Below, in pieces: positions 1 through 64,000 of a stretch of DNA of 64,000 nt; the first letter of the stretch is position 1; each line of letters opens with the position of its first letter. The stretch is from Deltaproteobacteria bacterium (GTDB taxonomy: Bacteria; Myxococcota; Myxococcia; SLRQ01), in the NCBI GenBank assembly GCA_029210625.1, contig JARGFU010000011.1, positions 62,001-126,000 on the forward strand, given 5' to 3'. Under the pieces are notes generated by a model. The model saw only the letters and a program-made list of their open reading frames with translations. It did no database searches and was not told the origin of the DNA. A program made the translations under genes and the position numbers.

Positions 1-363
1 GTCCCAGATCCGGGCCGGCGCCACCCGCTGGAGGCTGGCCGCCACCTGGGCGTCCACCGGCTTGAGGATCAGGTAGTCCAGCGAGCCGGTGCGCACGCCC
101 TCGACCACCGCCGCCAGGTTCGGCTCGATGGTCAGCCCCACCAGCCCCTGGAGCATGAGGAAGAAGCCGGTGACCAGGAGCGACTCCTCGAAGCTCCAGC
201 CGGCGACCTCGGCGGCGTGGTCGTAGACGAAGACCAGGGGCAGGACCAGGCCCAGGGTGCCGGCGGCCCCGGTGAAGAAGTCGACGAGGAAGCTCGCCCG
301 GTACTGGGCGGCGTTCATCAGGGCGACCCGCAGGAGGGCGCCGAGGAGGCGCAGGCTACGCAC
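1..363 (-). CDS. ABC-2 type permease, second subunit (3' end outside window)
   Basis: The 121 visible codons encode the N-terminal part of an integral membrane permease. I read the start as GTG at 363, giving MRSLRLLGALLRVALMNAAQ, which overlaps the end of the upstream permease gene by 8 nt. The protein has a short cytoplasmic lead, then hydrophobic segments around residues 25-50 and 62-85, and a conserved-looking stretch (GVRTGSLDYLILKPVDAQ). The same pattern, RTGSLSPMLLRPMHPL, occurs in the upstream permease, so the two are paralogues of the ABC2_membrane_6 kind. Such permeases usually work as a heterodimer with one ATPase, as in the cyanobacterial viologen exporter. The substrate cannot be read from sequence. 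It is the last visible gene of the run starting at 5352. Confidence 0.8.
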   Translation of the reverse strand, partial: MRSLRLLGALLRVALMNAAQYRASFLVDFFTGAAGTLGLVLPLVFVYDHAAEVAGWSFEESLLVTGFFLMLQGLVGLTIEPNLAAVVEGVRTGSLDYLILKPVDAQVAASLQRVAPARIWD

Positions 364-1156
364 CCACGGCCCCGTAGCGGCGGACGCCCCGGCGCCAGAG
401 CACCCGGGCGGTGAGGAGGGCGGCCAGCAGCCAGAGGGCCTGGATGCCGACCACCGACCAGGGGTCCGGCGCGGTCTCCATCCAGACCTCGATGGGGGCG
501 CCGAGGGCGGCGTGGAAGGGCAGCCAGCGGGCCACCGCCTCGACCCCCTCGGGCAGGAGGGGCAGCGGGATGACGTAGCCGCCGATCACCGCCAGGGCGA
601 CGAACCAGAGGTTGAAGAAGCCCAGCGCCTGCTCGAACCAGAAGGCCAGCATCCCGAAGAGGGCTTGCACCACCCAGGCCAGCAGGAAGGCCATCACGAC
701 GCTCACCGTGCCCAGGAGCACGGCCTCGCTGCCCGGCCAGAAGGCGATCTGCGGACGCCACCAGAGCAGGGCACCGACGATGGGGGCCAGCACCACCAGC
801 CGGAAGGGGATGGCGGCGAGGGTCTCGCAGAGGTTCCAGAAGAGGGGGTGCATCGGCCGCAGCAGCATCGGGGAGAGGGAGCCGGTGCGCACGTAGTGGT
901 TGAGCTCCCAGACGATCCAGCAGGAGGTCAGCTGCCGCACCACCAGGGTGACCGTGAAGTAGCGGGCGAACTCGTCCTGGCCGAAGCCCTCCAGGGGACC
1001 GGCGACCGCGGCGGCGTTCCAGAGCGCGAGGGCCACCAGGGGCAAGGTGGCGGTGAGGATCCAGACCACCATCTCGGCCCGGTAGGCCACCATCTCGGCG
1101 AAGCCCACCTTCAGGAGGGAGGGCGTGGCCCGCAGGGTGGAGCCGGCGACGCTCAC
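356..1156 (-). CDS. ABC-2 type transporter permease, first subunit
   Basis: A 266-residue integral membrane protein with about six hydrophobic segments and a basic C-terminus (RVLWRRGVRRYGAVGA). It starts inside the last codons of the ATPase gene (ATGA-type overlap at 1153-1156) and overlaps the next permease by 8 nt, so the three products are almost certainly co-translated. Length and layout fit the ABC2_membrane_6 family, in which two similar permeases pair with one ATPase for export. The sequence MLLRPMHPLFWNLCETLAAIP follows the first membrane segments and resembles the coupling region of the family. The cargo is unknown; drug, lipid or envelope-component export are all possible. Confidence 0.82.
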   Translation of the reverse strand: MSVAGSTLRATPSLLKVGFAEMVAYRAEMVVWILTATLPLVALALWNAAAVAGPLEGFGQDEFARYFTVTLVVRQLTSCWIVWELNHYVRTGSLSPMLLRPMHPLFWNLCETLAAIPFRLVVLAPIVGALLWWRPQIAFWPGSEAVLLGTVSVVMAFLLAWVVQALFGMLAFWFEQALGFFNLWFVALAVIGGYVIPLPLLPEGVEAVARWLPFHAALGAPIEVWMETAPDPWSVVGIQALWLLAALLTARVLWRRGVRRYGAVGA

Positions 1157-2118
1157 GACGCGGGCTCGTCCTCGGAGCGGAAGTAGCGGGCCATCACCTC
1201 GTCCAGGGGGATCTCCTCGACCCCCAGCACGGCCTCGGGGAGGGCCGCGAGCACCTCGCCGATGAGCCCGTTGACCCGATCGGTGGGCACCGAGGCCACC
1301 ATCCGGCCGTGGTCGGCGACGAAGCCGAGCTCGAGGAGCGCCGGGTTCTCACCGCGGACGAGCACCCGCCGCTCGGGGGCGATGCGCTGGGCCAGCGCGT
1401 CGCGCCCGCCGTCGTAGCGCAGGTGGCCGCGATCGATGACCAGCAGGCGCGAGGTCAGGGCGGCGATGTCCTGCATGTAGTGGCTGGTGAGCAGCACCGT
1501 GGCGCCGAAGCGCTCGTTGATGTCGGCGATGAAGCGGCGCACCTCGACCTGCATCTCCACATCGAGGCCGATGGTGGGCTCGTCGAGGAAGAGCACCCGC
1601 GGGCGGTGCAGGAGGGCCGCGGCCAGCTCGCACTTCATCCGCTCGCCCAGGGAGAGGTTGCGGGTGGGCTTCTCCAGCAGCGCCTCGATCCGCAGCATGG
1701 TCACCAGCTCGTCGAGGGTGTTGCGGTACCCGGCGCGAGGGAGATCGTACATCGCCCGGTTCAGCTCGAAGGTCTCCCGGGGAGGCAGATCCCAGAGCAG
1801 CTGCTGCTTCTGCCCCATCACCAGGGTGATCTGCCGCAGGAAGTCGCGCCGCCGCTCCTTCGGCGTGAAGCCCAGCACCGAGACCTCACCCGCGGTGGGG
1901 TGCAGGAGGCCCGAGAGCATCTTCAGGGTGGTGGTCTTCCCGGCGCCGTTGGGCCCCAGGAAGCCCACCCGCTCCCCCTGCTCCACCCGGAAGGAGACCT
2001 CCCGGACGGCGCGCACCTCCCGGTACTCGCGCCCGAAGAGGGAGCGCAGGGAGCCGGCCAGCCCGGGGGCCTTCAGGGGTACCCGGTAGGTCTTCGAGAG
2101 CTGGTGGACCTCGATCAC
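1153..2118 (-). CDS. ABC transporter ATP-binding protein
   Basis: A 321-residue ATPase that should power the two adjacent permeases. Walker A (GPNGAGKTT) is at residues 55-63, the Q-loop (MGQKQQLLWD) near 103, the signature LSLGE at 155-159, Walker B plus catalytic Glu (VLFLDEPTIGLD) at 175-186, and the H-loop His (TSHYMQD) near 213. The insertion between beta-strand 1 and Walker A (residues 11-40) and the roughly 90-residue C-terminal tail are typical of ATPases paired with ABC-2 exporters. The start overlaps the peptidase stop by ATGA (2115-2118), indicating translational coupling. Export rather than import is inferred from the family and from the absence of a binding-protein gene. Confidence 0.93.
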   Translation of the reverse strand: MIEVHQLSKTYRVPLKAPGLAGSLRSLFGREYREVRAVREVSFRVEQGERVGFLGPNGAGKTTTLKMLSGLLHPTAGEVSVLGFTPKERRRDFLRQITLVMGQKQQLLWDLPPRETFELNRAMYDLPRAGYRNTLDELVTMLRIEALLEKPTRNLSLGERMKCELAAALLHRPRVLFLDEPTIGLDVEMQVEVRRFIADINERFGATVLLTSHYMQDIAALTSRLLVIDRGHLRYDGGRDALAQRIAPERRVLVRGENPALLELGFVADHGRMVASVPTDRVNGLIGEVLAALPEAVLGVEEIPLDEVMARYFRSEDEPAS

Positions 2119-3827
2119 GGCGCGGGCTGGAAGCGCCGGGCGAAGGCCTCGGGGCCCAGGGGCTTGCCGGTGGCGCGCTCGGTGAGCGCGTCCCAGCGCC
2201 AGCGGTCACCCGGGGCGAAGACCTTCTCCACGAGGAAGGCGCCCACCCTCGGATCACCGAAGTAGACGGCCTCCTCGGGGGCCTTGCCTTGCAGCCCCGC
2301 GATGCTCTCGTGCACCTGGGCGGCGAAGAGCTCCCCGAGCATGTAGTTCTGGTAGTAGACCGGCACCGTGACCAGGTGGATCTTGCTGGCGTAGTCGGGC
2401 GCGTCGCGGCCCGCGGGCGCCTTCAGCCCCTGGTAGCGCTCGACCAGCCGCCACCAGAGGGCGTTCAGGTCCTGATCCGGATCGCGGTAGAGCTCGCGCT
2501 CGAAGCGCAGCATCACCTGGGCCCAGCGCGAGAAGAGGAGCGAGGAGAAGGCCAGCTGGGCGCGCGCCTCCGGGAGCATCGCCGCGCGCCGCTCCGCGTC
2601 GATGAGCCCCATCCCCTCCGCCCACCAGGGGTTCTGCACCAGGCGGTCGAGCATCATCGCCGAGCCCTCGGTGGCGAGGGGGTGGCTGGTGGTGCGCAGC
2701 AGCCAGGGCAGCGCGTCGTCGATGCCCTCGTCGTAGACCGCGTGGCCCAGCTCGTGGACCATCGTCGAGAGCCACTGGTAGCCGGGCACCACGTTGGCGA
2801 TGACCCGCACGTCCCCCTCGCGGTCGATGTCGATGGCGAAGGCGTGAGGGGTCTTGCCCTCGCGCTCGTAGAGGTCCGAGCGCTCGAGGATCGCCTCGAC
2901 GGGCAGGCCGATGCTCTCGTAGAAGCGGCGGCAGAGGGCCAGGGTGTCCTGCTCCTCGTAGAGGGCCTCGAGGCCGGTCTCGTAGACCTCGGGCGGCGCC
3001 TGGAAGAAGGGGTTCTGGTAGTGCCAGGGCTTCAGCTCGGCCGCCGGCACCCCCAGCCGCTTCGAGAGGCGGGCGTCGACCTCGGCCTTGGCGGCCAGGA
3101 AGGGCTCGCGGGTGAGCTCGTCGAGGCGATCGAAGAGGGCGAGCAGCGCCTCCTCGTCCAGCTCCTGGGCCTCCAGGCGCAGGGCGTAGTAGTCGCGGAA
3201 GCCCAGGGACCTCGCCACCTCGTTGCGCAGCCCGACCAGCTCGCGCAGCTTCGGCGCGACCAGCGGCCCGATGCCCTTCTGGGCCTCCCAGGCGCGCTGC
3301 AGCTCGGCGGAGTCGGTGGAGGTCCGCAGCACCTCCTCGATCTCGTTCTGGCTGACGGGCTTCCCCCCCAGCTCACCGCGGTAGGCGTTGAAGGCCTTCT
3401 CGACCTCGGTGCCCAGCGCGTTGAGGCGCTCGAGCAGCGCCGGATCCACCTGCTTGGGCAGGGCGCTCAGGTAGAGGCTCTCGACCTGCCGCGCGAGGAG
3501 GGGGTCGGCGATCACCCCCGGCGCCCGCGCCGCCCGCAGGCGCTCGAAGCGCCCGCGCTCGGAGAGGAAGCGGTCGAGGGCGTTGCTCGCCTCCTCGACC
3601 TTCGCCCAGGCCTCGTCGCCGCCCTTCACCGAGGCCTCGAACCAGGCCCGGCCCTCGCTCACCGAGAGGGGCCGGTAGGCCTCGACCTCGGCCGCGATCC
3701 AGGTGGCCACCTCGCCCTCGCTCATGGTCGCCTCCGCGCCAGGGCTCGCATCGTCGTCCGGAGCCTTCGGGGCCGCGGCGCAGGCCACGACCCCGAGCAG
3801 CAGTACACTCGGGAGGTGGACGCGCAT
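2115..3827 (-). CDS. Lipoprotein zinc metallopeptidase, M2/M3-like gluzincin
   Basis: A 570-residue predicted lipoprotein. The N-terminus MRVHLPSVLLLGVVAC carries a lipobox (VVAC), and Ala follows the Cys, so outer-membrane sorting is likely. The zinc site HELGH lies at about residues 354-358 and a probable third ligand sits in TEGSAM about 25 residues later. That spacing is close to the peptidyl-dipeptidase A (M2) layout and also resembles M3 oligopeptidases. A long helical N-terminal half and the YYQNYMLGELFAAQV stretch near the C-terminus fit the M2 fold. It probably trims peptides at the envelope. The gene starts 1 bp after the acyltransferase-hydrolase stop and overlaps the ABC ATPase by 4 nt. 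The exact family (M2 or M3) is not settled. Confidence 0.82.
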   Translation of the reverse strand: MRVHLPSVLLLGVVACAAAPKAPDDDASPGAEATMSEGEVATWIAAEVEAYRPLSVSEGRAWFEASVKGGDEAWAKVEEASNALDRFLSERGRFERLRAARAPGVIADPLLARQVESLYLSALPKQVDPALLERLNALGTEVEKAFNAYRGELGGKPVSQNEIEEVLRTSTDSAELQRAWEAQKGIGPLVAPKLRELVGLRNEVARSLGFRDYYALRLEAQELDEEALLALFDRLDELTREPFLAAKAEVDARLSKRLGVPAAELKPWHYQNPFFQAPPEVYETGLEALYEEQDTLALCRRFYESIGLPVEAILERSDLYEREGKTPHAFAIDIDREGDVRVIANVVPGYQWLSTMVHELGHAVYDEGIDDALPWLLRTTSHPLATEGSAMMLDRLVQNPWWAEGMGLIDAERRAAMLPEARAQLAFSSLLFSRWAQVMLRFERELYRDPDQDLNALWWRLVERYQGLKAPAGRDAPDYASKIHLVTVPVYYQNYMLGELFAAQVHESIAGLQGKAPEEAVYFGDPRVGAFLVEKVFAPGDRWRWDALTERATGKPLGPEAFARRFQPAP

Positions 3828-3828
3828 G

Positions 3829-5352
3829 CTAGGCCCGGAACTTCGCGATGTACTCCATGGTCTTCGCGAAGAGCTTCTCCTTCTCGAGGTCCTGGCCCAT
3901 CTCGTGACCCGAGCGCTCGAACCAGTGGATCTCGCGGTGCTCGGAGGAGACGTCGCGGTAGATGAGGTTCGCGGCCACCGGATCGATGATGGTGTCCTTC
4001 TTGGAGTGCATCACGCAGATGGGCACCGTGACCTGGGGCAGGCGCTTCTCGGTCTCGCGGGCGAAGTTCAGCAGGTGCCCGACGGCGACGGTCATCGTCC
4101 GGGGGTAGTTCTCGGAGGTCCGGGCCAGCTCGGGATCGGCGAAGGCGTTCGGCGTGGGCCAGGTCGGGATGAAGGGCGAGAGCATCGGCGCCACCGACGC
4201 CAGCGGGTCCTTGTAGCGCATGGCCGCGGCCCAGGTGACGATGCCGGCGATCTTGTCCGGGTGACGGATGCCCAGGTTCAGGGCGACGAGGCCACCCATG
4301 GAGAGGCCAACCACCAGCACCCTGTCGACCTCCGCGGAGAGCTCGAGGAGCGCCCTCTCGGCGTCGTCGTACCAGTCGGCGGCCGTCACCGTCTCGAGGT
4401 CGGTGTAGTGGGTGCCGTGCCCCCGCAGCACCGGCATCCGGTAGGGCAGGCCCGCGGCCTCGAGGTGCGGCACCAGCCCGTCGACGGTGCGCACGCTGGA
4501 GGTGAAGCCGTGCAGGAGCAGCACGCCGAGCTTCTCGTACTTCGGCAGGGGCGGGACCGGCACGGTCTGCGGCACGTAGTTGCGCTCGTGGTCGATGAGG
4601 CCCGAGATGGCGAGCATCAGCTCCCGGGTCAGGCTCCGCAGCTCCTCGCGGCCGAGCTCCTTGCCCCGGTGCTCCTCGAAGGTGAGGGGCTCGCCGTAGC
4701 GCACCGTCACCGGCACCGGCTTGGGGGCCTCGAGGAGCTCGAGGCGGGGGTAGACCTCGGGCGGGAAGGAGGCGCCGGTGCCCGAGATGCCCACCGGCAC
4801 GATGGGCACGCCGGCGGCCAGGGCGAGGCGGACGGCGCCGGTGTGACCGCGCAGCAGGCCGGTCTCGGGCTGCACCTCGTGGCGCATCACGTCCTCCTCG
4901 CCGGGGATGGTCCCCTCGGGGAAGATCACCAGGGACTTGCCGTCCTTCAGCCACTCGATCGCCTGGGCCATCCCCTCGGCGTCGCCGCCGCGCCGGATGA
5001 AGGGCGAGTCGGAGAGGGCGATGAGGTGGCGCAGGATGGGCCAGTGCTCGAACTCGCTCTTGGCCAGGAAGCGCAGGCGCCGGGGCGCGGTGGCGCCGAG
5101 GACCTGCACGTCGTTCCAGCTCTGGTGGTTGGCGGCGAAGATCACCCCGCCGGTCGCCGGGACGTTCTCGAGCCCCTCGGCCTCGAGGTCGTTCTGCTTC
5201 TCGTACATCCCCTTGAGGACCTTCTGGGCGAGGCCGTAGAAGGACTCGGAGACGTCGTCGAGCTTGCCGGTCGCCTTCACGGCGCCCACGGCGGCGCCCA
5301 CGGCGAGATCCAGCGGCTTCATGGCGGCAAAGGCGAGCTTTTCGCGATCCAT
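3829..5352 (-). CDS. PlsC-like acyltransferase fused to alpha/beta hydrolase
   Basis: A 507-residue two-domain protein. Residues about 60-260 are a glycerolipid acyltransferase of the PlsC type, with the HxxxxD catalytic motif (NHQSWND, near 74) and the substrate motif FPEGTIPG (near 144). Residues about 280-507 are a lipase/carboxylesterase-like alpha/beta hydrolase, with LLLHGFTSS as oxyanion region, nucleophile elbow GLSMGG (near 347), acid in HSKKDTIID (near 448) and His in GHEMGQD (near 483). All three catalytic residues appear intact. One polypeptide could therefore add and remove acyl groups, for example in lysophospholipid or monoacylglycerol remodelling at the inner face of the membrane. 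No signal peptide is visible. It heads a tight run with the peptidase and ABC exporter. Confidence 0.87.
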   Translation of the reverse strand: MDREKLAFAAMKPLDLAVGAAVGAVKATGKLDDVSESFYGLAQKVLKGMYEKQNDLEAEGLENVPATGGVIFAANHQSWNDVQVLGATAPRRLRFLAKSEFEHWPILRHLIALSDSPFIRRGGDAEGMAQAIEWLKDGKSLVIFPEGTIPGEEDVMRHEVQPETGLLRGHTGAVRLALAAGVPIVPVGISGTGASFPPEVYPRLELLEAPKPVPVTVRYGEPLTFEEHRGKELGREELRSLTRELMLAISGLIDHERNYVPQTVPVPPLPKYEKLGVLLLHGFTSSVRTVDGLVPHLEAAGLPYRMPVLRGHGTHYTDLETVTAADWYDDAERALLELSAEVDRVLVVGLSMGGLVALNLGIRHPDKIAGIVTWAAAMRYKDPLASVAPMLSPFIPTWPTPNAFADPELARTSENYPRTMTVAVGHLLNFARETEKRLPQVTVPICVMHSKKDTIIDPVAANLIYRDVSSEHREIHWFERSGHEMGQDLEKEKLFAKTMEYIAKFRA

Positions 5353-5441
5353 CGGGTGCTCCTGTTCAGGGTGTAGCGCAGCGCGTCATCGTGCAGCACT
5401 CCCCCGACCCTGTCCAGAGCCCCGGAAACCGGGGACACCCC

Positions 5442-6886
<1,445 letters not shown>

Positions 6887-6890
<4 letters not shown>

Positions 6891-8347
6891 GCCGCGGCGA
6901 CCCGCGCGTTGAACTCCTCGATGAGGTGGTCGACGGCGTCGGCCTGGTTCTGGACATCGGTCCAGTAGGAGTCGTCGAACCACTGGGCGTTGAGCTCGGA
7001 GAGCTCCCGCTCCTGCTGCTCGATCCAGGTGAAGTACTTGAGGTTGTGCACCCGCTTGCGCTCGCGGTAGCCGAGCTCCAGCAGGTTGTCGATGCCCTGG
7101 CCGAGCACCCAGCGGGCGTGGTCGGCGGCGGCGTGGACCGGCAGGTACTCGCCCTTCTCCTCCCGCATCTCCTCGAGGCGGCTACCGTAGAGCTCCATCG
7201 AGTCGGTGAGGATGGTCAGCACGACGTCGTGCTCGGTGAGCTCGTAGTAGTGCGCCATCTTCACGGCCGAGAGGACGTTGGCGATCCCCGAGAAGCCCAT
7301 CAGGTCGAGGCGGTCGAGGGTCTCCTGCGGGACCCCGGCGGCCTTCAGGTGCTCGCGCCCGGCCGGCTCGTTGAAGAGGCGGGCCGCGTTGACCACCGCC
7401 TCGTCGTCCATGGCGACGACCATGTCGGTGTTCTTCACGTTGTGGATCCAGGGCACGTGCTTGTCGCCGATGCCCTCGATGCGGTGGGCGCCGAAGCCGT
7501 TGAGGAGCAGGGTCGGGCACTGCAGGGCCTCGGAGGCGGCGATCTTCGAGGCCGGGAAGACCTGCTTGAGGTAGTCGCCGGCGGCGATGGTGCCGCCCGA
7601 GCCGGTGCTGGAGACCATGCCGAAGTAGCGATCCCGCGGCCCGCTGGCGGCGCGGATGGCCTCCTCCATGGCGGCGCCGGTGATGGTGTAGTGCCAGAGG
7701 TAGTTCCCCAGCTCCTCGAACTGGTTGAAGATCATCAGGTCCTGGCCGGAGCGCTTCAGCTCCCAGCACTTGTCGAAGATCTCCTTCACGTTCGACTCGG
7801 AGCCCGGGGTCTTGATCACCTCACCGGCGATCTTCTCCAGCCACTCGAAGCGCTCGCGGCTCATCTCCTCGGGGAGGATGGCGATGGACTCGGTGGCCAG
7901 CAGGGCCGAGTCGTAGGCGCCGCCGCGGCAGTAGTTGCCGGTCGAGGGCCAGACGGCCTTCTGGCGGGCGGGGTCGAACTGACCGGTGACGAGGCGGGGC
8001 GCCAGGCAGCCGAAGGCCGCGCCGACCTTGTGGGCGCCGGTGGGGAACCAGCGACCGACCATGGCCAGCACCCGCGCCGGGGTGCCGGTGAGCGCCGAGG
8101 GGAGCTCGAGCACGTTCACCGGGCCGAAGGCGCCGCCCGAGGCCTGGGGCGCGTTGTGCCAGGTGATGCGGAAGAGGTTGAGGGGATCCACGTCCCAGAG
8201 GCCCACGCTGCCGAGCTTCTCGACCACCTCGGCGGGGATCTTCGAGGGATCCTTCATCTGGGCCAGGGTGGGGATGACGATGGAGCGCTCCTTCGCCCGG
8301 GCGACGGCGGAGGCGAGACCCTCGGACTCGATGTGCAGGTCGATCAT
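6887..8347 (-). CDS. PLP-dependent fold-type-II enzyme, cysteine-synthase-like
   Basis: A 486-residue protein from ATG 8347 (MIDLHIESEG). The frame runs open far upstream, but that part is antisense to the CoA-transferase gene. The putative PLP lysine is K107 in GAHKVGAAFG; STGNYCRGGAYDSALLA resembles the substrate-binding loop and STGSGGTIAAGDY the phosphate loop of cysteine synthase relatives. It is longer than cysteine synthase (about 310 residues), with an extended C-terminal helical region. An AAGAGG-like ribosome site lies just ahead of the ATG. It probably shares a divergent control region (8348-8434) with the CoA-transferase gene. Specific reaction unknown; general databases tend to label such proteins only as PLP-dependent beta subunits. 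Confidence 0.82.
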
Positions 8348-8434
8348 GGCCTCTTCGTCGAGCCTTTTCCGATGGGTGTCAAGCGGGGGGCGAGCGGCTA
8401 GAGTGGGTCCCAGCTGGGTGTCGGAAAGGACAAC

Positions 8435-10336
8435 ATGATGACCATCCTGGGGCAGAACCAGCTCTACCTTCAGCGGCGCTCGGATCTCGAGAGCGCCATC
8501 CGGTGCATCCCCCGGGGGAGGCGGATCCTCATCGGCTCCGGGGCGGGTGTCCCCACCCGGCTCGTCGAGGGCCTCACCCGCTACGGCGACCACCTGGCGG
8601 ACAACGAGATCGTCCACCTCCTCACCCTGGGGCCGGCGCCCTACGCCGAGAAGGGCATGGAGGATCGCTTCCGCCACACCGCCTTCTTCATCGGCCCCAA
8701 CGTCCGCAGCGCGGTGACCGAGGGCCGCGCCGACTTCCTGCCGGTCTTCCTCTCCGAGATCCCGCGCCTGATCCGCTCGCGGCGGATGCGGATCGACGTG
8801 GCCCTGATCCGGGTCTCGCCCCCCGACGCCCGCGGCTACGTGAGCCTGGGGGTGGCCGTCGACATCGTCCGGGCGGGGGTCGCCGCCGCCGACCTGGTCA
8901 TCGCCGAGGTGAACCCCCGGATGCCCCGGACCCTGGGCGACTCCTTCCTCCACCTCTCGGAGATCCACCGGCTGGTCGAGGTGGACGAGCCCCTGCCCAC
9001 CCTGGAGAAGACCCCGGAGGATCCGGTCTACGACGAGATCGGGCGGAACATCTCCCGGCTGATCCCGGACGGCGCGACCATCCAGACCGGCATCGGCCGC
9101 ATCCCGGACGCGGTGGCGCGCTCGCTCACCGACAAGCACGACCTGGGCGTCCATACCGAGATGCTGCCCGACGCCGTGATGACCCTCGCGGACGCGGGCG
9201 TGATCACCGGCAAGAAGAAGTCGGTGCTGCCCGGCAAGATCGTCACCTCCTTCGTGATGGGCAGCCAGGCGCTCTACGACTGGGCGCACGACAACCCGGC
9301 GGTGGAGATGCGGCCGAGCGACTTCACCAACGATCCCTTCATGATCGCCCGCCACGACGACTTCATCGCGATCAACGCCGCCCTGGCCGTGGACCTCACC
9401 GGGCAGGTCGCCGCCGACACCCTCATGGGCCGCTTCTTCAGCGGCATCGGGGGCCAGGTCGACTTCATCCGGGGCGCGTCGCGGTCGCACCGCGGCAAGG
9501 CCATCATCGGGATGCCCTCCACCGCGAAGGGCGGGACCCTGAGCCGCATCCAGCCGGTCCTCGAGGAGGGCGCGGGCATCGTCACCAGCCGGGGCGACGT
9601 GCACTACGTGGTGACCGAGTACGGGATCGCCGACCTCTGGGGGAAGAACATCCGCCAGCGGGCCCTGGCCCTGATCGAGATCGCCCACCCCGACTTCCGG
9701 CAGGAGCTCCTGGCCGCGGCGAAGCACCGCCGCTACGTCTTCGCCGACCAGCGCATGAGCCGCGAGGCCTACCCCTCGGACGAAGTGGGCATCGAGGTCC
9801 TCGGCGACGGCTCCCGGGTCGAGATGCGGCCCACCCGCGCCACCGACGAGGACGCGCTGCAGGACCTGCTCTACTCCCTCACCGAGAAGGATCAGCTCCG
9901 CCGCCTGCGCGAGCCGGACGCCAGCCACCCCCACGAGCGCCTCCAGCGGGTGGTCATCCAGGACAGCGAGCGGCGCTTCGGCCTGGTCGTCACCGCCGCC
10001 GGCGACACCACCGGCGAGCTGGTGGGCTGGGCTCGCTACGAGATCGACCCGGCCACCGAGCTGGCCGAGGTGAGCTTCGTGGTCCGGGGCACCTGGCGCC
10101 ACAAGGGGATGGGCGCGCTCCTCCTCAAGCGCCTCACCCAGGCGGCGAGGGAGCGCGGCGTGCGGGGCTTCCAGGCCCGGGTGAGGGGCAACCACTACGC
10201 CATGCTCAGCATCTTCCAGGACAGCGGCCTGGCCCTGGAGAGCCAGGTCGATGGGGAGATCCACCATGTCGTGATGCGCTTCCCCGAGTCGGGAGAGATA
10301 TCCGATCGCGCCCGCAAACCGGCCGAGGCGATCTGA
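8435..10336 (+). CDS. Acetyl-CoA hydrolase/CoA-transferase fused to GNAT domain
   Basis: A 633-residue fusion. Residues about 15-440 match the acetyl-CoA hydrolase/4-hydroxybutyrate CoA-transferase family; the catalytic Glu is E242 in VHTEMLPD, and GIGGQVDFIRGA plus VVTEYGIADLWGK are family hallmarks. Residues about 455-620 form a GNAT acetyltransferase domain: EMRPTRATDEDALQDL opens it, EVSFVVRGTWRHKGMGALL contains the acetyl-CoA pyrophosphate loop. Start choice is ATG 8435 or 8438 (ATGATG); GGAAAGGA at 8423-8430 serves either. It may move CoA between short acids and use acetyl-CoA to acetylate a partner, or the GNAT part may be regulatory. This architecture recurs in deltaproteobacteria-like genomes as far as I know. 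Confidence 0.9.
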   Translation: MMTILGQNQLYLQRRSDLESAIRCIPRGRRILIGSGAGVPTRLVEGLTRYGDHLADNEIVHLLTLGPAPYAEKGMEDRFRHTAFFIGPNVRSAVTEGRADFLPVFLSEIPRLIRSRRMRIDVALIRVSPPDARGYVSLGVAVDIVRAGVAAADLVIAEVNPRMPRTLGDSFLHLSEIHRLVEVDEPLPTLEKTPEDPVYDEIGRNISRLIPDGATIQTGIGRIPDAVARSLTDKHDLGVHTEMLPDAVMTLADAGVITGKKKSVLPGKIVTSFVMGSQALYDWAHDNPAVEMRPSDFTNDPFMIARHDDFIAINAALAVDLTGQVAADTLMGRFFSGIGGQVDFIRGASRSHRGKAIIGMPSTAKGGTLSRIQPVLEEGAGIVTSRGDVHYVVTEYGIADLWGKNIRQRALALIEIAHPDFRQELLAAAKHRRYVFADQRMSREAYPSDEVGIEVLGDGSRVEMRPTRATDEDALQDLLYSLTEKDQLRRLREPDASHPHERLQRVVIQDSERRFGLVVTAAGDTTGELVGWARYEIDPATELAEVSFVVRGTWRHKGMGALLLKRLTQAARERGVRGFQARVRGNHYAMLSIFQDSGLALESQVDGEIHHVVMRFPESGEISDRARKPAEAI

Positions 10337-10342
10337 TAGACT
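10337..10342 (+). promoter_or_regulatory. Candidate -10 element (TAGACT)
   Basis: TAGACT follows directly after the CoA-transferase stop codon, 28 bp ahead of the ATG at 10371, with a GGGGGAAG ribosome site between them. The same hexamer recurs ahead of two other genes in this window. No good -35 box is visible, so this is tentative. Confidence 0.35.
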
Positions 10343-10370
10343 CTCCCCGACGGTCCGGGGGAAGTGAGCC

Positions 10371-11216
10371 ATGACGGACCCCTACGAGATCGCACCCCGA
10401 CGTCTGCGCTTCGCCGACCCCCGGATCGAGCAACGCTATCGAGAGGACTCCCTCGAGCGGCTGCTGCCCTACGGGCGGGCCGCCTGGACGGCCGTCCCGG
10501 TGCTGGCCCTCTTCTTCGGCTTCTTCGACCACGCCTACTTCGGCGAGAACACCGGCACCGTGCGCGTCTTCCGGGCCGCGATCGTCCTCTTCGCCCTGGC
10601 CGTGCTCGGCGCGAGCTACCTGCCCGCCCTGGCCCGCTTCCGGATCTGGAGCAGCGCGCTCTTCACCGGCTCGATCGGCCTCTTCTGTACCGCGCTGGTC
10701 GCCCTCGACTCGCCCGATCACTTCTCCCCCTACTTCGTGGGGATGCTGACCGCCTTCGCCGGCGTCTTCTCCCTCCCCGGCGTGGGCACGAGCCGCAGCA
10801 CCGTCGGGCTGCTGGGGACCTTCGCCGTCTTCAACGGGGTGCTGCTGCCGGCCGGCGAGATCCCGCTCGAGCTGATGGTCGCCTACGACCTCTTCCTCGC
10901 GACCCTGATCTTCATCTTCTTCTTCGCCAGCTACCTGGTCGAGAGCGCCTACCGGCAGAGCTGGGCGCGGGCCCAGCAGCTGGAGGCCTCCCTCGCCGAG
11001 GTGCAGACCCTGAGCGGCCTGCTGCCCATCTGCTCGAGCTGCAAGCGCATCCGGGACGACCAGGGCTACTGGGAGCAGATCGAGAAGTACATCTCGTCGC
11101 GCTCGGGCGCCCGCTTCAGCCACAGCATCTGCGAGCCCTGCGCCCGGGAGCTCTACCCCTCCCTCTACCCCGACGAGCCCCCGGAGACCGCGGGGGACGA
11201 GCCCGGGGACGACTGA
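10371..11216 (+). CDS. Membrane protein with C-terminal four-cysteine tail
   Basis: A 281-residue protein. Residues about 40-200 are hydrophobic with roughly six membrane segments, reminiscent of MASE-type sensor modules. A short coiled segment (QQLEASLAEVQTL) follows, then a soluble tail with C221-x-x-C224 and C254-x-x-C257. The tail wording (LLPICSSCKRIRDDQGYWEQ, SHSICEPCARE) matches a small module often found at the end of bacterial signalling proteins with PAS, GGDEF or receiver domains. Here there is no recognisable enzymatic output, so the tail itself is probably the output or a metal-binding partner contact. GGGGGAAG precedes the start. Function unknown. Confidence 0.75.
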   Translation: MTDPYEIAPRRLRFADPRIEQRYREDSLERLLPYGRAAWTAVPVLALFFGFFDHAYFGENTGTVRVFRAAIVLFALAVLGASYLPALARFRIWSSALFTGSIGLFCTALVALDSPDHFSPYFVGMLTAFAGVFSLPGVGTSRSTVGLLGTFAVFNGVLLPAGEIPLELMVAYDLFLATLIFIFFFASYLVESAYRQSWARAQQLEASLAEVQTLSGLLPICSSCKRIRDDQGYWEQIEKYISSRSGARFSHSICEPCARELYPSLYPDEPPETAGDEPGDD

Positions 11217-11269
11217 CCCCCGGGGGGCGGGAACTGGCGCAGCAGCCTCGTGGGCGCCATGCTGGACCG

Positions 11270-12175
11270 ATGCGCCCGCTCCTCCCGCTCCTCCTCGCGC
11301 TGCTGGCCGCCGGTCCGGCGAGCCGCGGCCTGGCCCTCTCCGGCATCAGCGAGGGGGAGGCCCTGCCGGTGATGAAGCTGCGCGCACGCCAGGGCAAGCC
11401 GCGGCCCTACCTGGAGGCCGGGAAGGTCACCGCCTTCGTCTTCTTCCGGCCCGGGCAGGAGTTCTCGGTCGAGGGCCTGCGGGAGCTCGCCGGGATCCAG
11501 GAGCGCCTGAAGGAAGCGCCCGTGAGCTGGGTGGGCATCGTCTCGGACTGGTACCCGGCGGCGAAGGTCAGCGCGCTCGTGAAGGAGACCGGCTTTCAGG
11601 GCACGGTCCTGGTGGACGAAGGGGACCGGCTCTACGGCCGGCTGGGGGTCGCGGTCCACCCCACCACGGGGATCGCCGACGCCGCCGGCGTGCTGCGCGC
11701 CGCCCTCCCCTTCCGGAAGGTCAACTACGGGAACATCGTCGCGGCCCACCTGCGCCACACCCTCGGCGAGCTCGACGACGCCGGGCTGCAGGCCGCGCTC
11801 GAGCCGCCGAAGTCGGTGGAAGGCGGTGACACCGTGAAGGCCCGCCGCAACCTGAAGATGGGCGAGATGCTCTTCAAGATGAAGAAGCACGAGAAGGCCC
11901 TCGAGATCGCCCAGAAGAGCCTGGAGATCGATCCCGAGCTGGCCGAGGCCCACGGCCTGGCCGCGGCCATCCACGCCGCCAGCGGCGACTGCGCGAAGGC
12001 CACCGCCGCCGCGAAGCGGGCCCTGGAGCTGAAGGCCGACGAGGCCCGGGCCCTCGAGGCCAGCGCTGCCTGCGGCGAGGCGCCCGCCGACGCGCCCGTC
12101 GACGCGTCAGGGACAGCGGTCCCGGGCGGGGCCGAGGACCAGGTGGAGGCTGGAGCCCCACCCGCTGCGCGGTAG
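11270..12175 (+). CDS. Secreted thioredoxin-fold protein with TPR repeats
   Basis: A 301-residue exported protein from ATG 11270; the frame is open upstream but that portion is shadow of the membrane protein. The signal peptide is MRPLLPLLLALLAAGPASRG. Residues about 30-165 look like an AhpC/TlpA thioredoxin fold (VTAFVFFRPGQEFSVEGLRE, TVLVDEGDRLYGRLGV, HPTTGIADAAG) but lack the CxxC active site, so redox catalysis is unlikely. Residues about 190-280 contain two or three TPR units (KMKKHEKALEIAQKSLEIDP). It may be a periplasmic scaffold or assembly factor. Its last 69 bp overlap the convergent TPR lipoprotein gene. Confidence 0.75.
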   Translation: MRPLLPLLLALLAAGPASRGLALSGISEGEALPVMKLRARQGKPRPYLEAGKVTAFVFFRPGQEFSVEGLRELAGIQERLKEAPVSWVGIVSDWYPAAKVSALVKETGFQGTVLVDEGDRLYGRLGVAVHPTTGIADAAGVLRAALPFRKVNYGNIVAAHLRHTLGELDDAGLQAALEPPKSVEGGDTVKARRNLKMGEMLFKMKKHEKALEIAQKSLEIDPELAEAHGLAAAIHAASGDCAKATAAAKRALELKADEARALEASAACGEAPADAPVDASGTAVPGGAEDQVEAGAPPAAR

Positions 12176-13681
12176 CACCGTGGCGGCGGGCAGGTGCCGC
12201 CAGAGGGGGCTGCCATCCTCGGCCAGGGCGAGGAGGTGCACGCCGATCTCGGGCCGGGGCAGGTCGACCTCCCCGGCCGCGCCGGTGAGCACGCTGTAGG
12301 CGCTGCCCCCTTGCGGGGCGAAGAAGACCCGGACGCCCTCCCGGGGCCGGCCCGCGCCGTCCTCGACTCGCACGACCAGGCGGGCGGTGGGCGCGCGCCC
12401 CAGCTCCAGCTGCTGGGCGCCGGCCTCGACCTCCCGCCGGTGCTCGATCCAGCGCTCGCCGTCGAGGAGGACGAGGTCGTGGCGCCGGCCCGGCGTGAGG
12501 CCCGAGAGCTCGAAGAGCCCGCCCTCGCCGGCCTCGGCGGTGGCCGCCACCGTGTCGGCGCCGCGCGCGCCGAGGCGCTCGGCCAGCGCGGCCGGCCCCG
12601 CCTCGCAGGGTGAGGCGCCCTCGAAGAGCGGCCCCCCGAGGGCCAGGGCCATCACCCGCCCGCGCCGGGAGGGGGTCGCCCGCAGGGTGACGCGGCCCCG
12701 GATGCGCGTCGCGTCCGCCGGGGCGCGCTCGAGGGGCGGGAAGAGCACCGGCTCCAGGATCCGGTCGCAGCGATCCTCCCAGTCGCCCCAGGCCTCGCAG
12801 ACGCTCCGCGCCGAGCCGCCGTCCTCCTTCGCCGCCTGCAGGGCGAGGAGGAAGTGGGCGCGGGCCATCGCCTCGGCGGCCGCGTCGACCACGACCCGCG
12901 GGTTCCCCCCGAAGCCGCCCTCGGCGCGGATCAGCCAGACCAGGGCCAGGTTGGCGTGCACTCGCCGCTCGTACTCCGGGTTGCCCAGCCGCCGGGCCGC
13001 CACCGCGGCCTCGTCCCAGACCTCGATCGCGCGCTCGAGCTCCCCGGCCCAGAGGTGCATCCGGCCCTTGTTGTTCAGCGCCCTCCGCGCGCCGTGGAGG
13101 TCGCCCCCCGCGGCACAGTGCTCCGCCGCGCGGGCGTACCAGGCCGCGGCCAGGGTGAGCGCCTCCGGGCTGCTGAGCGATCCGCGATCGAAGAGGAGCC
13201 CGAGATCGTTGGCGGCCCGGCCGGCGAGGGCGAGGTCACCGTTCTTCAGGTGCTCCTCGAGGGCCGCCTCGTAGTCGCGCCGGGCCTCCTCCTCCCGCCC
13301 TACGTCCAGGAGGTGATCGGCGTGGCGGTGGAGCGCCCAGGCGGCGATCCGCGCCTCGCTGCGCTGCAGCGCCTCCTCGCGCACCCGCCGGAGGATCGCC
13401 CGGGCCTCCTCGGCCTGCGGGCCCCGGCGCAGCGCCTTGGCCCGCTCGAGCTCCGGGTGCAGCTCGTCCACCGGGACCTCGGGCACCGGCTCGGCGGGCC
13501 GCTCGGGGAGCACGGGCATCCCGTAGGCGGGCGGCTCGGGCTCGGGCTCGGTGGCCTCGACGACCGGCGCGGGCGGCGGCGCCTCGGGAGGCGGGGGCGC
13601 CGCGGGCGGCTCCGGCGCGGGGGGACGGGAGGCGCAGCCCGATAGGAAGAGGAACAGGACGACCCCGGCCTTCGTCTTCAT
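12107..13681 (-). CDS. TPR-containing lipoprotein
   Basis: A 524-residue lipoprotein from ATG 13681, chosen for the GAGAGGGGGAG ribosome site and the signal peptide MKTKAGVVLFLFLSGC with lipobox LSGC. A Pro/Glu-rich linker (residues about 20-75) leads to helical tetratricopeptide-like repeats (about 85-300), where units such as AAEHCAAGGDLHGARRALNN are visible. The C-terminal third is beta-rich with two Ig/carboxypeptidase-regulatory-like segments (RIRGRVTLRATPSRRGRVMA; ARLVVRVEDGAGRPREGVRV). It is probably anchored at the outer membrane and binds other envelope proteins. Its 3' end overlaps the convergent gene by 69 bp. No enzymatic motif seen. Confidence 0.8.
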   Translation of the reverse strand: MKTKAGVVLFLFLSGCASRPPAPEPPAAPPPPEAPPPAPVVEATEPEPEPPAYGMPVLPERPAEPVPEVPVDELHPELERAKALRRGPQAEEARAILRRVREEALQRSEARIAAWALHRHADHLLDVGREEEARRDYEAALEEHLKNGDLALAGRAANDLGLLFDRGSLSSPEALTLAAAWYARAAEHCAAGGDLHGARRALNNKGRMHLWAGELERAIEVWDEAAVAARRLGNPEYERRVHANLALVWLIRAEGGFGGNPRVVVDAAAEAMARAHFLLALQAAKEDGGSARSVCEAWGDWEDRCDRILEPVLFPPLERAPADATRIRGRVTLRATPSRRGRVMALALGGPLFEGASPCEAGPAALAERLGARGADTVAATAEAGEGGLFELSGLTPGRRHDLVLLDGERWIEHRREVEAGAQQLELGRAPTARLVVRVEDGAGRPREGVRVFFAPQGGSAYSVLTGAAGEVDLPRPEIGVHLLALAEDGSPLWRHLPAATVLPRSGWGSSLHLVLGPARDRCP

Positions 13682-13701
13682 CGCGCTCCCCCTCTCGCGC
13701 C

Positions 13702-14442
13702 CTAGGGATAGGGATAGGGCCGCTGGCCCGAGTAGTTCCCGCCCGGGGAGTAGTCGCAGACGATGGTGCTGGAGTAGGTCAGCCCGCTGCAGGTACCCCG
13801 GGCGCAGCCCACCCGCTCGGTGTTGCCCCAGACCACCTGGGTGTAGTGCCCGCAGACCTGGTTGGGAGCGCAGGTGTTGGTGACGATGTCGTAGTGGGCC
13901 TCCTCGGAGACCCAGGCCTGCACGGCGGCCACCCCGTTGGCGGTGCCGCTGGAGGCGTAGATGTTCTCGCCCACGTAGCCGGGGTAGGTGTCGCTGCGGC
14001 CGGCGTTGTGGTCGAGGAGGCCGGTCGGCACCTCGTTGTCGGTGCAGGTCGCGATCCACGCCGCGGCGATCGCCACCAGGTCGTCGTCCCAGACGAGGTG
14101 CGGCACCCCCACCACGTCCCGGGCGTCGTTGTGGGCCTGGAGGATCCCCGCCAGCTCCGGCGGCTCGGTCGGCGTGGTTCCGCCGTCGCTCGTCCCCCCG
14201 TCGTCGGCCCCGCCGTCGGTCGCGCCGCCATCCGTCGCGCCGCCGTCCGTCGCTCCACCGTCGGTCACGCCGCCGTCCGTGCCGCCCCCGTCGGTGGCGC
14301 CGCCGTCCTCACCCCCGGCGTCGGCTCCGCCCCCGTCCTCGGTGGCCCCGTCGGGGCTCCCGCCGTCGTCACCGGGATCGTCCTCGGCGCCGCACGCCAG
14401 GATCAGCAGGAGGGGGAGGACGAGGAGGACCGGTGCACGCAT
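13702..14442 (-). CDS. CAP/SCP-domain lipoprotein with DGG-rich linker
   Basis: A 246-residue lipoprotein from ATG 14442. The signal peptide ends in lipobox ILAC. Residues about 20-95 are an Asp/Gly/Ala-Thr linker built from GATDG-like units. Residues about 100-246 are a CAP (SCP/PR-1) domain: AHNDARDVVGVPHLVWDDDL, then CGHYTQVVW and CDYSPGGNYSGQRPYPYP, which are the family signatures, with cysteines placed for disulfides. Bacterial CAP proteins are extracellular, and their activity is uncertain (lipid binding or proteolysis have been proposed for relatives). It is divergent from the MopE-like lipoprotein gene, which also has a DGG linker. It lies 20 bp ahead of the TPR lipoprotein gene and is probably co-transcribed. 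Confidence 0.88.
   Translation of the reverse strand: MRAPVLLVLPLLLILACGAEDDPGDDGGSPDGATEDGGGADAGGEDGGATDGGGTDGGVTDGGATDGGATDGGATDGGADDGGTSDGGTTPTEPPELAGILQAHNDARDVVGVPHLVWDDDLVAIAAAWIATCTDNEVPTGLLDHNAGRSDTYPGYVGENIYASSGTANGVAAVQAWVSEEAHYDIVTNTCAPNQVCGHYTQVVWGNTERVGCARGTCSGLTYSSTIVCDYSPGGNYSGQRPYPYP
14180..14345. repeat. GC-rich minisatellite coding for Asp/Gly/Ala/Thr linker
   Basis: Imperfect 15-bp units (about CCGTCGGTCGCGCCG on the plus strand) repeat in tandem inside the CAP lipoprotein gene and encode GATDG-like pentapeptides. A looser version occurs in the neighbouring gene at about 14600-14695. Because units are multiples of three, slippage would change linker length without a frameshift. 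Confidence 0.7.
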
Positions 14443-14492
14443 TTTCCCATGATCCTGTGCCTGCCGGTGGCGACGCAAGCGCCGTCCTGGCA

Positions 14493-14498
14493 TAGACT
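14493..14498 (+). promoter_or_regulatory. Candidate -10 element (TAGACT)
   Basis: TAGACT sits 28 bp ahead of the ATG at 14527, in the 84-bp divergent region between the CAP and MopE-like genes. An AAGGAGG ribosome site (14516-14522) follows. No clear -35 box is visible. Confidence 0.4.
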
Positions 14499-14526
14499 CG
14501 CGCCCGAACTCGCCCAAGGAGGCCCC

Positions 14527-15585
14527 ATGCTTCGCAAGTCCGGTTTCGTTATCGTCTGCGCCCTGCTCCTCACCGCCTGCCCCTCCGACCCCGACGACGG
14601 GGACGGCGGCACCAGCGACGGGGGCGTCACCGACGGCGGCGGCACCACCGACGGCGGCGGGACCGATGGCGGCGGCAGCGACGGCGGCGTCACCGGCTGC
14701 GGCACCGTGACCTTCTTCGGCGAGTGCGACGGCAACCTCCTGCGCTACTGCGGTGAGGACCTGAATGGCAACGAGGAGCTGGTGGAGATCGACTGCACCG
14801 GCGCCAGCCTCACCTGCAGCCGGATCAGCGACGACTGGGGCTACGACTGCGCCCAGACCAGCGGCGCGGTCTGCACCTACGACGACCCGGACTACGGCTA
14901 CACCTACAACCTCTGCGCTGGCACCGACGCCGGCTGCGTCGAGAACGCCACCACCGCGGTCTGCACCGACAACGTGGGCGTCTGCGTCGACACCGACATC
15001 GGCAACTGCTGGGCCAACAGCCTGGTGCAGGACTGCTACGCCGGTCAGGCCTGGCTCTACGACTGCGCGGCCGACGGCCTGATCTGCAGCAACAGCGACT
15101 GCGTCGCCCCGGTGGCCGAGACCTGCAACGGCATCGACGACGACGGCGACGGCTCCACCGACGAGGACTTCGCCGCTGGCGGCACCGTCACCTACACCGG
15201 CCTCGACGGCACCACCGGCCTGGTGCTCACCGACGCCTGCGGCGCCGGCATCTGCGTGGGTGGCTTCGTGGAGTGCGACGCCTCGGGCGGCCTCACCTGC
15301 TCCACCGCCGCGACCGCGACCACCGACATCTGCAACGCCCTCGACGACGACTGCGATGGTCAAACCGACGAGGACTACGGCGCCGGCGGCACCATCAGCT
15401 TCACCGACCTCGACGGCACCACCGGCCTCACCCTCGGCCAGAGCTGCGGCACCGGCCTCTGCGTGGGTGGCACCGTGCAGTGCGACGCCTCGGGCGGCCT
15501 CGAGTGTCCGAGCCACGCCGCGGCCATCACCGAGATCCCGTCCAACACCGTCGACGACGACTGCGACGGCCAGACCGACGAGTAG
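14527..15585 (+). CDS. MopE-like metal-binding-motif lipoprotein
   Basis: A 352-residue lipoprotein. AAGGAGG lies just before ATG 14527; the signal peptide MLRKSGFVIVCALLLTAC ends in lipobox LTAC. A DGG/TDGG linker (about residues 20-55) is followed by a cysteine-rich domain (about 57-200) and then three MopE-type repeats. Each carries an acidic motif: CNGIDDDGDGSTDEDF, CNALDDDCDGQTDEDY and a final VDDDCDGQTDE at the C-terminus. The repeats alternate with GLDGTTGL and CGAGICVGGFVECDASGG units. This Asp-rich motif is annotated as putative metal binding and resembles calcium-binding loops. The protein is probably displayed on the cell surface and disulfide-stabilised. No enzyme domain is seen. 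Confidence 0.85.
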   Translation: MLRKSGFVIVCALLLTACPSDPDDGDGGTSDGGVTDGGGTTDGGGTDGGGSDGGVTGCGTVTFFGECDGNLLRYCGEDLNGNEELVEIDCTGASLTCSRISDDWGYDCAQTSGAVCTYDDPDYGYTYNLCAGTDAGCVENATTAVCTDNVGVCVDTDIGNCWANSLVQDCYAGQAWLYDCAADGLICSNSDCVAPVAETCNGIDDDGDGSTDEDFAAGGTVTYTGLDGTTGLVLTDACGAGICVGGFVECDASGGLTCSTAATATTDICNALDDDCDGQTDEDYGAGGTISFTDLDGTTGLTLGQSCGTGLCVGGTVQCDASGGLECPSHAAAITEIPSNTVDDDCDGQTDE

Positions 15586-15605
15586 AGCGGATCGGGCGCG
15601 GGCGA

Positions 15606-15628
15606 GGGGCGCCGGGTTCCGGCGCCCC
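15606..15628. terminator. Hairpin between convergent genes
   Basis: GGGGCGCCGG-GTT-CCGGCGCCCC is a perfect 10-bp stem with a 3-nt loop in the 48-bp gap between the convergent MopE-like and AAA ATPase genes. It could end transcription in both directions, but there is no T-run on either side, so efficiency is uncertain. Confidence 0.55.
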
Positions 15629-15633
15629 GGCCC

Positions 15634-17049
15634 TCAGAACCTCACGAAGTAGTTGGCGACCACCCGGTCGAGCAGCTCCCTCGTGAGGACCGGCGCGACG
15701 CCCCGGTAGGCACAGAGATCCCGCACCTGCGCCAGCAGGTCGCGGGGCTCGCAGGCGTTGAAGGGCCGCTGCTCGGCGACGTAGTGCTTCTCGACGAGGT
15801 ACTCGAGCATCGCCGGATCCAGGGGCACCCCCTGCTTCTTGCACTCGGCCTCGAAGATGCGGCCGAAGAGCACCCGGTCCGGCTGGGTGACCTCGAGCTT
15901 GTAGCGGACCCGCCGCAGGAAGGCGCGGTCGACGAGCTGGGCCGGATCGAGGTTGGTCGAGAAGACCACGAAGACGTCGAAGGGCACCTGCAGCTTCTTG
16001 CCGGTGTGCATGGTGAGGAAGTCGAACTCGCTCTCCAGGGGCACGATCCAGCGGTTGAGCAGGTCCTTGGGCTCCACCTTCTGCCGGCCGAAGTCGTCGA
16101 TGAGGAGCATCCCGCAGTTCGCTTTGAGCTGGAACGGGGCCTCGTAGTACTTCACCTGCGGGGAGTAGGCGAGCTCGAGGTCCTCGAGGGTGAGCTCGCC
16201 GCCGACGGTGATCATCGGCCGCCGGCAGCGCACCCAGCGCTCGTCGAGGGGCTCCTCGCTCTCGACCTCCACCCGCTTGTGGACGGTCTCGTCGAAGACC
16301 TTCACCACGAAGTCGTCGACGATCAGCGCGTGGGGGATGAAGATGTCGCCGCCGAAGCAGTCGGTCATCCGCTGGCAGATGGCGGTCTTGCCGTTGCCCG
16401 GCTCGCCGTAGAAGAAGAGCGCCTTGCCGCTGTTCATCGCCGGCCCGATGGCGGCGTAGACCTCGTCGGGGACCACCAGGTCGCCGAAGTGGGGCTCGAT
16501 GTCCTCCTTCCGGAGGCCGCTGCCCCGGATGGTCTGGGCCGCGACCGCCTGCAGGTAGTAGCGGTAGGGCACCGGCGCGGGGCCGACGTAGCGGTCGCGC
16601 TCCATCGAGAGGCCGCAGACCTTGTGGCCGTCCTCGGTCATCGTGAAGATCATCGAGCTGCGGCCGATGCCCGCCCCGCCCGAGCCGCGGATGTCCACCA
16701 GCTGCTGGCGGCGCAGGCGCTCCATGATCTCCTCGATGATCGAGGAGGGCAGGTGGGTGCGCCGGGCGATCTCCGAGCCCTTCAGGTCGCCGGCCTGGAA
16801 GAGGTGCTTGAGGCAGAGCTCCTCGAGGTAGGAGTGGGAGAGCCCGGTGGCCTGCACGTTGCGCGGCGGCGCCGGCAGGAAGGCCGGCTCGTTCGCCTGC
16901 CGCGGCCGCATCACCGGCTTGAGCTCGGGCGGGGGCGGGGGCGGCGCGCCCCTTTCGGCCGCCTGCTCGGGAGGCTGCGGCTCCTCGAAGTCGATGGGCT
17001 CCATCCCGATCAGGGTGCTGCCGACGTCTCCGGGGTTCCCGTTGCTCAT
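15634..17049 (-). CDS. AAA-type ATPase with N-terminal winged-helix-like region
   Basis: A 471-residue cytoplasmic ATPase. A Pro-rich lead (about 25-65) is followed by a winged-helix-like region (about 70-145: LKGSEIARRTHLPSSIIEEI) and a P-loop domain. Walker A is GEPGNGKT (215-222), Walker B is MLLIDDFGRQ (about 318), and VVFSTNLDPAQLVDRAFLRR (about 365) contains the sensor-1 Asn and arginine-finger region. This combination occurs in uncharacterised ATPases of several phyla, sometimes near pilus or secretion genes. The start overlaps the kinase stop (ATGA at 17046-17049), so the ATPase is probably co-translated with, and possibly phosphorylated by, that kinase. The target is unknown. Confidence 0.82.
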   Translation of the reverse strand: MSNGNPGDVGSTLIGMEPIDFEEPQPPEQAAERGAPPPPPPELKPVMRPRQANEPAFLPAPPRNVQATGLSHSYLEELCLKHLFQAGDLKGSEIARRTHLPSSIIEEIMERLRRQQLVDIRGSGGAGIGRSSMIFTMTEDGHKVCGLSMERDRYVGPAPVPYRYYLQAVAAQTIRGSGLRKEDIEPHFGDLVVPDEVYAAIGPAMNSGKALFFYGEPGNGKTAICQRMTDCFGGDIFIPHALIVDDFVVKVFDETVHKRVEVESEEPLDERWVRCRRPMITVGGELTLEDLELAYSPQVKYYEAPFQLKANCGMLLIDDFGRQKVEPKDLLNRWIVPLESEFDFLTMHTGKKLQVPFDVFVVFSTNLDPAQLVDRAFLRRVRYKLEVTQPDRVLFGRIFEAECKKQGVPLDPAMLEYLVEKHYVAEQRPFNACEPRDLLAQVRDLCAYRGVAPVLTRELLDRVVANYFVRF

Positions 17050-18467
17050 GACTCGCTCTCCTCCTCGTGGCTCGCGCCTGGCTTCAGTTTGCCGTGGAGG
17101 ACGTCCACCTCGGGCACCGACGAGAGGTCCGTCAGGAGGCCCTCCACGGCGACGGCGACGTGCTCCCTGGCCCCGGGACGATAGCGGATCCGCAGGACCT
17201 CTTCGATGGTGTCGGGCGCCCCCGCCCAGCCGGCGCTCGCGGCCGGGCCCGAGCCCAGCAGGCGCAGGATCTCGTCCCAGTCCGAGAGCCGCTCCCCGGG
17301 GTCCTTGCGCAGCGCGCCGCGGATGAAGCGGACCAGGGGCTCGGGCAGCTGGGGCCGCAGGGCCTGGGGATCGGGCGCCTCGGTGCGCACGTGGGCCCGG
17401 AGCATCTCCACCGGTGTCGCGGCCTCGAAGAGGGGCCGCCCGACGAGCAGCTCGAAGGCGATGACGCCCAGGGCATAGATGTCCACCCGCCCGTCGGTGG
17501 GCTGCCCCCGCGCCGTCTCCGGGGCGATGTAGCGCGGCGTTCCGTCCACCGTGCGCGGGCCCGACTCGTCCTCGTCCTCGATGGGCAGGGCGAGGCCGAA
17601 GTCCATCAGCTTCACGAGGCCCCGCTCGTCGATCGAGACGTTGGCCGGCTTCACGTCGCGGTGGGCGAAGCCCTGCTGGTGGGCGTAGGCCAGGGCCTGA
17701 GCCATCTGGGAGAGGATCCGCGCGGCCCGGGCGGGCTCGAGGGCCTCCCCGGCGTCCACCAGCTCGGCGAGGCCGGCGCCGGGCAGCTCCTCCATGACCA
17801 GGTAGTAGGTGCCGTAGGCCGAGCCGGTGTCGTAGATCTGCACGATGTTCGGGTGGGTGAGGCCGGCGACGGTGCGCGCCTCCTCCAGGAAGCGATCCCG
17901 GAAGCGCGCCTGGTGGACCAGGGAGTGGGCGAGGACCTTCACCGCCACCGTCCGGCCGAGGCCGGGGTGGAGCGCCCGGAAGACCTGCCCGGTGGTCCCC
18001 TCCCCCAGCTTCGAGAGGATCCGGTACTTGCCCACCCGATCGATGCCCCCGCTCTGCTCCAGGCGCTGACCGAGGATGCGGGTGAGGAAGCCGGCGACCT
18101 TCGGGTGCTCGTCGAGGAGCTCCTGCACGGTCGCCCGATCGAAGACGTAGGTGCGCACCGGCTGCTCGCCGGCCCGGACGTCGGCCCGGCGCGGCTCGCC
18201 GGAGAGCAGCGCCATCTCGCCCACCAGGTCGCCCGGCCCCAGCCGGAAGACCGTCGGGTGCCCGCCCTCTCCCCGGAAGAGCACCTCGAGCTCGCCCTCC
18301 CGCACGACGTGCATGTTCTCGCCCGGGTCACCCTCCCGCATGAGGAAGGTGCCGGGCTCGAAGGAGGCCTCGGCGGCCGCGGTGGCGAGCCGCTCGAGCG
18401 CCTCGGCGCTCAAGGTCTCGAAGCCCTGGACGGTGGCGAGGAAGGAGGCGATCTCGGGCGCGGACAT
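17046..18467 (-). CDS. Ser/Thr protein kinase with cyclic-nucleotide-binding domain
   Basis: A 473-residue cytoplasmic kinase. Residues about 12-130 form a cNMP-binding fold (FLMREGDPGENMHVVREGEL; GEMALLSGEPRRADVRA as phosphate-binding cassette). Residues about 148-400 form a Hanks-type kinase: glycine loop GEGTTGQV, ATP lysine K177 (AVKVLA), catalytic HRDVKPANV (269-277), DFG (289-291) and APE in the activation segment (near 314). All key catalytic residues are present. The N-terminal sensor placement suggests activation by cAMP or cGMP, similar in logic to eukaryotic PKG, though here both parts are bacterial families. No transmembrane segment is visible. It is divergent from the lipoprotein hydrolase gene by 38 bp. 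Confidence 0.92.
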   Translation of the reverse strand: MSAPEIASFLATVQGFETLSAEALERLATAAAEASFEPGTFLMREGDPGENMHVVREGELEVLFRGEGGHPTVFRLGPGDLVGEMALLSGEPRRADVRAGEQPVRTYVFDRATVQELLDEHPKVAGFLTRILGQRLEQSGGIDRVGKYRILSKLGEGTTGQVFRALHPGLGRTVAVKVLAHSLVHQARFRDRFLEEARTVAGLTHPNIVQIYDTGSAYGTYYLVMEELPGAGLAELVDAGEALEPARAARILSQMAQALAYAHQQGFAHRDVKPANVSIDERGLVKLMDFGLALPIEDEDESGPRTVDGTPRYIAPETARGQPTDGRVDIYALGVIAFELLVGRPLFEAATPVEMLRAHVRTEAPDPQALRPQLPEPLVRFIRGALRKDPGERLSDWDEILRLLGSGPAASAGWAGAPDTIEEVLRIRYRPGAREHVAVAVEGLLTDLSSVPEVDVLHGKLKPGASHEEESES

Positions 18468-18490
18468 TCCCGGAACGATACCCTATCTCG

Positions 18491-18496
18491 TAGACT
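18491..18496 (+). promoter_or_regulatory. Candidate -10 element very close to the start codon
   Basis: TAGACT lies only 9 bp before the ATG at 18506, with no ribosome site between. If used, the mRNA would begin within about 3 nt of the ATG, that is, near-leaderless. Confidence 0.4.
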
Positions 18497-18505
18497 GCCG
18501 ACCCG

Positions 18506-19588
18506 ATGGACGGAAGAACGACGAGAGCCCTGCTGCTGTCCCTCCTGTGCTCGCTGCTCCTCGCCCCGGTGGCCGGCTGCTTCCCCGAGGGAGAGGGAGA
18601 CGGCGCGGACGGCGGCGGAGGCCTCGACGCCTCCCTCGACGCCGGCCCCGGGGACGGTGGGGATCAGAGCGACGCGGGTGAGGACGGCGGCGCGGCCGAC
18701 GCGGGCGCCGGTGACGGCGGCGACGACGGCGGCACGGCGGCAGCCGATCCGGGCGCGGCAGGCCCCTTCCCCCACACCCTCCTGACCGACTCGGTGACCC
18801 GGGGCGGCCGGACGATAGCGGTGGCCGCCTACCTCCCCACCCGCAGCAGCCTCTCCCACCTGATCCTCTTCCTGCCGGGCTTCCAGCTCGAGTCCTCGCG
18901 CTACGCGGCCCACTGCGAGCACCTGGCCAGCCAGGGCTTCGCGGTGGTGCGCGCCGATCCGCCCGCCGCGCTCTTCTCGGTGAGCCACACCGAGATGCGC
19001 GACGACGGGATCGCCGTGCTCGACTGGGCCTTCGCCACCTTCGGCGCGACCCTCACCGGAGAGGTCGGGGTCGGCGGCCACAGCCTGGGCGGCAAGGTCG
19101 CCACCATGATCGCTGCCGCCGACGGCCGGGTGAGCGCCCTGCTGGCCCTCGATCCGGTCAACGGCGGTGATCCGATCTCGGGCTACACCGCCGAGCTGCC
19201 GGACATCGTGCCCGACCTGACCTCGACCCTCACGATCCCGGTGGGGTACCTCGGCGAGACCACCAACGGCACCGGCGGCGGACTCTCCCCCGCCTGCGCG
19301 CCCCTCGATCAGAACTTCCAGACCTTCTACGAGAGCTCCACCGGCGCCCCCTGGGCGGCGGAGTGGACGCTCGAGGGCGCCGACCACATGGACTTCGTCC
19401 ACGACGTGAGCGGCTGCGGCTTCGTCTGCACCGCCTGCCCCGACGGCACGGCGGACACCGCCGCGGTGCAGGCCACCACCGACCTGCTGGGCGCGGCCTT
19501 CTTCCGCCGCCACCTGGACGGCGAGGCCGCGATGGATCCCTACCTGGTGGGCGCCGCGCTCCCGGCCGGCGTCACCCTGCGCTTCTGA
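18506..19588 (+). CDS. Lipoprotein alpha/beta hydrolase, dienelactone hydrolase/chlorophyllase-like
   Basis: A 360-residue lipoprotein with signal peptide ending in lipobox VAGC. A D/G/A-rich linker spans residues about 28-85. The rest is an alpha/beta hydrolase: LILFLPGFQLES as oxyanion region, nucleophile elbow GHSLGGK (about residue 195), a later Asp, and candidate His in GADHMDFVHDV (about 293). Cysteines near the C-terminus (CGFVCTAC) may form disulfides. The fold resembles chlorophyllase/dienelactone hydrolase esterases. The substrate is unknown; surface ester hydrolysis is the safest reading. The stop overlaps the ATG of the ROK kinase (TGATG), so both are in one transcript. Confidence 0.83.
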   Translation: MDGRTTRALLLSLLCSLLLAPVAGCFPEGEGDGADGGGGLDASLDAGPGDGGDQSDAGEDGGAADAGAGDGGDDGGTAAADPGAAGPFPHTLLTDSVTRGGRTIAVAAYLPTRSSLSHLILFLPGFQLESSRYAAHCEHLASQGFAVVRADPPAALFSVSHTEMRDDGIAVLDWAFATFGATLTGEVGVGGHSLGGKVATMIAAADGRVSALLALDPVNGGDPISGYTAELPDIVPDLTSTLTIPVGYLGETTNGTGGGLSPACAPLDQNFQTFYESSTGAPWAAEWTLEGADHMDFVHDVSGCGFVCTACPDGTADTAAVQATTDLLGAAFFRRHLDGEAAMDPYLVGAALPAGVTLRF

Positions 19589-20550
19589 TGGGCAGCGCGC
19601 GCCTCGCCGGCATCGACATCGGCGGAACGAAGCTCTACGCCCTCGTCACCGACGCCGAGGGCAAGATCCTCGGGCGAGCCAAGAAGAAGACCCGGCCGAA
19701 GAAGGGCTACGCGGCGGTGCTGGAGCGGGTCGAGGCCTGCTTCGCCGAGGCGCTGGAGGCGGCGGGCGTGGCGCGCGAGGCCATCACGGCGGTGGGCGTC
19801 GGGGCGCCGAGCGCCATCACCCCGGCCGGCGTGGCCGTGGACGCCCCGAACCTGGGCTGGAAGGACGCCCCCCTGGCCCGGGATCTCGAGGCCCTCCTGG
19901 GCCGGCCGGTGCGCCTCGACAACGACTGCAACTGCGGCGCCCTGGGCGAGCTGAGCTTCGGCGCCGGCCGGGGCCACGCGAGCCTGGTCGGCCTCTTCGT
20001 CGGCACCGGCCTGGGCGGGGGCATCGTCCACGAGGGGAAGGTGCTGCGCGGCCACACCGGCCTGGCCGCCGAGCTGGGGCACCTGGTGATCCGCCACGGC
20101 GGGCGCACCTGCGGCTGCGGCCGCGAGGGCTGCCTGGAGGCCTACGCCTCGAAGACCGCGATGGGCCGGCGCCTGAGACGCGCCGTGGAGAAGGAGGGGC
20201 GCCCCACCCTGCTGACCGAGCTGGGCGTCGAGGACCTCGGCAGCCTGCGCAGCGGCCTGCTCGCCCGCGCCTACCGGGAGGGCGACGCCCTGACCCGCGA
20301 GGTGGTGGACGAGGCCGCCGACTACCTCGGCGCCGGCGTCGCCTCGGTCATCACCGCCCTGGGGCCCGAGATCGTCGTCCTGGGCGGCGGCGTGATGGAG
20401 GCCCTGGGCGAGGAGCTCCTCCCCCTCGTCCGCGCCTCCGCGCGGCGCTCGACCTTCCCCGACGCCGCCTTCGCGGCGACCCCGATCGAGCTGGGCACCC
20501 TCGGCGACGACGCCGTCGCCCTCGGGGCCGTGGCCCTGGCCCGGACCTGA
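19588..20550 (+). CDS. ROK-family sugar kinase (glucokinase-like)
   Basis: A 320-residue kinase from ATG 19588 (MGSARLAGIDIGGTK). The frame is open upstream but that region is a shadow. DIGGTK (about 9-14) is the first phosphate loop, LDNDCNCGALGE includes the catalytic Asp, VGTGLGGGIVHEGK the second phosphate loop, and ELGHLVIRHGG plus CGCGREGCLE (about 172-181) is the ROK zinc signature with three cysteines. VVLGGGVMEA closes the fold. This makes it a zinc-containing ROK kinase, most likely glucokinase, which would commit glucose to glycolysis. The specific sugar is inferred from the family. It is translationally coupled to the upstream lipoprotein hydrolase. Confidence 0.9.
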   Translation: MGSARLAGIDIGGTKLYALVTDAEGKILGRAKKKTRPKKGYAAVLERVEACFAEALEAAGVAREAITAVGVGAPSAITPAGVAVDAPNLGWKDAPLARDLEALLGRPVRLDNDCNCGALGELSFGAGRGHASLVGLFVGTGLGGGIVHEGKVLRGHTGLAAELGHLVIRHGGRTCGCGREGCLEAYASKTAMGRRLRRAVEKEGRPTLLTELGVEDLGSLRSGLLARAYREGDALTREVVDEAADYLGAGVASVITALGPEIVVLGGGVMEALGEELLPLVRASARRSTFPDAAFAATPIELGTLGDDAVALGAVALART

Positions 20551-20577
20551 AGCCCGGGCGGGCAGGCCCCCCTCGCC

Positions 20578-20802
20578 TCAGCCCGCGGCCGGATCCCCGC
20601 CTTCGCCTCCCACCCCGGGGGACCGGAGCACGCCCGTCCCCGAGCGGATCGCCTGGCAGACGACCTCCATCATCTGCTCCAGGTTGGCCAGGCGGACCAG
20701 CAAGACCGCGTGCTTGGTCCTCGAGGGGCAGGCGGTCTGGATCTGCAGCAGCTGCAGCTCCAGCCGCTCGAGCCTCTTCTCCAGCTCCTCCCGCTCCACC
20801 AT
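20578..20802 (-). CDS. Small hypothetical protein with coiled-coil start
   Basis: A 74-residue protein (MVEREELEKRLERLELQLLQ). The first 25 residues have heptad Leu/Glu/Arg spacing, suggesting a coiled coil; the middle is helical (LLVRLANLEQMMEVVCQAI) and the tail is Gly-rich and disordered. Two cysteines are present but not paired as CxxC. It is convergent with the ROK kinase (27 bp) and lies downstream of gshB on the same strand, separated by a 120-bp region with palindromes at 20832-20853. No known family recognised. Coding status is supported by composition and a reasonable ATG, not by homology. Confidence 0.5.
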   Translation of the reverse strand: MVEREELEKRLERLELQLLQIQTACPSRTKHAVLLVRLANLEQMMEVVCQAIRSGTGVLRSPGVGGEGGDPAAG

Positions 20803-20831
20803 CGCCGCACCCCCTCATCCGCACAGAACGA

Positions 20832-20853
20832 GTTCAATGAACGGGTTCAACCC
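20832..20853. promoter_or_regulatory. Overlapping palindromes, possible operator
   Basis: GTTCA-A-TGAAC is followed directly by GGGTT-C-AACCC. The half-sites GTTCA (20832), TGAAC (20838) and GTTCA (20845) alternate in orientation. The cluster lies 30-51 bp upstream of the small gene starting at 20802, an expected operator or promoter position. The protein that binds is unknown. Confidence 0.35.
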
Positions 20854-20922
20854 TAGGTCCGGCGCACGCTCCCGTCAGGCCCGGGGCAGAAGAATCTCGC
20901 CCCGCGACCCCGCCCGCCCGGG

Positions 20923-21870
20923 CTACTGCCGCTCGATCCAGTCGAAGAGGGCGGCGCTGACGTCGATGTCGCAGAGGTTCTTCACCTCCTGGACGCCGGT
21001 GGGGCTGGTGACGTTCACCTCGGTGAGCTTGCCGCCGATGACGTCGATGCCGGCGAAGACGATGCCGTCCTGCTTCAGGCGCGGCGCCAGCGCGGCGCAG
21101 ATCCGCCGGTCGTGCTCGTCGATGGGCGAGGGCACGGTGGCCGCGCCGACGTGGATGTTGCCGCGGTGCTCGCCCTCGGGGGGCACGCGCAGGATGGCGC
21201 CGAGGGGCTCGCCATCGACGAGGAGCACCCGCTTGTCGCCCTCGGGGGCCTGGGGGATGTAGCCCTGGGCCACGCAGAGGCGGCGCCCGTCCTCGGTGGA
21301 GACCTCGAGCAGCGCCCGGCGGTTGGGATCGTCGGCCCGCACCACGAAGACGCCGTAGCCGCCCATCAGATCGACGGGCTTCACGACGATCTTGCCGCCC
21401 TGCGCCTCGAGGAAGCGCTCGATCCTCGCGATGTCCCGGCTGATGAGGGTCGGCGGGGTGAGCTCGGGGAAGTGGAGGGTGTAGAGCTTCTCGGAGGCGG
21501 AGCGGATGCCGCGCGGCGCGTTGATCACCAGGGTGCTCGCCGGATCGACGACGTCGAGCATCCAGGTGAGCTCGACGTAGCGCATGTCGAAGGGCGGATC
21601 GGTGCGCACGAAGCAGACCACGTGATCCTGGATGGGCCCGTCCTGCATCTCACCGAGGTGGATGTGCTCCGGCGGCGCCCGGCGCTCGACCCGGGCGGGC
21701 TGCCAGCGGGCGCCCGTCACCCCGCCCTCGTGCCAGACCCACTCCCGCCGGGTGTGGGCCAGCGTGTAGCCGCGAGCCTGGGCCTCGAGCATGAAGGCGA
21801 AGGTGGTGTCCCGATCGATCGAGATCTTCTCGGGCGGATCCATGATGAAGAGGATCGACTTGCCGGCCAT
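20923..21870 (-). CDS. gshB: Glutathione synthetase
   Basis: A 315-residue protein, matching the usual length of bacterial GshB (about 316). The start is ATG 21870 (MAGKSILFIMDPPEKISIDR); a longer open frame upstream is the shadow of the membrane gene. MDPPEKISIDRDTTFAFM is the family N-terminal signature, INAPRGIRSASEKLYTLHFP and KIVVKPVDLMGGYGVFVV belong to the ATP-grasp core, and FAGIDVIGGKLTEVNVTSPTG is the C-terminal ligand loop. It joins gamma-glutamylcysteine and glycine with ATP in the cytoplasm. The EI24-like gene ends 14 bp upstream of its start, and the gamma-glutamylcysteine ligase is divergent nearby, so the locus covers the complete glutathione pathway. Confidence 0.95.
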   Translation of the reverse strand: MAGKSILFIMDPPEKISIDRDTTFAFMLEAQARGYTLAHTRREWVWHEGGVTGARWQPARVERRAPPEHIHLGEMQDGPIQDHVVCFVRTDPPFDMRYVELTWMLDVVDPASTLVINAPRGIRSASEKLYTLHFPELTPPTLISRDIARIERFLEAQGGKIVVKPVDLMGGYGVFVVRADDPNRRALLEVSTEDGRRLCVAQGYIPQAPEGDKRVLLVDGEPLGAILRVPPEGEHRGNIHVGAATVPSPIDEHDRRICAALAPRLKQDGIVFAGIDVIGGKLTEVNVTSPTGVQEVKNLCDIDVSAALFDWIERQ

Positions 21871-21884
21871 GGACTCGTCCCTTT

Positions 21885-22712
21885 TCAGGCGCGGGGCGCG
21901 GGCAGGGCGCCGTGCTGCTTCAGGCGGGTGTAGAGGAGGGTCCCGCCGACGACGCCCACCGGGATGAAGAGCAGGTTCATCAGGGGCACCATCAGCAGGA
22001 GGAAGATCCCGCCGCCGAAGCCCAGGCAGAGGGCGTAGTTGGCGCGGACGGTCTTGAAGACGTGGGAGAAGCCGAAGCGGTGACGTCCCATGGCGTACTC
22101 GAGGTACTCGGCCGACATCCAGCTCATGGTGTAGGTCGGCGCCAGGACCGGAGCCAGGATCTGCCCGACCACGGGGATCAAACCGAAGAGGAAGATGATC
22201 AGCAGCCCCCCGTAGAGGAGGGCCAGCCGCCCGAGGCTCATCCCCACCGCCGAGAGGATCTCGCCGACGAAGCGCCCCATGTTGAAGGGCTCCTCGGCGT
22301 AGTCCCCGGTGAGGGTGCGCTCGGTGCGGGCCGAGAGCGAGTCGTTGAAGGGCGCCGAGACCACCGCCGGGAAGGTCAGGGCCCCGACCACGAAGCAGAG
22401 GGCGAAGACCAGGACGTAGAGGGGCCACCAGAGGATCTGCCAGTACCACTCGGGGGGCTTCGCCCAGATCAGGGCGACGAGGTCGTCGTTGTAGGTACCC
22501 AGCAGCCCCACCACCACCGAGAGCAGCACGAGGGTGATGACGATGGGGACCAGGGCGAAGGTCCAGAGCCGGGGGTGCTCGACCATCAGGCCGAGGGCCT
22601 GGAAGGGGATCGTGAAGCCCCGGATCAGGCGGGTGAAGACTCCCCCGCTGGTGGGGTCGGGCAGGGCCCGGGTCTCGGCGGCGACGTCGCGTGGCATGGG
22701 CTCGGGCATCAT
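21885..22712 (-). CDS. EI24/CysZ-like inner membrane protein
   Basis: A 275-residue membrane protein with about four to six hydrophobic segments (about 48-70, 92-118, 165-190, 230-258). The pattern MVEHPRLWTFALVPIVITL at the start, PAVVSAPFNDSLSARTERTL in the first loop and the YAMGRHRFGFSHVFKTVRAN loop fits the EI24 family, which includes the sulfate permease CysZ. Position directly ahead of gshB suggests a role in sulfur supply or thiol metabolism, though many EI24 proteins have no proven substrate. Alternative starts are ATG 22709 or 22697. It is divergent from gshA across 120 bp. Confidence 0.85.
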   Translation of the reverse strand: MMPEPMPRDVAAETRALPDPTSGGVFTRLIRGFTIPFQALGLMVEHPRLWTFALVPIVITLVLLSVVVGLLGTYNDDLVALIWAKPPEWYWQILWWPLYVLVFALCFVVGALTFPAVVSAPFNDSLSARTERTLTGDYAEEPFNMGRFVGEILSAVGMSLGRLALLYGGLLIIFLFGLIPVVGQILAPVLAPTYTMSWMSAEYLEYAMGRHRFGFSHVFKTVRANYALCLGFGGGIFLLLMVPLMNLLFIPVGVVGGTLLYTRLKQHGALPAPRA

Positions 22713-22832
22713 AGTGGCTCTCTCGGGCCCCGGGCCAACCCAAAGGCCCCGGGGAAATCCGGAGGTAGCGCCGCGCCCCCCGCGGCTCTACCCTGCGGGT
22801 CCGCTCCCGGCTCCTTCTCTGGAAGATCTGAC

Positions 22833-24200
22833 ATGTCCTCTCCGACCAGCGCCCCCGACCAGACCCCGATCATCGAGAGCATCGGCCAGCTCGAGGCCTA
22901 CTTCCGGGGGCACGAGAAGCCCCGGGACGCGTTTCGGGTCGGGATGGAGCACGAGAAGGTCGGTCTCTCCAGCTCTACGCTCCAGCCCCTGGCCTATTTC
23001 GGCCCGGGCGGCATCGAGGAGGTGCTGAAGCGCGGGGTCGAAGAGGCCGGCTTCGAGCCGATCTACGAGCACGAGGCCATCATCGGCCTGAAGCGGGACG
23101 GGACCTCGGTCACCCTCGAGCCCGGCGGGCAGCTCGAGCTCTCCGGCGCGATCCTCGAGGACAACCACGCCACCTGCAAGGAGCTCACCGAGCACGCCGC
23201 CCTCGTCCACCGGATCGGTGACGATCTGGGCATCCTCTGGCTGGGCACGGGGCACCACCCCTTCGCCCGCCGGGAGGACATCCACTGGATGCCCAAGGGG
23301 CGCTACGCGATCATGCGCAGCTACCTGCCCACCCGCGGCGGCCGCGCCCTGGACATGATGCTGCGCACCGGCACCGTGCAGGCGAACTACGACTACGCCT
23401 CCGAGGAGGACATGGTCCGCAAGATGCGGGCGGCGCTCTCGGTGACCTCGCTGGTGAGCGCCATCTACGCGAACTCCCCGCTGGTCGAGGGCAAGCTCAC
23501 CGGCTGGGTGAGCGAGCGGCAGCGGATCTGGCTGGACGTGGATCCCGACCGCACGGGCCTCTTGCCCTTCGTCTTCGACGAGGACTTCGGCTACCAGCGC
23601 TACCTGGAGTGGGCCCTCGACGTGCCCATGTTCTTCCTGCGGCGGCGGGGGCAGTTCCTCTCCAAGATCTGCGGGGTGCCCTTCCGCCGCTTCCTCGAGG
23701 AGGGCTTCGAGGGCATCCAGCCGAGGATGGGGGACTTCGAGGACCACCTCACCACCCTCTTCCCCGAGGTGCGGCTCAAGGGCTACCTCGAGGTGCGCGG
23801 CGCCGACGGCTGCCGCCGGGACCTCAACTGCGCCCTGCCCGCCCTCTGGAAGGGCATCCTCTACGACGACGACGCCTCGGAGGCCGCGATCGCCCTGATG
23901 GCCGACGTCGACGCCCGCGGGCGCGAGCGCCTGCGCGAGGCCGTGGCCCGGGAGGGCCTCGAGGCGAAGGTGGATCAGGTGAACGTCCTCGAGCGCGCGC
24001 GGGAGCTGCTGGCGATCAGCCAGGAGGGCCTGAAGCGGCAGGCCTGCCTCGACGCCAACGGCCGGGACGAGCGGGTCTACCTGGAGGAGGTCGACCGGAT
24101 CCTCTCCCTCGGCAAGAGCCCGGGGCACCTGGTCGCCGAGTTCTGGCAGAAGGACTGGGGGGCGCATCCCGAGCGCCTCGCCGAGCACTGCAAGTTCTGA
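22833..24200 (+). CDS. gshA: Glutamate-cysteine ligase, plant/alphaproteobacterial type
   Basis: A 455-residue enzyme from ATG 22833. The family signatures are clear: FRVGMEHEKVGL near the N-terminus, ISGAILED-type ATP motif seen here as LSGAILEDNHATCKEL, GTGHHPFARREDIHWMPKGR, MLRTGTVQANYDY, YANSPLVEG and RQRIWLDVDPDRTGLLP. This is the plant-type class, not the E. coli GshA class. It makes gamma-glutamylcysteine from Glu, Cys and ATP, the rate-limiting step of glutathione synthesis. GshB is on the opposite strand about 1 kb away. A TACCCT -10-like box at 22789 lies upstream. Cytoplasmic. Confidence 0.95.
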   Translation: MSSPTSAPDQTPIIESIGQLEAYFRGHEKPRDAFRVGMEHEKVGLSSSTLQPLAYFGPGGIEEVLKRGVEEAGFEPIYEHEAIIGLKRDGTSVTLEPGGQLELSGAILEDNHATCKELTEHAALVHRIGDDLGILWLGTGHHPFARREDIHWMPKGRYAIMRSYLPTRGGRALDMMLRTGTVQANYDYASEEDMVRKMRAALSVTSLVSAIYANSPLVEGKLTGWVSERQRIWLDVDPDRTGLLPFVFDEDFGYQRYLEWALDVPMFFLRRRGQFLSKICGVPFRRFLEEGFEGIQPRMGDFEDHLTTLFPEVRLKGYLEVRGADGCRRDLNCALPALWKGILYDDDASEAAIALMADVDARGRERLREAVAREGLEAKVDQVNVLERARELLAISQEGLKRQACLDANGRDERVYLEEVDRILSLGKSPGHLVAEFWQKDWGAHPERLAEHCKF

Positions 24201-24204
24201 TTGC

Positions 24205-24233
24205 GTAATACGATTCTGACTGGTACGTATTAC
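24205..24233. promoter_or_regulatory. Palindromic operator of the toxin-antitoxin pair
   Basis: GTAATACG (24205-24212) and CGTATTAC (24226-24233) are perfect inverted repeats 21 bp apart start to start, two turns of DNA. The site is strikingly AT-rich for this chromosome and ends 2 bp before ATG 24236. Ribbon-helix-helix antitoxins usually bind such sites and repress their own operon. Confidence 0.75.
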
Positions 24234-24235
24234 TC

Positions 24236-24475
24236 ATGAGAGAGCCGATGCGGACGATCTCCCTGAAGATTCCGGCGCGCCTCGACCGCCTGCTGACGGT
24301 CCTGGCCCGGCGCCGCGGCACCTCGCGCTCAGCCGTGCTTCGGGAGGCGCTCGATGCCCTGGCCGGTATCGAGGAGCACTCCTTCGCCGCGGGCGCCGCG
24401 GACCTGGCGGGGCGTGTCGAGGGACCATCGGACCTCTCCACCTCCGAGCGCCACCTCGAGGGTTTCGGCGAGTGA
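24236..24475 (+). CDS. Ribbon-helix-helix antitoxin
   Basis: A 79-residue protein from ATG 24236; ATG 24248 (MRTISLKIPARL, preceded by a GAGAG ribosome site) is equally possible and would leave the palindrome in the leader. The N-terminal strand RTISLKIPARLDRLLTVLA and TSRSAVLREALDAL match the ribbon-helix-helix fold of VapB/CopG-type antitoxins. The C-terminal half is acidic and likely unfolded until it binds the toxin. It overlaps the PIN gene by GTGA. Its role is to neutralise the toxin and repress the operon through the inverted repeat just upstream. It is a typical acquired module between core genes. Confidence 0.87.
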   Translation: MREPMRTISLKIPARLDRLLTVLARRRGTSRSAVLREALDALAGIEEHSFAAGAADLAGRVEGPSDLSTSERHLEGFGE

Positions 24476-24885
24476 AGCAGGCCCTGATCGACACGGGCCC
24501 CATCGTCGCCTTCTTGAACCGCCGCGACCGCCATCACGAGTGGGCCCGGACCGAGCTCTCGAGTCTGCGCCCTCCCCTCCTCACCTGCGAGCCCGTCCTG
24601 GCCGAGGCCTGCTTCCTGCTGCGAAACACCGAGGGTGGCGCGGATGCCGTGCTCGAGCTCGTCGCTCGCGACCTGCTGCGGGTGCAGTTCGAGGTCGCCG
24701 AGGAGATCGAGGCCCTCCGCTCCCTGATGAAGAAGTACGCCAGCGTGCCGATGTCCCTCGCCGACGCCTGCCTCGTCCGGGCGACCGAGCTCCACAAGGA
24801 CAGCACCGTGCTCACCCTCGACGAGGACTTCCGCGTCTACCGGCGCAACCGGGGGCAGGCGATCCCGGTGATCATGCCGAGCTAG
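24472..24885 (+). CDS. PIN-domain toxin, VapC-like
   Basis: A 137-residue PIN ribonuclease starting with GTG 24472, coupled to the antitoxin stop (GTGA). The acidic metal-binding residues are in place: D7 (LIDTGP), the glutamate in PVLAEACFLL (about 44), the aspartate in LADACLVR (about 99) and the DEDF segment (about 119). The sequence MSLADACLVRATE is the familiar PIN core. Such toxins cut tRNA or rRNA at defined sites when freed from the antitoxin and slow growth. The specific target cannot be read from sequence. Together with the upstream gene it forms a complete type II toxin-antitoxin system. Confidence 0.88.
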   Translation: MKQALIDTGPIVAFLNRRDRHHEWARTELSSLRPPLLTCEPVLAEACFLLRNTEGGADAVLELVARDLLRVQFEVAEEIEALRSLMKKYASVPMSLADACLVRATELHKDSTVLTLDEDFRVYRRNRGQAIPVIMPS

Positions 24886-24915
24886 AGCGCCGGCGGCCTC
24901 TGCTACACTTCGGAG

Positions 24916-26144
24916 ATGTGGCGGAGGGTGTTGGTGTTGGCGATTACGGCGTTGGTGCTGCCTGTCGCGGCCCGCGCCGAGACGAAGTGCCCGACCGAAC
25001 GGACGGTGCTCTCGAAGTCGCTGCTCCACGGTGCCAGCGGGGAGCTGCTCGGAAGCCTCCTCTCGGGAACCAGGGTCCGCCTCACCGGAGCACTCCATCC
25101 GGACAATCCGAACTGGATGGAGGTCGAGCTTCAGAGTCCCGTGTCCCTTCGAGGTACATCGCCGAGAGGAGGATGACCGCGGGCTCGCCACCCGCGTGCG
25201 TTGCGACGCGCTGACGGGCGCCTCGCCGCTGCCCCTCAAGGAGGCCGGATGTGACGGCATGGCGGTCGGGTGGCCGGACTGGGTGAGCAGCGGGACCACG
25301 GTCGAGCTGGAGAGAGAGAAGCGGCGAGGCCTCAGGAGCTCGGACGAGAAGGAACCCACCATCAAGGTGAAGAGCCGGGATGGCGAACACCTCAAGGAAT
25401 TCTCCAGGGCATCGGGCTACCTCGTGAAAGAAGGTGAAAACCGTGGCCTGGTCGAGGTGGTCCGGATGGACGGCCGGGTCTTTCTGGGTTGGGTCGACAG
25501 CGAGCGATACCGATCCGTTCCCAAGTACCTCGGCGGCGCCTGGTCCCACTTGTGCTGCCCGACTGAAATCGATCCAGCGTGGTCGGGTCACTGGAATCGA
25601 GGCTCCGGCCGGAAGGTCATGGAGGGTCAACAGAGGTTCCTCCGGACCGCGGCTCCGCAATCTGCCCGTTCCCCCGGCGCCGACCCTTCTCACCCATCCA
25701 GCCGATCTCGCTCTGGGATGCGAGGCCATGAAAGTCATCACCAAGGATGCCGAGACGAGGGATCGGCTCTACGCGTTCGTCGGATGCGCGAACCAGGCAG
25801 GTCGGGACAGCTGGATCCAGGCCGGTCCGCTCGTGATCCAGGAGAAGGGAAGGGAGCGCAGGCGGGCGTCGCTCCGAAGTGACGCCAGGTGCTACCTGCT
25901 GGGGCCAGTGGACCTTCGAGGCAAAGAGGCGCCGAAGAGAGGTGACGGGCCGCCCGTCGCCTGGATGAGGCTCTCGGCAACGGAAGACCACCTCCGGATG
26001 CACCTCGAGCTCTCCTCCGCGTCGAAGAGAAGGTTCAAGAACAGGAGTTCGGAAGAGGCCTGCGAGCCGTTCGAGGCCGAGTTCCGGGTCTCGGGTCAGG
26101 AGCTCGAGCTCGTGCGGACTGGCGGGCTCGACGAGACTCGCTAG
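24916..26144 (+). pseudogene. Secreted SH3-like protein gene split over three frames
   Basis: The first part (24916-25176, 86 codons) has a signal peptide MWRRVLVLAITALVLPVAARA and an SH3-like segment (GELLGSLLSGTRVRLTGALH). After about 25150 the protein-like reading continues in the next frame (DDRGLATRVRCDALTG through KYLGGAWSHLCCPTEIDPAW), and after about 25600-25660 in the third frame (LGCEAMKVITKDAETRDRLY to the TAG at 26144). Each piece looks like real protein rather than shadow, so one ancestral gene of about 400 codons is the simplest reading. Two one-base shifts make it broken, or the assembly contains errors. Composition is less GC-rich than neighbours. No known family recognised. 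Confidence 0.6.
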
Positions 26145-27613
26145 CGCTTGCCGGAGAGCAAGATGTCGACGACCTGGTCCTGGCGGCCGGCCGGCCGGGC
26201 GCGATCGCGGGCCCAGGCCCGCAGCGCCTTCACCCGCTCCTCGTAGGTCCGATAGAGGGGCACCAGGTCGGCGGCCGCCCGGGCGAGATCCTGGGGCTCG
26301 AGCTCCCGGCCGGCGTTGAAGGCCCGGTAGAGGCCCGAGACCACGACCTGCTCGAGCTCGGCGCCGGAGTGGTAGCGCGTCTGATCGACCAGGCTCTCGA
26401 GGGGGAAGTCCGCCGGGTCGCGCCCCCTCCGGCGCAGGTGCACCGCGAGGATCTCCCTGCGATCGGGGTCCTCCGGCAGATCGACGAAGAAGATCTCGTC
26501 GAAGCGCCCCCGCCGCAGCAGCTCGGGAGGCAGGCCCGCCACCTCGTTGGCCGTGGCGACCACGAAGACCGGCGCCTCCTTCTCCTGCATCCAGGTGAGG
26601 AAGGTGGCCAGGACCCGGGTGGTGGTGGGATCGACGCTGCCCATCGAGGCGTCGGCGCCGGCGAAGCCCTTCTCGATCTCGTCGATCCAGAGCACGGCCG
26701 GCCCGAAGGCCTCGGAGACCCGCAGCGCCCGGCGCAGCCCTGCCTCCGGGGGCAGCTCGCCCCCGAAGACGGCCCCCAGATCGAGGCGCAGCAGGGGCAG
26801 GCGCCAGTGCGAGGAGACCGCCTTGGCCGAGAGGCTCTTGCCGCAGCCCTGCACGCCGAGGAGGAGCACGCCCCGGGGCAGGGGCAGGCCGAACTCCCGG
26901 GCGCCGGCGGTGAAGGCCTGCTCGCGCTCGGCGAGCCAGCGCTTGAGGGTGTCGAGGCCGCCCACGTCCTCGAAGCCGAAGTCGGGCTCCACCACCTCGA
27001 GGGCGAAGGCGTCCCGCAGGTGACGGCGCTTCTCGGCGAGGACCGGCGCCACCACGTCCTCGCCCGGCTGGGTGACGGCGGCGACGAAGGCCCGGTGCGC
27101 CGCGTTCTCCCCGAGGCCGAGGGCCGCGGCGATCAGGGCATCCTGGTGGGCCGCGGCGGTGCCGCCGAGCTCGGCGAGCATCGCGCGCAGCTCCTCGGCG
27201 TCGGGGGGCGGGACGAGCACCTGCACGACCTCGGCGGAGAGCTCGGGCGGGAGGGAGAAGGCGGGCCCGAGGAAGACGACGCAGCGGCCGCTCGCGGTGA
27301 GCTCGTCGGCGCGATCCCGCAGGTGGCGGACGAGGAGGGGATCGGCGGCGTAGGGGTGGAGATCCCGGAGGACCAGCAGGCTGGCCTCCTCCCCGGCGAG
27401 GAAGGCCTCGAGGGCCGCCTCGGGCCGGTCGAGCTCGGGCCGGCCGTCGAGCCCCCGGGTCGCCGACCAGCGCAGGAGGGTGGCCCCCCGCAGCCCGGCG
27501 ACCTGCTCGATCAGCCGTAGCCCCCGGGCCTCCTCGCTGGTCTCGAGCTGGAGGAAGGGCCAGCCCGCGGACCAGAGCCTCGAGATCTCGAGGGCCAGGG
27601 GGGGCGCGCTCAT
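26141..27613 (-). CDS. AAA ATPase, Ycf46-like
   Basis: A 490-residue ATPase from ATG 27613, which overlaps the GspE stop by ATGA. The N-terminal 200 residues are a non-catalytic domain ([20 protein letters not shown]). Walker A is GVQGCGKS (about 251-258), Walker B is [11 protein letters not shown] (about 304-314), sensor 1 lies in [12 protein letters not shown] and the arginine finger region is [16 protein letters not shown]. This matches the Ycf46 group of cyanobacteria and plastids, linked to regulation of carbon uptake or photosynthesis there, but with unknown partners in heterotrophs. Here the link to a GspE-type ATPase suggests a role in a secretion or pilus system, or in remodelling of it. 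Convergent with the broken gene (4-nt overlap). Confidence 0.88.
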
Positions 27614-29484
27614 GACTCCACCGTCACCCTCAGGACCTCGCTGAAGGAGGTCACGCCGTCGGCCAGCTTGCGGATCACGTGCTCGCGGAGATCCTGCATC
27701 CCGTCGGCGCGGGCGATCTCGCGCAGCGTCCGGGCATCGGCGCCCTCGGCGACCGCGATCCCGATCTTGGGTGTCATCTCGAAGAGCTCGAAGACCCCGC
27801 TGCGCCCGAGGTAGCCCGTGCCCCGGCACTTCGGGCAACCCTTGCCCTCCCGGGCGACGACCCGGCCGACGTGGTCCTCGGGGTGGGCGACGCCCAGGGC
27901 CGCCAGCTGCTCGTGGTTCAGGGGCACCTCCTGCACGCAGCCCCGGCAGACCCGCCGGACCAGCCGCTGCGCCATGGAGCCGATGAGGGTGCCCCCCAGG
28001 AGGAAGGGCGGCACGCCCAGATCGCGCAGCCGCACCACCGCCCCCGCCGAGTCGTTGGTGTGGAGGGTGGAGAGCACGAGGTGCCCGGTGAGGGCAGCCT
28101 GCACCGCGTGCTGGGCGGTCTCCGTGTCCCGGATCTCGCCCACCATGATCACGTCGGGGTCCTGCCGCAGGACGTGGCGCAGGGCCTTCGAGAAGTCGAG
28201 ACCGATGCCCCGCTGCACGCTGATCTGGTTGAAGGCCTCACAGACCATCTCCACCGGATCCTCGATGGTCACGACGTTGATGTCCGGGCGGTTGATGGCC
28301 TGGAGCGAGGAGTAGAGGGTCGTGGTCTTGCCGGCGCCGGTGGGCCCGGTGACGAGGATCAGCCCGTTGGGCCGGCTGATCCAGCGCTCGAACTGCTCGA
28401 GCTCGTCCGCGTAGAAGCCGAGGTCCTCGAGGTCCTGCAGGAGCACCTCGGGATCGAAGACCCGGATGACCACCTTCTCGCCGAAGGCCACCGGGACCGT
28501 GGAGACCCGCAGCTCGACCTCGCGATCGCCGCGGCCGGTCTTGATCCGTCCGTCCTGGGGGCGCCGCTTCTCGGCGACGTCGAGCCGCGCGAGCACCTTC
28601 ACCCGCGAGCTCACGGGCGCGTGGAGGGCCCGGGGGATCCGGTAGATGTCGTGGAGCACGCCATCGATCCGCATCCGGACCTGGGTGAACTCCCGCCGGG
28701 GCTCGATGTGGATGTCCGAGGCCCGCTGATCGAAGGCGTAGTGCAGGAGGTACTCGACGGCGTTGACGACGGGCCGGTCGTTCGCCTCGAGGGCCTCGTG
28801 ATCGGAGAGCTGCACCAGCTGCTCGAGGTTGCCGATGTCGGGCAGCACGGTGGCGCCGCTGCTCTCGCTCATCGCCGCCGTGACGCTCTTGCGGAAGCCG
28901 TGGACGTCGGTGATCGAGCGGAGGATGTCCGCCTTCGAGCAGAGGACCGGGCGCACCTCGGTGCCGGTGATGTGCCGGACGTTCTCCAGCAGCTCGCGGT
29001 CCCAGGGGTTCACCACCGCCAGGAGGAGCTCGCCGGCCCGCTGGCCGATGGGCAGGCAGCCGTGGCGGCGGGCATAGGCCCGGCTGACGGTGCTGGTGAT
29101 CAGCTGGGCGTCGAGCTTGAGCGGATCGATCTTCTGGCTCTCCACGCCGATCCGCTCGGCCACCAGCAGGGTGATCCGGTCCTCGTCGAGGACCTCTTCC
29201 CGGCCCGTTCCGTCCGGCAGCTGGAGGGAGGCCACCAGCTCGATGGGGGAGACCTCGTAGTGCCCCCGGGTCGAGAGGAGCCCGCCCCGCTCCTTCTGGA
29301 GCCGCCCGCGCTGGGTGCGGGCCCGCACCAGCACCTCCCGCCGGGAGTCCTCGTCGATCGCGCCCGCCTCGACGAGGATCGCGCTGACGAGCTCCAGGTC
29401 GAAGTCCCGGGCATGGGGGTCCAAGGGGATCTCCACCCCCTCGCTCCCGGAGGCCACCCTCCCCTCCTCGCTCTCAGGATTCAC
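27610..29484 (-). CDS. Type II secretion/type IV pilus assembly ATPase, GspE/PilB family
   Basis: A 624-residue ATPase. The N-terminal part contains an MshEN-like region (about 60-200). Walker A is GPTGAGKTT (about 377-385), the Asp box is VVTIEDPVEM, Walker B is VIMVGEIRDTETA and the His box is TGHLVLSTLHTNDS. A four-cysteine zinc knob follows (CRGC, then CPKC about 45 residues later), as in GspE and PilB. The protein drives pilin-like fibre assembly at the inner membrane. No other gsp or pil gene is in the window, so the cognate machine must be elsewhere. It starts 16 bp after the glycosidase-like lipoprotein gene. Confidence 0.92.
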   Translation of the reverse strand: MNPESEEGRVASGSEGVEIPLDPHARDFDLELVSAILVEAGAIDEDSRREVLVRARTQRGRLQKERGGLLSTRGHYEVSPIELVASLQLPDGTGREEVLDEDRITLLVAERIGVESQKIDPLKLDAQLITSTVSRAYARRHGCLPIGQRAGELLLAVVNPWDRELLENVRHITGTEVRPVLCSKADILRSITDVHGFRKSVTAAMSESSGATVLPDIGNLEQLVQLSDHEALEANDRPVVNAVEYLLHYAFDQRASDIHIEPRREFTQVRMRIDGVLHDIYRIPRALHAPVSSRVKVLARLDVAEKRRPQDGRIKTGRGDREVELRVSTVPVAFGEKVVIRVFDPEVLLQDLEDLGFYADELEQFERWISRPNGLILVTGPTGAGKTTTLYSSLQAINRPDINVVTIEDPVEMVCEAFNQISVQRGIGLDFSKALRHVLRQDPDVIMVGEIRDTETAQHAVQAALTGHLVLSTLHTNDSAGAVVRLRDLGVPPFLLGGTLIGSMAQRLVRRVCRGCVQEVPLNHEQLAALGVAHPEDHVGRVVAREGKGCPKCRGTGYLGRSGVFELFEMTPKIGIAVAEGADARTLREIARADGMQDLREHVIRKLADGVTSFSEVLRVTVES

Positions 29485-29500
29485 GCCGAGGAGTGTACCG

Positions 29501-30249
29501 CTAGGGCGCCCGGATCACGACGGCGAGGCCGTTGGGGACGCCCCAGCCGCCCTCGACCTCGACGGAGTGCTCACCGGCCTTCAGGGAGAGCTGGGTCGAG
29601 GGTCCGCCGTCGAGGTTCAGGGCGTGCCAGCAGCCGAGCCCCCCCTGCTCGGGCTCACGGGCGAGCCACTCGGCCAGGATCGCGGCGTCGATCGCCTCGG
29701 TGGTGAGGAGCACCACCTGGCGCGGCTTCGGCACGCAGGCCACCGTGCGACGGGCGGTCTGCTTCTTGAGCTTGAGGGCCTTGCCGGCGACCACCAGCCG
29801 GGGCCCCGACTGCAGGGCCTCGCGCACGCCCGGGGGCTTGGCGGTCGCCCACTGATCGGTGTGCACGACCCCGGCGGTGGTGCCCGCCACCCAGAAGACC
29901 CCCCAGTCGACGTTGCGCAGGCGGTTGCGCTCCCGGCCGTCGGCCAGGACCAGGCCCAGGGGCTTGCCCGAGGGGTCGAAGAAGCCGCCGTTGACGACGG
30001 CCACCGCGCCCTCGGTCTCCTCGCGCAGGCGATCGACGGTCGCGCGCTCCCGCCCCGGCCGGCGGGCGTCGATCACGCGGACGTCGGCGCCGCCGAGGTC
30101 CACCCGCACGGCCTGCACCTCGACGTCCCCGGGCGCCCGGAGCTGCGCCGCGGCGACCCCCCGGCCGAGCGGCCGCCAGCTGCCGGAGTCCTCGCGGCAG
30201 CCGGCGATCGACGCGAGGCCGAGGAGGAGCAGCGCCAGCAGCCGCGGGC

Positions 30250-30253
<4 letters not shown>
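29501..30253 (-). CDS. Lipoprotein of the phosphodiester glycosidase (NAGPA) family
   Basis: A 250-residue lipoprotein: signal peptide MSPRLLALLLLGLASIAGC with lipobox IAGC. The domain (about 40-250) has the NAGPA signatures VAVVNGGFFDPSGKPLGLVL, RTVACVPKPRQVVLLTT and LNLDGGPSTQL, with the DGG acidic site near the end. Animal relatives uncover mannose-6-phosphate by removing N-acetylglucosamine; bacterial members are thought to act on cell-wall or capsule phosphodiester sugars and in some cases on sporulation. Here the substrate is unknown. It starts with ATG overlapping the Hsp70-like stop (30250-30253) and precedes the GspE gene by 16 bp. Confidence 0.87.
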
Positions 30254-32844
<2,591 letters not shown>

Positions 32845-35481
32845 TCAGGCTTCCGGGATCAGGTCGTAGACGCGGGCCAGCGCCTGCTCGATCGCCTCCG
32901 GACGGGTGCCCCCGGCCTGAGCGAGGTCCGGCTTGCCGCCGCCCCTGCCGTCGACCAGCGGCGCGATCTCCCGCACCAGGTCTCCGGCCCTCAGCCGTCC
33001 CGTCAGATCCTTGGTCACCGCCACCAGGAGGGTGGCCTTGCCATCGTTCTCGGCGCCGAGGGCCACGACCCCGCTGCCGAGGCGATCGCGCAGCTTGTCG
33101 GCCAGCTCGCGCAGGCCCTTGGCCTCCTTCACCTCGACCTTGGTCGCGAGGACCTTCACGCCGTGCACCTCGCGCAGGTTGTCGAGGAGATCGCTCGAGG
33201 AGGCCGTCGCCAGCTTCTGCTCCAGGCGGTGGACCTCCCGCTCGAGCTCCTTCACGCGGGCCACCGCGGCCTCGGCGCGCGCGGCGAGCTCGCGGGGCGC
33301 TGCCTTCAGGGCCTCGCCGGCCCGGCGCAGGGTGCGCTCCTCCTCCAGCACACGCTCCACCGCGGCCTCGCCGGTGACCGCCACGATGCGGCGGATCCCC
33401 GAGGCGATGGAGGCGTCGGAGACGATCTTGAAGAAGCCGATGTCGCCAGCCCGCTCGACGTGGGTTCCCCCGCAGAGCTCCAGGGACTCCTCGCCGATGC
33501 GGACGGTGCGCACGCTGTCGCCGTACTTCTCCCCGAAGATGGCCATGGCGCCCTTCCCCCGCGCCTCCTCGAAGCCGAGGACCTCGGTCACCGAGGGCGC
33601 GTTGAGGGCCACCAGCCGGTTGACCCGGCGCTCGATCGCCTCGGTCTCCTCCTCGGAGAGCGGCTCGAAGTGCGCGTAGTCGAAGCGCAGGAGATCGGGC
33701 GCGACCAGCGAGCCCTTCTGCTTGGCGTGGTCGCCCAGGGTCTCCTGCAGCGCGAGGTGCAGGAGGTGGGTCGCCGAGTGGTTCGCGCGGATCTTCCGCC
33801 GCCGCTCGCCGTCCACGCTCGCCACGACCTTCTGCTCGACCTTCAGGCTGCCCTCGGTGATCTCGCAGACGTGCACGTGGAGGCCCGCGGGCTTGTGGGT
33901 CTGGCTCACCTTCGCGGCGAAGCCCTCGGCCGTGAGCGTGCCCTCGTCGCCGACCTGCCCGCCGCTCTCGGCGTAGAAGGGGCTGCGGTCGAGGATCAGC
34001 TCGACGGTCTGGCCCGCCGAGGCCTCGGCGACCTCCTGGCCCTCCCGGGCCATGGCCAGCACCCGGCCCTCGCCTGCTTCGGCCTCGTAGCCCAGGAAGT
34101 CGGTCTCGCCGTAGCGCTCCGCCCACGAGAGGAAGAGGTCGTCCACCGCCTCGCCCGCGCCCAGCTTGCCGCCGCTGCCGGCCTTCTGATCGTCGAGGGC
34201 CTTCTGGAAGCCGATCTCGTCGACGGTGAGGCCACGCTCCCGGAGGATGACCTGGGTGAGATCGAGCGGGAAGCCGTAGGTGTCGTAGAGGAGGAAGGCG
34301 TCCGCCCCGGCCAGCTCCTTCGCGTCCCCCAGCTCCTCGAGCTTCTGCTCGAGGATCCGCAGGCCGCGATCGAGGGTGCGCCGGAAGCTCTTCTCCTCGC
34401 GGGTGGCGACCTCGAGGATGAAGGCCTTCTGCTCGGCGAGCTCGGGGAAGGCCTCGCTCATCACCGAGACGACCCGCTCGCAGATCCGCGACAGGAAGAC
34501 CTCCTCGAAGCCCAGGCGCTTCCCGTGGCGGATGCCCCGCCGCATGATCCGGCGCAGCACGTAGCCGCGCCCCTCGTTCGAGGGCATCACCCCGTCGGCG
34601 ACCAGGAAGGTCGTCGCGCGAGCGTGGTCGGCGATCACCCGCATCGAGATGTCGTCCTCGCTCATGCCGCCGCCGTAGGTCTTGCCGGAGGCCGCCTCGA
34701 CCTCGGCGATGACGTCGCGCAGCAGGTCGACCTCGTAGTTGCTGTCCTTGCCGGCGACGACCGCCGCGACCCGCTCGAGGCCCATGCCGGTGTCGATCGA
34801 GGGCTTGGGCAGGGGGGTCAGGGTGCCGTCCGCCGAGCGATCGAACTGCATGAAGACGAGGTTCCAGACCTCGAGGTGGCGATCGCACTCGCACTCGACG
34901 CCCAGGCAGGTCGGCTCGCTGCAGGGCAGGTGGTCGCCCTGGAAGTAGTGGACCTCGGAGCAGGGCCCGCAGGGGCCGGTGTCGCCCATCTGCCAGAAGT
35001 TGTCCTTCTCGCCGAGGCGCAGGATGCGCTCCCTCGGGACCCTGATCTGCCGCTCCCAGATCTCGGCGGCCTCGTCGTCGTCGCGGAAGACGGTCACCGT
35101 GAGGCGGTCGACGTCCAGGCCCAGCTCTCCGACCAGGAAGTCCCAGCTCCAGCGGATCGCGTCCTCCTTGAAGTAGTCGCCGAAGGAGAAGTTCCCCAGC
35201 ATCTCGAAGAAGGTGTGGTGGCGGGCGGTGACGCCCACGTTCTCGAGATCGTTGTGCTTGCCGCCGGCGCGAACGCACTTCTGGGTGCTGGTGGCCCGCT
35301 GGTAGTCGCGGGTCTCCCTCCCGGTGAAGACGTCCTTGAACTGCACCATCCCGGCGTTGGTGAAGAGCAAGGTCGGATCGTTGGCGGGGACCAGGGAGGA
35401 GGACCTCACGACCCGGTGATCGTGGGCGGCGAAGAAGACGAGGAAGCGGTTGCGGATCTCGGTGGCGGTGAGTGCGGACAT
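32845..35481 (-). CDS. alaS: Alanyl-tRNA synthetase
   Basis: An 878-residue enzyme, close to the usual bacterial length (about 875). The N-terminus MSALTATEIRNRFLVFFAAH is typical; class II motifs appear as LLFTNAGMVQFKDVFTG and the later GTGMGLERVAAV-type motif seen as DTGMGLERVAAVVAG. The editing domain carries HSATHLLH (about 580) and CGGTHVERAGD (about 680), the zinc/editing site that removes Ser- and Gly-tRNA. GGGKPDLAQAGG near the end is the C-Ala domain signature. It charges tRNA-Ala in the cytoplasm. It heads a five-gene leftward run with the Hsp70-like, lipoprotein and secretion ATPase genes. Confidence 0.97.
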   Translation of the reverse strand: MSALTATEIRNRFLVFFAAHDHRVVRSSSLVPANDPTLLFTNAGMVQFKDVFTGRETRDYQRATSTQKCVRAGGKHNDLENVGVTARHHTFFEMLGNFSFGDYFKEDAIRWSWDFLVGELGLDVDRLTVTVFRDDDEAAEIWERQIRVPRERILRLGEKDNFWQMGDTGPCGPCSEVHYFQGDHLPCSEPTCLGVECECDRHLEVWNLVFMQFDRSADGTLTPLPKPSIDTGMGLERVAAVVAGKDSNYEVDLLRDVIAEVEAASGKTYGGGMSEDDISMRVIADHARATTFLVADGVMPSNEGRGYVLRRIMRRGIRHGKRLGFEEVFLSRICERVVSVMSEAFPELAEQKAFILEVATREEKSFRRTLDRGLRILEQKLEELGDAKELAGADAFLLYDTYGFPLDLTQVILRERGLTVDEIGFQKALDDQKAGSGGKLGAGEAVDDLFLSWAERYGETDFLGYEAEAGEGRVLAMAREGQEVAEASAGQTVELILDRSPFYAESGGQVGDEGTLTAEGFAAKVSQTHKPAGLHVHVCEITEGSLKVEQKVVASVDGERRRKIRANHSATHLLHLALQETLGDHAKQKGSLVAPDLLRFDYAHFEPLSEEETEAIERRVNRLVALNAPSVTEVLGFEEARGKGAMAIFGEKYGDSVRTVRIGEESLELCGGTHVERAGDIGFFKIVSDASIASGIRRIVAVTGEAAVERVLEEERTLRRAGEALKAAPRELAARAEAAVARVKELEREVHRLEQKLATASSSDLLDNLREVHGVKVLATKVEVKEAKGLRELADKLRDRLGSGVVALGAENDGKATLLVAVTKDLTGRLRAGDLVREIAPLVDGRGGGKPDLAQAGGTRPEAIEQALARVYDLIPEA

Positions 35482-35707
35482 GGCGGTAATTCCAGGGAAA
35501 TCGTGCGGACGGGCACGGCCGGGGTCAAACCCCTACCCTATGTGGTGGGTGCCGTCAGGGGGAAGGTGGGTGAAAAACCGGGCGCCCGCCACCACGCCGG
35601 CCGCCGGGCCGTTGCTTCCTGCGGGTGGGAGGGGATAGGTTGCGCCGGGGCTGCCGGGGCGCTCCATCTTCGCATCCTTCTCGAACGAGGCCCTGGACCA
35701 CCCCCTC
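35482..35707. promoter_or_regulatory. Divergent control region between alaS and MATE gene
   Basis: This 226-bp stretch has no open reading frame I trust. A TAGGGT box on the minus strand (about 35534-35539) could serve alaS. A TAGGTT box near 35636 on the plus strand could serve the transporter. No T-box leader or other riboswitch is apparent. Confidence 0.4.
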
Positions 35708-37138
35708 ATGTCTGCTTCGCGCGCCGCCAACCTCCCGCCCCGGCTCTCCCCCCTGGAGACCATCGGAGGGATCGGTGTCGGGCGGGCCCGCTCGAAGATG
35801 ATCCTGAGCCTGGCCTGGCCGGTGGTCCTGGGCATGCTGACCCAGACCGCGGTCAACCTGGTCGACAGCGCCATGGTGGGGCACCTGCCGGACCGGGTCG
35901 CGATCCCGGGCCAGGCGGCCCTGAACGTGGCCATCGTCCTCTTCTGGGCCATCGGCGGCTTCCTCTCCTCGATCCAGGTCGGCGCCCAGGCCATCGTGGC
36001 CCGCCGCTACGGGGAGGGGGAGAAGCTCCTGGCCGGGCGGGCGCTGGCCAACGCCACCACCATCGCCTTCACCACGGCGATCGTGGTCTCGATCGCCGCC
36101 TACCTGATCGTCCCCTTCGTCTTCGGCTTCTTCCACAAGGATCCGGAGGTGAACCGCTGGGGCATCTCGTACCTGCAGATCCGGATGATCGGCCTCCTCT
36201 CGATGGTCGCCACCCAGGGCTGCAAGGGCTTCTTCGACGGGATCGGCCGCACCTACGTCCACATGGTCGCGGCGATCATCATGAACGTCATCAACATCTT
36301 CGGGAACTGGCTGCTGATCTACGGCAACCTCGGCTTCCCCCGCCTCGAGGTCGACGGCGCGGCGATCGCCTCGACCATCTCGACCTACATCGGCCTCTTC
36401 ATCATCCTGGGCTGGACCTTCACCGCCGAGATCCGCAAGAACTACCGCCCCTTCCGGCTGGGCAACTTCGACCTGAGGGTCATCTGGGACATCGTCCGCC
36501 TCTCGGTGCCCTCCGGGATCGCCACCGTGGCGATGATGACGGGCTTCCTCCTCTTCCAGAAGATCGTCGGCGACATCGACGACAGCGCCGGCCACGGAGC
36601 CATCTACGGCGCGGCCACCAAGGTCATCATCGACATCCTCTCGGTGACCTTCATGAGCTGCATCGCCGTGGGGACGGCGACCGCCACCCTGGTGGGCCAG
36701 AGCCTCGGGCGGGGCAAGCCCCGCCGCGCCGAGCTCTTCGGCTGGGACTCGGTGAAGCTGGGCTTCTACCTCTTCGGGGCCTTCGGCCTGACCATCGCCC
36801 TCTGGCCCGGCCTCTTCATCCAGATCTTCAACCCGAACCCCGAGATCATCGCGGCCGCCAGCCCCCCCTTGCGCCTCATGGGCTCCTGCGGCGGCCTCAT
36901 CGCCGCCGGCCTGATCCTCATGCAGGCGATGTTCGGCGCGGGGAACGCGAAGTTCGTGATGTGGGTCGAGCTGGGCCTGCACTTCCTGGTGCTGGTGCCC
37001 CTGGCCTGGGTCTTCGGGGTGCTCCTGGAGGGCGAGCTGCTGGGGATGTGGATGTCGGGGGTCGTCTACGTCTCGCTCCTGGTGCTGGTCATGGGCTACA
37101 CCTTCTACCGAGGGCGCTGGAAGACGATCCGGGTCTGA
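35708..37138 (+). CDS. MATE-family efflux transporter
   Basis: A 476-residue protein with about twelve membrane segments, the normal size for multidrug and toxin extrusion carriers. The family opening SLAWPVVLGMLTQTAVNLVDSAMVGHLPD is followed by QVGAQAIVARRYGEGEKLLA and, in the second half, CIAVGTATATLVGQSLGRGK, the two pseudo-symmetric signatures. It would export cationic compounds or metabolites using Na+ or H+ in the inner membrane. Start ATG 35708 follows a 226-bp divergent region shared with alaS. An NtrC-type regulator begins 33 bp downstream, so they may form one transcript. Confidence 0.92.
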   Translation: MSASRAANLPPRLSPLETIGGIGVGRARSKMILSLAWPVVLGMLTQTAVNLVDSAMVGHLPDRVAIPGQAALNVAIVLFWAIGGFLSSIQVGAQAIVARRYGEGEKLLAGRALANATTIAFTTAIVVSIAAYLIVPFVFGFFHKDPEVNRWGISYLQIRMIGLLSMVATQGCKGFFDGIGRTYVHMVAAIIMNVINIFGNWLLIYGNLGFPRLEVDGAAIASTISTYIGLFIILGWTFTAEIRKNYRPFRLGNFDLRVIWDIVRLSVPSGIATVAMMTGFLLFQKIVGDIDDSAGHGAIYGAATKVIIDILSVTFMSCIAVGTATATLVGQSLGRGKPRRAELFGWDSVKLGFYLFGAFGLTIALWPGLFIQIFNPNPEIIAAASPPLRLMGSCGGLIAAGLILMQAMFGAGNAKFVMWVELGLHFLVLVPLAWVFGVLLEGELLGMWMSGVVYVSLLVLVMGYTFYRGRWKTIRV

Positions 37139-37171
37139 CCGGTTGCGCCCCTTTATCGAAGGTGACGCGCC

Positions 37172-38542
<1,371 letters not shown>

Positions 38543-38619
38543 GGTCCGTGAACAATCCGGTCCGGCGCTGCGTCGGACCCGCGAGAAGCCCGAAACCGAA
38601 CACTCCCAGGGGGACTCCC

Positions 38620-39276
38620 ATGGCCCGCGTCATCCGCTCCGCTCTCCTCGCCGCGCTCTGCGGCCTCCTCGCCCTCCCCGCCCTCGCCAGCGCCGGCACC
38701 CTCGTCGAGGACAGCACCGACGTGAAGTTCCCCGAGGTCCGGAAGGTCGCCGGGAAGGACTTCAAGTGCCTCGGCACCGGCGTCCGCAAGGTCGTCATCT
38801 TCAAGGTCTACGCGGCGGCCTTCTGCATCGACGCGGCGGAGGCCGACGGCATCCTGAAGGGCGCCGTGGCCGCCCACGCGAACGGCAAGACCGGTGAGGA
38901 CCTGGCCGAGCTCCTCGAGGACAGCGACGCCTTCAACAAGAAGCTCTACGCCAACTCGGCCGACAAGCTCGTGGTCATGCACATGGTCCGCGACGTCGGC
39001 AAGGAGAAGCTCGCCAGCGCCTTCCAGGAGTCCCTCGGCAAGGTCCTCCCCAAGGCCAGCGTCGACAAGCTCGGCGCCCTGATGACCGTCGACGCCAAGG
39101 ACGGCATGGAGGTCCTCTTCTACACCCAGGGCAACACCGTCTTCGTGGACATGGGCGGTGACGTGAAGCAGGTCGACGACGACAAGATCGCTGCGGCGGT
39201 CTGGAGCGTCTGGCTGGGGCCCGACACGGTGACGCCGGGCATGCGCGAGGACATCGCCGTCCGGGCGAGCAAGTAA
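38620..39276 (+). CDS. Secreted chalcone-isomerase-like protein
   Basis: A 218-residue exported protein from ATG 38620 with an AGGGGGA ribosome site. The signal peptide is MARVIRSALLAALCGLLALP...ASA. The mature part (GTLVEDSTDVKFPEVRKVAG, VFKVYAAAFCI, VVMHMVRDVGKEKLASAFQE, DGMEVLFYTQGNTVFVDMGG) matches the bacterial chalcone-isomerase-like family. Plant chalcone isomerase residues are not conserved in such proteins, so fatty-acid or lipid binding in the periplasm is more likely. It is preceded by the NtrC-type regulator gene and a 77-bp gap containing a short hairpin (38559-38579), and followed 7 bp later by a hypothetical gene. Confidence 0.83.
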   Translation: MARVIRSALLAALCGLLALPALASAGTLVEDSTDVKFPEVRKVAGKDFKCLGTGVRKVVIFKVYAAAFCIDAAEADGILKGAVAAHANGKTGEDLAELLEDSDAFNKKLYANSADKLVVMHMVRDVGKEKLASAFQESLGKVLPKASVDKLGALMTVDAKDGMEVLFYTQGNTVFVDMGGDVKQVDDDKIAAAVWSVWLGPDTVTPGMREDIAVRASK

Positions 39277-39283
39277 TCCTGCC

Positions 39284-39760
39284 TTGAGCCTGCGCTACTT
39301 CGTCCGCTGGCGGCGCGACCATCGCCTGGCCGAGCACGCCCTCGATCCCGAAGAGGCCCGGCGCCGCTTCGGGATCGGCGAGCCCTTCTGCCTCGTCTTC
39401 CACGAGGGCGAGCGCCCTCACGCCTTCCTGGAGGTGGCGCGGGGCGAGCTCTCGGTGGGGCGGCTGGACGGCGAGGGCTTCTGCCGCCTGGAGTGGGGCT
39501 TCGAGCGCTCGGGGCAGCGCCTCTTCCTCCACCGGGCCTCCCTCCACGACTTCGACGAGGAGGGCGAGCCCATCGCCCAGCTCGCCTTCTTCTTCGAGGA
39601 GGAGGGCCAGGTGACCCTCCAGCGCTCGGCCGCCCCCTTCGAGGTGGTCGAGACCGAGACCCACACCTTCGCGGCGGGCGAGCACTGGTGCCCGGAGCCC
39701 CCCTTCGAGGAGCTGCCCGTGCTGCTCCACCGCGAGCCCGACCTCCCGGCCGACCTGTAG
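39284..39760 (+). CDS. Hypothetical protein, 158 residues
   Basis: Start is TTG 39284 (MSLRYFVRWRRDHRLAEHAL), with no nearby in-frame ATG. No signal peptide or membrane segment is seen. It is acidic and rich in Phe, Glu and Arg, and looks like a small beta-rich domain (GEPFCLVFHEGERPHAFLEV, IAQLAFFFEEEGQVTLQRS). Its two cysteines are far apart. It follows the chalcone-isomerase-like gene by 7 bp, so it is probably co-transcribed, and is convergent with dsbA by 10 bp. No family recognised. Confidence 0.65.
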   Translation: MSLRYFVRWRRDHRLAEHALDPEEARRRFGIGEPFCLVFHEGERPHAFLEVARGELSVGRLDGEGFCRLEWGFERSGQRLFLHRASLHDFDEEGEPIAQLAFFFEEEGQVTLQRSAAPFEVVETETHTFAAGEHWCPEPPFEELPVLLHREPDLPADL

Positions 39761-39770
39761 CGGCGGGCGC

Positions 39771-40430
39771 CTACTCTCCGTACTGGAGGGCGACCTCGTC
39801 GGCCACCAGCTTCTGCAGCTGCGGCAGACCGAAGCTGGTCAGCGGCTTGCCGTTGACGAAGAAGGAGGGGGTCTTGTTCACCTGGAGCGTGCGGGCGTCG
39901 AGCATGTCCTGCTGGACGCGCGCGACGATCACCGGGTGGTCCATGTCCTTGCGCAGCTGCTCGAGGTCGAGGCCGAGCTGCGGGAGCAGCTCCCAGATCC
40001 GCTCGGGCTGCGGGCGGTGGTGATCGGCCCAGATCCGCTGGGTCTCGAACATCAGCTGGAGCGTCTCCCAGTACTTCCCCTGGGCCCGGGAGGCCTCGAG
40101 GATCCGGCAGATGACGTCGGCCCCGTGGTGGAAGGGCGCGTAGCGGATGACCAGGCGCACCTTGTCCTCGCCGTGCTTCTTCTGGATGGCCTTCACGTGG
40201 GGCGCCAGGGCGCCGCAGGCCTCGCAGCCGGGATCGAGGAACTCGACCAGGTAGACCCGGGCGTCCTCGGCGCCGAGCATGATGCCGTTGGGCCGCACCA
40301 TGATCTCGGCGTTCGCGGAGGCGAGGAATTTCGCCTCGGCCTTCCGCTGGCCGCTGACCATGAACATCCCGACGGCGAAGACGAGCGCCAGGAGGAGGAC
40401 GGTGCCGATGACGAGGATGGGCTTCTTCAT
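39771..40430 (-). CDS. Membrane-anchored DsbA-family thiol-disulfide protein
   Basis: A 219-residue protein from ATG 40430. One N-terminal membrane segment (about residues 5-26) anchors a thioredoxin-fold DsbA-type domain. The active-site CxxC is C69-E-A-C72 (DPGCEACGALAPHVKAI) and the cis-proline loop is TPSFFVNGKPL (about 188). This is the arrangement of anchored DsbA-like proteins such as BdbD. It would oxidise exported proteins. It overlaps dsbB by ATGA (40427-40430), so both are made together. Exported cysteine-rich proteins in this window are plausible clients. Confidence 0.9.
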   Translation of the reverse strand: MKKPILVIGTVLLLALVFAVGMFMVSGQRKAEAKFLASANAEIMVRPNGIMLGAEDARVYLVEFLDPGCEACGALAPHVKAIQKKHGEDKVRLVIRYAPFHHGADVICRILEASRAQGKYWETLQLMFETQRIWADHHRPQPERIWELLPQLGLDLEQLRKDMDHPVIVARVQQDMLDARTLQVNKTPSFFVNGKPLTSFGLPQLQKLVADEVALQYGE

Positions 40431-40866
40431 GAGGCGAGCTTCCGGTTCAGGAGGACGAGGAGGGCGCTGATGGTCCCGAAGGCGAGGAAGGAGAGCAGCG
40501 GGATCGAGATGATCCCCAGCTCGAAGAAGACCTCGGTGCAGGAGGCTCCCTCGCTGCAGGGCGAGATGGTCTCGGGGATGACGCCCTCGTAGAGCAGCGT
40601 GTGATAGAGCGCGACCGCCGCGCCCAACCCGGAGAGGGGCAACGCGTAGCGGACCACCCTCCCGTCGAAGGGGAAGAGGCCCAGCAGCAGGATCGCCAGG
40701 AGCGGGAACATGAAGACCCGCTGCCACCAGCAGAGCACGCAGGGGGCGTACTCCATGACCTCGCTGAAGAAGAGGCTGCCGGTGACCGAGAGGGCGGTCA
40801 CCAGCCAGGCTCCGAAGAGCAGCAACCAGGGCGCCTCGAGCTTGTCCGTCTTGTCCGGGGTGTCGT

Positions 40867-40870
<4 letters not shown>
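40427..40870 (-). CDS. DsbB-like disulfide bond formation membrane protein
   Basis: A 147-residue membrane protein with four membrane segments. The first periplasmic pair is C44-V-L-C47 (APCVLCWWQR, with the conserved Arg after Trp-Trp-Gln) and the second pair is about C104 and C110 (ISPCSEGASC). Spacing fits DsbB/BdbC, which passes electrons from DsbA to quinone. It overlaps the deaminase-like gene by 4 nt at its start and the dsbA gene by 4 nt at its end, so the three are tightly coupled. The order deaminase-dsbB-dsbA is unusual. Confidence 0.9.
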
Positions 40871-42489
<1,619 letters not shown>

Positions 42490-42576
42490 GCTCTCCCTGC
42501 CGGTCCCGGGAGGTGTGCGCCTCCCGGGATGGGCCCTTATAGCACCCTGCCCCCGGCAGGCCACCCGGCTCGATCT

Positions 42577-42650
42577 GGTCGTCTTGAATGATTTGACAGG
42601 CCGTTTTGGGTGCCTATACTCAATGCATGGTCGTTTTGGTTGATTTTTGT
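42577..42650 (+). promoter_or_regulatory. Three imperfect direct repeats over the SOUL promoter
   Basis: Copies begin at 42577, 42599 and 42629, with consensus near GGYCGTYTTGRRTG. The first ends in the -35 box, the second covers the spacer, and the third lies just after the -10 box. Spacings of 22 and 30 bp are close to whole turns of DNA, as expected for a cooperatively bound regulator. Confidence 0.5.
42593..42620 (+). promoter_or_regulatory. Strong sigma-70-type promoter
   Basis: TTGACA (42593-42598), a 16-bp spacer, and TATACT (42615-42620): the best consensus promoter in the window, in a locally AT-rich stretch. The transcription start should be near 42627, about 46 nt before the SOUL-family ATG at 42673. 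Confidence 0.75.
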
Positions 42651-42672
42651 CCCGCCACTGGAGGTTTTCCCC

Positions 42673-43329
42673 ATGAAGATCCCTGCCCTGATCGTCGGCC
42701 TGCTGGCCGCCGCCGGTGCCGCTGAGGCCATGGCGATCGAAGAGCCCCGCTACGAGGTCCTCGCCGAGCAGGAGGGCTGGGAGCTGCGCCGCTACGCGCC
42801 CACCCTGGTCGCCGAGGTCGAGGTCGAGGCCGACTTCGAGGAGGCGGGCAGCCGCGCCTTTCGCACCCTGGCGGGCTACATCTTCGGCAAGAACACCCGG
42901 GACGAGAAGATCGGCATGACCGCCCCGGTGAGCCAGCAGGCGGCCGGGGAGCGGATCGGGATGACCGCCCCGGTGACCCAGCAGGCCCGGGAGGGGCGCC
43001 ACGTGATCGCCTTCATGATGCCCGCCCGCTACACCGCCGAGACCCTCCCGGCGCCGGTCGATCCCCGGATCGTCCTGCGGGAGCTGCCCGCCCGGCTCGT
43101 CGCGGTGCGCGGCTACAGCGGGCGCTGGACGGCCGAGGGCTACCAGGAGAACGAGGCGCGCCTGATGACCGCCCTCGACGCCGCCGGGCTCGTGCCGGCC
43201 GGGGCGCCGACCTGGGCCCGCTTCAACTCGCCCTACAGCCTCTGGTTCCTCCGGCGCAACGAGGTGCAGGTCACCCTGGCCGAGGAAAGCCCGGGCCTGC
43301 GCCCGCTCCTCGCGGCGGGCCCGCGCTGA
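42673..43329 (+). CDS. Secreted SOUL heme-binding-family protein
   Basis: A 218-residue protein from ATG 42673 with signal peptide MKIPALIVGLLAAAGAAEAMA. The SOUL/HBP family core is clear: EEPRYEVLAEQEGWELRRYA, FRTLAGYIFGKNTRDEKIGM, and the doubled IGMTAPVxQQ motif (residues about 80-89 and 95-104), which many bacterial SOUL proteins also have. ARFNSPYSLWFLRRNEV closes the fold. Heme or porphyrin binding is known for animal members; bacterial roles are open. A strong promoter with three repeats precedes the gene, suggesting inducible, high expression. It is divergent from the deaminase gene. Confidence 0.9.
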   Translation: MKIPALIVGLLAAAGAAEAMAIEEPRYEVLAEQEGWELRRYAPTLVAEVEVEADFEEAGSRAFRTLAGYIFGKNTRDEKIGMTAPVSQQAAGERIGMTAPVTQQAREGRHVIAFMMPARYTAETLPAPVDPRIVLRELPARLVAVRGYSGRWTAEGYQENEARLMTALDAAGLVPAGAPTWARFNSPYSLWFLRRNEVQVTLAEESPGLRPLLAAGPR

Positions 43330-43406
43330 AGGGACCTCGCGGCGCCGGGCCGCGCCGCCCGGCGAGAGTGGCAGCCCGGCTCGAGATCCCCCATTCTGAG
43401 CGGACC

Positions 43407-44003
43407 ATGAGCGAGCCTGCGACGACCGGCGAGTCCCCTCCCCGCGCCTCCATGGTGCACTTCTACCGGGGGGAGCTCGGCCGGATGACGGACTACCGGC
43501 TGCGGCTGGACCGGACCACGAACTGGGCGGTGGGCGTCAACGCGGCGCTCCTCTCCATCGCCTTCACCCAGCAGGACCACGCCGGCCTGATGCTGGTGAT
43601 GACGGTGGCCCTCAACCTGATGCTGGTCTGGATGGAGGCCCGCCGCTTCCGAAGCTACGAGATGATCCGGCGCCGGGTCCGGCTGCTCGAGACCGGCTTC
43701 CTCCGGCAGGAGCTGGGGGCCGAGCCCCGCCCCGGCTGGGTCGAGGCGCTGGCCGAGGACCTGCAGGCGCCGCAGCCGGCGATCGGCACCCTCGACGCCC
43801 TCTCGGTCCGCCTGCGCCGCAACTACCTCTGGCTGATCATCATCGACTACGGCGCCTGGTTCTACCTGATCAGCCACGCCGACCTGCCAACCGGCGCGAG
43901 CATCGGCCCACTCTCCGGGGTGACGGTGATCACCCTGGCGACCACCCTCCTCGTCATCCTGGTCGGCCTGGCGCTGCGCTACCAGCAGCCGGAAGAAGGC
44001 TGA
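43407..44003 (+). CDS. DUF2270-like membrane protein
   Basis: A 198-residue protein from ATG 43407; an in-frame ATG at 43368 would add 13 residues. Two pairs of hydrophobic segments lie at about residues 45-80 and 145-190. The motifs MVHFYRGELGRMTDYRLRLD, TNWAVGVNAALLSI and EARRFRSYEMIRRRVRLLE resemble the DUF2270 family of predicted integral membrane proteins, whose function is unknown. The cation/anion permease starts 1 bp after its stop, so they are co-transcribed, but no functional link is established. Confidence 0.75.
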   Translation: MSEPATTGESPPRASMVHFYRGELGRMTDYRLRLDRTTNWAVGVNAALLSIAFTQQDHAGLMLVMTVALNLMLVWMEARRFRSYEMIRRRVRLLETGFLRQELGAEPRPGWVEALAEDLQAPQPAIGTLDALSVRLRRNYLWLIIIDYGAWFYLISHADLPTGASIGPLSGVTVITLATTLLVILVGLALRYQQPEEG

Positions 44004-44004
44004 G

Positions 44005-45792
<1,788 letters not shown>

Positions 45793-45811
45793 CGCCCGCT
45801 CGCCGCGCGCT

Positions 45812-47191
45812 TCAGGCCGCCGACTCGGCCGGGGCCTCGCGGGGCTCGCGGGGGAGGGTCAGCCGGAAGACGGTCCCTCCCTCGAGACACCGGGCCACCT
45901 CGAGGGAGGCCCGGATCTGCTGGACCAGCTCCGAGACGATCGCCAGCCCGACGCCGCTGCCGGGGATCGCGGGGGCGCCCGCTCGCTCGATCCGCTCGAA
46001 GAGTTCGAAGATCCTCCCCTGGGCGTCCTCCGGGATGCCGACGCCCTGATCCGCCACCGAGATGGCGCAGGCCACGCGCCCGTCCTCGAGGGAGGCGGTG
46101 ACCTCTCCCCCCTCCGGCATGAACTTGATGGCGTTCGTCAGGAGGTTGCGCACGATGCCGCCGATGGCGTCGGCGCTGGTGGTGACGGGAAACTCGATGC
46201 CGCCGGTGATCCGCAGGCGGACCTCCCGGCTCGCGGCGAAGCCCTCGAACTCGGCGCAGATCTCCCGGACCAGCTCCTCGAGGTCCAGGGGCTCGAGGCG
46301 CACCTCGCCCTTCTGCAGGCCGATCCGGGCGAGCTCGATGACCTGATCGACGAGGGTCCGCAGCCGCTCGGTGTTGCGGCGCATCAGCACCAGGCGACGA
46401 CGCACCTCGTCGGGCAGCTCGAAGTTCTCCTCCTCGATGAGCTCCTCGAGGGGCGCCGCGATCAGCGCCAGGGGGGTCCGGAACTCGTGGTTCACCTTGG
46501 CGTAGAAGCGGGCCTTCGCCTCGTCGAGCTCCTCGAGGCGCCGGAGGTTGTCGGCCAGCTTCTCGCTCGCCTCCTCCAGCTCGCGGCGCTGGTCCTCGAT
46601 CTCGAGCCGCCCCAGGAACTCCCGGCGCCGCAGCCGCTCGGTGACCGCGCTCGCCACGACCATGATCACGGCGCAGTTGAGGAGGAAGTAGGCGTTGCCG
46701 AGGAGCGCCATCCGGTCGAGGGGCCCCTCGAGGAAGAGCGCGGGGACCAGGTAGATCCCCAGGAAGCCGAGGGAGACGGCCGCCGTCTGGCGGAGGTTCC
46801 AGGGGAAGAGGAGCCCCACGGCGATCATCACCACCGTGAGCCCGGCGTAGTAGCGCGAGGTGAGCCCCTCTCCCAGCACCAGCATGGCCACGGTGCCCAG
46901 CGCGAGCCAGAGGGCGAGCCCGTAGGAGAGGGCGTGCGCTCTGGCCTCCAGCGATCCGCTCCGGGTGAGGAGGTAGACGGCGATGCAGCCGGCGATGGCG
47001 ACACCCCGGATGACGATCAGGATCGAGGGGTGCTCGAGCTCGGAGGTGAGATCCAGGAAGAGGCCGAAGGGCAGGAGGAGCGCGGCCAGGAGGGCGCCGA
47101 GCCGCACCCGCGAGAGGGTCAGCGCCCGCCGCCGCGCCTCGTAGGCCTCCTCGGTCTCTCTTCCCCCGCTCGCCTCTCCTTGCCGCACCAT
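45812..47191 (-). CDS. Membrane-bound histidine kinase
   Basis: A 459-residue sensor kinase. About six membrane segments fill residues 30-190 and have no large periplasmic loop, so it may sense within the membrane. A short coiled coil (REFLGRLEIEDQRRELEEAS) leads to the HisKA domain; the phosphoacceptor His is in NHEFRTPLALIAAPLEELI (about 235). The ATPase domain has the N box NLLTNAIKFM, G1 DQGVGIPEDA, F box IFELFERIE and G2 GSGVGLAIVSEL. All key residues are present. No response regulator is adjacent. The promoter probably lies downstream of the terminator at 47222-47260. Confidence 0.92.
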   Translation of the reverse strand: MVRQGEASGGRETEEAYEARRRALTLSRVRLGALLAALLLPFGLFLDLTSELEHPSILIVIRGVAIAGCIAVYLLTRSGSLEARAHALSYGLALWLALGTVAMLVLGEGLTSRYYAGLTVVMIAVGLLFPWNLRQTAAVSLGFLGIYLVPALFLEGPLDRMALLGNAYFLLNCAVIMVVASAVTERLRRREFLGRLEIEDQRRELEEASEKLADNLRRLEELDEAKARFYAKVNHEFRTPLALIAAPLEELIEEENFELPDEVRRRLVLMRRNTERLRTLVDQVIELARIGLQKGEVRLEPLDLEELVREICAEFEGFAASREVRLRITGGIEFPVTTSADAIGGIVRNLLTNAIKFMPEGGEVTASLEDGRVACAISVADQGVGIPEDAQGRIFELFERIERAGAPAIPGSGVGLAIVSELVQQIRASLEVARCLEGGTVFRLTLPREPREAPAESAA

Positions 47192-47221
47192 CCGTGGATC
47201 TCTGGCCAGCAGCGTACCCCA

Positions 47222-47260
47222 GAAAAGAGAAAGGCCCCCGCCGCGAATGCGACGGGGGCC
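47222..47260 (-). terminator. Rho-independent terminator of the small acidic lipoprotein gene
   Basis: On the minus strand, GGCCCCCGTCGC-ATTC-GCGGCGGGGGCC forms a 12-bp stem (one mismatch), followed by TTTCTCTTTTCT. It lies about 37 bp after the lipoprotein stop and before the histidine kinase start, so it separates the two transcripts. Confidence 0.85.
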
Positions 47261-47296
47261 CTTCCAAAACGGCTATCAAGGCCGTGCTGTCGGGCG

Positions 47297-47533
47297 CTAG
47301 CCCTCGGCAGCCTCGTCGGCGGCGGCCTCGTCGCCACCCTCGTCAGCGGCCGCCTCGTCGGTGGCCTCCTCCTCGGTGGCCTCCTCGGCGGGCGCGGCCT
47401 CCTCGGCGGGAGCCTCGGCCTCGGCGGCCGGGGTCTCGGCGGCGGCGTCGCCCGAAGAAGAGCTGGTGGCGCAACCGGCCAGGGTAGCGATGCCGATACC
47501 GGCGATGACCTTCGTGAGAGTCTTCAGATTCAT
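47297..47533 (-). CDS. Small acidic Ala/Glu-rich lipoprotein
   Basis: A 78-residue lipoprotein from ATG 47533 with a GAGGAAAA ribosome site. The signal peptide MNLKTLTKVIAGIGIATLAGC ends in lipobox LAGC. The mature part is an Ala/Glu/Asp repeat (AAAETPAAEAEAPAEEAAPA) of very low complexity, probably unfolded and highly charged. Its own promoter (47579-47606) and strong terminator mark it as a single-gene, probably abundant transcript. It may act like a surface-bound spacer or a Braun-type lipoprotein, but it has no lysine at its C-terminus for cell-wall linkage. No family recognised. Confidence 0.8.
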   Translation of the reverse strand: MNLKTLTKVIAGIGIATLAGCATSSSSGDAAAETPAAEAEAPAEEAAPAEEATEEEATDEAAADEGGDEAAADEAAEG

Positions 47534-47578
47534 TGAGTTTTCCTCCTCGTCGTCCACAACCCGAAAGACAATGAGCGG

Positions 47579-47606
47579 AGGATAGCCTGACTTCCGAGAT
47601 AGGCAA
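47579..47606 (-). promoter_or_regulatory. Promoter of the small acidic lipoprotein gene
   Basis: On the minus strand TTGCCT (47601-47606), a 16-bp spacer and TATCCT (47579-47584). The start codon lies 45 bp downstream at 47533. Confidence 0.6.
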
Positions 47607-47649
47607 CAGCCCCTATTTTCATCGGGGTGCCCTCCCGCGGACCGTGCGC

Positions 47650-47655
47650 TAGATT
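47650..47655 (+). promoter_or_regulatory. Candidate -10 element close to the start codon
   Basis: TAGATT ends 9 bp before the ATG at 47665 and no ribosome-binding site lies between, so the mRNA may be near-leaderless. Confidence 0.35.
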
Positions 47656-47664
47656 CCCCAGCCG

Positions 47665-49245
47665 ATGAGCACCTCCAGCGATCCCAGAACCGCCCTCTTC
47701 GACCGCCTGCGGAGTGACTTCCTCGGACTCGACCGGAAGGATCCGGTGATCGGCGGCGGCGAGCGGCGGCGGGTCTACCTCGACACCACCGCGACCGCGC
47801 TGATGCCCCGGATGGTCTGGGAGGGCCTGGAGACCTACCTGGAGGCCGCCTGCGCCAACAGCCACACGGTCGCCCACCGCGCCGGGCGGGACACCACCGA
47901 GGCCATCGAGGAGAGCCGGCAGGCGATCGGCCGCCTGGTGGGCTACGACCCCGAGAAGGACGTGGTGCTCTTCACCGGCAACGGCGCCACCGGGGCCATC
48001 AACTTCCTGGCCCGGGCGCTCTTCCCGCCCGAGCTGCGCCCCCTGGTGAAGCGCTTCCCCGCCGGCCCCCCCGCCGAGATGGTCTCGGCCTACCGGGAGG
48101 TCCTGGGGCCCGCGGGCGCGGCGGTCGTCGACGACCTGCTGGCCCGGCCGGTGGTGATCACCACCGAGATGGAGCATCACTCCAACCTCCTGCCCTGGAT
48201 CGAGGCGGTCGGCCACCACAACGTCCATGCGGTGGCGGTGAAGCCGGAGGACGGCACCCTCGACCTCGACGATCTCGATCGTCTGCTGGCCGAGCACGGA
48301 CCGCGGGTGCGCCTCCTGGCCGTCACCGGGGTCTCCAACGTCACCGGCATCATCAACCCCGTGCCCACCCTGGCCCGCAAGGCCCACGCCGTCGGCGCCC
48401 AGGTCATGATCGACGGCGCCCAGTGGGTGCCCCACGCGCCGGTCCGGATGCACCCGGGGGAGCCCGAGGCCTCCCTCGACTACCTGGTCCTCTCCGGTCA
48501 CAAGCTCTACGCCCCCGGGAGCCGGGGCGCGCTGATCGGCTCCCTCCAGACCCTCTCCGGCCGCCACTGCGTCACGGACGTCGGGGGCGGCATGGTCGAG
48601 TACGTCGCGATCGAGGACTTCGAGATCAAGGAGGAGATCACCGCCCGCGAGGAGGCCGGCACCCCGAACATCCTCGGCAGCATCTCCATGGGGCTGATCG
48701 CCGGCGCCCTGGAGCGCATCGGCATGGACGTGGTCGAGGAGGAGGAGCAGCGCCTCTGCGCCCGGCTCCTCGCGCGCCTCGAGGCCATCGAGGGCGTGAG
48801 GATCTACGGCAGCATCGATCAGGAGGTGGCCCCCCGGGCCGGGGTGGTGACCTTCAACGTCGAGGGGCTCCACCACGCGGTGGTGGCCGCCTACCTCAAC
48901 GACTTCCACAACATCGCGGTGCGCAACGAGTGCTTCTGCGCGCACCCCTACGTGAAGTGTCTCCTCCTGATCGACCCCGCCACGGAGGCGAGCTACCGGG
49001 ACGAGATGCACGCCCACGACCGCCGGCACGTCCCGGGCGGCGTGCGCGCCTCCCTGGGGATCTACTCGACCGAGGCCGACATCGAGGCCCTCGGCGCCGC
49101 TCTCGAGGCCCTGGTGGCCGTTCGGGAGGAGATGGCGGGGCGCTACACGGTCGACCTCGACGGCGACTGCCGGCTGGAGGACGCCGAGGCCCTCCCCCGG
49201 ACCTACGCGCTCGGGGCGGTGCTGGACGCCTGGGAGCGGATGTAG
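47665..49245 (+). CDS. Cysteine-desulfurase-like class V aminotransferase
   Basis: A 526-residue PLP enzyme, longer than typical cysteine desulfurases (about 400). The opening YLDTTATALMPRMVWEGLE and ANSHTVAHRAGRDTTEAIEE correspond to the family start. The PLP lysine is K280 in LSGHKLYAPGS; TTEMEHHSNLLPWIEAV, VTGVSNVTGIINPV and MIDGAQWVPH are class V hallmarks. An insertion sits around residues 115-165 and the C-terminal part is extended (HNIAVRNECFCAHPYVKCLL). Cys residues near 425 may act as persulfide acceptors. Sulfur mobilisation is the likely chemistry, but kynureninase-like or other lyase activity cannot be excluded. It is not next to isc or suf genes. Confidence 0.85.
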   Translation: MSTSSDPRTALFDRLRSDFLGLDRKDPVIGGGERRRVYLDTTATALMPRMVWEGLETYLEAACANSHTVAHRAGRDTTEAIEESRQAIGRLVGYDPEKDVVLFTGNGATGAINFLARALFPPELRPLVKRFPAGPPAEMVSAYREVLGPAGAAVVDDLLARPVVITTEMEHHSNLLPWIEAVGHHNVHAVAVKPEDGTLDLDDLDRLLAEHGPRVRLLAVTGVSNVTGIINPVPTLARKAHAVGAQVMIDGAQWVPHAPVRMHPGEPEASLDYLVLSGHKLYAPGSRGALIGSLQTLSGRHCVTDVGGGMVEYVAIEDFEIKEEITAREEAGTPNILGSISMGLIAGALERIGMDVVEEEEQRLCARLLARLEAIEGVRIYGSIDQEVAPRAGVVTFNVEGLHHAVVAAYLNDFHNIAVRNECFCAHPYVKCLLLIDPATEASYRDEMHAHDRRHVPGGVRASLGIYSTEADIEALGAALEALVAVREEMAGRYTVDLDGDCRLEDAEALPRTYALGAVLDAWERM

Positions 49246-49411
49246 GTCCGGCGCGCACATGAGGGTGTGTCAACACGCCCACGGCCGGCCCCGGAGCCGG
49301 CCAAGATAGATCAGTGATTTCAGCCTCTTGGCGGGGGAGCCCCTGCTGGCACGAGCGCTGCTCTTCGAGGGAAGCACCACGCCCCTTCCCCCGAACCTCC
49401 AGGAGGAGATC

Positions 49412-50479
49412 ATGATCACCCGCCGCCCCGCCCACACCTCACCCGCCCTGGTGTCGACCCTGATGGTCGGCCTCATCGCCACCCTCTTCGCCCTGACCGG
49501 CTGCTCCCTCTTCGGGGAGGAGGAGGTCCCGGAGGCCGAGATCTCGGTCTCGAAGGTCCGGGGCTTCGACGGCAACTTCGCCCCGGTGGTGGAGGAGGCC
49601 CCCTCCGGCCCCTCGGCCGCCACCGTGGCCAGCGCCGACGTCCCCGAGGTCGAGGCCGAGCCCGCCGGCGACCTGCCCGCGCTGGTCGCCCTCCCCTCCA
49701 CCGGCGCCGCGCCGCCGGCCGAGCCCAAGCCCGAGCCCCTCGCCCTGATCCACCCCGACGACCCCGAGGTGGACCACCTCCTGGAGGCCGAGACCGCCCT
49801 CTCCGACGGTGACGCCGCCACCGCCCTGCTGCACTTCCGCCGCAGCGCCTTCGACCTCGACGACTTCGAGAGCTTCGAGGGCATCGGCCGCGCCGCCCGC
49901 GCCGCCGGAGAGCGGGAGCTCGCCCTGCGGGCCTTCGAGGCCGCCGCCGAGAAGGACGACGAGCTCGCCGAGCCCCTGGTCGCCGCGGCCCGGATTGCCC
50001 TGGGCCTGAAGCAGTACAAGAAGGGCCTGCAGCTCATCGACCAGGCCATCGCCCGCGAGCCGCGCAACGCCGAGGCCTTCAACGTGCGGGGCCGCCTCTG
50101 GATGTCGAAGCAGCAGTACCAGAAGGCGCTCATTGCCTTCGACCGGTCGATGGATCTCGATCCCGCCTACATCTGGGCCTACAACAACGCGGGCTACATC
50201 CACCTGGTCACCGGTGAGTACCAGGAGGCCGCCGACCTCCTCGAGGTCGCCACGACCCTCGAGCCCGCCAAGGCCTACATGTTCAACAACCTGGGCTTGG
50301 CCTACGAGAAGCTCGGCCGGGTCGAGGAGGCCCGCCAGACCTTCGTGAAGGCCCTCGACCTGCGGCCCGGCTACGTCAACGCCCACCTGAACCTCTCCCG
50401 GGTGAAGACCCGCATCGCCCTGGCCACCCCTCCGCCCGGATCCGCTTCCGAGGGTGGGTCGGAGATCTTCGTTCCCTAG
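49412..50479 (+). CDS. TPR-repeat lipoprotein
   Basis: A 355-residue protein from ATG 49412 with an AGGAGGAG ribosome site. The signal peptide LVSTLMVGLIATLFALTGC ends in lipobox LTGC. A Glu/Ala/Pro-rich region (about residues 30-120) leads to about six tetratricopeptide repeats (about 125-340), for example KQQYQKALIAFDRSMDLDPA and GEYQEAADLLEVATTLEPAK. The protein should sit at the outer membrane and bind partners there, as do pilus and cell-wall assembly factors. The PBP1a gene starts 137 bp downstream, after two hairpins, so it may be a functional partner. Confidence 0.85.
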   Translation: MITRRPAHTSPALVSTLMVGLIATLFALTGCSLFGEEEVPEAEISVSKVRGFDGNFAPVVEEAPSGPSAATVASADVPEVEAEPAGDLPALVALPSTGAAPPAEPKPEPLALIHPDDPEVDHLLEAETALSDGDAATALLHFRRSAFDLDDFESFEGIGRAARAAGERELALRAFEAAAEKDDELAEPLVAAARIALGLKQYKKGLQLIDQAIAREPRNAEAFNVRGRLWMSKQQYQKALIAFDRSMDLDPAYIWAYNNAGYIHLVTGEYQEAADLLEVATTLEPAKAYMFNNLGLAYEKLGRVEEARQTFVKALDLRPGYVNAHLNLSRVKTRIALATPPPGSASEGGSEIFVP

Positions 50480-50507
50480 AAAGCAGCATCTCCCTCGCGC
50501 CGCCCGA

Positions 50508-50532
50508 GAGGAGGCCTCGTTTCGACCTCCTC
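50508..50532 (+). other. Leader hairpin 1 before the PBP1a gene
   Basis: GAGGAGG (50508-50514) pairs with CCTCCTC (50526-50532) around TCG-TTT-CGA, enclosing a ribosome-site-like sequence. It lies 84-108 bp before the PBP1a ATG. Confidence 0.45.
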
Positions 50533-50541
50533 CTCGGGGGT

Positions 50542-50573
50542 GGGCCCGGCCCGGGAATCCCCGGGTCGGGCCC
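50542..50573 (+). other. Leader hairpin 2 before the PBP1a gene
   Basis: A 14-bp stem (GGGCCCGGCCCGGG pairs with CCCGGGTCGGGCCC, one G-U pair) with loop AATC, 42 bp before ATG 50616. It is followed by GACCTTGCTACTC, not a T-run, so it is either a weak terminator for the TPR gene or a leader structure for PBP1a. Confidence 0.6.
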
Positions 50574-50615
50574 GACCTTGCTACTCTTCACTGGCCTGCT
50601 GGCCGCCCCCTCCCC

Positions 50616-53123
50616 ATGAGCAAGAAGACGCCCAAGACCGAGGAGCCCCAGAGCTCCGAAGCACGCCCGAGCCGGCTGCGGCGGCTCGCAGGCCTCGCGC
50701 TGAAGCTCGCCCTCCTCGGAGCCCTGCTGGGGATCGGCGGGCTGGGCCTCGGCTTCTGGTACCTCTCGAACGACCTGCCCTCCTTCGACTCGCTGGAGGA
50801 CTACGACCCGCCCCAGACCTCGCGGGTCTACGACGTCGAGGGCAAGCTCGTCGGCACCTACTTCCGCGAGCGGCGCACGGTCGTCCCCTTCGCCGCGATC
50901 CCCCGGGTCCTGCAGCAGGCGATGATCGCCGCCGAGGACGAGAACTTCTTCGAGCACGAGGGCCTCGACTACCTCGGCATCCTGCGGGCCGCCCTGAAGA
51001 ACGTGGCGGCCGGCCGGGTGAGGCAGGGGGCCAGCACCATCACCCAGCAGGTCGTGAAGACCTTCCTGCTCACCCCCGAGCGCAAGCTCAAGCGGAAGAT
51101 GAAGGAGATGATCCTCGCCCGCCGCCTCGAGCAGAACCTCTCCAAGGACGAGATCCTCTACCTCTACCTCAACCAGATCTACTTCGGGCACGGCCGCTAC
51201 GGAGTGGAGGAGGCCTCGCGCTACTACTTCGGCAAGTCGGTGGAGGACCTCGAGCTCGACGAGGCCGCGATCCTGGCGGGCCTGCCCAAGGCGCCGGCCT
51301 ACTACTCGCCCCGCCGCTACCCCGAGGCCGCCCGCAAGCGGCGCAGCTACGTGCTCGGGCGGATGGCGGCGGCCGGCTTCATCAGCGAGGGGGAGGCGAA
51401 GATCGCAGACGCGATCCCCATCCACGTCGCGCCCCTGCCGCCGCCGCAGGCCGGCGCCTCCTACCTGGAGGAGGTGCGCCGGCAGCTGATCGAGGTCCTG
51501 GGCGAGGAGGCGCTCCTCGAGGGTGGCCTGGAGATCCACCTGGCGATGAACGCCCGGATGCAGCAGGCCGCCGAGGACGGAGTGCGTGACGCCCTCCACG
51601 CCGTCGACCGCCGCCAGGGCTTCCGCGGCCCCCTCGTCCGCGTCTCGGCCGAGACCCGGGCGACGCTCGAGGAGAGCTTCGCCGAGGAGCTCCAGCGCCG
51701 CCGCGAGCGCGGCCAGCGGATGGAGCCCTGGATCTGGAACCTCGAGGAGCTGGCCCGCTGGGACGCCGGCGGCGAGACCCCTCCCCCCTTCGAGCTCACC
51801 CTCCCCGAGCCCGGCGAGCTGGTGGCCGGGCTGGTGATCGAGCTGCCCGACGAGAAGACCGCGCGGATCTCCCTCGGCTCCGGGAGCGGTACGGTCCGCC
51901 TCGAGGACCTGCGCTGGGCCCGCCCCTTCGACCTCGAGAAGGACACCGAGGCGCCCACGCGGATCAGCCAGGTGCTCGCCCCCCTCGACGTGGTCTGGGT
52001 GCGGCTGGACGCGGAGGCGCCCGCGACCCCGGGCGAGGACTCCACCGAGATCGCCCTGCACCTCTCGCAGCTGCCGGAGGTGCAGGGCGCCCTGGTGGCC
52101 ATCGACCCCCGCACCCGGGGCGTGGTGGCGATGGTGGGGGGCTACGACGCCACCCGGGACGCCTTCAACCGGGCCACCCAGGCCCGGCGGCAGCCCGGCT
52201 CCTCCTTCAAGCCCTTCGTCTACGGCGCCGCCATCGACACCGGCCTCTTCACCGCCGCCTCCCGGGTGCTGGACGCCCCGGAGGTCTTCCACGATCCCTG
52301 GACCGGCAAGGTCTGGAAGCCCCAGAACTACTCCCTGCGCTTCGACGGCGAGATGTCCCTTCGCCAGGCGCTGGCGCGCTCGAAGAACATCGTGGCCGTG
52401 CGCCTCATCGACAAGGTCGGCGTGGACACGGTCGTGGACTTCGCCCGGCGCGCCGGGATCGAGAGCAAGCTGCCCCGGGTGCTGCCCCTGGCCCTCGGCG
52501 CCGGCGAGGTGACCCCCCTGGAGCACGTCAACGCCTTCACCACCCTGGCGGCGATGGGCGTCCACGACCAGCCCCGGATGGTGCTGGAGGTGAAGAACCG
52601 CAACAAGGAGGTGATCCACCGCAGCGAGGCGCGGCCCGAGACCACCCTGCGGCCGGCGGTCACCTTCGTCCTCGCCGACCTGATGACCTCGGTGATGAAG
52701 GAGGGCACGGGGAAGCGGCTGAACCGGCTGGGCCGCACGGTGGCGGCCAAGACCGGCACCGCCAACGATCAGCGCGACGCCTGGTTCGTGGGCTTCACGC
52801 CGCAGATGGTCTGCGGCACCTGGGTGGGCTTCGACGTGCCGAAGATCCTCGGTCAGAACGAGTACGGCTCGAAGGCCGCCGGGCCGGCCTGGCTCGACTT
52901 CATGAAGGTGGCCCTCGAGGGCGAGCCCATCGACTGGTTCGATCCGCCGGAGGGCATCCGCTACCTGCGGGTCGACCCCGAGAGCGGCCTGCTCGCCCAC
53001 CCCGACGGGCTGGGCGTCTTCGAGCCCTTCGTCGCCGGCACCGAGCCCCTCGAGACGGCCCCGCCGCCCGACACGCTCCTCTCCGAGGATTTCCTCACCC
53101 TCGATCCGCGGGGTATTCCGTGA
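50616..53123 (+). CDS. Penicillin-binding protein 1A (bifunctional)
   Basis: An 835-residue class A PBP from ATG 50616; the frame is open upstream but has no plausible start there. One membrane segment lies at about residues 28-50. The GT51 glycosyltransferase has AAEDENFFEHEG (catalytic Glu near 107), GASTITQQVVK and KLKRKMKEMILARRLEQNL. The transpeptidase has SSFKP (S529), SKN (near 589) and KTGTAND (near 712). An extra region of about 150 residues (350-505) between the two domains carries an OB-fold-like part. It polymerises and cross-links peptidoglycan outside the inner membrane. The next gene starts with an overlapping GTGA. Confidence 0.95.
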   Translation: MSKKTPKTEEPQSSEARPSRLRRLAGLALKLALLGALLGIGGLGLGFWYLSNDLPSFDSLEDYDPPQTSRVYDVEGKLVGTYFRERRTVVPFAAIPRVLQQAMIAAEDENFFEHEGLDYLGILRAALKNVAAGRVRQGASTITQQVVKTFLLTPERKLKRKMKEMILARRLEQNLSKDEILYLYLNQIYFGHGRYGVEEASRYYFGKSVEDLELDEAAILAGLPKAPAYYSPRRYPEAARKRRSYVLGRMAAAGFISEGEAKIADAIPIHVAPLPPPQAGASYLEEVRRQLIEVLGEEALLEGGLEIHLAMNARMQQAAEDGVRDALHAVDRRQGFRGPLVRVSAETRATLEESFAEELQRRRERGQRMEPWIWNLEELARWDAGGETPPPFELTLPEPGELVAGLVIELPDEKTARISLGSGSGTVRLEDLRWARPFDLEKDTEAPTRISQVLAPLDVVWVRLDAEAPATPGEDSTEIALHLSQLPEVQGALVAIDPRTRGVVAMVGGYDATRDAFNRATQARRQPGSSFKPFVYGAAIDTGLFTAASRVLDAPEVFHDPWTGKVWKPQNYSLRFDGEMSLRQALARSKNIVAVRLIDKVGVDTVVDFARRAGIESKLPRVLPLALGAGEVTPLEHVNAFTTLAAMGVHDQPRMVLEVKNRNKEVIHRSEARPETTLRPAVTFVLADLMTSVMKEGTGKRLNRLGRTVAAKTGTANDQRDAWFVGFTPQMVCGTWVGFDVPKILGQNEYGSKAAGPAWLDFMKVALEGEPIDWFDPPEGIRYLRVDPESGLLAHPDGLGVFEPFVAGTEPLETAPPPDTLLSEDFLTLDPRGIP

Positions 53124-54535
53124 AGGTGCGCTGCAGACTCCGAGCGATCGTCGCGCTGGCGGCCCTTCTCCTTCTCTCCCTGGCTCCGGCGCTCGCTCGC
53201 GCGGCGCGGGAGTCCACCCCGATCTCCGCGATCGATCGGCTGGTGGACGACTTCGGGGCTCGGCTGGACGAGGCCCTGCCGGCCGTGGAACCCCGGAACC
53301 TCGCGCTGGTCTTCCGGGCCCGGGGCCCCGAGGACGGCCCCGCGGCGGGCGGCGAGCTCGGGCGCGTGGTCGAGGCCGCCCTGCCCGCCGCGCTTCGTGG
53401 CGCTGCCGGGATCACCCACGTCCACCTGCTCCCCCCTTCGGACCACGAGACCCACCTGCGCCAGGCCGCGCGGGCGGGCGCCACCCACCTCCTGGAGGTC
53501 AGCCTGCACCTGGTGGGCAGCGAGCTGCTCCTCACCGGTGAGCTCGCCCCGACCTGGGAGAACCTCTGGACCGGCGAGATCGTCGGCGAGACCACCACCT
53601 TCAGCGTGCGGACCCGGGCCGACCGCGCCGCCCTCCTCCTGGCCCGGGCAGCCACCGCCGCCGCCCCGAGCAGCACCCACCTGCGCCTCGTGCCCCTCGG
53701 CGAGCTCCCCGGTGAGGTCGTGGCCCTCTCCATCGGCGACGCCCGGGGGGACGGACAGCAGCTCCTGGCGGCCCTCGATCTGGAGGCGGTCACGCTCCAC
53801 CGCCTCCACGACGGGCGCCTGGAGGAGCTCGCCCGCCACGAGCTCTCGGATCGGGGGCGGGCCCTCGTCCGCCCGCGCTCCCCGACCGGCGGCGTGGCCA
53901 TCGCCAAGGTGGCCTTCGCCCCGGCCCTCACCTTCCGGCACGAGCGCCACAGCGCCGGCGCCGTCCTGCGCTTCAAGCGAGGCCGCCTGGAGCACCTGGC
54001 GGAGGCCCAGGACGTGCCCCTCTCCGCCACCGACGAGCTGCTCCTCTTCGGGGAGCTCGTCCCCGGCCAGAGCCGCTTCGGCCCCCGCCTGCGCCTCCAG
54101 GGCCCGGGGATGGTGGCCAACCTCGAGGTGGGCGGCGAGCTCCTCGAGGCCGCGCTCTCCCCGGCGGGAGACGAGCTGATGATCCTGCGCCCCGACCACA
54201 CCCTCGAGCGCTTCGCCCTGCGCCGGGACAAGAGCAGCGCCCGCCTCGAGCGCCTGCCGCTGCGCGCGCCCCCCGCGGGCCTCGGCCTGGCGATCGCCGA
54301 CCTCGACGGGGACGGCAGCCCCGAGCGCATCGCCTCGGCGGCCGAGCCCCCGGGCCTCGAGGATCGCCTGCAGATCGCCGAGCTCGCCGGCGAGGTGCGC
54401 GAGCTGCGCCCGATCCCCGGCGCCGTGCGCTGCGCCGCCACCGGGGACCTCGACGCCGACGGCCGCGACGACGTGGTGGTGGCGTCGATCCTGGGCGGCA
54501 CCACCTACCTCTACCTGCTCACGGGGGCCCCATGA
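53120..54535 (+). CDS. Exported protein with FG-GAP-like repeats
   Basis: A 471-residue exported protein starting with GTG 53120, coupled to the PBP1a stop (GTGA). The signal peptide is MKVRCRLRAIVALAALLLLS...ARA. Residues 35-160 form an alpha/beta region (RARGPEDGPAAGGELG, AGITHVHLLPPSDHETHLRQ), similar in feel to exported proteins that measure or bind ligands. The C-terminal part has two calcium-loop motifs typical of FG-GAP/VCBS repeats: ADLDGDGSPE (about 393-402) and GDLDADGRDD (about 449-458). A beta-propeller-like structure is plausible. Function unknown; coupling to PBP1a points to the cell wall. ATG 54532 of the next gene overlaps its stop. Confidence 0.75.
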   Translation: MKVRCRLRAIVALAALLLLSLAPALARAARESTPISAIDRLVDDFGARLDEALPAVEPRNLALVFRARGPEDGPAAGGELGRVVEAALPAALRGAAGITHVHLLPPSDHETHLRQAARAGATHLLEVSLHLVGSELLLTGELAPTWENLWTGEIVGETTTFSVRTRADRAALLLARAATAAAPSSTHLRLVPLGELPGEVVALSIGDARGDGQQLLAALDLEAVTLHRLHDGRLEELARHELSDRGRALVRPRSPTGGVAIAKVAFAPALTFRHERHSAGAVLRFKRGRLEHLAEAQDVPLSATDELLLFGELVPGQSRFGPRLRLQGPGMVANLEVGGELLEAALSPAGDELMILRPDHTLERFALRRDKSSARLERLPLRAPPAGLGLAIADLDGDGSPERIASAAEPPGLEDRLQIAELAGEVRELRPIPGAVRCAATGDLDADGRDDVVVASILGGTTYLYLLTGAP

Positions 54536-55893
54536 GCCACCGGACGAAGCTCGCCGCGCTCCTCTCCCTCACCCTCGGGTTGCTCGCGCCGGGCGCGGCC
54601 GGGGCCGCCGTGCGGCCGACCACCGGCGGGACCCTGCGCCTGGCCGTGCAGACGCCGGGGGCCACCGCCCCCGAGGCGCGGAGCCTCCCGGGGCGGATCC
54701 GCGCCAGCCTGGACGAGTGCACCCTCGGCGACCTCCTCGCCGGGCCGCCCCAGGTGGACGAGGAGGAGGACCGCCTCATCCTGCTGCTGGAGGAGGGGCT
54801 GGTCTTCCAGGACGGCAGCAAGCTCGACGCGGCGGCGGTGGTGGAGAGCCTCTCGGCCCACGCCCGGGGCAGCGGCGGCGTGGAGGCCTGGCGCCTGCTG
54901 GTGCTCGCCGGCGCGGCCGAGCGCATGAGCGGCGCCGAGGGCGAGCTGGGCCTGAAGGCCATCGGCGCGCGCCGCCTGGAGCTGCGCCTCTCCTGGCCCC
55001 TGGGCGCCGGCGCGGTGGAGCTCCTCTCCCACCCCGGCCTGCCCCTGCGCAGCAAGGGGGGCGCCCCCTGCGGCCCCTTCCAGGCGCGAGAGGGCGGCCG
55101 GGACGGAGTGCTGGTGCCCTTCGATCGCCACCCCCGGGGGCGCCCCTACTTCGACCGGGTCCAGCTCTTCTCGACCCGGGAGGGAAGCCGCCAGGGCAAG
55201 GCCGACCTGCGCCTCGAGGCCTCGGTCGACACCCCCCGGGAGCTCCCGCTGACGACCCGCAGCCTGACCTTCCTCCAGGTGAACGCCTCCCCCGCCCTCC
55301 GGGAGCAGATCGACGGCTCCCTCGATCGGAAGGCCATCGTCCGCTACCTGGTCGGCGGCCGGGCCCGGCAGGTCTCCACCCTGCTGCCGGACGCGCCGCC
55401 GGGCGCCTCCCGCAGCAGCGGTGAGGCGCCGCCCCGCCGCGCCCTCACCCTGGCCTTCGACGGGGAGGACCCCGTCCACCGCCGGATCGCCGAGCGGATC
55501 CAGGTGCGCCTCCACGACGGGGGCCTCGAGGTCGCCCTCCAGCCCCTCCCGGCGCGGGAGCGCGGCGCGCTGCTCACCGGCGCCACCGAGCTGGCCCTGA
55601 TCACCCTCCCCGGCCTCCCCCGGGATCCGGCCCGGGGCCTGGCCGCGGTCAGCCACGCCGTCCTCGGCGCCCGGGCCGCCCAGGAGGTCCTCGAGACCGC
55701 CGCCGCCGCCGAGCGGGCGGGCGGCGGGCTGGGGGCGGCCCTCGGCGAGCTCGAGGCCCGGCTGCCGGTCGTCTTCCTCTACGGGGAGGACGAGGTGGTC
55801 TGGATCGGAGATTCCCTGCAGGGCGCCGAGCCCTCGGGTACCCTACCCTTCGATCCCGGCGACCTCTGGCGCTGGGAGTCCTCGACCCGCTGA
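54532..55893 (+). CDS. Solute-binding-protein-like periplasmic protein (family 5-like)
   Basis: A 453-residue exported protein from ATG 54532 (ATGA overlap). The signal peptide is MSHRTKLAALLSLTLGLLAP...AAGA. The sequence TTGGTLRLAVQTPG at the mature start, LEEGLVFQDGSKLDAAAVVE (about residue 85), GGAPCGPFQA and QVNASPALREQIDGSLDRKA match oligopeptide-binding (DppA/OppA-type) folds. No lipobox is visible and no ABC permease gene is nearby. It is shorter than typical family 5 binding proteins (about 500-550) and diverged. It may capture peptides or muropeptides and report to the sensor kinase that follows 23 bp later rather than feed a transporter. Confidence 0.72.
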   Translation: MSHRTKLAALLSLTLGLLAPGAAGAAVRPTTGGTLRLAVQTPGATAPEARSLPGRIRASLDECTLGDLLAGPPQVDEEEDRLILLLEEGLVFQDGSKLDAAAVVESLSAHARGSGGVEAWRLLVLAGAAERMSGAEGELGLKAIGARRLELRLSWPLGAGAVELLSHPGLPLRSKGGAPCGPFQAREGGRDGVLVPFDRHPRGRPYFDRVQLFSTREGSRQGKADLRLEASVDTPRELPLTTRSLTFLQVNASPALREQIDGSLDRKAIVRYLVGGRARQVSTLLPDAPPGASRSSGEAPPRRALTLAFDGEDPVHRRIAERIQVRLHDGGLEVALQPLPARERGALLTGATELALITLPGLPRDPARGLAAVSHAVLGARAAQEVLETAAAAERAGGGLGAALGELEARLPVVFLYGEDEVVWIGDSLQGAEPSGTLPFDPGDLWRWESSTR

Positions 55894-55916
55894 CCTCCCT
55901 GGGCCCACGAGAAGCC

Positions 55917-57689
55917 TTGAAGCTCCGAACCCGCCTCTCCCTCGCCTTCACCCTCCTCTCGCTGATCCCCACCGCGGTGGTCGGCTGGGCGGCGCTGCGG
56001 ACCGTGCAGCGCAGCTTCGGGACGATGACGGCCCAGCGCCTCGGGGAGGCCGAGGCCGCCGCCGGCGCCGCGCTCGAGGATCAGCGGCGCGAGCTTCGCC
56101 TGCGCGCCCGGGCCTTCGCCACCGACTCCCCGGCGGTGCACCGGGCGGCGAAGGATCTCTACCTGGGGCAGGCCGAGCTGCCGGCCCTCCTGCCCCTGGC
56201 CGAGAGCCTGATGAGCGGCACCGGGCTGACCGCCCTCTACCTCCTCGACGCCGAGGGGAGCGTCGTCTCCTCCGGCCACCTGCCCGGCCGCTTCGGCTAC
56301 CCGGAGCCCGAGCTCCTCGCCCTGGCCCGGGCCGGCGCCGGCGCCGGCGAGGGGACCACCTTCCAGATCCGGGAGATCGAGGTGAGGCGCGGCGGCCGGA
56401 TCGAGACGGTGGTCGCCGCCCTGGTCGGCGCCCCGGTCCTGCCCTTCCCCCGCTCCGAGCCCTCCCTCCACGTGGTGGTGGGACGGGCCATCGACGACGG
56501 CCTCGCCGAGCGCCTGCGAGAGGTCAGCGGCGCCTCGGTGCGGATCGTCGACGCCGGGGGCCGCACCCTGGGCTCGGCGCTGCAGCCGAGCGAGAAGCCC
56601 ATCGGCCCGGACTGGCTCGACACCCTGGTGGAGGCCGCCGGCGGCGCGGGCGGCGCCCGCCTGCGCAGCATCGAGGTGCGCGACGGCCGGGGTGAGATCG
56701 TGGAGGTCCAGCTGCGGATCGGCACCGCCCTGCTGGCGCAGGCCCGGGGGAGGATCCTCCTGGGCGTGCTCGTCGCCGCCTTCCTGGTCCTCATCGCCTC
56801 GGTGCTGCTGGGCGGCGCGGTCTCGGCGCGGATCACCCGCCCGGTGACGGCGCTGGCCGAGTCCGCCGAGGCCCTCGGCCGGGGTGAGTACGACCGGCCC
56901 ACGAGCATCGACGCCTCGGGGGAGGTGAAGGCGCTGGTCGAGGCCTTCGAGGCCATGCGCCTGGAGATCCGCGCCTCCCACGACCGCATCGCCGCTGCGG
57001 AGCGGGTCGCGGCCTGGCAGGAGATCGCCCGGCGCCTCGCCCATGAGATCAAGAACCCCCTGACCCCCATCTCGATGGCCATCGAGACCCTGCGCCGGGC
57101 GAGGGAGAAGAACCACGCGGCCTTCGACGAGATCTTCGACGAGAGCAGCGCGGCCATCCTGGAGGAGGTCGCGGCGCTGCGGCGGATCGTGGACGAGTTC
57201 GCCCGCTTCGCCCGCCTGCCGGCGCCACAGCCCCAGCCGACCACGGTCCGGGAGCTCTTCGAGACCACCACCGGCCTCTTCCCCGAGGCCCCCGAGGGCA
57301 TCGTCATCGCCACCGAGATCCCGGAGGCCCTCCCCCCCCTGGAGATCGACCGGGGCCAGCTCCAGCAGGTGCTGCTGAACCTGGTGAAGAACGCCCTCGA
57401 GGCCCTCCAGGGCCGCGACGACGGCAAGATGGGCGGGCGGGTGCGCCTGCGGGCCGAGGCCGTCACCCAAGGCGTCGCGCTGCGGGTCGAGGACGACGGG
57501 CCGGGCATCCCCGAGGAGAGCCTGGCCGACGTCTTCACCCCCTACTTCACCACCAAGGAGAGCGGCACCGGGCTGGGGCTCGCGATCTGCCACCGGATCG
57601 CCACGGAGCATGGCGGGCACCTGGCCGTGGAGAGCGAGGTGGGCTCGGGCACGACCTTCGTGCTCACGCTGCCCGTGGCGGAGTCGTGA
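55917..57689 (+). CDS. NtrY-like sensor histidine kinase
   Basis: A 590-residue kinase starting with TTG 55917; the nearest in-frame ATG is well inside the first domain. A membrane segment at about 8-28 and a second at about 283-305 bracket an extracytoplasmic sensor of roughly 250 residues, with dCache-like appearance. A HAMP domain follows (about 303-355: RITRPVTALAESAEALGRGE). The His is in RLAHEIKNPLTPISMAIETL (about 375). The ATPase has LLNLVKNALEAL, EDDGPGIPEESL, FTPYFTTKESGTGLGLAI and SEVGSGTTFVLTLP. NtrY/NtrB-type kinases usually partner NtrC-type regulators; one is encoded at 37172. The sensor may read the periplasmic proteins encoded upstream. Confidence 0.92.
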   Translation: MKLRTRLSLAFTLLSLIPTAVVGWAALRTVQRSFGTMTAQRLGEAEAAAGAALEDQRRELRLRARAFATDSPAVHRAAKDLYLGQAELPALLPLAESLMSGTGLTALYLLDAEGSVVSSGHLPGRFGYPEPELLALARAGAGAGEGTTFQIREIEVRRGGRIETVVAALVGAPVLPFPRSEPSLHVVVGRAIDDGLAERLREVSGASVRIVDAGGRTLGSALQPSEKPIGPDWLDTLVEAAGGAGGARLRSIEVRDGRGEIVEVQLRIGTALLAQARGRILLGVLVAAFLVLIASVLLGGAVSARITRPVTALAESAEALGRGEYDRPTSIDASGEVKALVEAFEAMRLEIRASHDRIAAAERVAAWQEIARRLAHEIKNPLTPISMAIETLRRAREKNHAAFDEIFDESSAAILEEVAALRRIVDEFARFARLPAPQPQPTTVRELFETTTGLFPEAPEGIVIATEIPEALPPLEIDRGQLQQVLLNLVKNALEALQGRDDGKMGGRVRLRAEAVTQGVALRVEDDGPGIPEESLADVFTPYFTTKESGTGLGLAICHRIATEHGGHLAVESEVGSGTTFVLTLPVAES

Positions 57690-57697
57690 TCGGCTTC

Positions 57698-57837
57698 GAG
57701 CTGTGAGCTGCGAGCCATGAGCCTGGCCGAAGCCGGGAGTCCATTCCGGCACTTCCTTCGACGGTGGATCGGTCTCAGGAAGTGGACCGAGCACGGCAAA
57801 GCTCGCAGCTCATAGCTCGCAGCTCGTAGCTCGTAGC
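57698..57837. repeat. Heptamer-built inverted-repeat element
   Basis: The left arm (57698-57722) and right arm (57800-57837) consist of imperfect 7-bp units (AGCTCGC/AGCTCGT/AGCTCAT), in opposite orientations. Between them CACTTCCT (57750-57757) pairs with AGGAAGTG (57777-57784), and TCGGTC (57769) pairs with GACCGA (57785). The whole 140 bp could fold into nested hairpins. It resembles a dispersed intergenic repeat of the MITE or REP type, but no transposase ends are seen. Confidence 0.65.
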
Positions 57838-57841
57838 CCAA

Positions 57842-57883
57842 AAAGAAAGCGACCCCACCGAGCAAGCTCGACGGGGTCGCTTC
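57842..57883 (-). terminator. Rho-independent terminator of the cysteine-rich lipoprotein gene
   Basis: On the minus strand AAGCGACCCC (57874-57883 complement) pairs perfectly with GGGGTCGCTT, with inner GAGC/GCTC pairs, and is followed by CTTTCTTTTT. This is the only U-rich hairpin right after the gene ending at 57906. Confidence 0.85.
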
Positions 57884-57905
57884 TACAGCTCGCTAGCTAC
57901 TGGTT

Positions 57906-60287
57906 TCAGAAGCTGGCGCAGGCCGCCGCCACCTCGGTGGTGGTGTCGGCCGTGACGGTCTGATTTGCGGCCACCGCGGTCAGAACGACCTGGAAGACGT
58001 CGTCGTCGGTCTCGTTGGTGCAAGCCGCGTCGGCGTTGATGTCCACGTAGATGTCGACGGTGTAGTCGCCGCCATCGGGGAGGATGTCGTTCCAGGTGAA
58101 GGCGAAGGGACCGGCGCCGACACCGATGGTATCGGTGCCGGAGGCGATCTCTGTGCCCGCGGCGTCACGCACGGAGGCGTAGACCATGTCGCCGTTGGTG
58201 CCGTTGGTGTTGCTGCCGTCGACGGTCAGGTTCCACATCTGGGTGGCGACGCAGAAGCCGAGGCTGACGTCGCAGACGCCCGGGCCGCAGTCGGCGTCGG
58301 TGGTGCAGCCCGCCACGCAGCGGTCCTCACCCATGGGGCCGGCGCCGGCCTCGCAGGTGCCGTGCCAGCAGTCGGTGCCGGCGGCGCAGGTGGCCTCGCA
58401 CTGGCCGGTGGGGCCGTTGCAGAGGTAGGTGCCGCGCTCGCAGAAGCCGACGGCCGGAGCCGCCGCGGCGTTCGCCACGCAGGCCAGGCCGCCGCCGCAC
58501 TCGAGGTCCGAGTCGCAGGGGGAGGCGCAGCCACCGGCGGTGGCGGGGTTACCGCCAGCGTCGAGGACGTTGATGGAGCCGGCCCAGTAGACCTGACCGC
58601 TGTTGCAGTACTGGTTGACCTCGGCGACGCCGCTCAGCGGCATCACGCAGGTGTTGGTGGCCAGATCGCAGCGCTCCTGGCGGGTCACGCCCTGGGAGAT
58701 CGTCTGGACCGGGCAGTCGGCGTCGACCTGGCAGTAGCCGCAGTCGGCGTTGGTCTCGCAGCCCATGAAGCAGAAGGCGCCGGCCGAGTCGTAGAGGCAG
58801 AGGTCCATGGCGTCGCCGGTGAGGAACTCGAGGCGCGAGCAGGCGCCGCCCACGGTCGCGGCGTTGCAGTCGGCGTCGGCGGTGCAGCCCTCGTAGCAGA
58901 TGAGCGCCACGTCGGTGCCGAGGTTCAGCTCCATGCAGTCGCGGGCGCCGCAGGGGGCCGGGGTGTCGGCGCAGGAGTTGCCCTCGACCACGTTGTAGTT
59001 CATGCAGGCGTTGAAGGTCGCCACGTCGCCGGAGACGAAGGCCACCTCGGCCGGATCGCAGAACTGGCCGGCGTCGCAGTCGGCGTCGACGGTGCAGCCG
59101 TTGTAGCAGATGAAGACGTCGGTCCCGCCGATGTTCACCGAGGTGCTGTCGGCCATGTTGGTGCCGGCGCAGCCCGCGGCGGAGGCGGCGATGAAGAAGG
59201 CGTCGTAGTTGCTCTCGATCTGCGGCGAGGGGGCGCAGGTCGCGGTGCCGTCGGCGTTGGTGAGGGTCTGGCAGGCGTTGACGTCGGCCGGATCGCAGTC
59301 GGTCATGCAGCCGGTCAGGCCGATGCCGAGGCCCTGGCAGGTCTCACCGGCGTCGCAGGCCAGCACGGTGTTGCCGGTGGCGTCGAAGGGATCGAGGCCG
59401 AGGTGGCAGGAGAGGGACATGCACATGGCGCCGCCGGAGAAGTCCACGCAGGCGGAGCCGGCCTCGCACTGATCGGCGACGTCCGGATCGCAGGGGGCGC
59501 CGTTGGCGCGGCAGCCGGTGGTGCACTCGGACTGGTCGAAGATCGGGAAGCAGTAGTCGGCCGGCGCGCCCGAGGAGCTGATGCACTGCTGGTCGGTCGG
59601 GCAGTCGCCGATGTTGACGTCGCAGGCGTCCACGCACACCCCGTCGCAGAAGGAGCCGGTGGGGCACTCGGAGTCGCTGTTGCATCCCTTGGTGCAGTAG
59701 CCGCCGCGGATGCCGTAGCGGGCCTCGTCGAAGCACTCGAGGCCAGCGCCCACGGCGCAGTCGCTGTTCACGGTGCAGGGAGAGCCCGTCTCACCCGCGA
59801 TGGGCAGGCGGATGATGCACTCGCCGGTGGTCTCGTCGCAGTTCTCGTTGAACTCGGGGCAGCCGTCGGTGATGCAGGCGGCCTCGCAGGAGGGCGGATC
59901 GGCGAGCTGGTTGCAGTTGAAGTCCACCGGGCAGCCGTCGGGCTGGGTGGTGTCGTTGGTGCAGACCTTCTGCACGCAGGCGCCGGTGCCCGCGCCGGCC
60001 TGGCACTGGGTCTCGTCGCAGGTGGTCCGGGGGTCCGGGCAGGTGGCCGCGGTGCAGCACACGCCGGTGCACTCACCGGTGGCGGGATCGCAGGTCATGC
60101 CGCCCTGGCAGGGGGTGGTCCGGGCCAGGCAGAGGTCGGCGATGTCCTCGCACTCGTTAGTGTCCAAGTTGCAGGTCTGGTTGGTGCCGCAGTCGGCGTT
60201 GGCTTCGCACTCCTTACCCGGACAGCCAGACAGGACGACGACCGCGAAGAGCGCGATCGTGGCCTGGAAGAACGTGGTGAACCTCAT
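57906..60287 (-). CDS. Large cysteine-rich lipoprotein
   Basis: A 793-residue lipoprotein with a GGAGGGG ribosome site. The signal peptide MRFTTFFQATIALFAVVVLSGC ends in lipobox LSGC. The mature protein has scores of cysteines in CNAD/CGxxQxC-like units (CEANADCGTNQTCNLDTNEC, CNSDSECPTGSFCDGVC), resembling EGF-like or Dickkopf-like disulfide knots. A short beta domain (about 700-793) ends it. It is Thr/Asp/Ala-rich and acidic. It is likely surface-exposed and disulfide-stabilised, so DsbA/DsbB encoded at 39771-40870 are plausible folding factors. No catalytic motif was seen. A strong terminator follows. Confidence 0.87.
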   Translation of the reverse strand: MRFTTFFQATIALFAVVVLSGCPGKECEANADCGTNQTCNLDTNECEDIADLCLARTTPCQGGMTCDPATGECTGVCCTAATCPDPRTTCDETQCQAGAGTGACVQKVCTNDTTQPDGCPVDFNCNQLADPPSCEAACITDGCPEFNENCDETTGECIIRLPIAGETGSPCTVNSDCAVGAGLECFDEARYGIRGGYCTKGCNSDSECPTGSFCDGVCVDACDVNIGDCPTDQQCISSSGAPADYCFPIFDQSECTTGCRANGAPCDPDVADQCEAGSACVDFSGGAMCMSLSCHLGLDPFDATGNTVLACDAGETCQGLGIGLTGCMTDCDPADVNACQTLTNADGTATCAPSPQIESNYDAFFIAASAAGCAGTNMADSTSVNIGGTDVFICYNGCTVDADCDAGQFCDPAEVAFVSGDVATFNACMNYNVVEGNSCADTPAPCGARDCMELNLGTDVALICYEGCTADADCNAATVGGACSRLEFLTGDAMDLCLYDSAGAFCFMGCETNADCGYCQVDADCPVQTISQGVTRQERCDLATNTCVMPLSGVAEVNQYCNSGQVYWAGSINVLDAGGNPATAGGCASPCDSDLECGGGLACVANAAAAPAVGFCERGTYLCNGPTGQCEATCAAGTDCWHGTCEAGAGPMGEDRCVAGCTTDADCGPGVCDVSLGFCVATQMWNLTVDGSNTNGTNGDMVYASVRDAAGTEIASGTDTIGVGAGPFAFTWNDILPDGGDYTVDIYVDINADAACTNETDDDVFQVVLTAVAANQTVTADTTTEVAAACASF

Positions 60288-60378
60288 TTGAACCCCTCCT
60301 TCAGGGTGTGTTGAGCGGGCCCCGCCGTAGGGGTGCCCTCGAAGACTCCGAAAAACCGATTCGTTTGGGTGCGGGGAA

Positions 60379-60413
60379 GCCCGCGGCCCCGAGCCAGTCG
60401 GGGATCCGCGGGC
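60379..60413. other. Hairpin between two leftward genes
   Basis: GCCCGCGG (60379-60386) pairs with CCGCGGGC (60406-60413), with inner CCCC/GGGG. It lies about 50 bp after the metalloprotease stop. It lacks a T-run on the relevant side, so it is a weak terminator candidate. Confidence 0.4.
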
Positions 60414-60460
60414 CTTTTACCCCAATTGCGGCCAGATCTGTACGGATCCGGCCGCTACTG

Positions 60461-63400
60461 TCACTGGGTCGCGTATCCCAGCTGGCCGAGGAAGTCCAAG
60501 GCCATGCGGAGGAAGGACTCCTCCGACCTCAGCTTGGACTCCACGCGGTCCGTGAGCTCGAGCAGGCACTCGTCGTCGGCGCCCGGATCCGCGGGGTCGA
60601 TCCCGTAGACCTTGCCGCAGACCTGGTTGGCGGCGGCGAAGCCGGCCGGGGCGCCGCCGTTGCTGGCGTAGCCACGGTAGGTCTCCAGCTTGGCTGCCAG
60701 GTCCGCGGCCTTGGCGACGACCGGCCAGAACACCGAGCGCTGATCCCCGGTCTGGGGCACGACGTAGGTCATGTCGAGGTCGGGGCTGGTGAAGGCGATG
60801 AGGTCGCCGTTCGCCACGCCGTCGTCGATGGCCTGCTGGTCGCGGGGGGAGGGCCGACCGTAGGCGTAGAGCTGCACGTAGGCCGGGAAGGTGGCGTCGA
60901 AGAAGACCGAGAAGTCGAGGAGCGCGTAGAGCAGCGCGTAGATCCGGACGTTGATCGAGCCGCCCGCGTCCATGTACTCGCCCTGGTAGCGCTGATCGTA
61001 GGGGATCGGCGAGCCGGCCAGCATCTCGAGGCCCGGGAAGTCGGCGGTGTCGGAGCCGAAGAAGCCGCCCTGCCAGTAGTCGCGGAACTCGACATCCGAG
61101 ACGCTGACCACGTTGGTGTCCGGATCGACGTCGACGCCCCGGATGACGGGCCCGTAGGAGCTCATGTCCTCGGCCACCATGCCGGTGAAGAGGGTGAGCA
61201 GCTCGTCCTGGAAGCCGTCGTAGTAGTTGACCGGGAAGGTCTCGTCGTTCGCCGAGGGCTGACCCCAGTCACGGGTGGTCAGGGCCTCGATGGCGAAGAG
61301 CTTGTCGAAGAAGTTGCCGATCCGGGCGTAGCGGTAGATCTCGCCGTAGTAGCCCTGCTCGAAGCGCGAGTAGAGGTGCTTGCCGATGCCCACGGGCACG
61401 TAGAGGTCGGCCCAGGACTCGGGGGTCTCGGTGTAGGCGCCCTCGTAGAAGACATCGGAGGGATCCCACTTGATGTAGGTGCCGACGTCCGGGGTCGCCA
61501 GGACCTTGGCGAAGAAGTTCATACCCATCCGCGACGCCAGGAAGGTGTCGAGGAAGCCGCCGTTGCCGATGTTCTCGGCGAAGCCGTCCTTGTAGTAGTA
61601 GCCGTAGAGCAGCGACTGGTAGAGCTTGCCGATGGGGAAGAAGTAGGAGCCCCAGATCCGGCGGTAGTGGTAGTAGGGCTGGAAGGTGTCGCCCTTGTAG
61701 CGCCGGAAGTTGTTGAAGATGTAGGAGCGCTCGTAGCTCTCCACGAGGTTCTCCACCAACTCCTGGGCCGACTTGCCCTCGTCGTAGACGTTGCAGAAGG
61801 GCCGGTCGTCCCGCCGCTCGTCCGAGCAGAAGTGGTAGTCGGCGTAGATCTTGGTGCTCGGGGAGTTCTTCTGCTTGATCTTCATCTCGTCGTAGATCGA
61901 GGAGCAGACGCCGAGGTAGTGCGGCTCACCGCCGACCTCGCCGTTGACGACCACCGGGTTGCCGACCTCGGAGTCTCCCAGGTTGGCGCGGCACTTCTGG
62001 GGCACCGAGACGTGACCGGCGGCCGGGCACTCGGAGGAGTCCATGCAGCGCTCGCCGCCGAGGTAGTAGTCGACGTCGACGCGGTTCAGGCGGCGGAACT
62101 GGAAGTTGGCCCAGCCGCCGGCGGCGGCGACCTCGGCCGGATCGAAGTCGCTCTCGGTGTTCGAGTAGAGCTCGACCTTGTTGGCATAGCCGAACTTGAG
62201 GGCGGCGTGATCGTAGCGGCCGATGCCGAGCACGTCGTTGTAATAGAAGTGCCGGGAGTAATCCATGATGGAGCTGGTCATGTGCATGTCGATGCCAGCC
62301 CGCTCCTGCTCCAGCTTCCGGGCCTTGTGATCGGCCTCGTAGACCGCGAGCTCGGCGCCATCGAGGATGTTGTCGCCGTTGGCGTCGTAGGTCGAGGTGA
62401 TGCCGTCGCCGGTCTGGTTGATCGAGCCGAACTCGATGTCCGGGAAGATCTCCTGGATCTTCCAGTAGTCCTCCGGGTAGTTCTCCTCATCGAAGGAGCC
62501 CTGGAAGTTGTGGCGCAGGCCGACGGTGTGGCCGACCTCGTGGGCCTCCACGCCGCGGAAGGTCTGGCGGAGGATGAAGTCCACCACGGTGCGGCGGTTG
62601 GGGGTGATGTTCTGCGCGGTGAGGCTCTCCTCGGCCCACTCGATCAGGCGGTCGAGAGCGGCGTCGCTGAAGATGGCCTCGGCCTCGGCCCGCAGGACGT
62701 TGTTCTTCATCCAGAACGTGTTCCACTCCTGGGCGTGGCGCTCGAACTTCGAGGAGTCACGCAGGGGGGAGACGCGCTTCAGGACGTCCTCGGAGAGCTC
62801 CACGTCCGGCGCGAAGCCGTGGAAGGTGAGCATCTCGGGGGTGATGAGGGCCTTCTCCATCGGGGTGCCGATGAGCCTGGCGCGGCGCTCGGCGTCGCGG
62901 GGCATCATCAGCTGCATCTCCTCGAGCTTGTTCTTCCGCTCGAGCTCCTGGAAGGAGAGGTTGGCGTTGCGAGTCTTGTCGAGGAGACCCTGCTTGGCCG
63001 CTTTGAGCACGGCCTCCATGCCCTCGAGGCCCACCTGCGGGATCCGCGGCGGGAGCATCTGGTGCTCCATGTTCTCGTAGTACTCGCGGATGTCCTCGCC
63101 GGTCATGACCTCGATCTCGGTCACGTTGCCCTTGGAGAGGTCGTAGAGGTCGCCGAGGAAGCCGCTCATCCGGCGCAGGGAGCCGCCGTAGAAGTTGGCG
63201 TTGGCCGCGATGATCTCGCCGGTCTCGGGATCGGCGAAGGAGGGGCCGTAGCCCAGCGGGGAGCCGCCGACCTCCTTGTCGTGGTTGTACATGAAGGAGT
63301 AGCGCAGGTCGCCGATGTCCTGGCAGGCGCGCTCGCCCGAGACGCCGCAGTTGTACTCGATCGGGGCGGCCTGGAAGACGACGGCGTCGTCGGCGTCGGC

Positions 63401-64000
63401 GCGGCCGAGGCTGCGCAGCACGTCGCGGTAGGCCTCGTTCCAGTCGTTGGCGACCACGTCGTAGAGGTCGTCGTTGATGTAGTCGATGCAGGCCTCACCG
63501 GTGGCCAGGCAGGCCTGGGTCGAGGGGAGCCGCTCGGTCGGGATGTAGTAGTAGGTGATCGGCTTGATCGTCCACTGATCGGCCGGGCGCTCGGAACCGT
63601 CCGCGTTGTAGCGGTTCTCGAAGATGTTCCAGATGGAGGCGTAGTAGTCGAGGTAGTCGGTGATGCCGCGCTCGGGGTCGAGGACCTCGCGCTCGATGCG
63701 GAAGAAGCCGAACCTCTCGAAGCTCTTGTCCTCGTGGGGCACCGGCTTGAACTCGCTCGGGGCCTTCTTGAGGAAGGAGCGGCGGTAGGTGATCTGCTGA
63801 CCGCCGCCGAAGGCGATGGTCGGGTAAGAGGTGCAGTTGGTGTTGGGATCGCCGAAGAGCCAGGGGCCGATGTTGATGCTCACGACCTCACGGTTGATCA
63901 CGTCGATGTAGTCGAAGCCGTTGGTGTCGCTGAGGTACTCGATGCGATCCCAGCCATAGGCGTTGCACCACTCACCGACCTGGGTGCAGAACTCGGCGCC
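60461..64000 (-). CDS. Zinc-dependent metalloprotease, DUF4953-like (5' end outside window)
   Basis: At least 1,179 residues; the frame is open to the right edge without a start, so the N-terminus is missing (a GTG at 63901 is internal). The metzincin zinc site HEVGHTVGLRHNF is near visible residue 486, with catalytic Glu and the third His of HExxHxxGxxH, and the Met-turn is SSIMDYSRHFYYN some 85 residues later. Long helical and mixed regions flank it, including two short Cys-rich parts (ERCMDSSECPAAG). This is the layout of the large bacterial DUF5117/DUF4953 metalloproteases, secreted or surface proteins. Whether it is a lipoprotein cannot be seen. It is on the same strand as the cysteine-rich lipoprotein, 173 bp upstream. 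Confidence 0.87.
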   Translation of the reverse strand, partial: GAEFCTQVGEWCNAYGWDRIEYLSDTNGFDYIDVINREVVSINIGPWLFGDPNTNCTSYPTIAFGGGQQITYRRSFLKKAPSEFKPVPHEDKSFERFGFFRIEREVLDPERGITDYLDYYASIWNIFENRYNADGSERPADQWTIKPITYYYIPTERLPSTQACLATGEACIDYINDDLYDVVANDWNEAYRDVLRSLGRADADDAVVFQAAPIEYNCGVSGERACQDIGDLRYSFMYNHDKEVGGSPLGYGPSFADPETGEIIAANANFYGGSLRRMSGFLGDLYDLSKGNVTEIEVMTGEDIREYYENMEHQMLPPRIPQVGLEGMEAVLKAAKQGLLDKTRNANLSFQELERKNKLEEMQLMMPRDAERRARLIGTPMEKALITPEMLTFHGFAPDVELSEDVLKRVSPLRDSSKFERHAQEWNTFWMKNNVLRAEAEAIFSDAALDRLIEWAEESLTAQNITPNRRTVVDFILRQTFRGVEAHEVGHTVGLRHNFQGSFDEENYPEDYWKIQEIFPDIEFGSINQTGDGITSTYDANGDNILDGAELAVYEADHKARKLEQERAGIDMHMTSSIMDYSRHFYYNDVLGIGRYDHAALKFGYANKVELYSNTESDFDPAEVAAAGGWANFQFRRLNRVDVDYYLGGERCMDSSECPAAGHVSVPQKCRANLGDSEVGNPVVVNGEVGGEPHYLGVCSSIYDEMKIKQKNSPSTKIYADYHFCSDERRDDRPFCNVYDEGKSAQELVENLVESYERSYIFNNFRRYKGDTFQPYYHYRRIWGSYFFPIGKLYQSLLYGYYYKDGFAENIGNGGFLDTFLASRMGMNFFAKVLATPDVGTYIKWDPSDVFYEGAYTETPESWADLYVPVGIGKHLYSRFEQGYYGEIYRYARIGNFFDKLFAIEALTTRDWGQPSANDETFPVNYYDGFQDELLTLFTGMVAEDMSSYGPVIRGVDVDPDTNVVSVSDVEFRDYWQGGFFGSDTADFPGLEMLAGSPIPYDQRYQGEYMDAGGSINVRIYALLYALLDFSVFFDATFPAYVQLYAYGRPSPRDQQAIDDGVANGDLIAFTSPDLDMTYVVPQTGDQRSVFWPVVAKAADLAAKLETYRGYASNGGAPAGFAAANQVCGKVYGIDPADPGADDECLLELTDRVESKLRSEESFLRMALDFLGQLGYATQ

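Follow-up and report, generated by a model that had tools for sequence, protein, structure and literature searches.

What could join a cell-wall synthase, two exported proteins and a sensor kinase in a single run of genes? This question is raised by positions 50616-57689 of the window (the whole 64,000-nt stretch of Myxococcota DNA analysed here), where an earlier note had placed four plus-strand genes encoding a class A penicillin-binding protein (PBP1A), an FG-GAP protein (FGGAP), a solute-binding-like protein (SBP) and a histidine kinase (HK). All four are present there, and the junctions are those described: the FG-GAP gene begins with a GTG inside a GTGA overlap, the SBP start lies inside an ATGA overlap, and a 23-bp gap separates the SBP gene from the kinase gene, whose TTG start is backed by an N-terminus, M-R-L-R-T-R, that is conserved among relatives. 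However, the first gene of the conserved unit is that of a TPR lipoprotein, one gene before the PBP1A start assigned earlier, and the candidate sigma-54 promoter likewise falls outside those coordinates, as does an NtrC-type regulator that is the likely partner of the kinase (Table 1). The ATG of the TPR gene has GGAGGA upstream, and the 136 bp between this gene and the PBP1A gene could leave room for a further promoter.

Table 1. Genes and candidate regulatory sites of the operon (positions within the window)
Feature	Position	Strand	Basis
NtrC-type response regulator	37172..38542	+	Pfam, 67% identity to G164 regulator, synteny
Candidate enhancer site GTGTCAACACGCCCAC	49267..49282	+	One mismatch from GTG[TG]C-N6-G[AC]CAC
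Candidate sigma-54 (-24/-12) promoter CTGGCACGAGCGCTGCT	49346..49362	+	Pattern match, conserved position
TPR lipoprotein	49412..50479	+	Pfam, lipobox LTGC, conserved neighbour
Class A PBP1A	50616..53123	+	Glycosyltransferase, OB-like, transpeptidase; catalytic motifs
Exported TolB-shaped FG-GAP protein	53120..54535	+	N-terminal alpha/beta domain, FG-GAP beta-propeller
Exported SBP_bac_5-fold protein (SBP)	54532..55893	+	Profile, fold search
Membrane histidine kinase (HK)	55917..57689	+	TM, periplasmic region, TM, HAMP, HisKA, HATPase

Gene order across Myxococcota and variant loci

Of 195 Myxococcota genomes, 96 yielded an FGGAP homolog and 103 an SBP homolog, and about half of the genomes gave no match to either at the sensitivity used. 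The homologs are only ~20-33% identical to the window proteins and are still adjacent and in order, which exceeds what chance would produce. PBP1A, FGGAP, SBP and HK follow each other in a row in 64 of the 80 loci fetched, with some genomes represented twice. By set, thresholded profile searches recovered this order in 30/39 loci of the first and 34/41 of the second, named set, which overlap in genomes and so do not add up as evidence; where the row is incomplete, the contig mostly ends inside the locus. The same searches returned TPR-PBP1A-FGGAP-SBP-HK as the recurrent fuller order. Carriers belong, in the class of the window, to families f1, f3, f7, f8 and f9 and, in another class, to f11; Myxococcus xanthus, Corallococcus, Archangium and Hyalangium are among the named records. 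As the species are related, these counts are not independent. The order reaches beyond the closest relatives, to a number of families within the class and to one outside it, and the idea of a joint system, which the earlier note had made dependent on this point, survived the comparison.

Flanking genes vary from family to family, with some other neighbours common within f7. In the window, a minus-strand gene (57906-60287) converges on the operon from downstream; its product is a Cys-rich protein, exported and 793 residues long, without a Pfam match. Just past the kinase of another locus, a convergent gene (L070:3282-7106) encodes a large protein (~1250 residues) that combines an AAA domain at its N-terminus with TPRs, a sigma-54 activator module and an HTH, and equivalents occur in several f7 genomes (L069, L072, L073, L077, L078 and L079).

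Two variant loci bear on the question of which genes form the core. In G183 (f25) the locus comprises the regulator, TPR, FGGAP, an SBP-like reading frame found by eye and HK, with no PBP1A between TPR and FGGAP. In a metagenome-assembled genome from a different, small phylum, the gene of a canonical SBP_bac_5 protein overlaps a kinase gene by ATGA, and neither PBP1A nor FGGAP is found at the locus. Such variants point to the SBP-HK pair as the probable sensory core. Another genome of this phylum (G198) encodes an exported protein (L206:254-1168) directly before its SBP_bac_5-like gene; by eye the C-terminal half of this protein has a TolB-N/CsgG-type alpha/beta look, which Pfam does not confirm.

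Since the large SBP alignment used as a genome-scan query held no conserved stretch, the genome-wide motif scan was run with a subset of 12 SBP sequences and returned 40 loci. By record title or linked genome all of these are myxobacterial or deltaproteobacterial save L136, whose phylum is represented by four genomes in the set, two of them with an SBP. One locus, L119 (BNCN01000006.1), is titled Comamonas sp. KCTC 72670 and carries the full myxobacterial operon; its organism label looks wrong, and L119 and contig 6 of G126, from Myxococcota family f7, both comprise 603379 bases.

Features of the encoded proteins

The window PBP1A scored 591.6 bits against TIGR02074 (cut-off 508.75) and combines glycosyltransferase and transpeptidase domains in which the catalytic motifs AAEDENFF, SSFK, SKN and KTG are all intact, as required of a class A PBP. 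Outside the operon, genome G000 encodes a second PBP1A-like protein and one more class A PBP (contig 14:70293-72719, contig 1:506512-508164), the last of these being a 792-residue frame that is possibly PBP1C-like.

The AF2 model of the FG-GAP protein (pLDDT 88.7) consists of an N-terminal alpha/beta domain followed by a beta-propeller, which is the two-domain architecture of TolB. Its top PDB match was TolB itself (7mx5, E 1.3e-10), TolB/Pal (4r40) was also matched, and the alignments to TolB covered ~450 columns and spanned both domains. The TM score of the whole superposition was low (0.29), as expected if the modelled protein and TolB differ in domain angle. In sequence, the operon's protein has an FG-GAP propeller in place of the TolB signature, and no TolB Pfam family was matched at E<=1 among 34 FG-GAP members.

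The window SBP scored 31.6 bits against PF00496 (SBP_bac_5), slightly under the cut-off of 32.4, and 33 of 36 SBP members matched this profile at E<=1. Its structural model (pLDDT 76.6) retrieved family-5 SBPs including NikA, AgaA, MppA and DppE, so that profile match and type II SBP fold together place it in SBP_bac_5. It thus shares fold and, by profile, family with MppA, DppE, OppA and NikA. It differs from them in being encoded without a permease and coupled to a kinase; no permease or transporter genes lie alongside it in the window, as had been noted before. In MppA, Trp436, Val437 and Asp439 contact the free amine of the ligand (PMC6022919). No W or D occupies the positions aligned with Trp436 and Asp439 in the 36 SBP members, nearly all of which carry an LLPPxPGPAL-like sequence in place of the amine-pocket motif. 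Binding of murein tripeptide in the MppA mode is not supported, the amine-anchoring Asp being absent from the SBP.

The kinase has two membrane segments enclosing a periplasmic region of ~240 residues, followed by HAMP, HisKA and HATPase domains. The periplasmic region gave a weak Cache/CHASE4-like match. Its description as NtrY-like proved to be a loose label: no PAS domain was found between HAMP and HisKA in the window kinase or among the families shown for 20 members, and no NtrY model was among the kinase matches listed.

A candidate sigma-54 promoter and an NtrC-type regulator

The candidate promoter CTGGCACGAGCGCTGCT lies 50 bp upstream of the TPR start; its pattern matches nowhere else in the window, against an expectation of 0.36, and the candidate enhancer GTGTCAACACGCCCAC sits 63 bp ahead of it. 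Perfect copies of the palindrome GTG[TG]C-N6-G[AC]CAC occur in relatives from G164, f3, f11 and f25. Elements resembling -24/-12 sequences precede TPR in most relatives. Family f3 lacks a TPR gene at the locus; there the regulator directly precedes PBP1A, and the -24/-12 element stands directly before PBP1A. Promoter and palindrome were found in the right arrangement upstream of TPR in 18 of 25 regions and upstream of PBP1A in 8 of 35 (mostly f3), the enhancer motif being counted on the same sequences in which it was first noticed. The arrangement was absent from all 233 background genes of the same loci and from the regions upstream of FGGAP, SBP, HK and regulator genes. The combined strict pattern occurs once per genome, at the operon, in G164, G031 and G032, and has matches also away from the operon in G007 and G003. 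The promoter pattern alone was not enriched in the window's genome (17 matches vs 19 for the reversed control) and was dropped as evidence in its own right; the case therefore rests on conserved position.

The regulator encoded at 37172-38542 combines, by Pfam and sequence, a receiver domain, a sigma-54 AAA+ domain with GAFTGA and a Fis-type HTH, which assigns it to the NtrC class. Such a regulator adjoins the operon in G164, which represents the sister genus, as well as in families f3 and f25 and part of the f7 genomes. The best match of the operon-adjacent G164 regulator in the window's genome is this gene (67% identity), the next paralog reaching 49%. At a strict threshold, orthologs were detected in 120 of 195 Myxococcota genomes. 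All 58 genomes that have regulator and SBP on one contig place the regulator 4.4-143 kb upstream, in the same orientation; these genomes are related and thus do not represent 58 independent events. This fits an ancestral operon neighbour that may have been displaced by insertions. Because the ortholog adjoins the operon in several families and the same-strand synteny is upheld, the regulator is likely to be the partner of the operon kinase.

A kinase with an NtrC-family regulator recalls NtrYX of Rhodobacter sphaeroides, whose regulator occupies sites ahead of both its own operon and cell-envelope genes (PMC7240162). Unlike in NtrYX, no PAS domain was detected in the operon kinase, the regulator scored 438.2 bits and remained under the NtrX equivalog cut-off of 600, and a synthase and exported proteins are encoded inside the operon.

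Proposed function and competing explanations

The architecture and regulation of the operon are well supported by these observations; the signal and the protein contacts we infer. We consider it probable, though by no means certain, that this two-component operon, characteristic of Myxococcota, serves cell-wall homeostasis, depends on sigma-54 and controls its own expression. A wall or envelope signal, for which wall state, wall fragments or PBP1A activity are candidates, would reach the SBP and the TolB-like protein and then the kinase, with the SBP acting in the periplasm as kinase co-receptor. The periplasmic TolB-like protein and the TPR lipoprotein would link outer membrane, wall and PBP1A. 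The kinase encoded at the operon end would phosphorylate the NtrC-type regulator encoded upstream, which in its phosphorylated form would bind the palindromic site and fire the sigma-54 promoter, leading to more TPR lipoprotein, PBP1A, TolB-like protein, SBP-like protein and kinase. It is possible, and we propose it tentatively, that this is a feedback loop dedicated to the cell wall, in which the TolB-shaped FG-GAP protein and an SBP that no longer serves transport inform the kinase directly about the condition of PBP1A or the wall and the kinase switches the synthase operon by way of its own sigma-54 activator, SBP and kinase being the older part to which PBP1A was added.

Separate periplasmic binding proteins serve membrane kinases in LuxP-LuxQ, TorT-TorS and ChvE-VirA. 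A similar pairing may exist here, with the differences that the binding protein would be a family 5 SBP and that PBP1A and a TolB-like protein are encoded in the same operon. The earlier proposal that the exported proteins monitor cell-wall fragments or PBP activity and signal to the kinase is supported in its second part: the FGGAP-SBP-HK order, the f25 locus and the SBP-HK pair of the other phylum all favour a link to the kinase. With regard to its first part, sensing need not concern PBP1A, because the locus of one family lacks it.

The TPR lipoprotein, the TolB-like and the SBP-like protein might instead be mainly accessory factors of PBP1A, akin to LpoA, LpoB and CpoB, with a kinase that responds to some unrelated cue and does no more than adjust how much of the synthase complex is made. 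In E. coli, CpoB, TolA and LpoB form a complex with PBP1B, and CpoB and LpoA contain TPR domains (PMC4458516). The operon resembles Tol-Pal with CpoB-PBP1B-LpoB in its TolB-like two-domain FG-GAP shape and in the linkage of a TPR protein to a class A PBP, and it differs in that TolA/Q/R and Pal were not recognised in the window operon. The translational overlaps of PBP1A, FGGAP and SBP would suit such a complex, as would TPR and alpha/beta domains that recall LpoA/CpoB and LpoB/TolB. We regard this explanation as rather unlikely, given that the f25 locus retains regulator, TPR, FGGAP, SBP-like frame and HK without PBP1A and that an SBP-HK pair occurs without PBP1A or FGGAP in another phylum.

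Nutrient or ligand sensing, in which the SBP would bind a periplasmic small molecule and trigger the kinase with PBP1A as a growth-related output, agrees with the SBP_bac_5 fold and its best matches (NikA, AgaA, MppA and DppE among them), with the Cache/CHASE4-like sensor region and with the lack of permease genes in the window operon. It appears improbable in view of the LLPPxPGPAL-like replacement of the pocket motif in nearly all members and the constant linkage to wall and envelope proteins. That conserved neighbours without joint function were held together by slow rearrangement, as the relatedness of the genomes and the further neighbours common within f7 might suggest, is hardly credible against an order kept at 20-33% protein identity and across classes while flanks change, a promoter and enhancer-like arrangement common to the loci, and the regulator synteny.

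Alongside NtrYX and the CpoB-PBP1B-TolA-LpoB complex, WigKR of Vibrio cholerae counts among the nearest described systems: this two-component system responds to cell-wall damage, read out as pbp1a induction (review PMC6863773). Here, in contrast, the regulator is of NtrC type, the promoter is a predicted sigma-54 promoter, and kinase, PBP1A, TolB-like protein and SBP are encoded in one conserved operon. The same review describes the molecular sensing of wall damage in Gram-negative bacteria as unresolved, and the open literature searched contained no description of this operon. The locus would represent a candidate sensor chain encoded beside its own output, for which the promoter is defined and a candidate operator available. 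It also suggests testable roles for a kinase and a regulator that had no partner, and for two families of exported proteins whose annotation is poor.

The operon occurs in cultured species including Myxococcus xanthus, where deletion of all three class A PBP genes leaves cells viable (PMC10475089). Of the two PBP1A genes found, the operon copy would more likely be PBP1a1 than PBP1a2 as named in that study, since the catalytic E97 (E97A, PMC10475089) is possible only in the other copy, with an alternative start.
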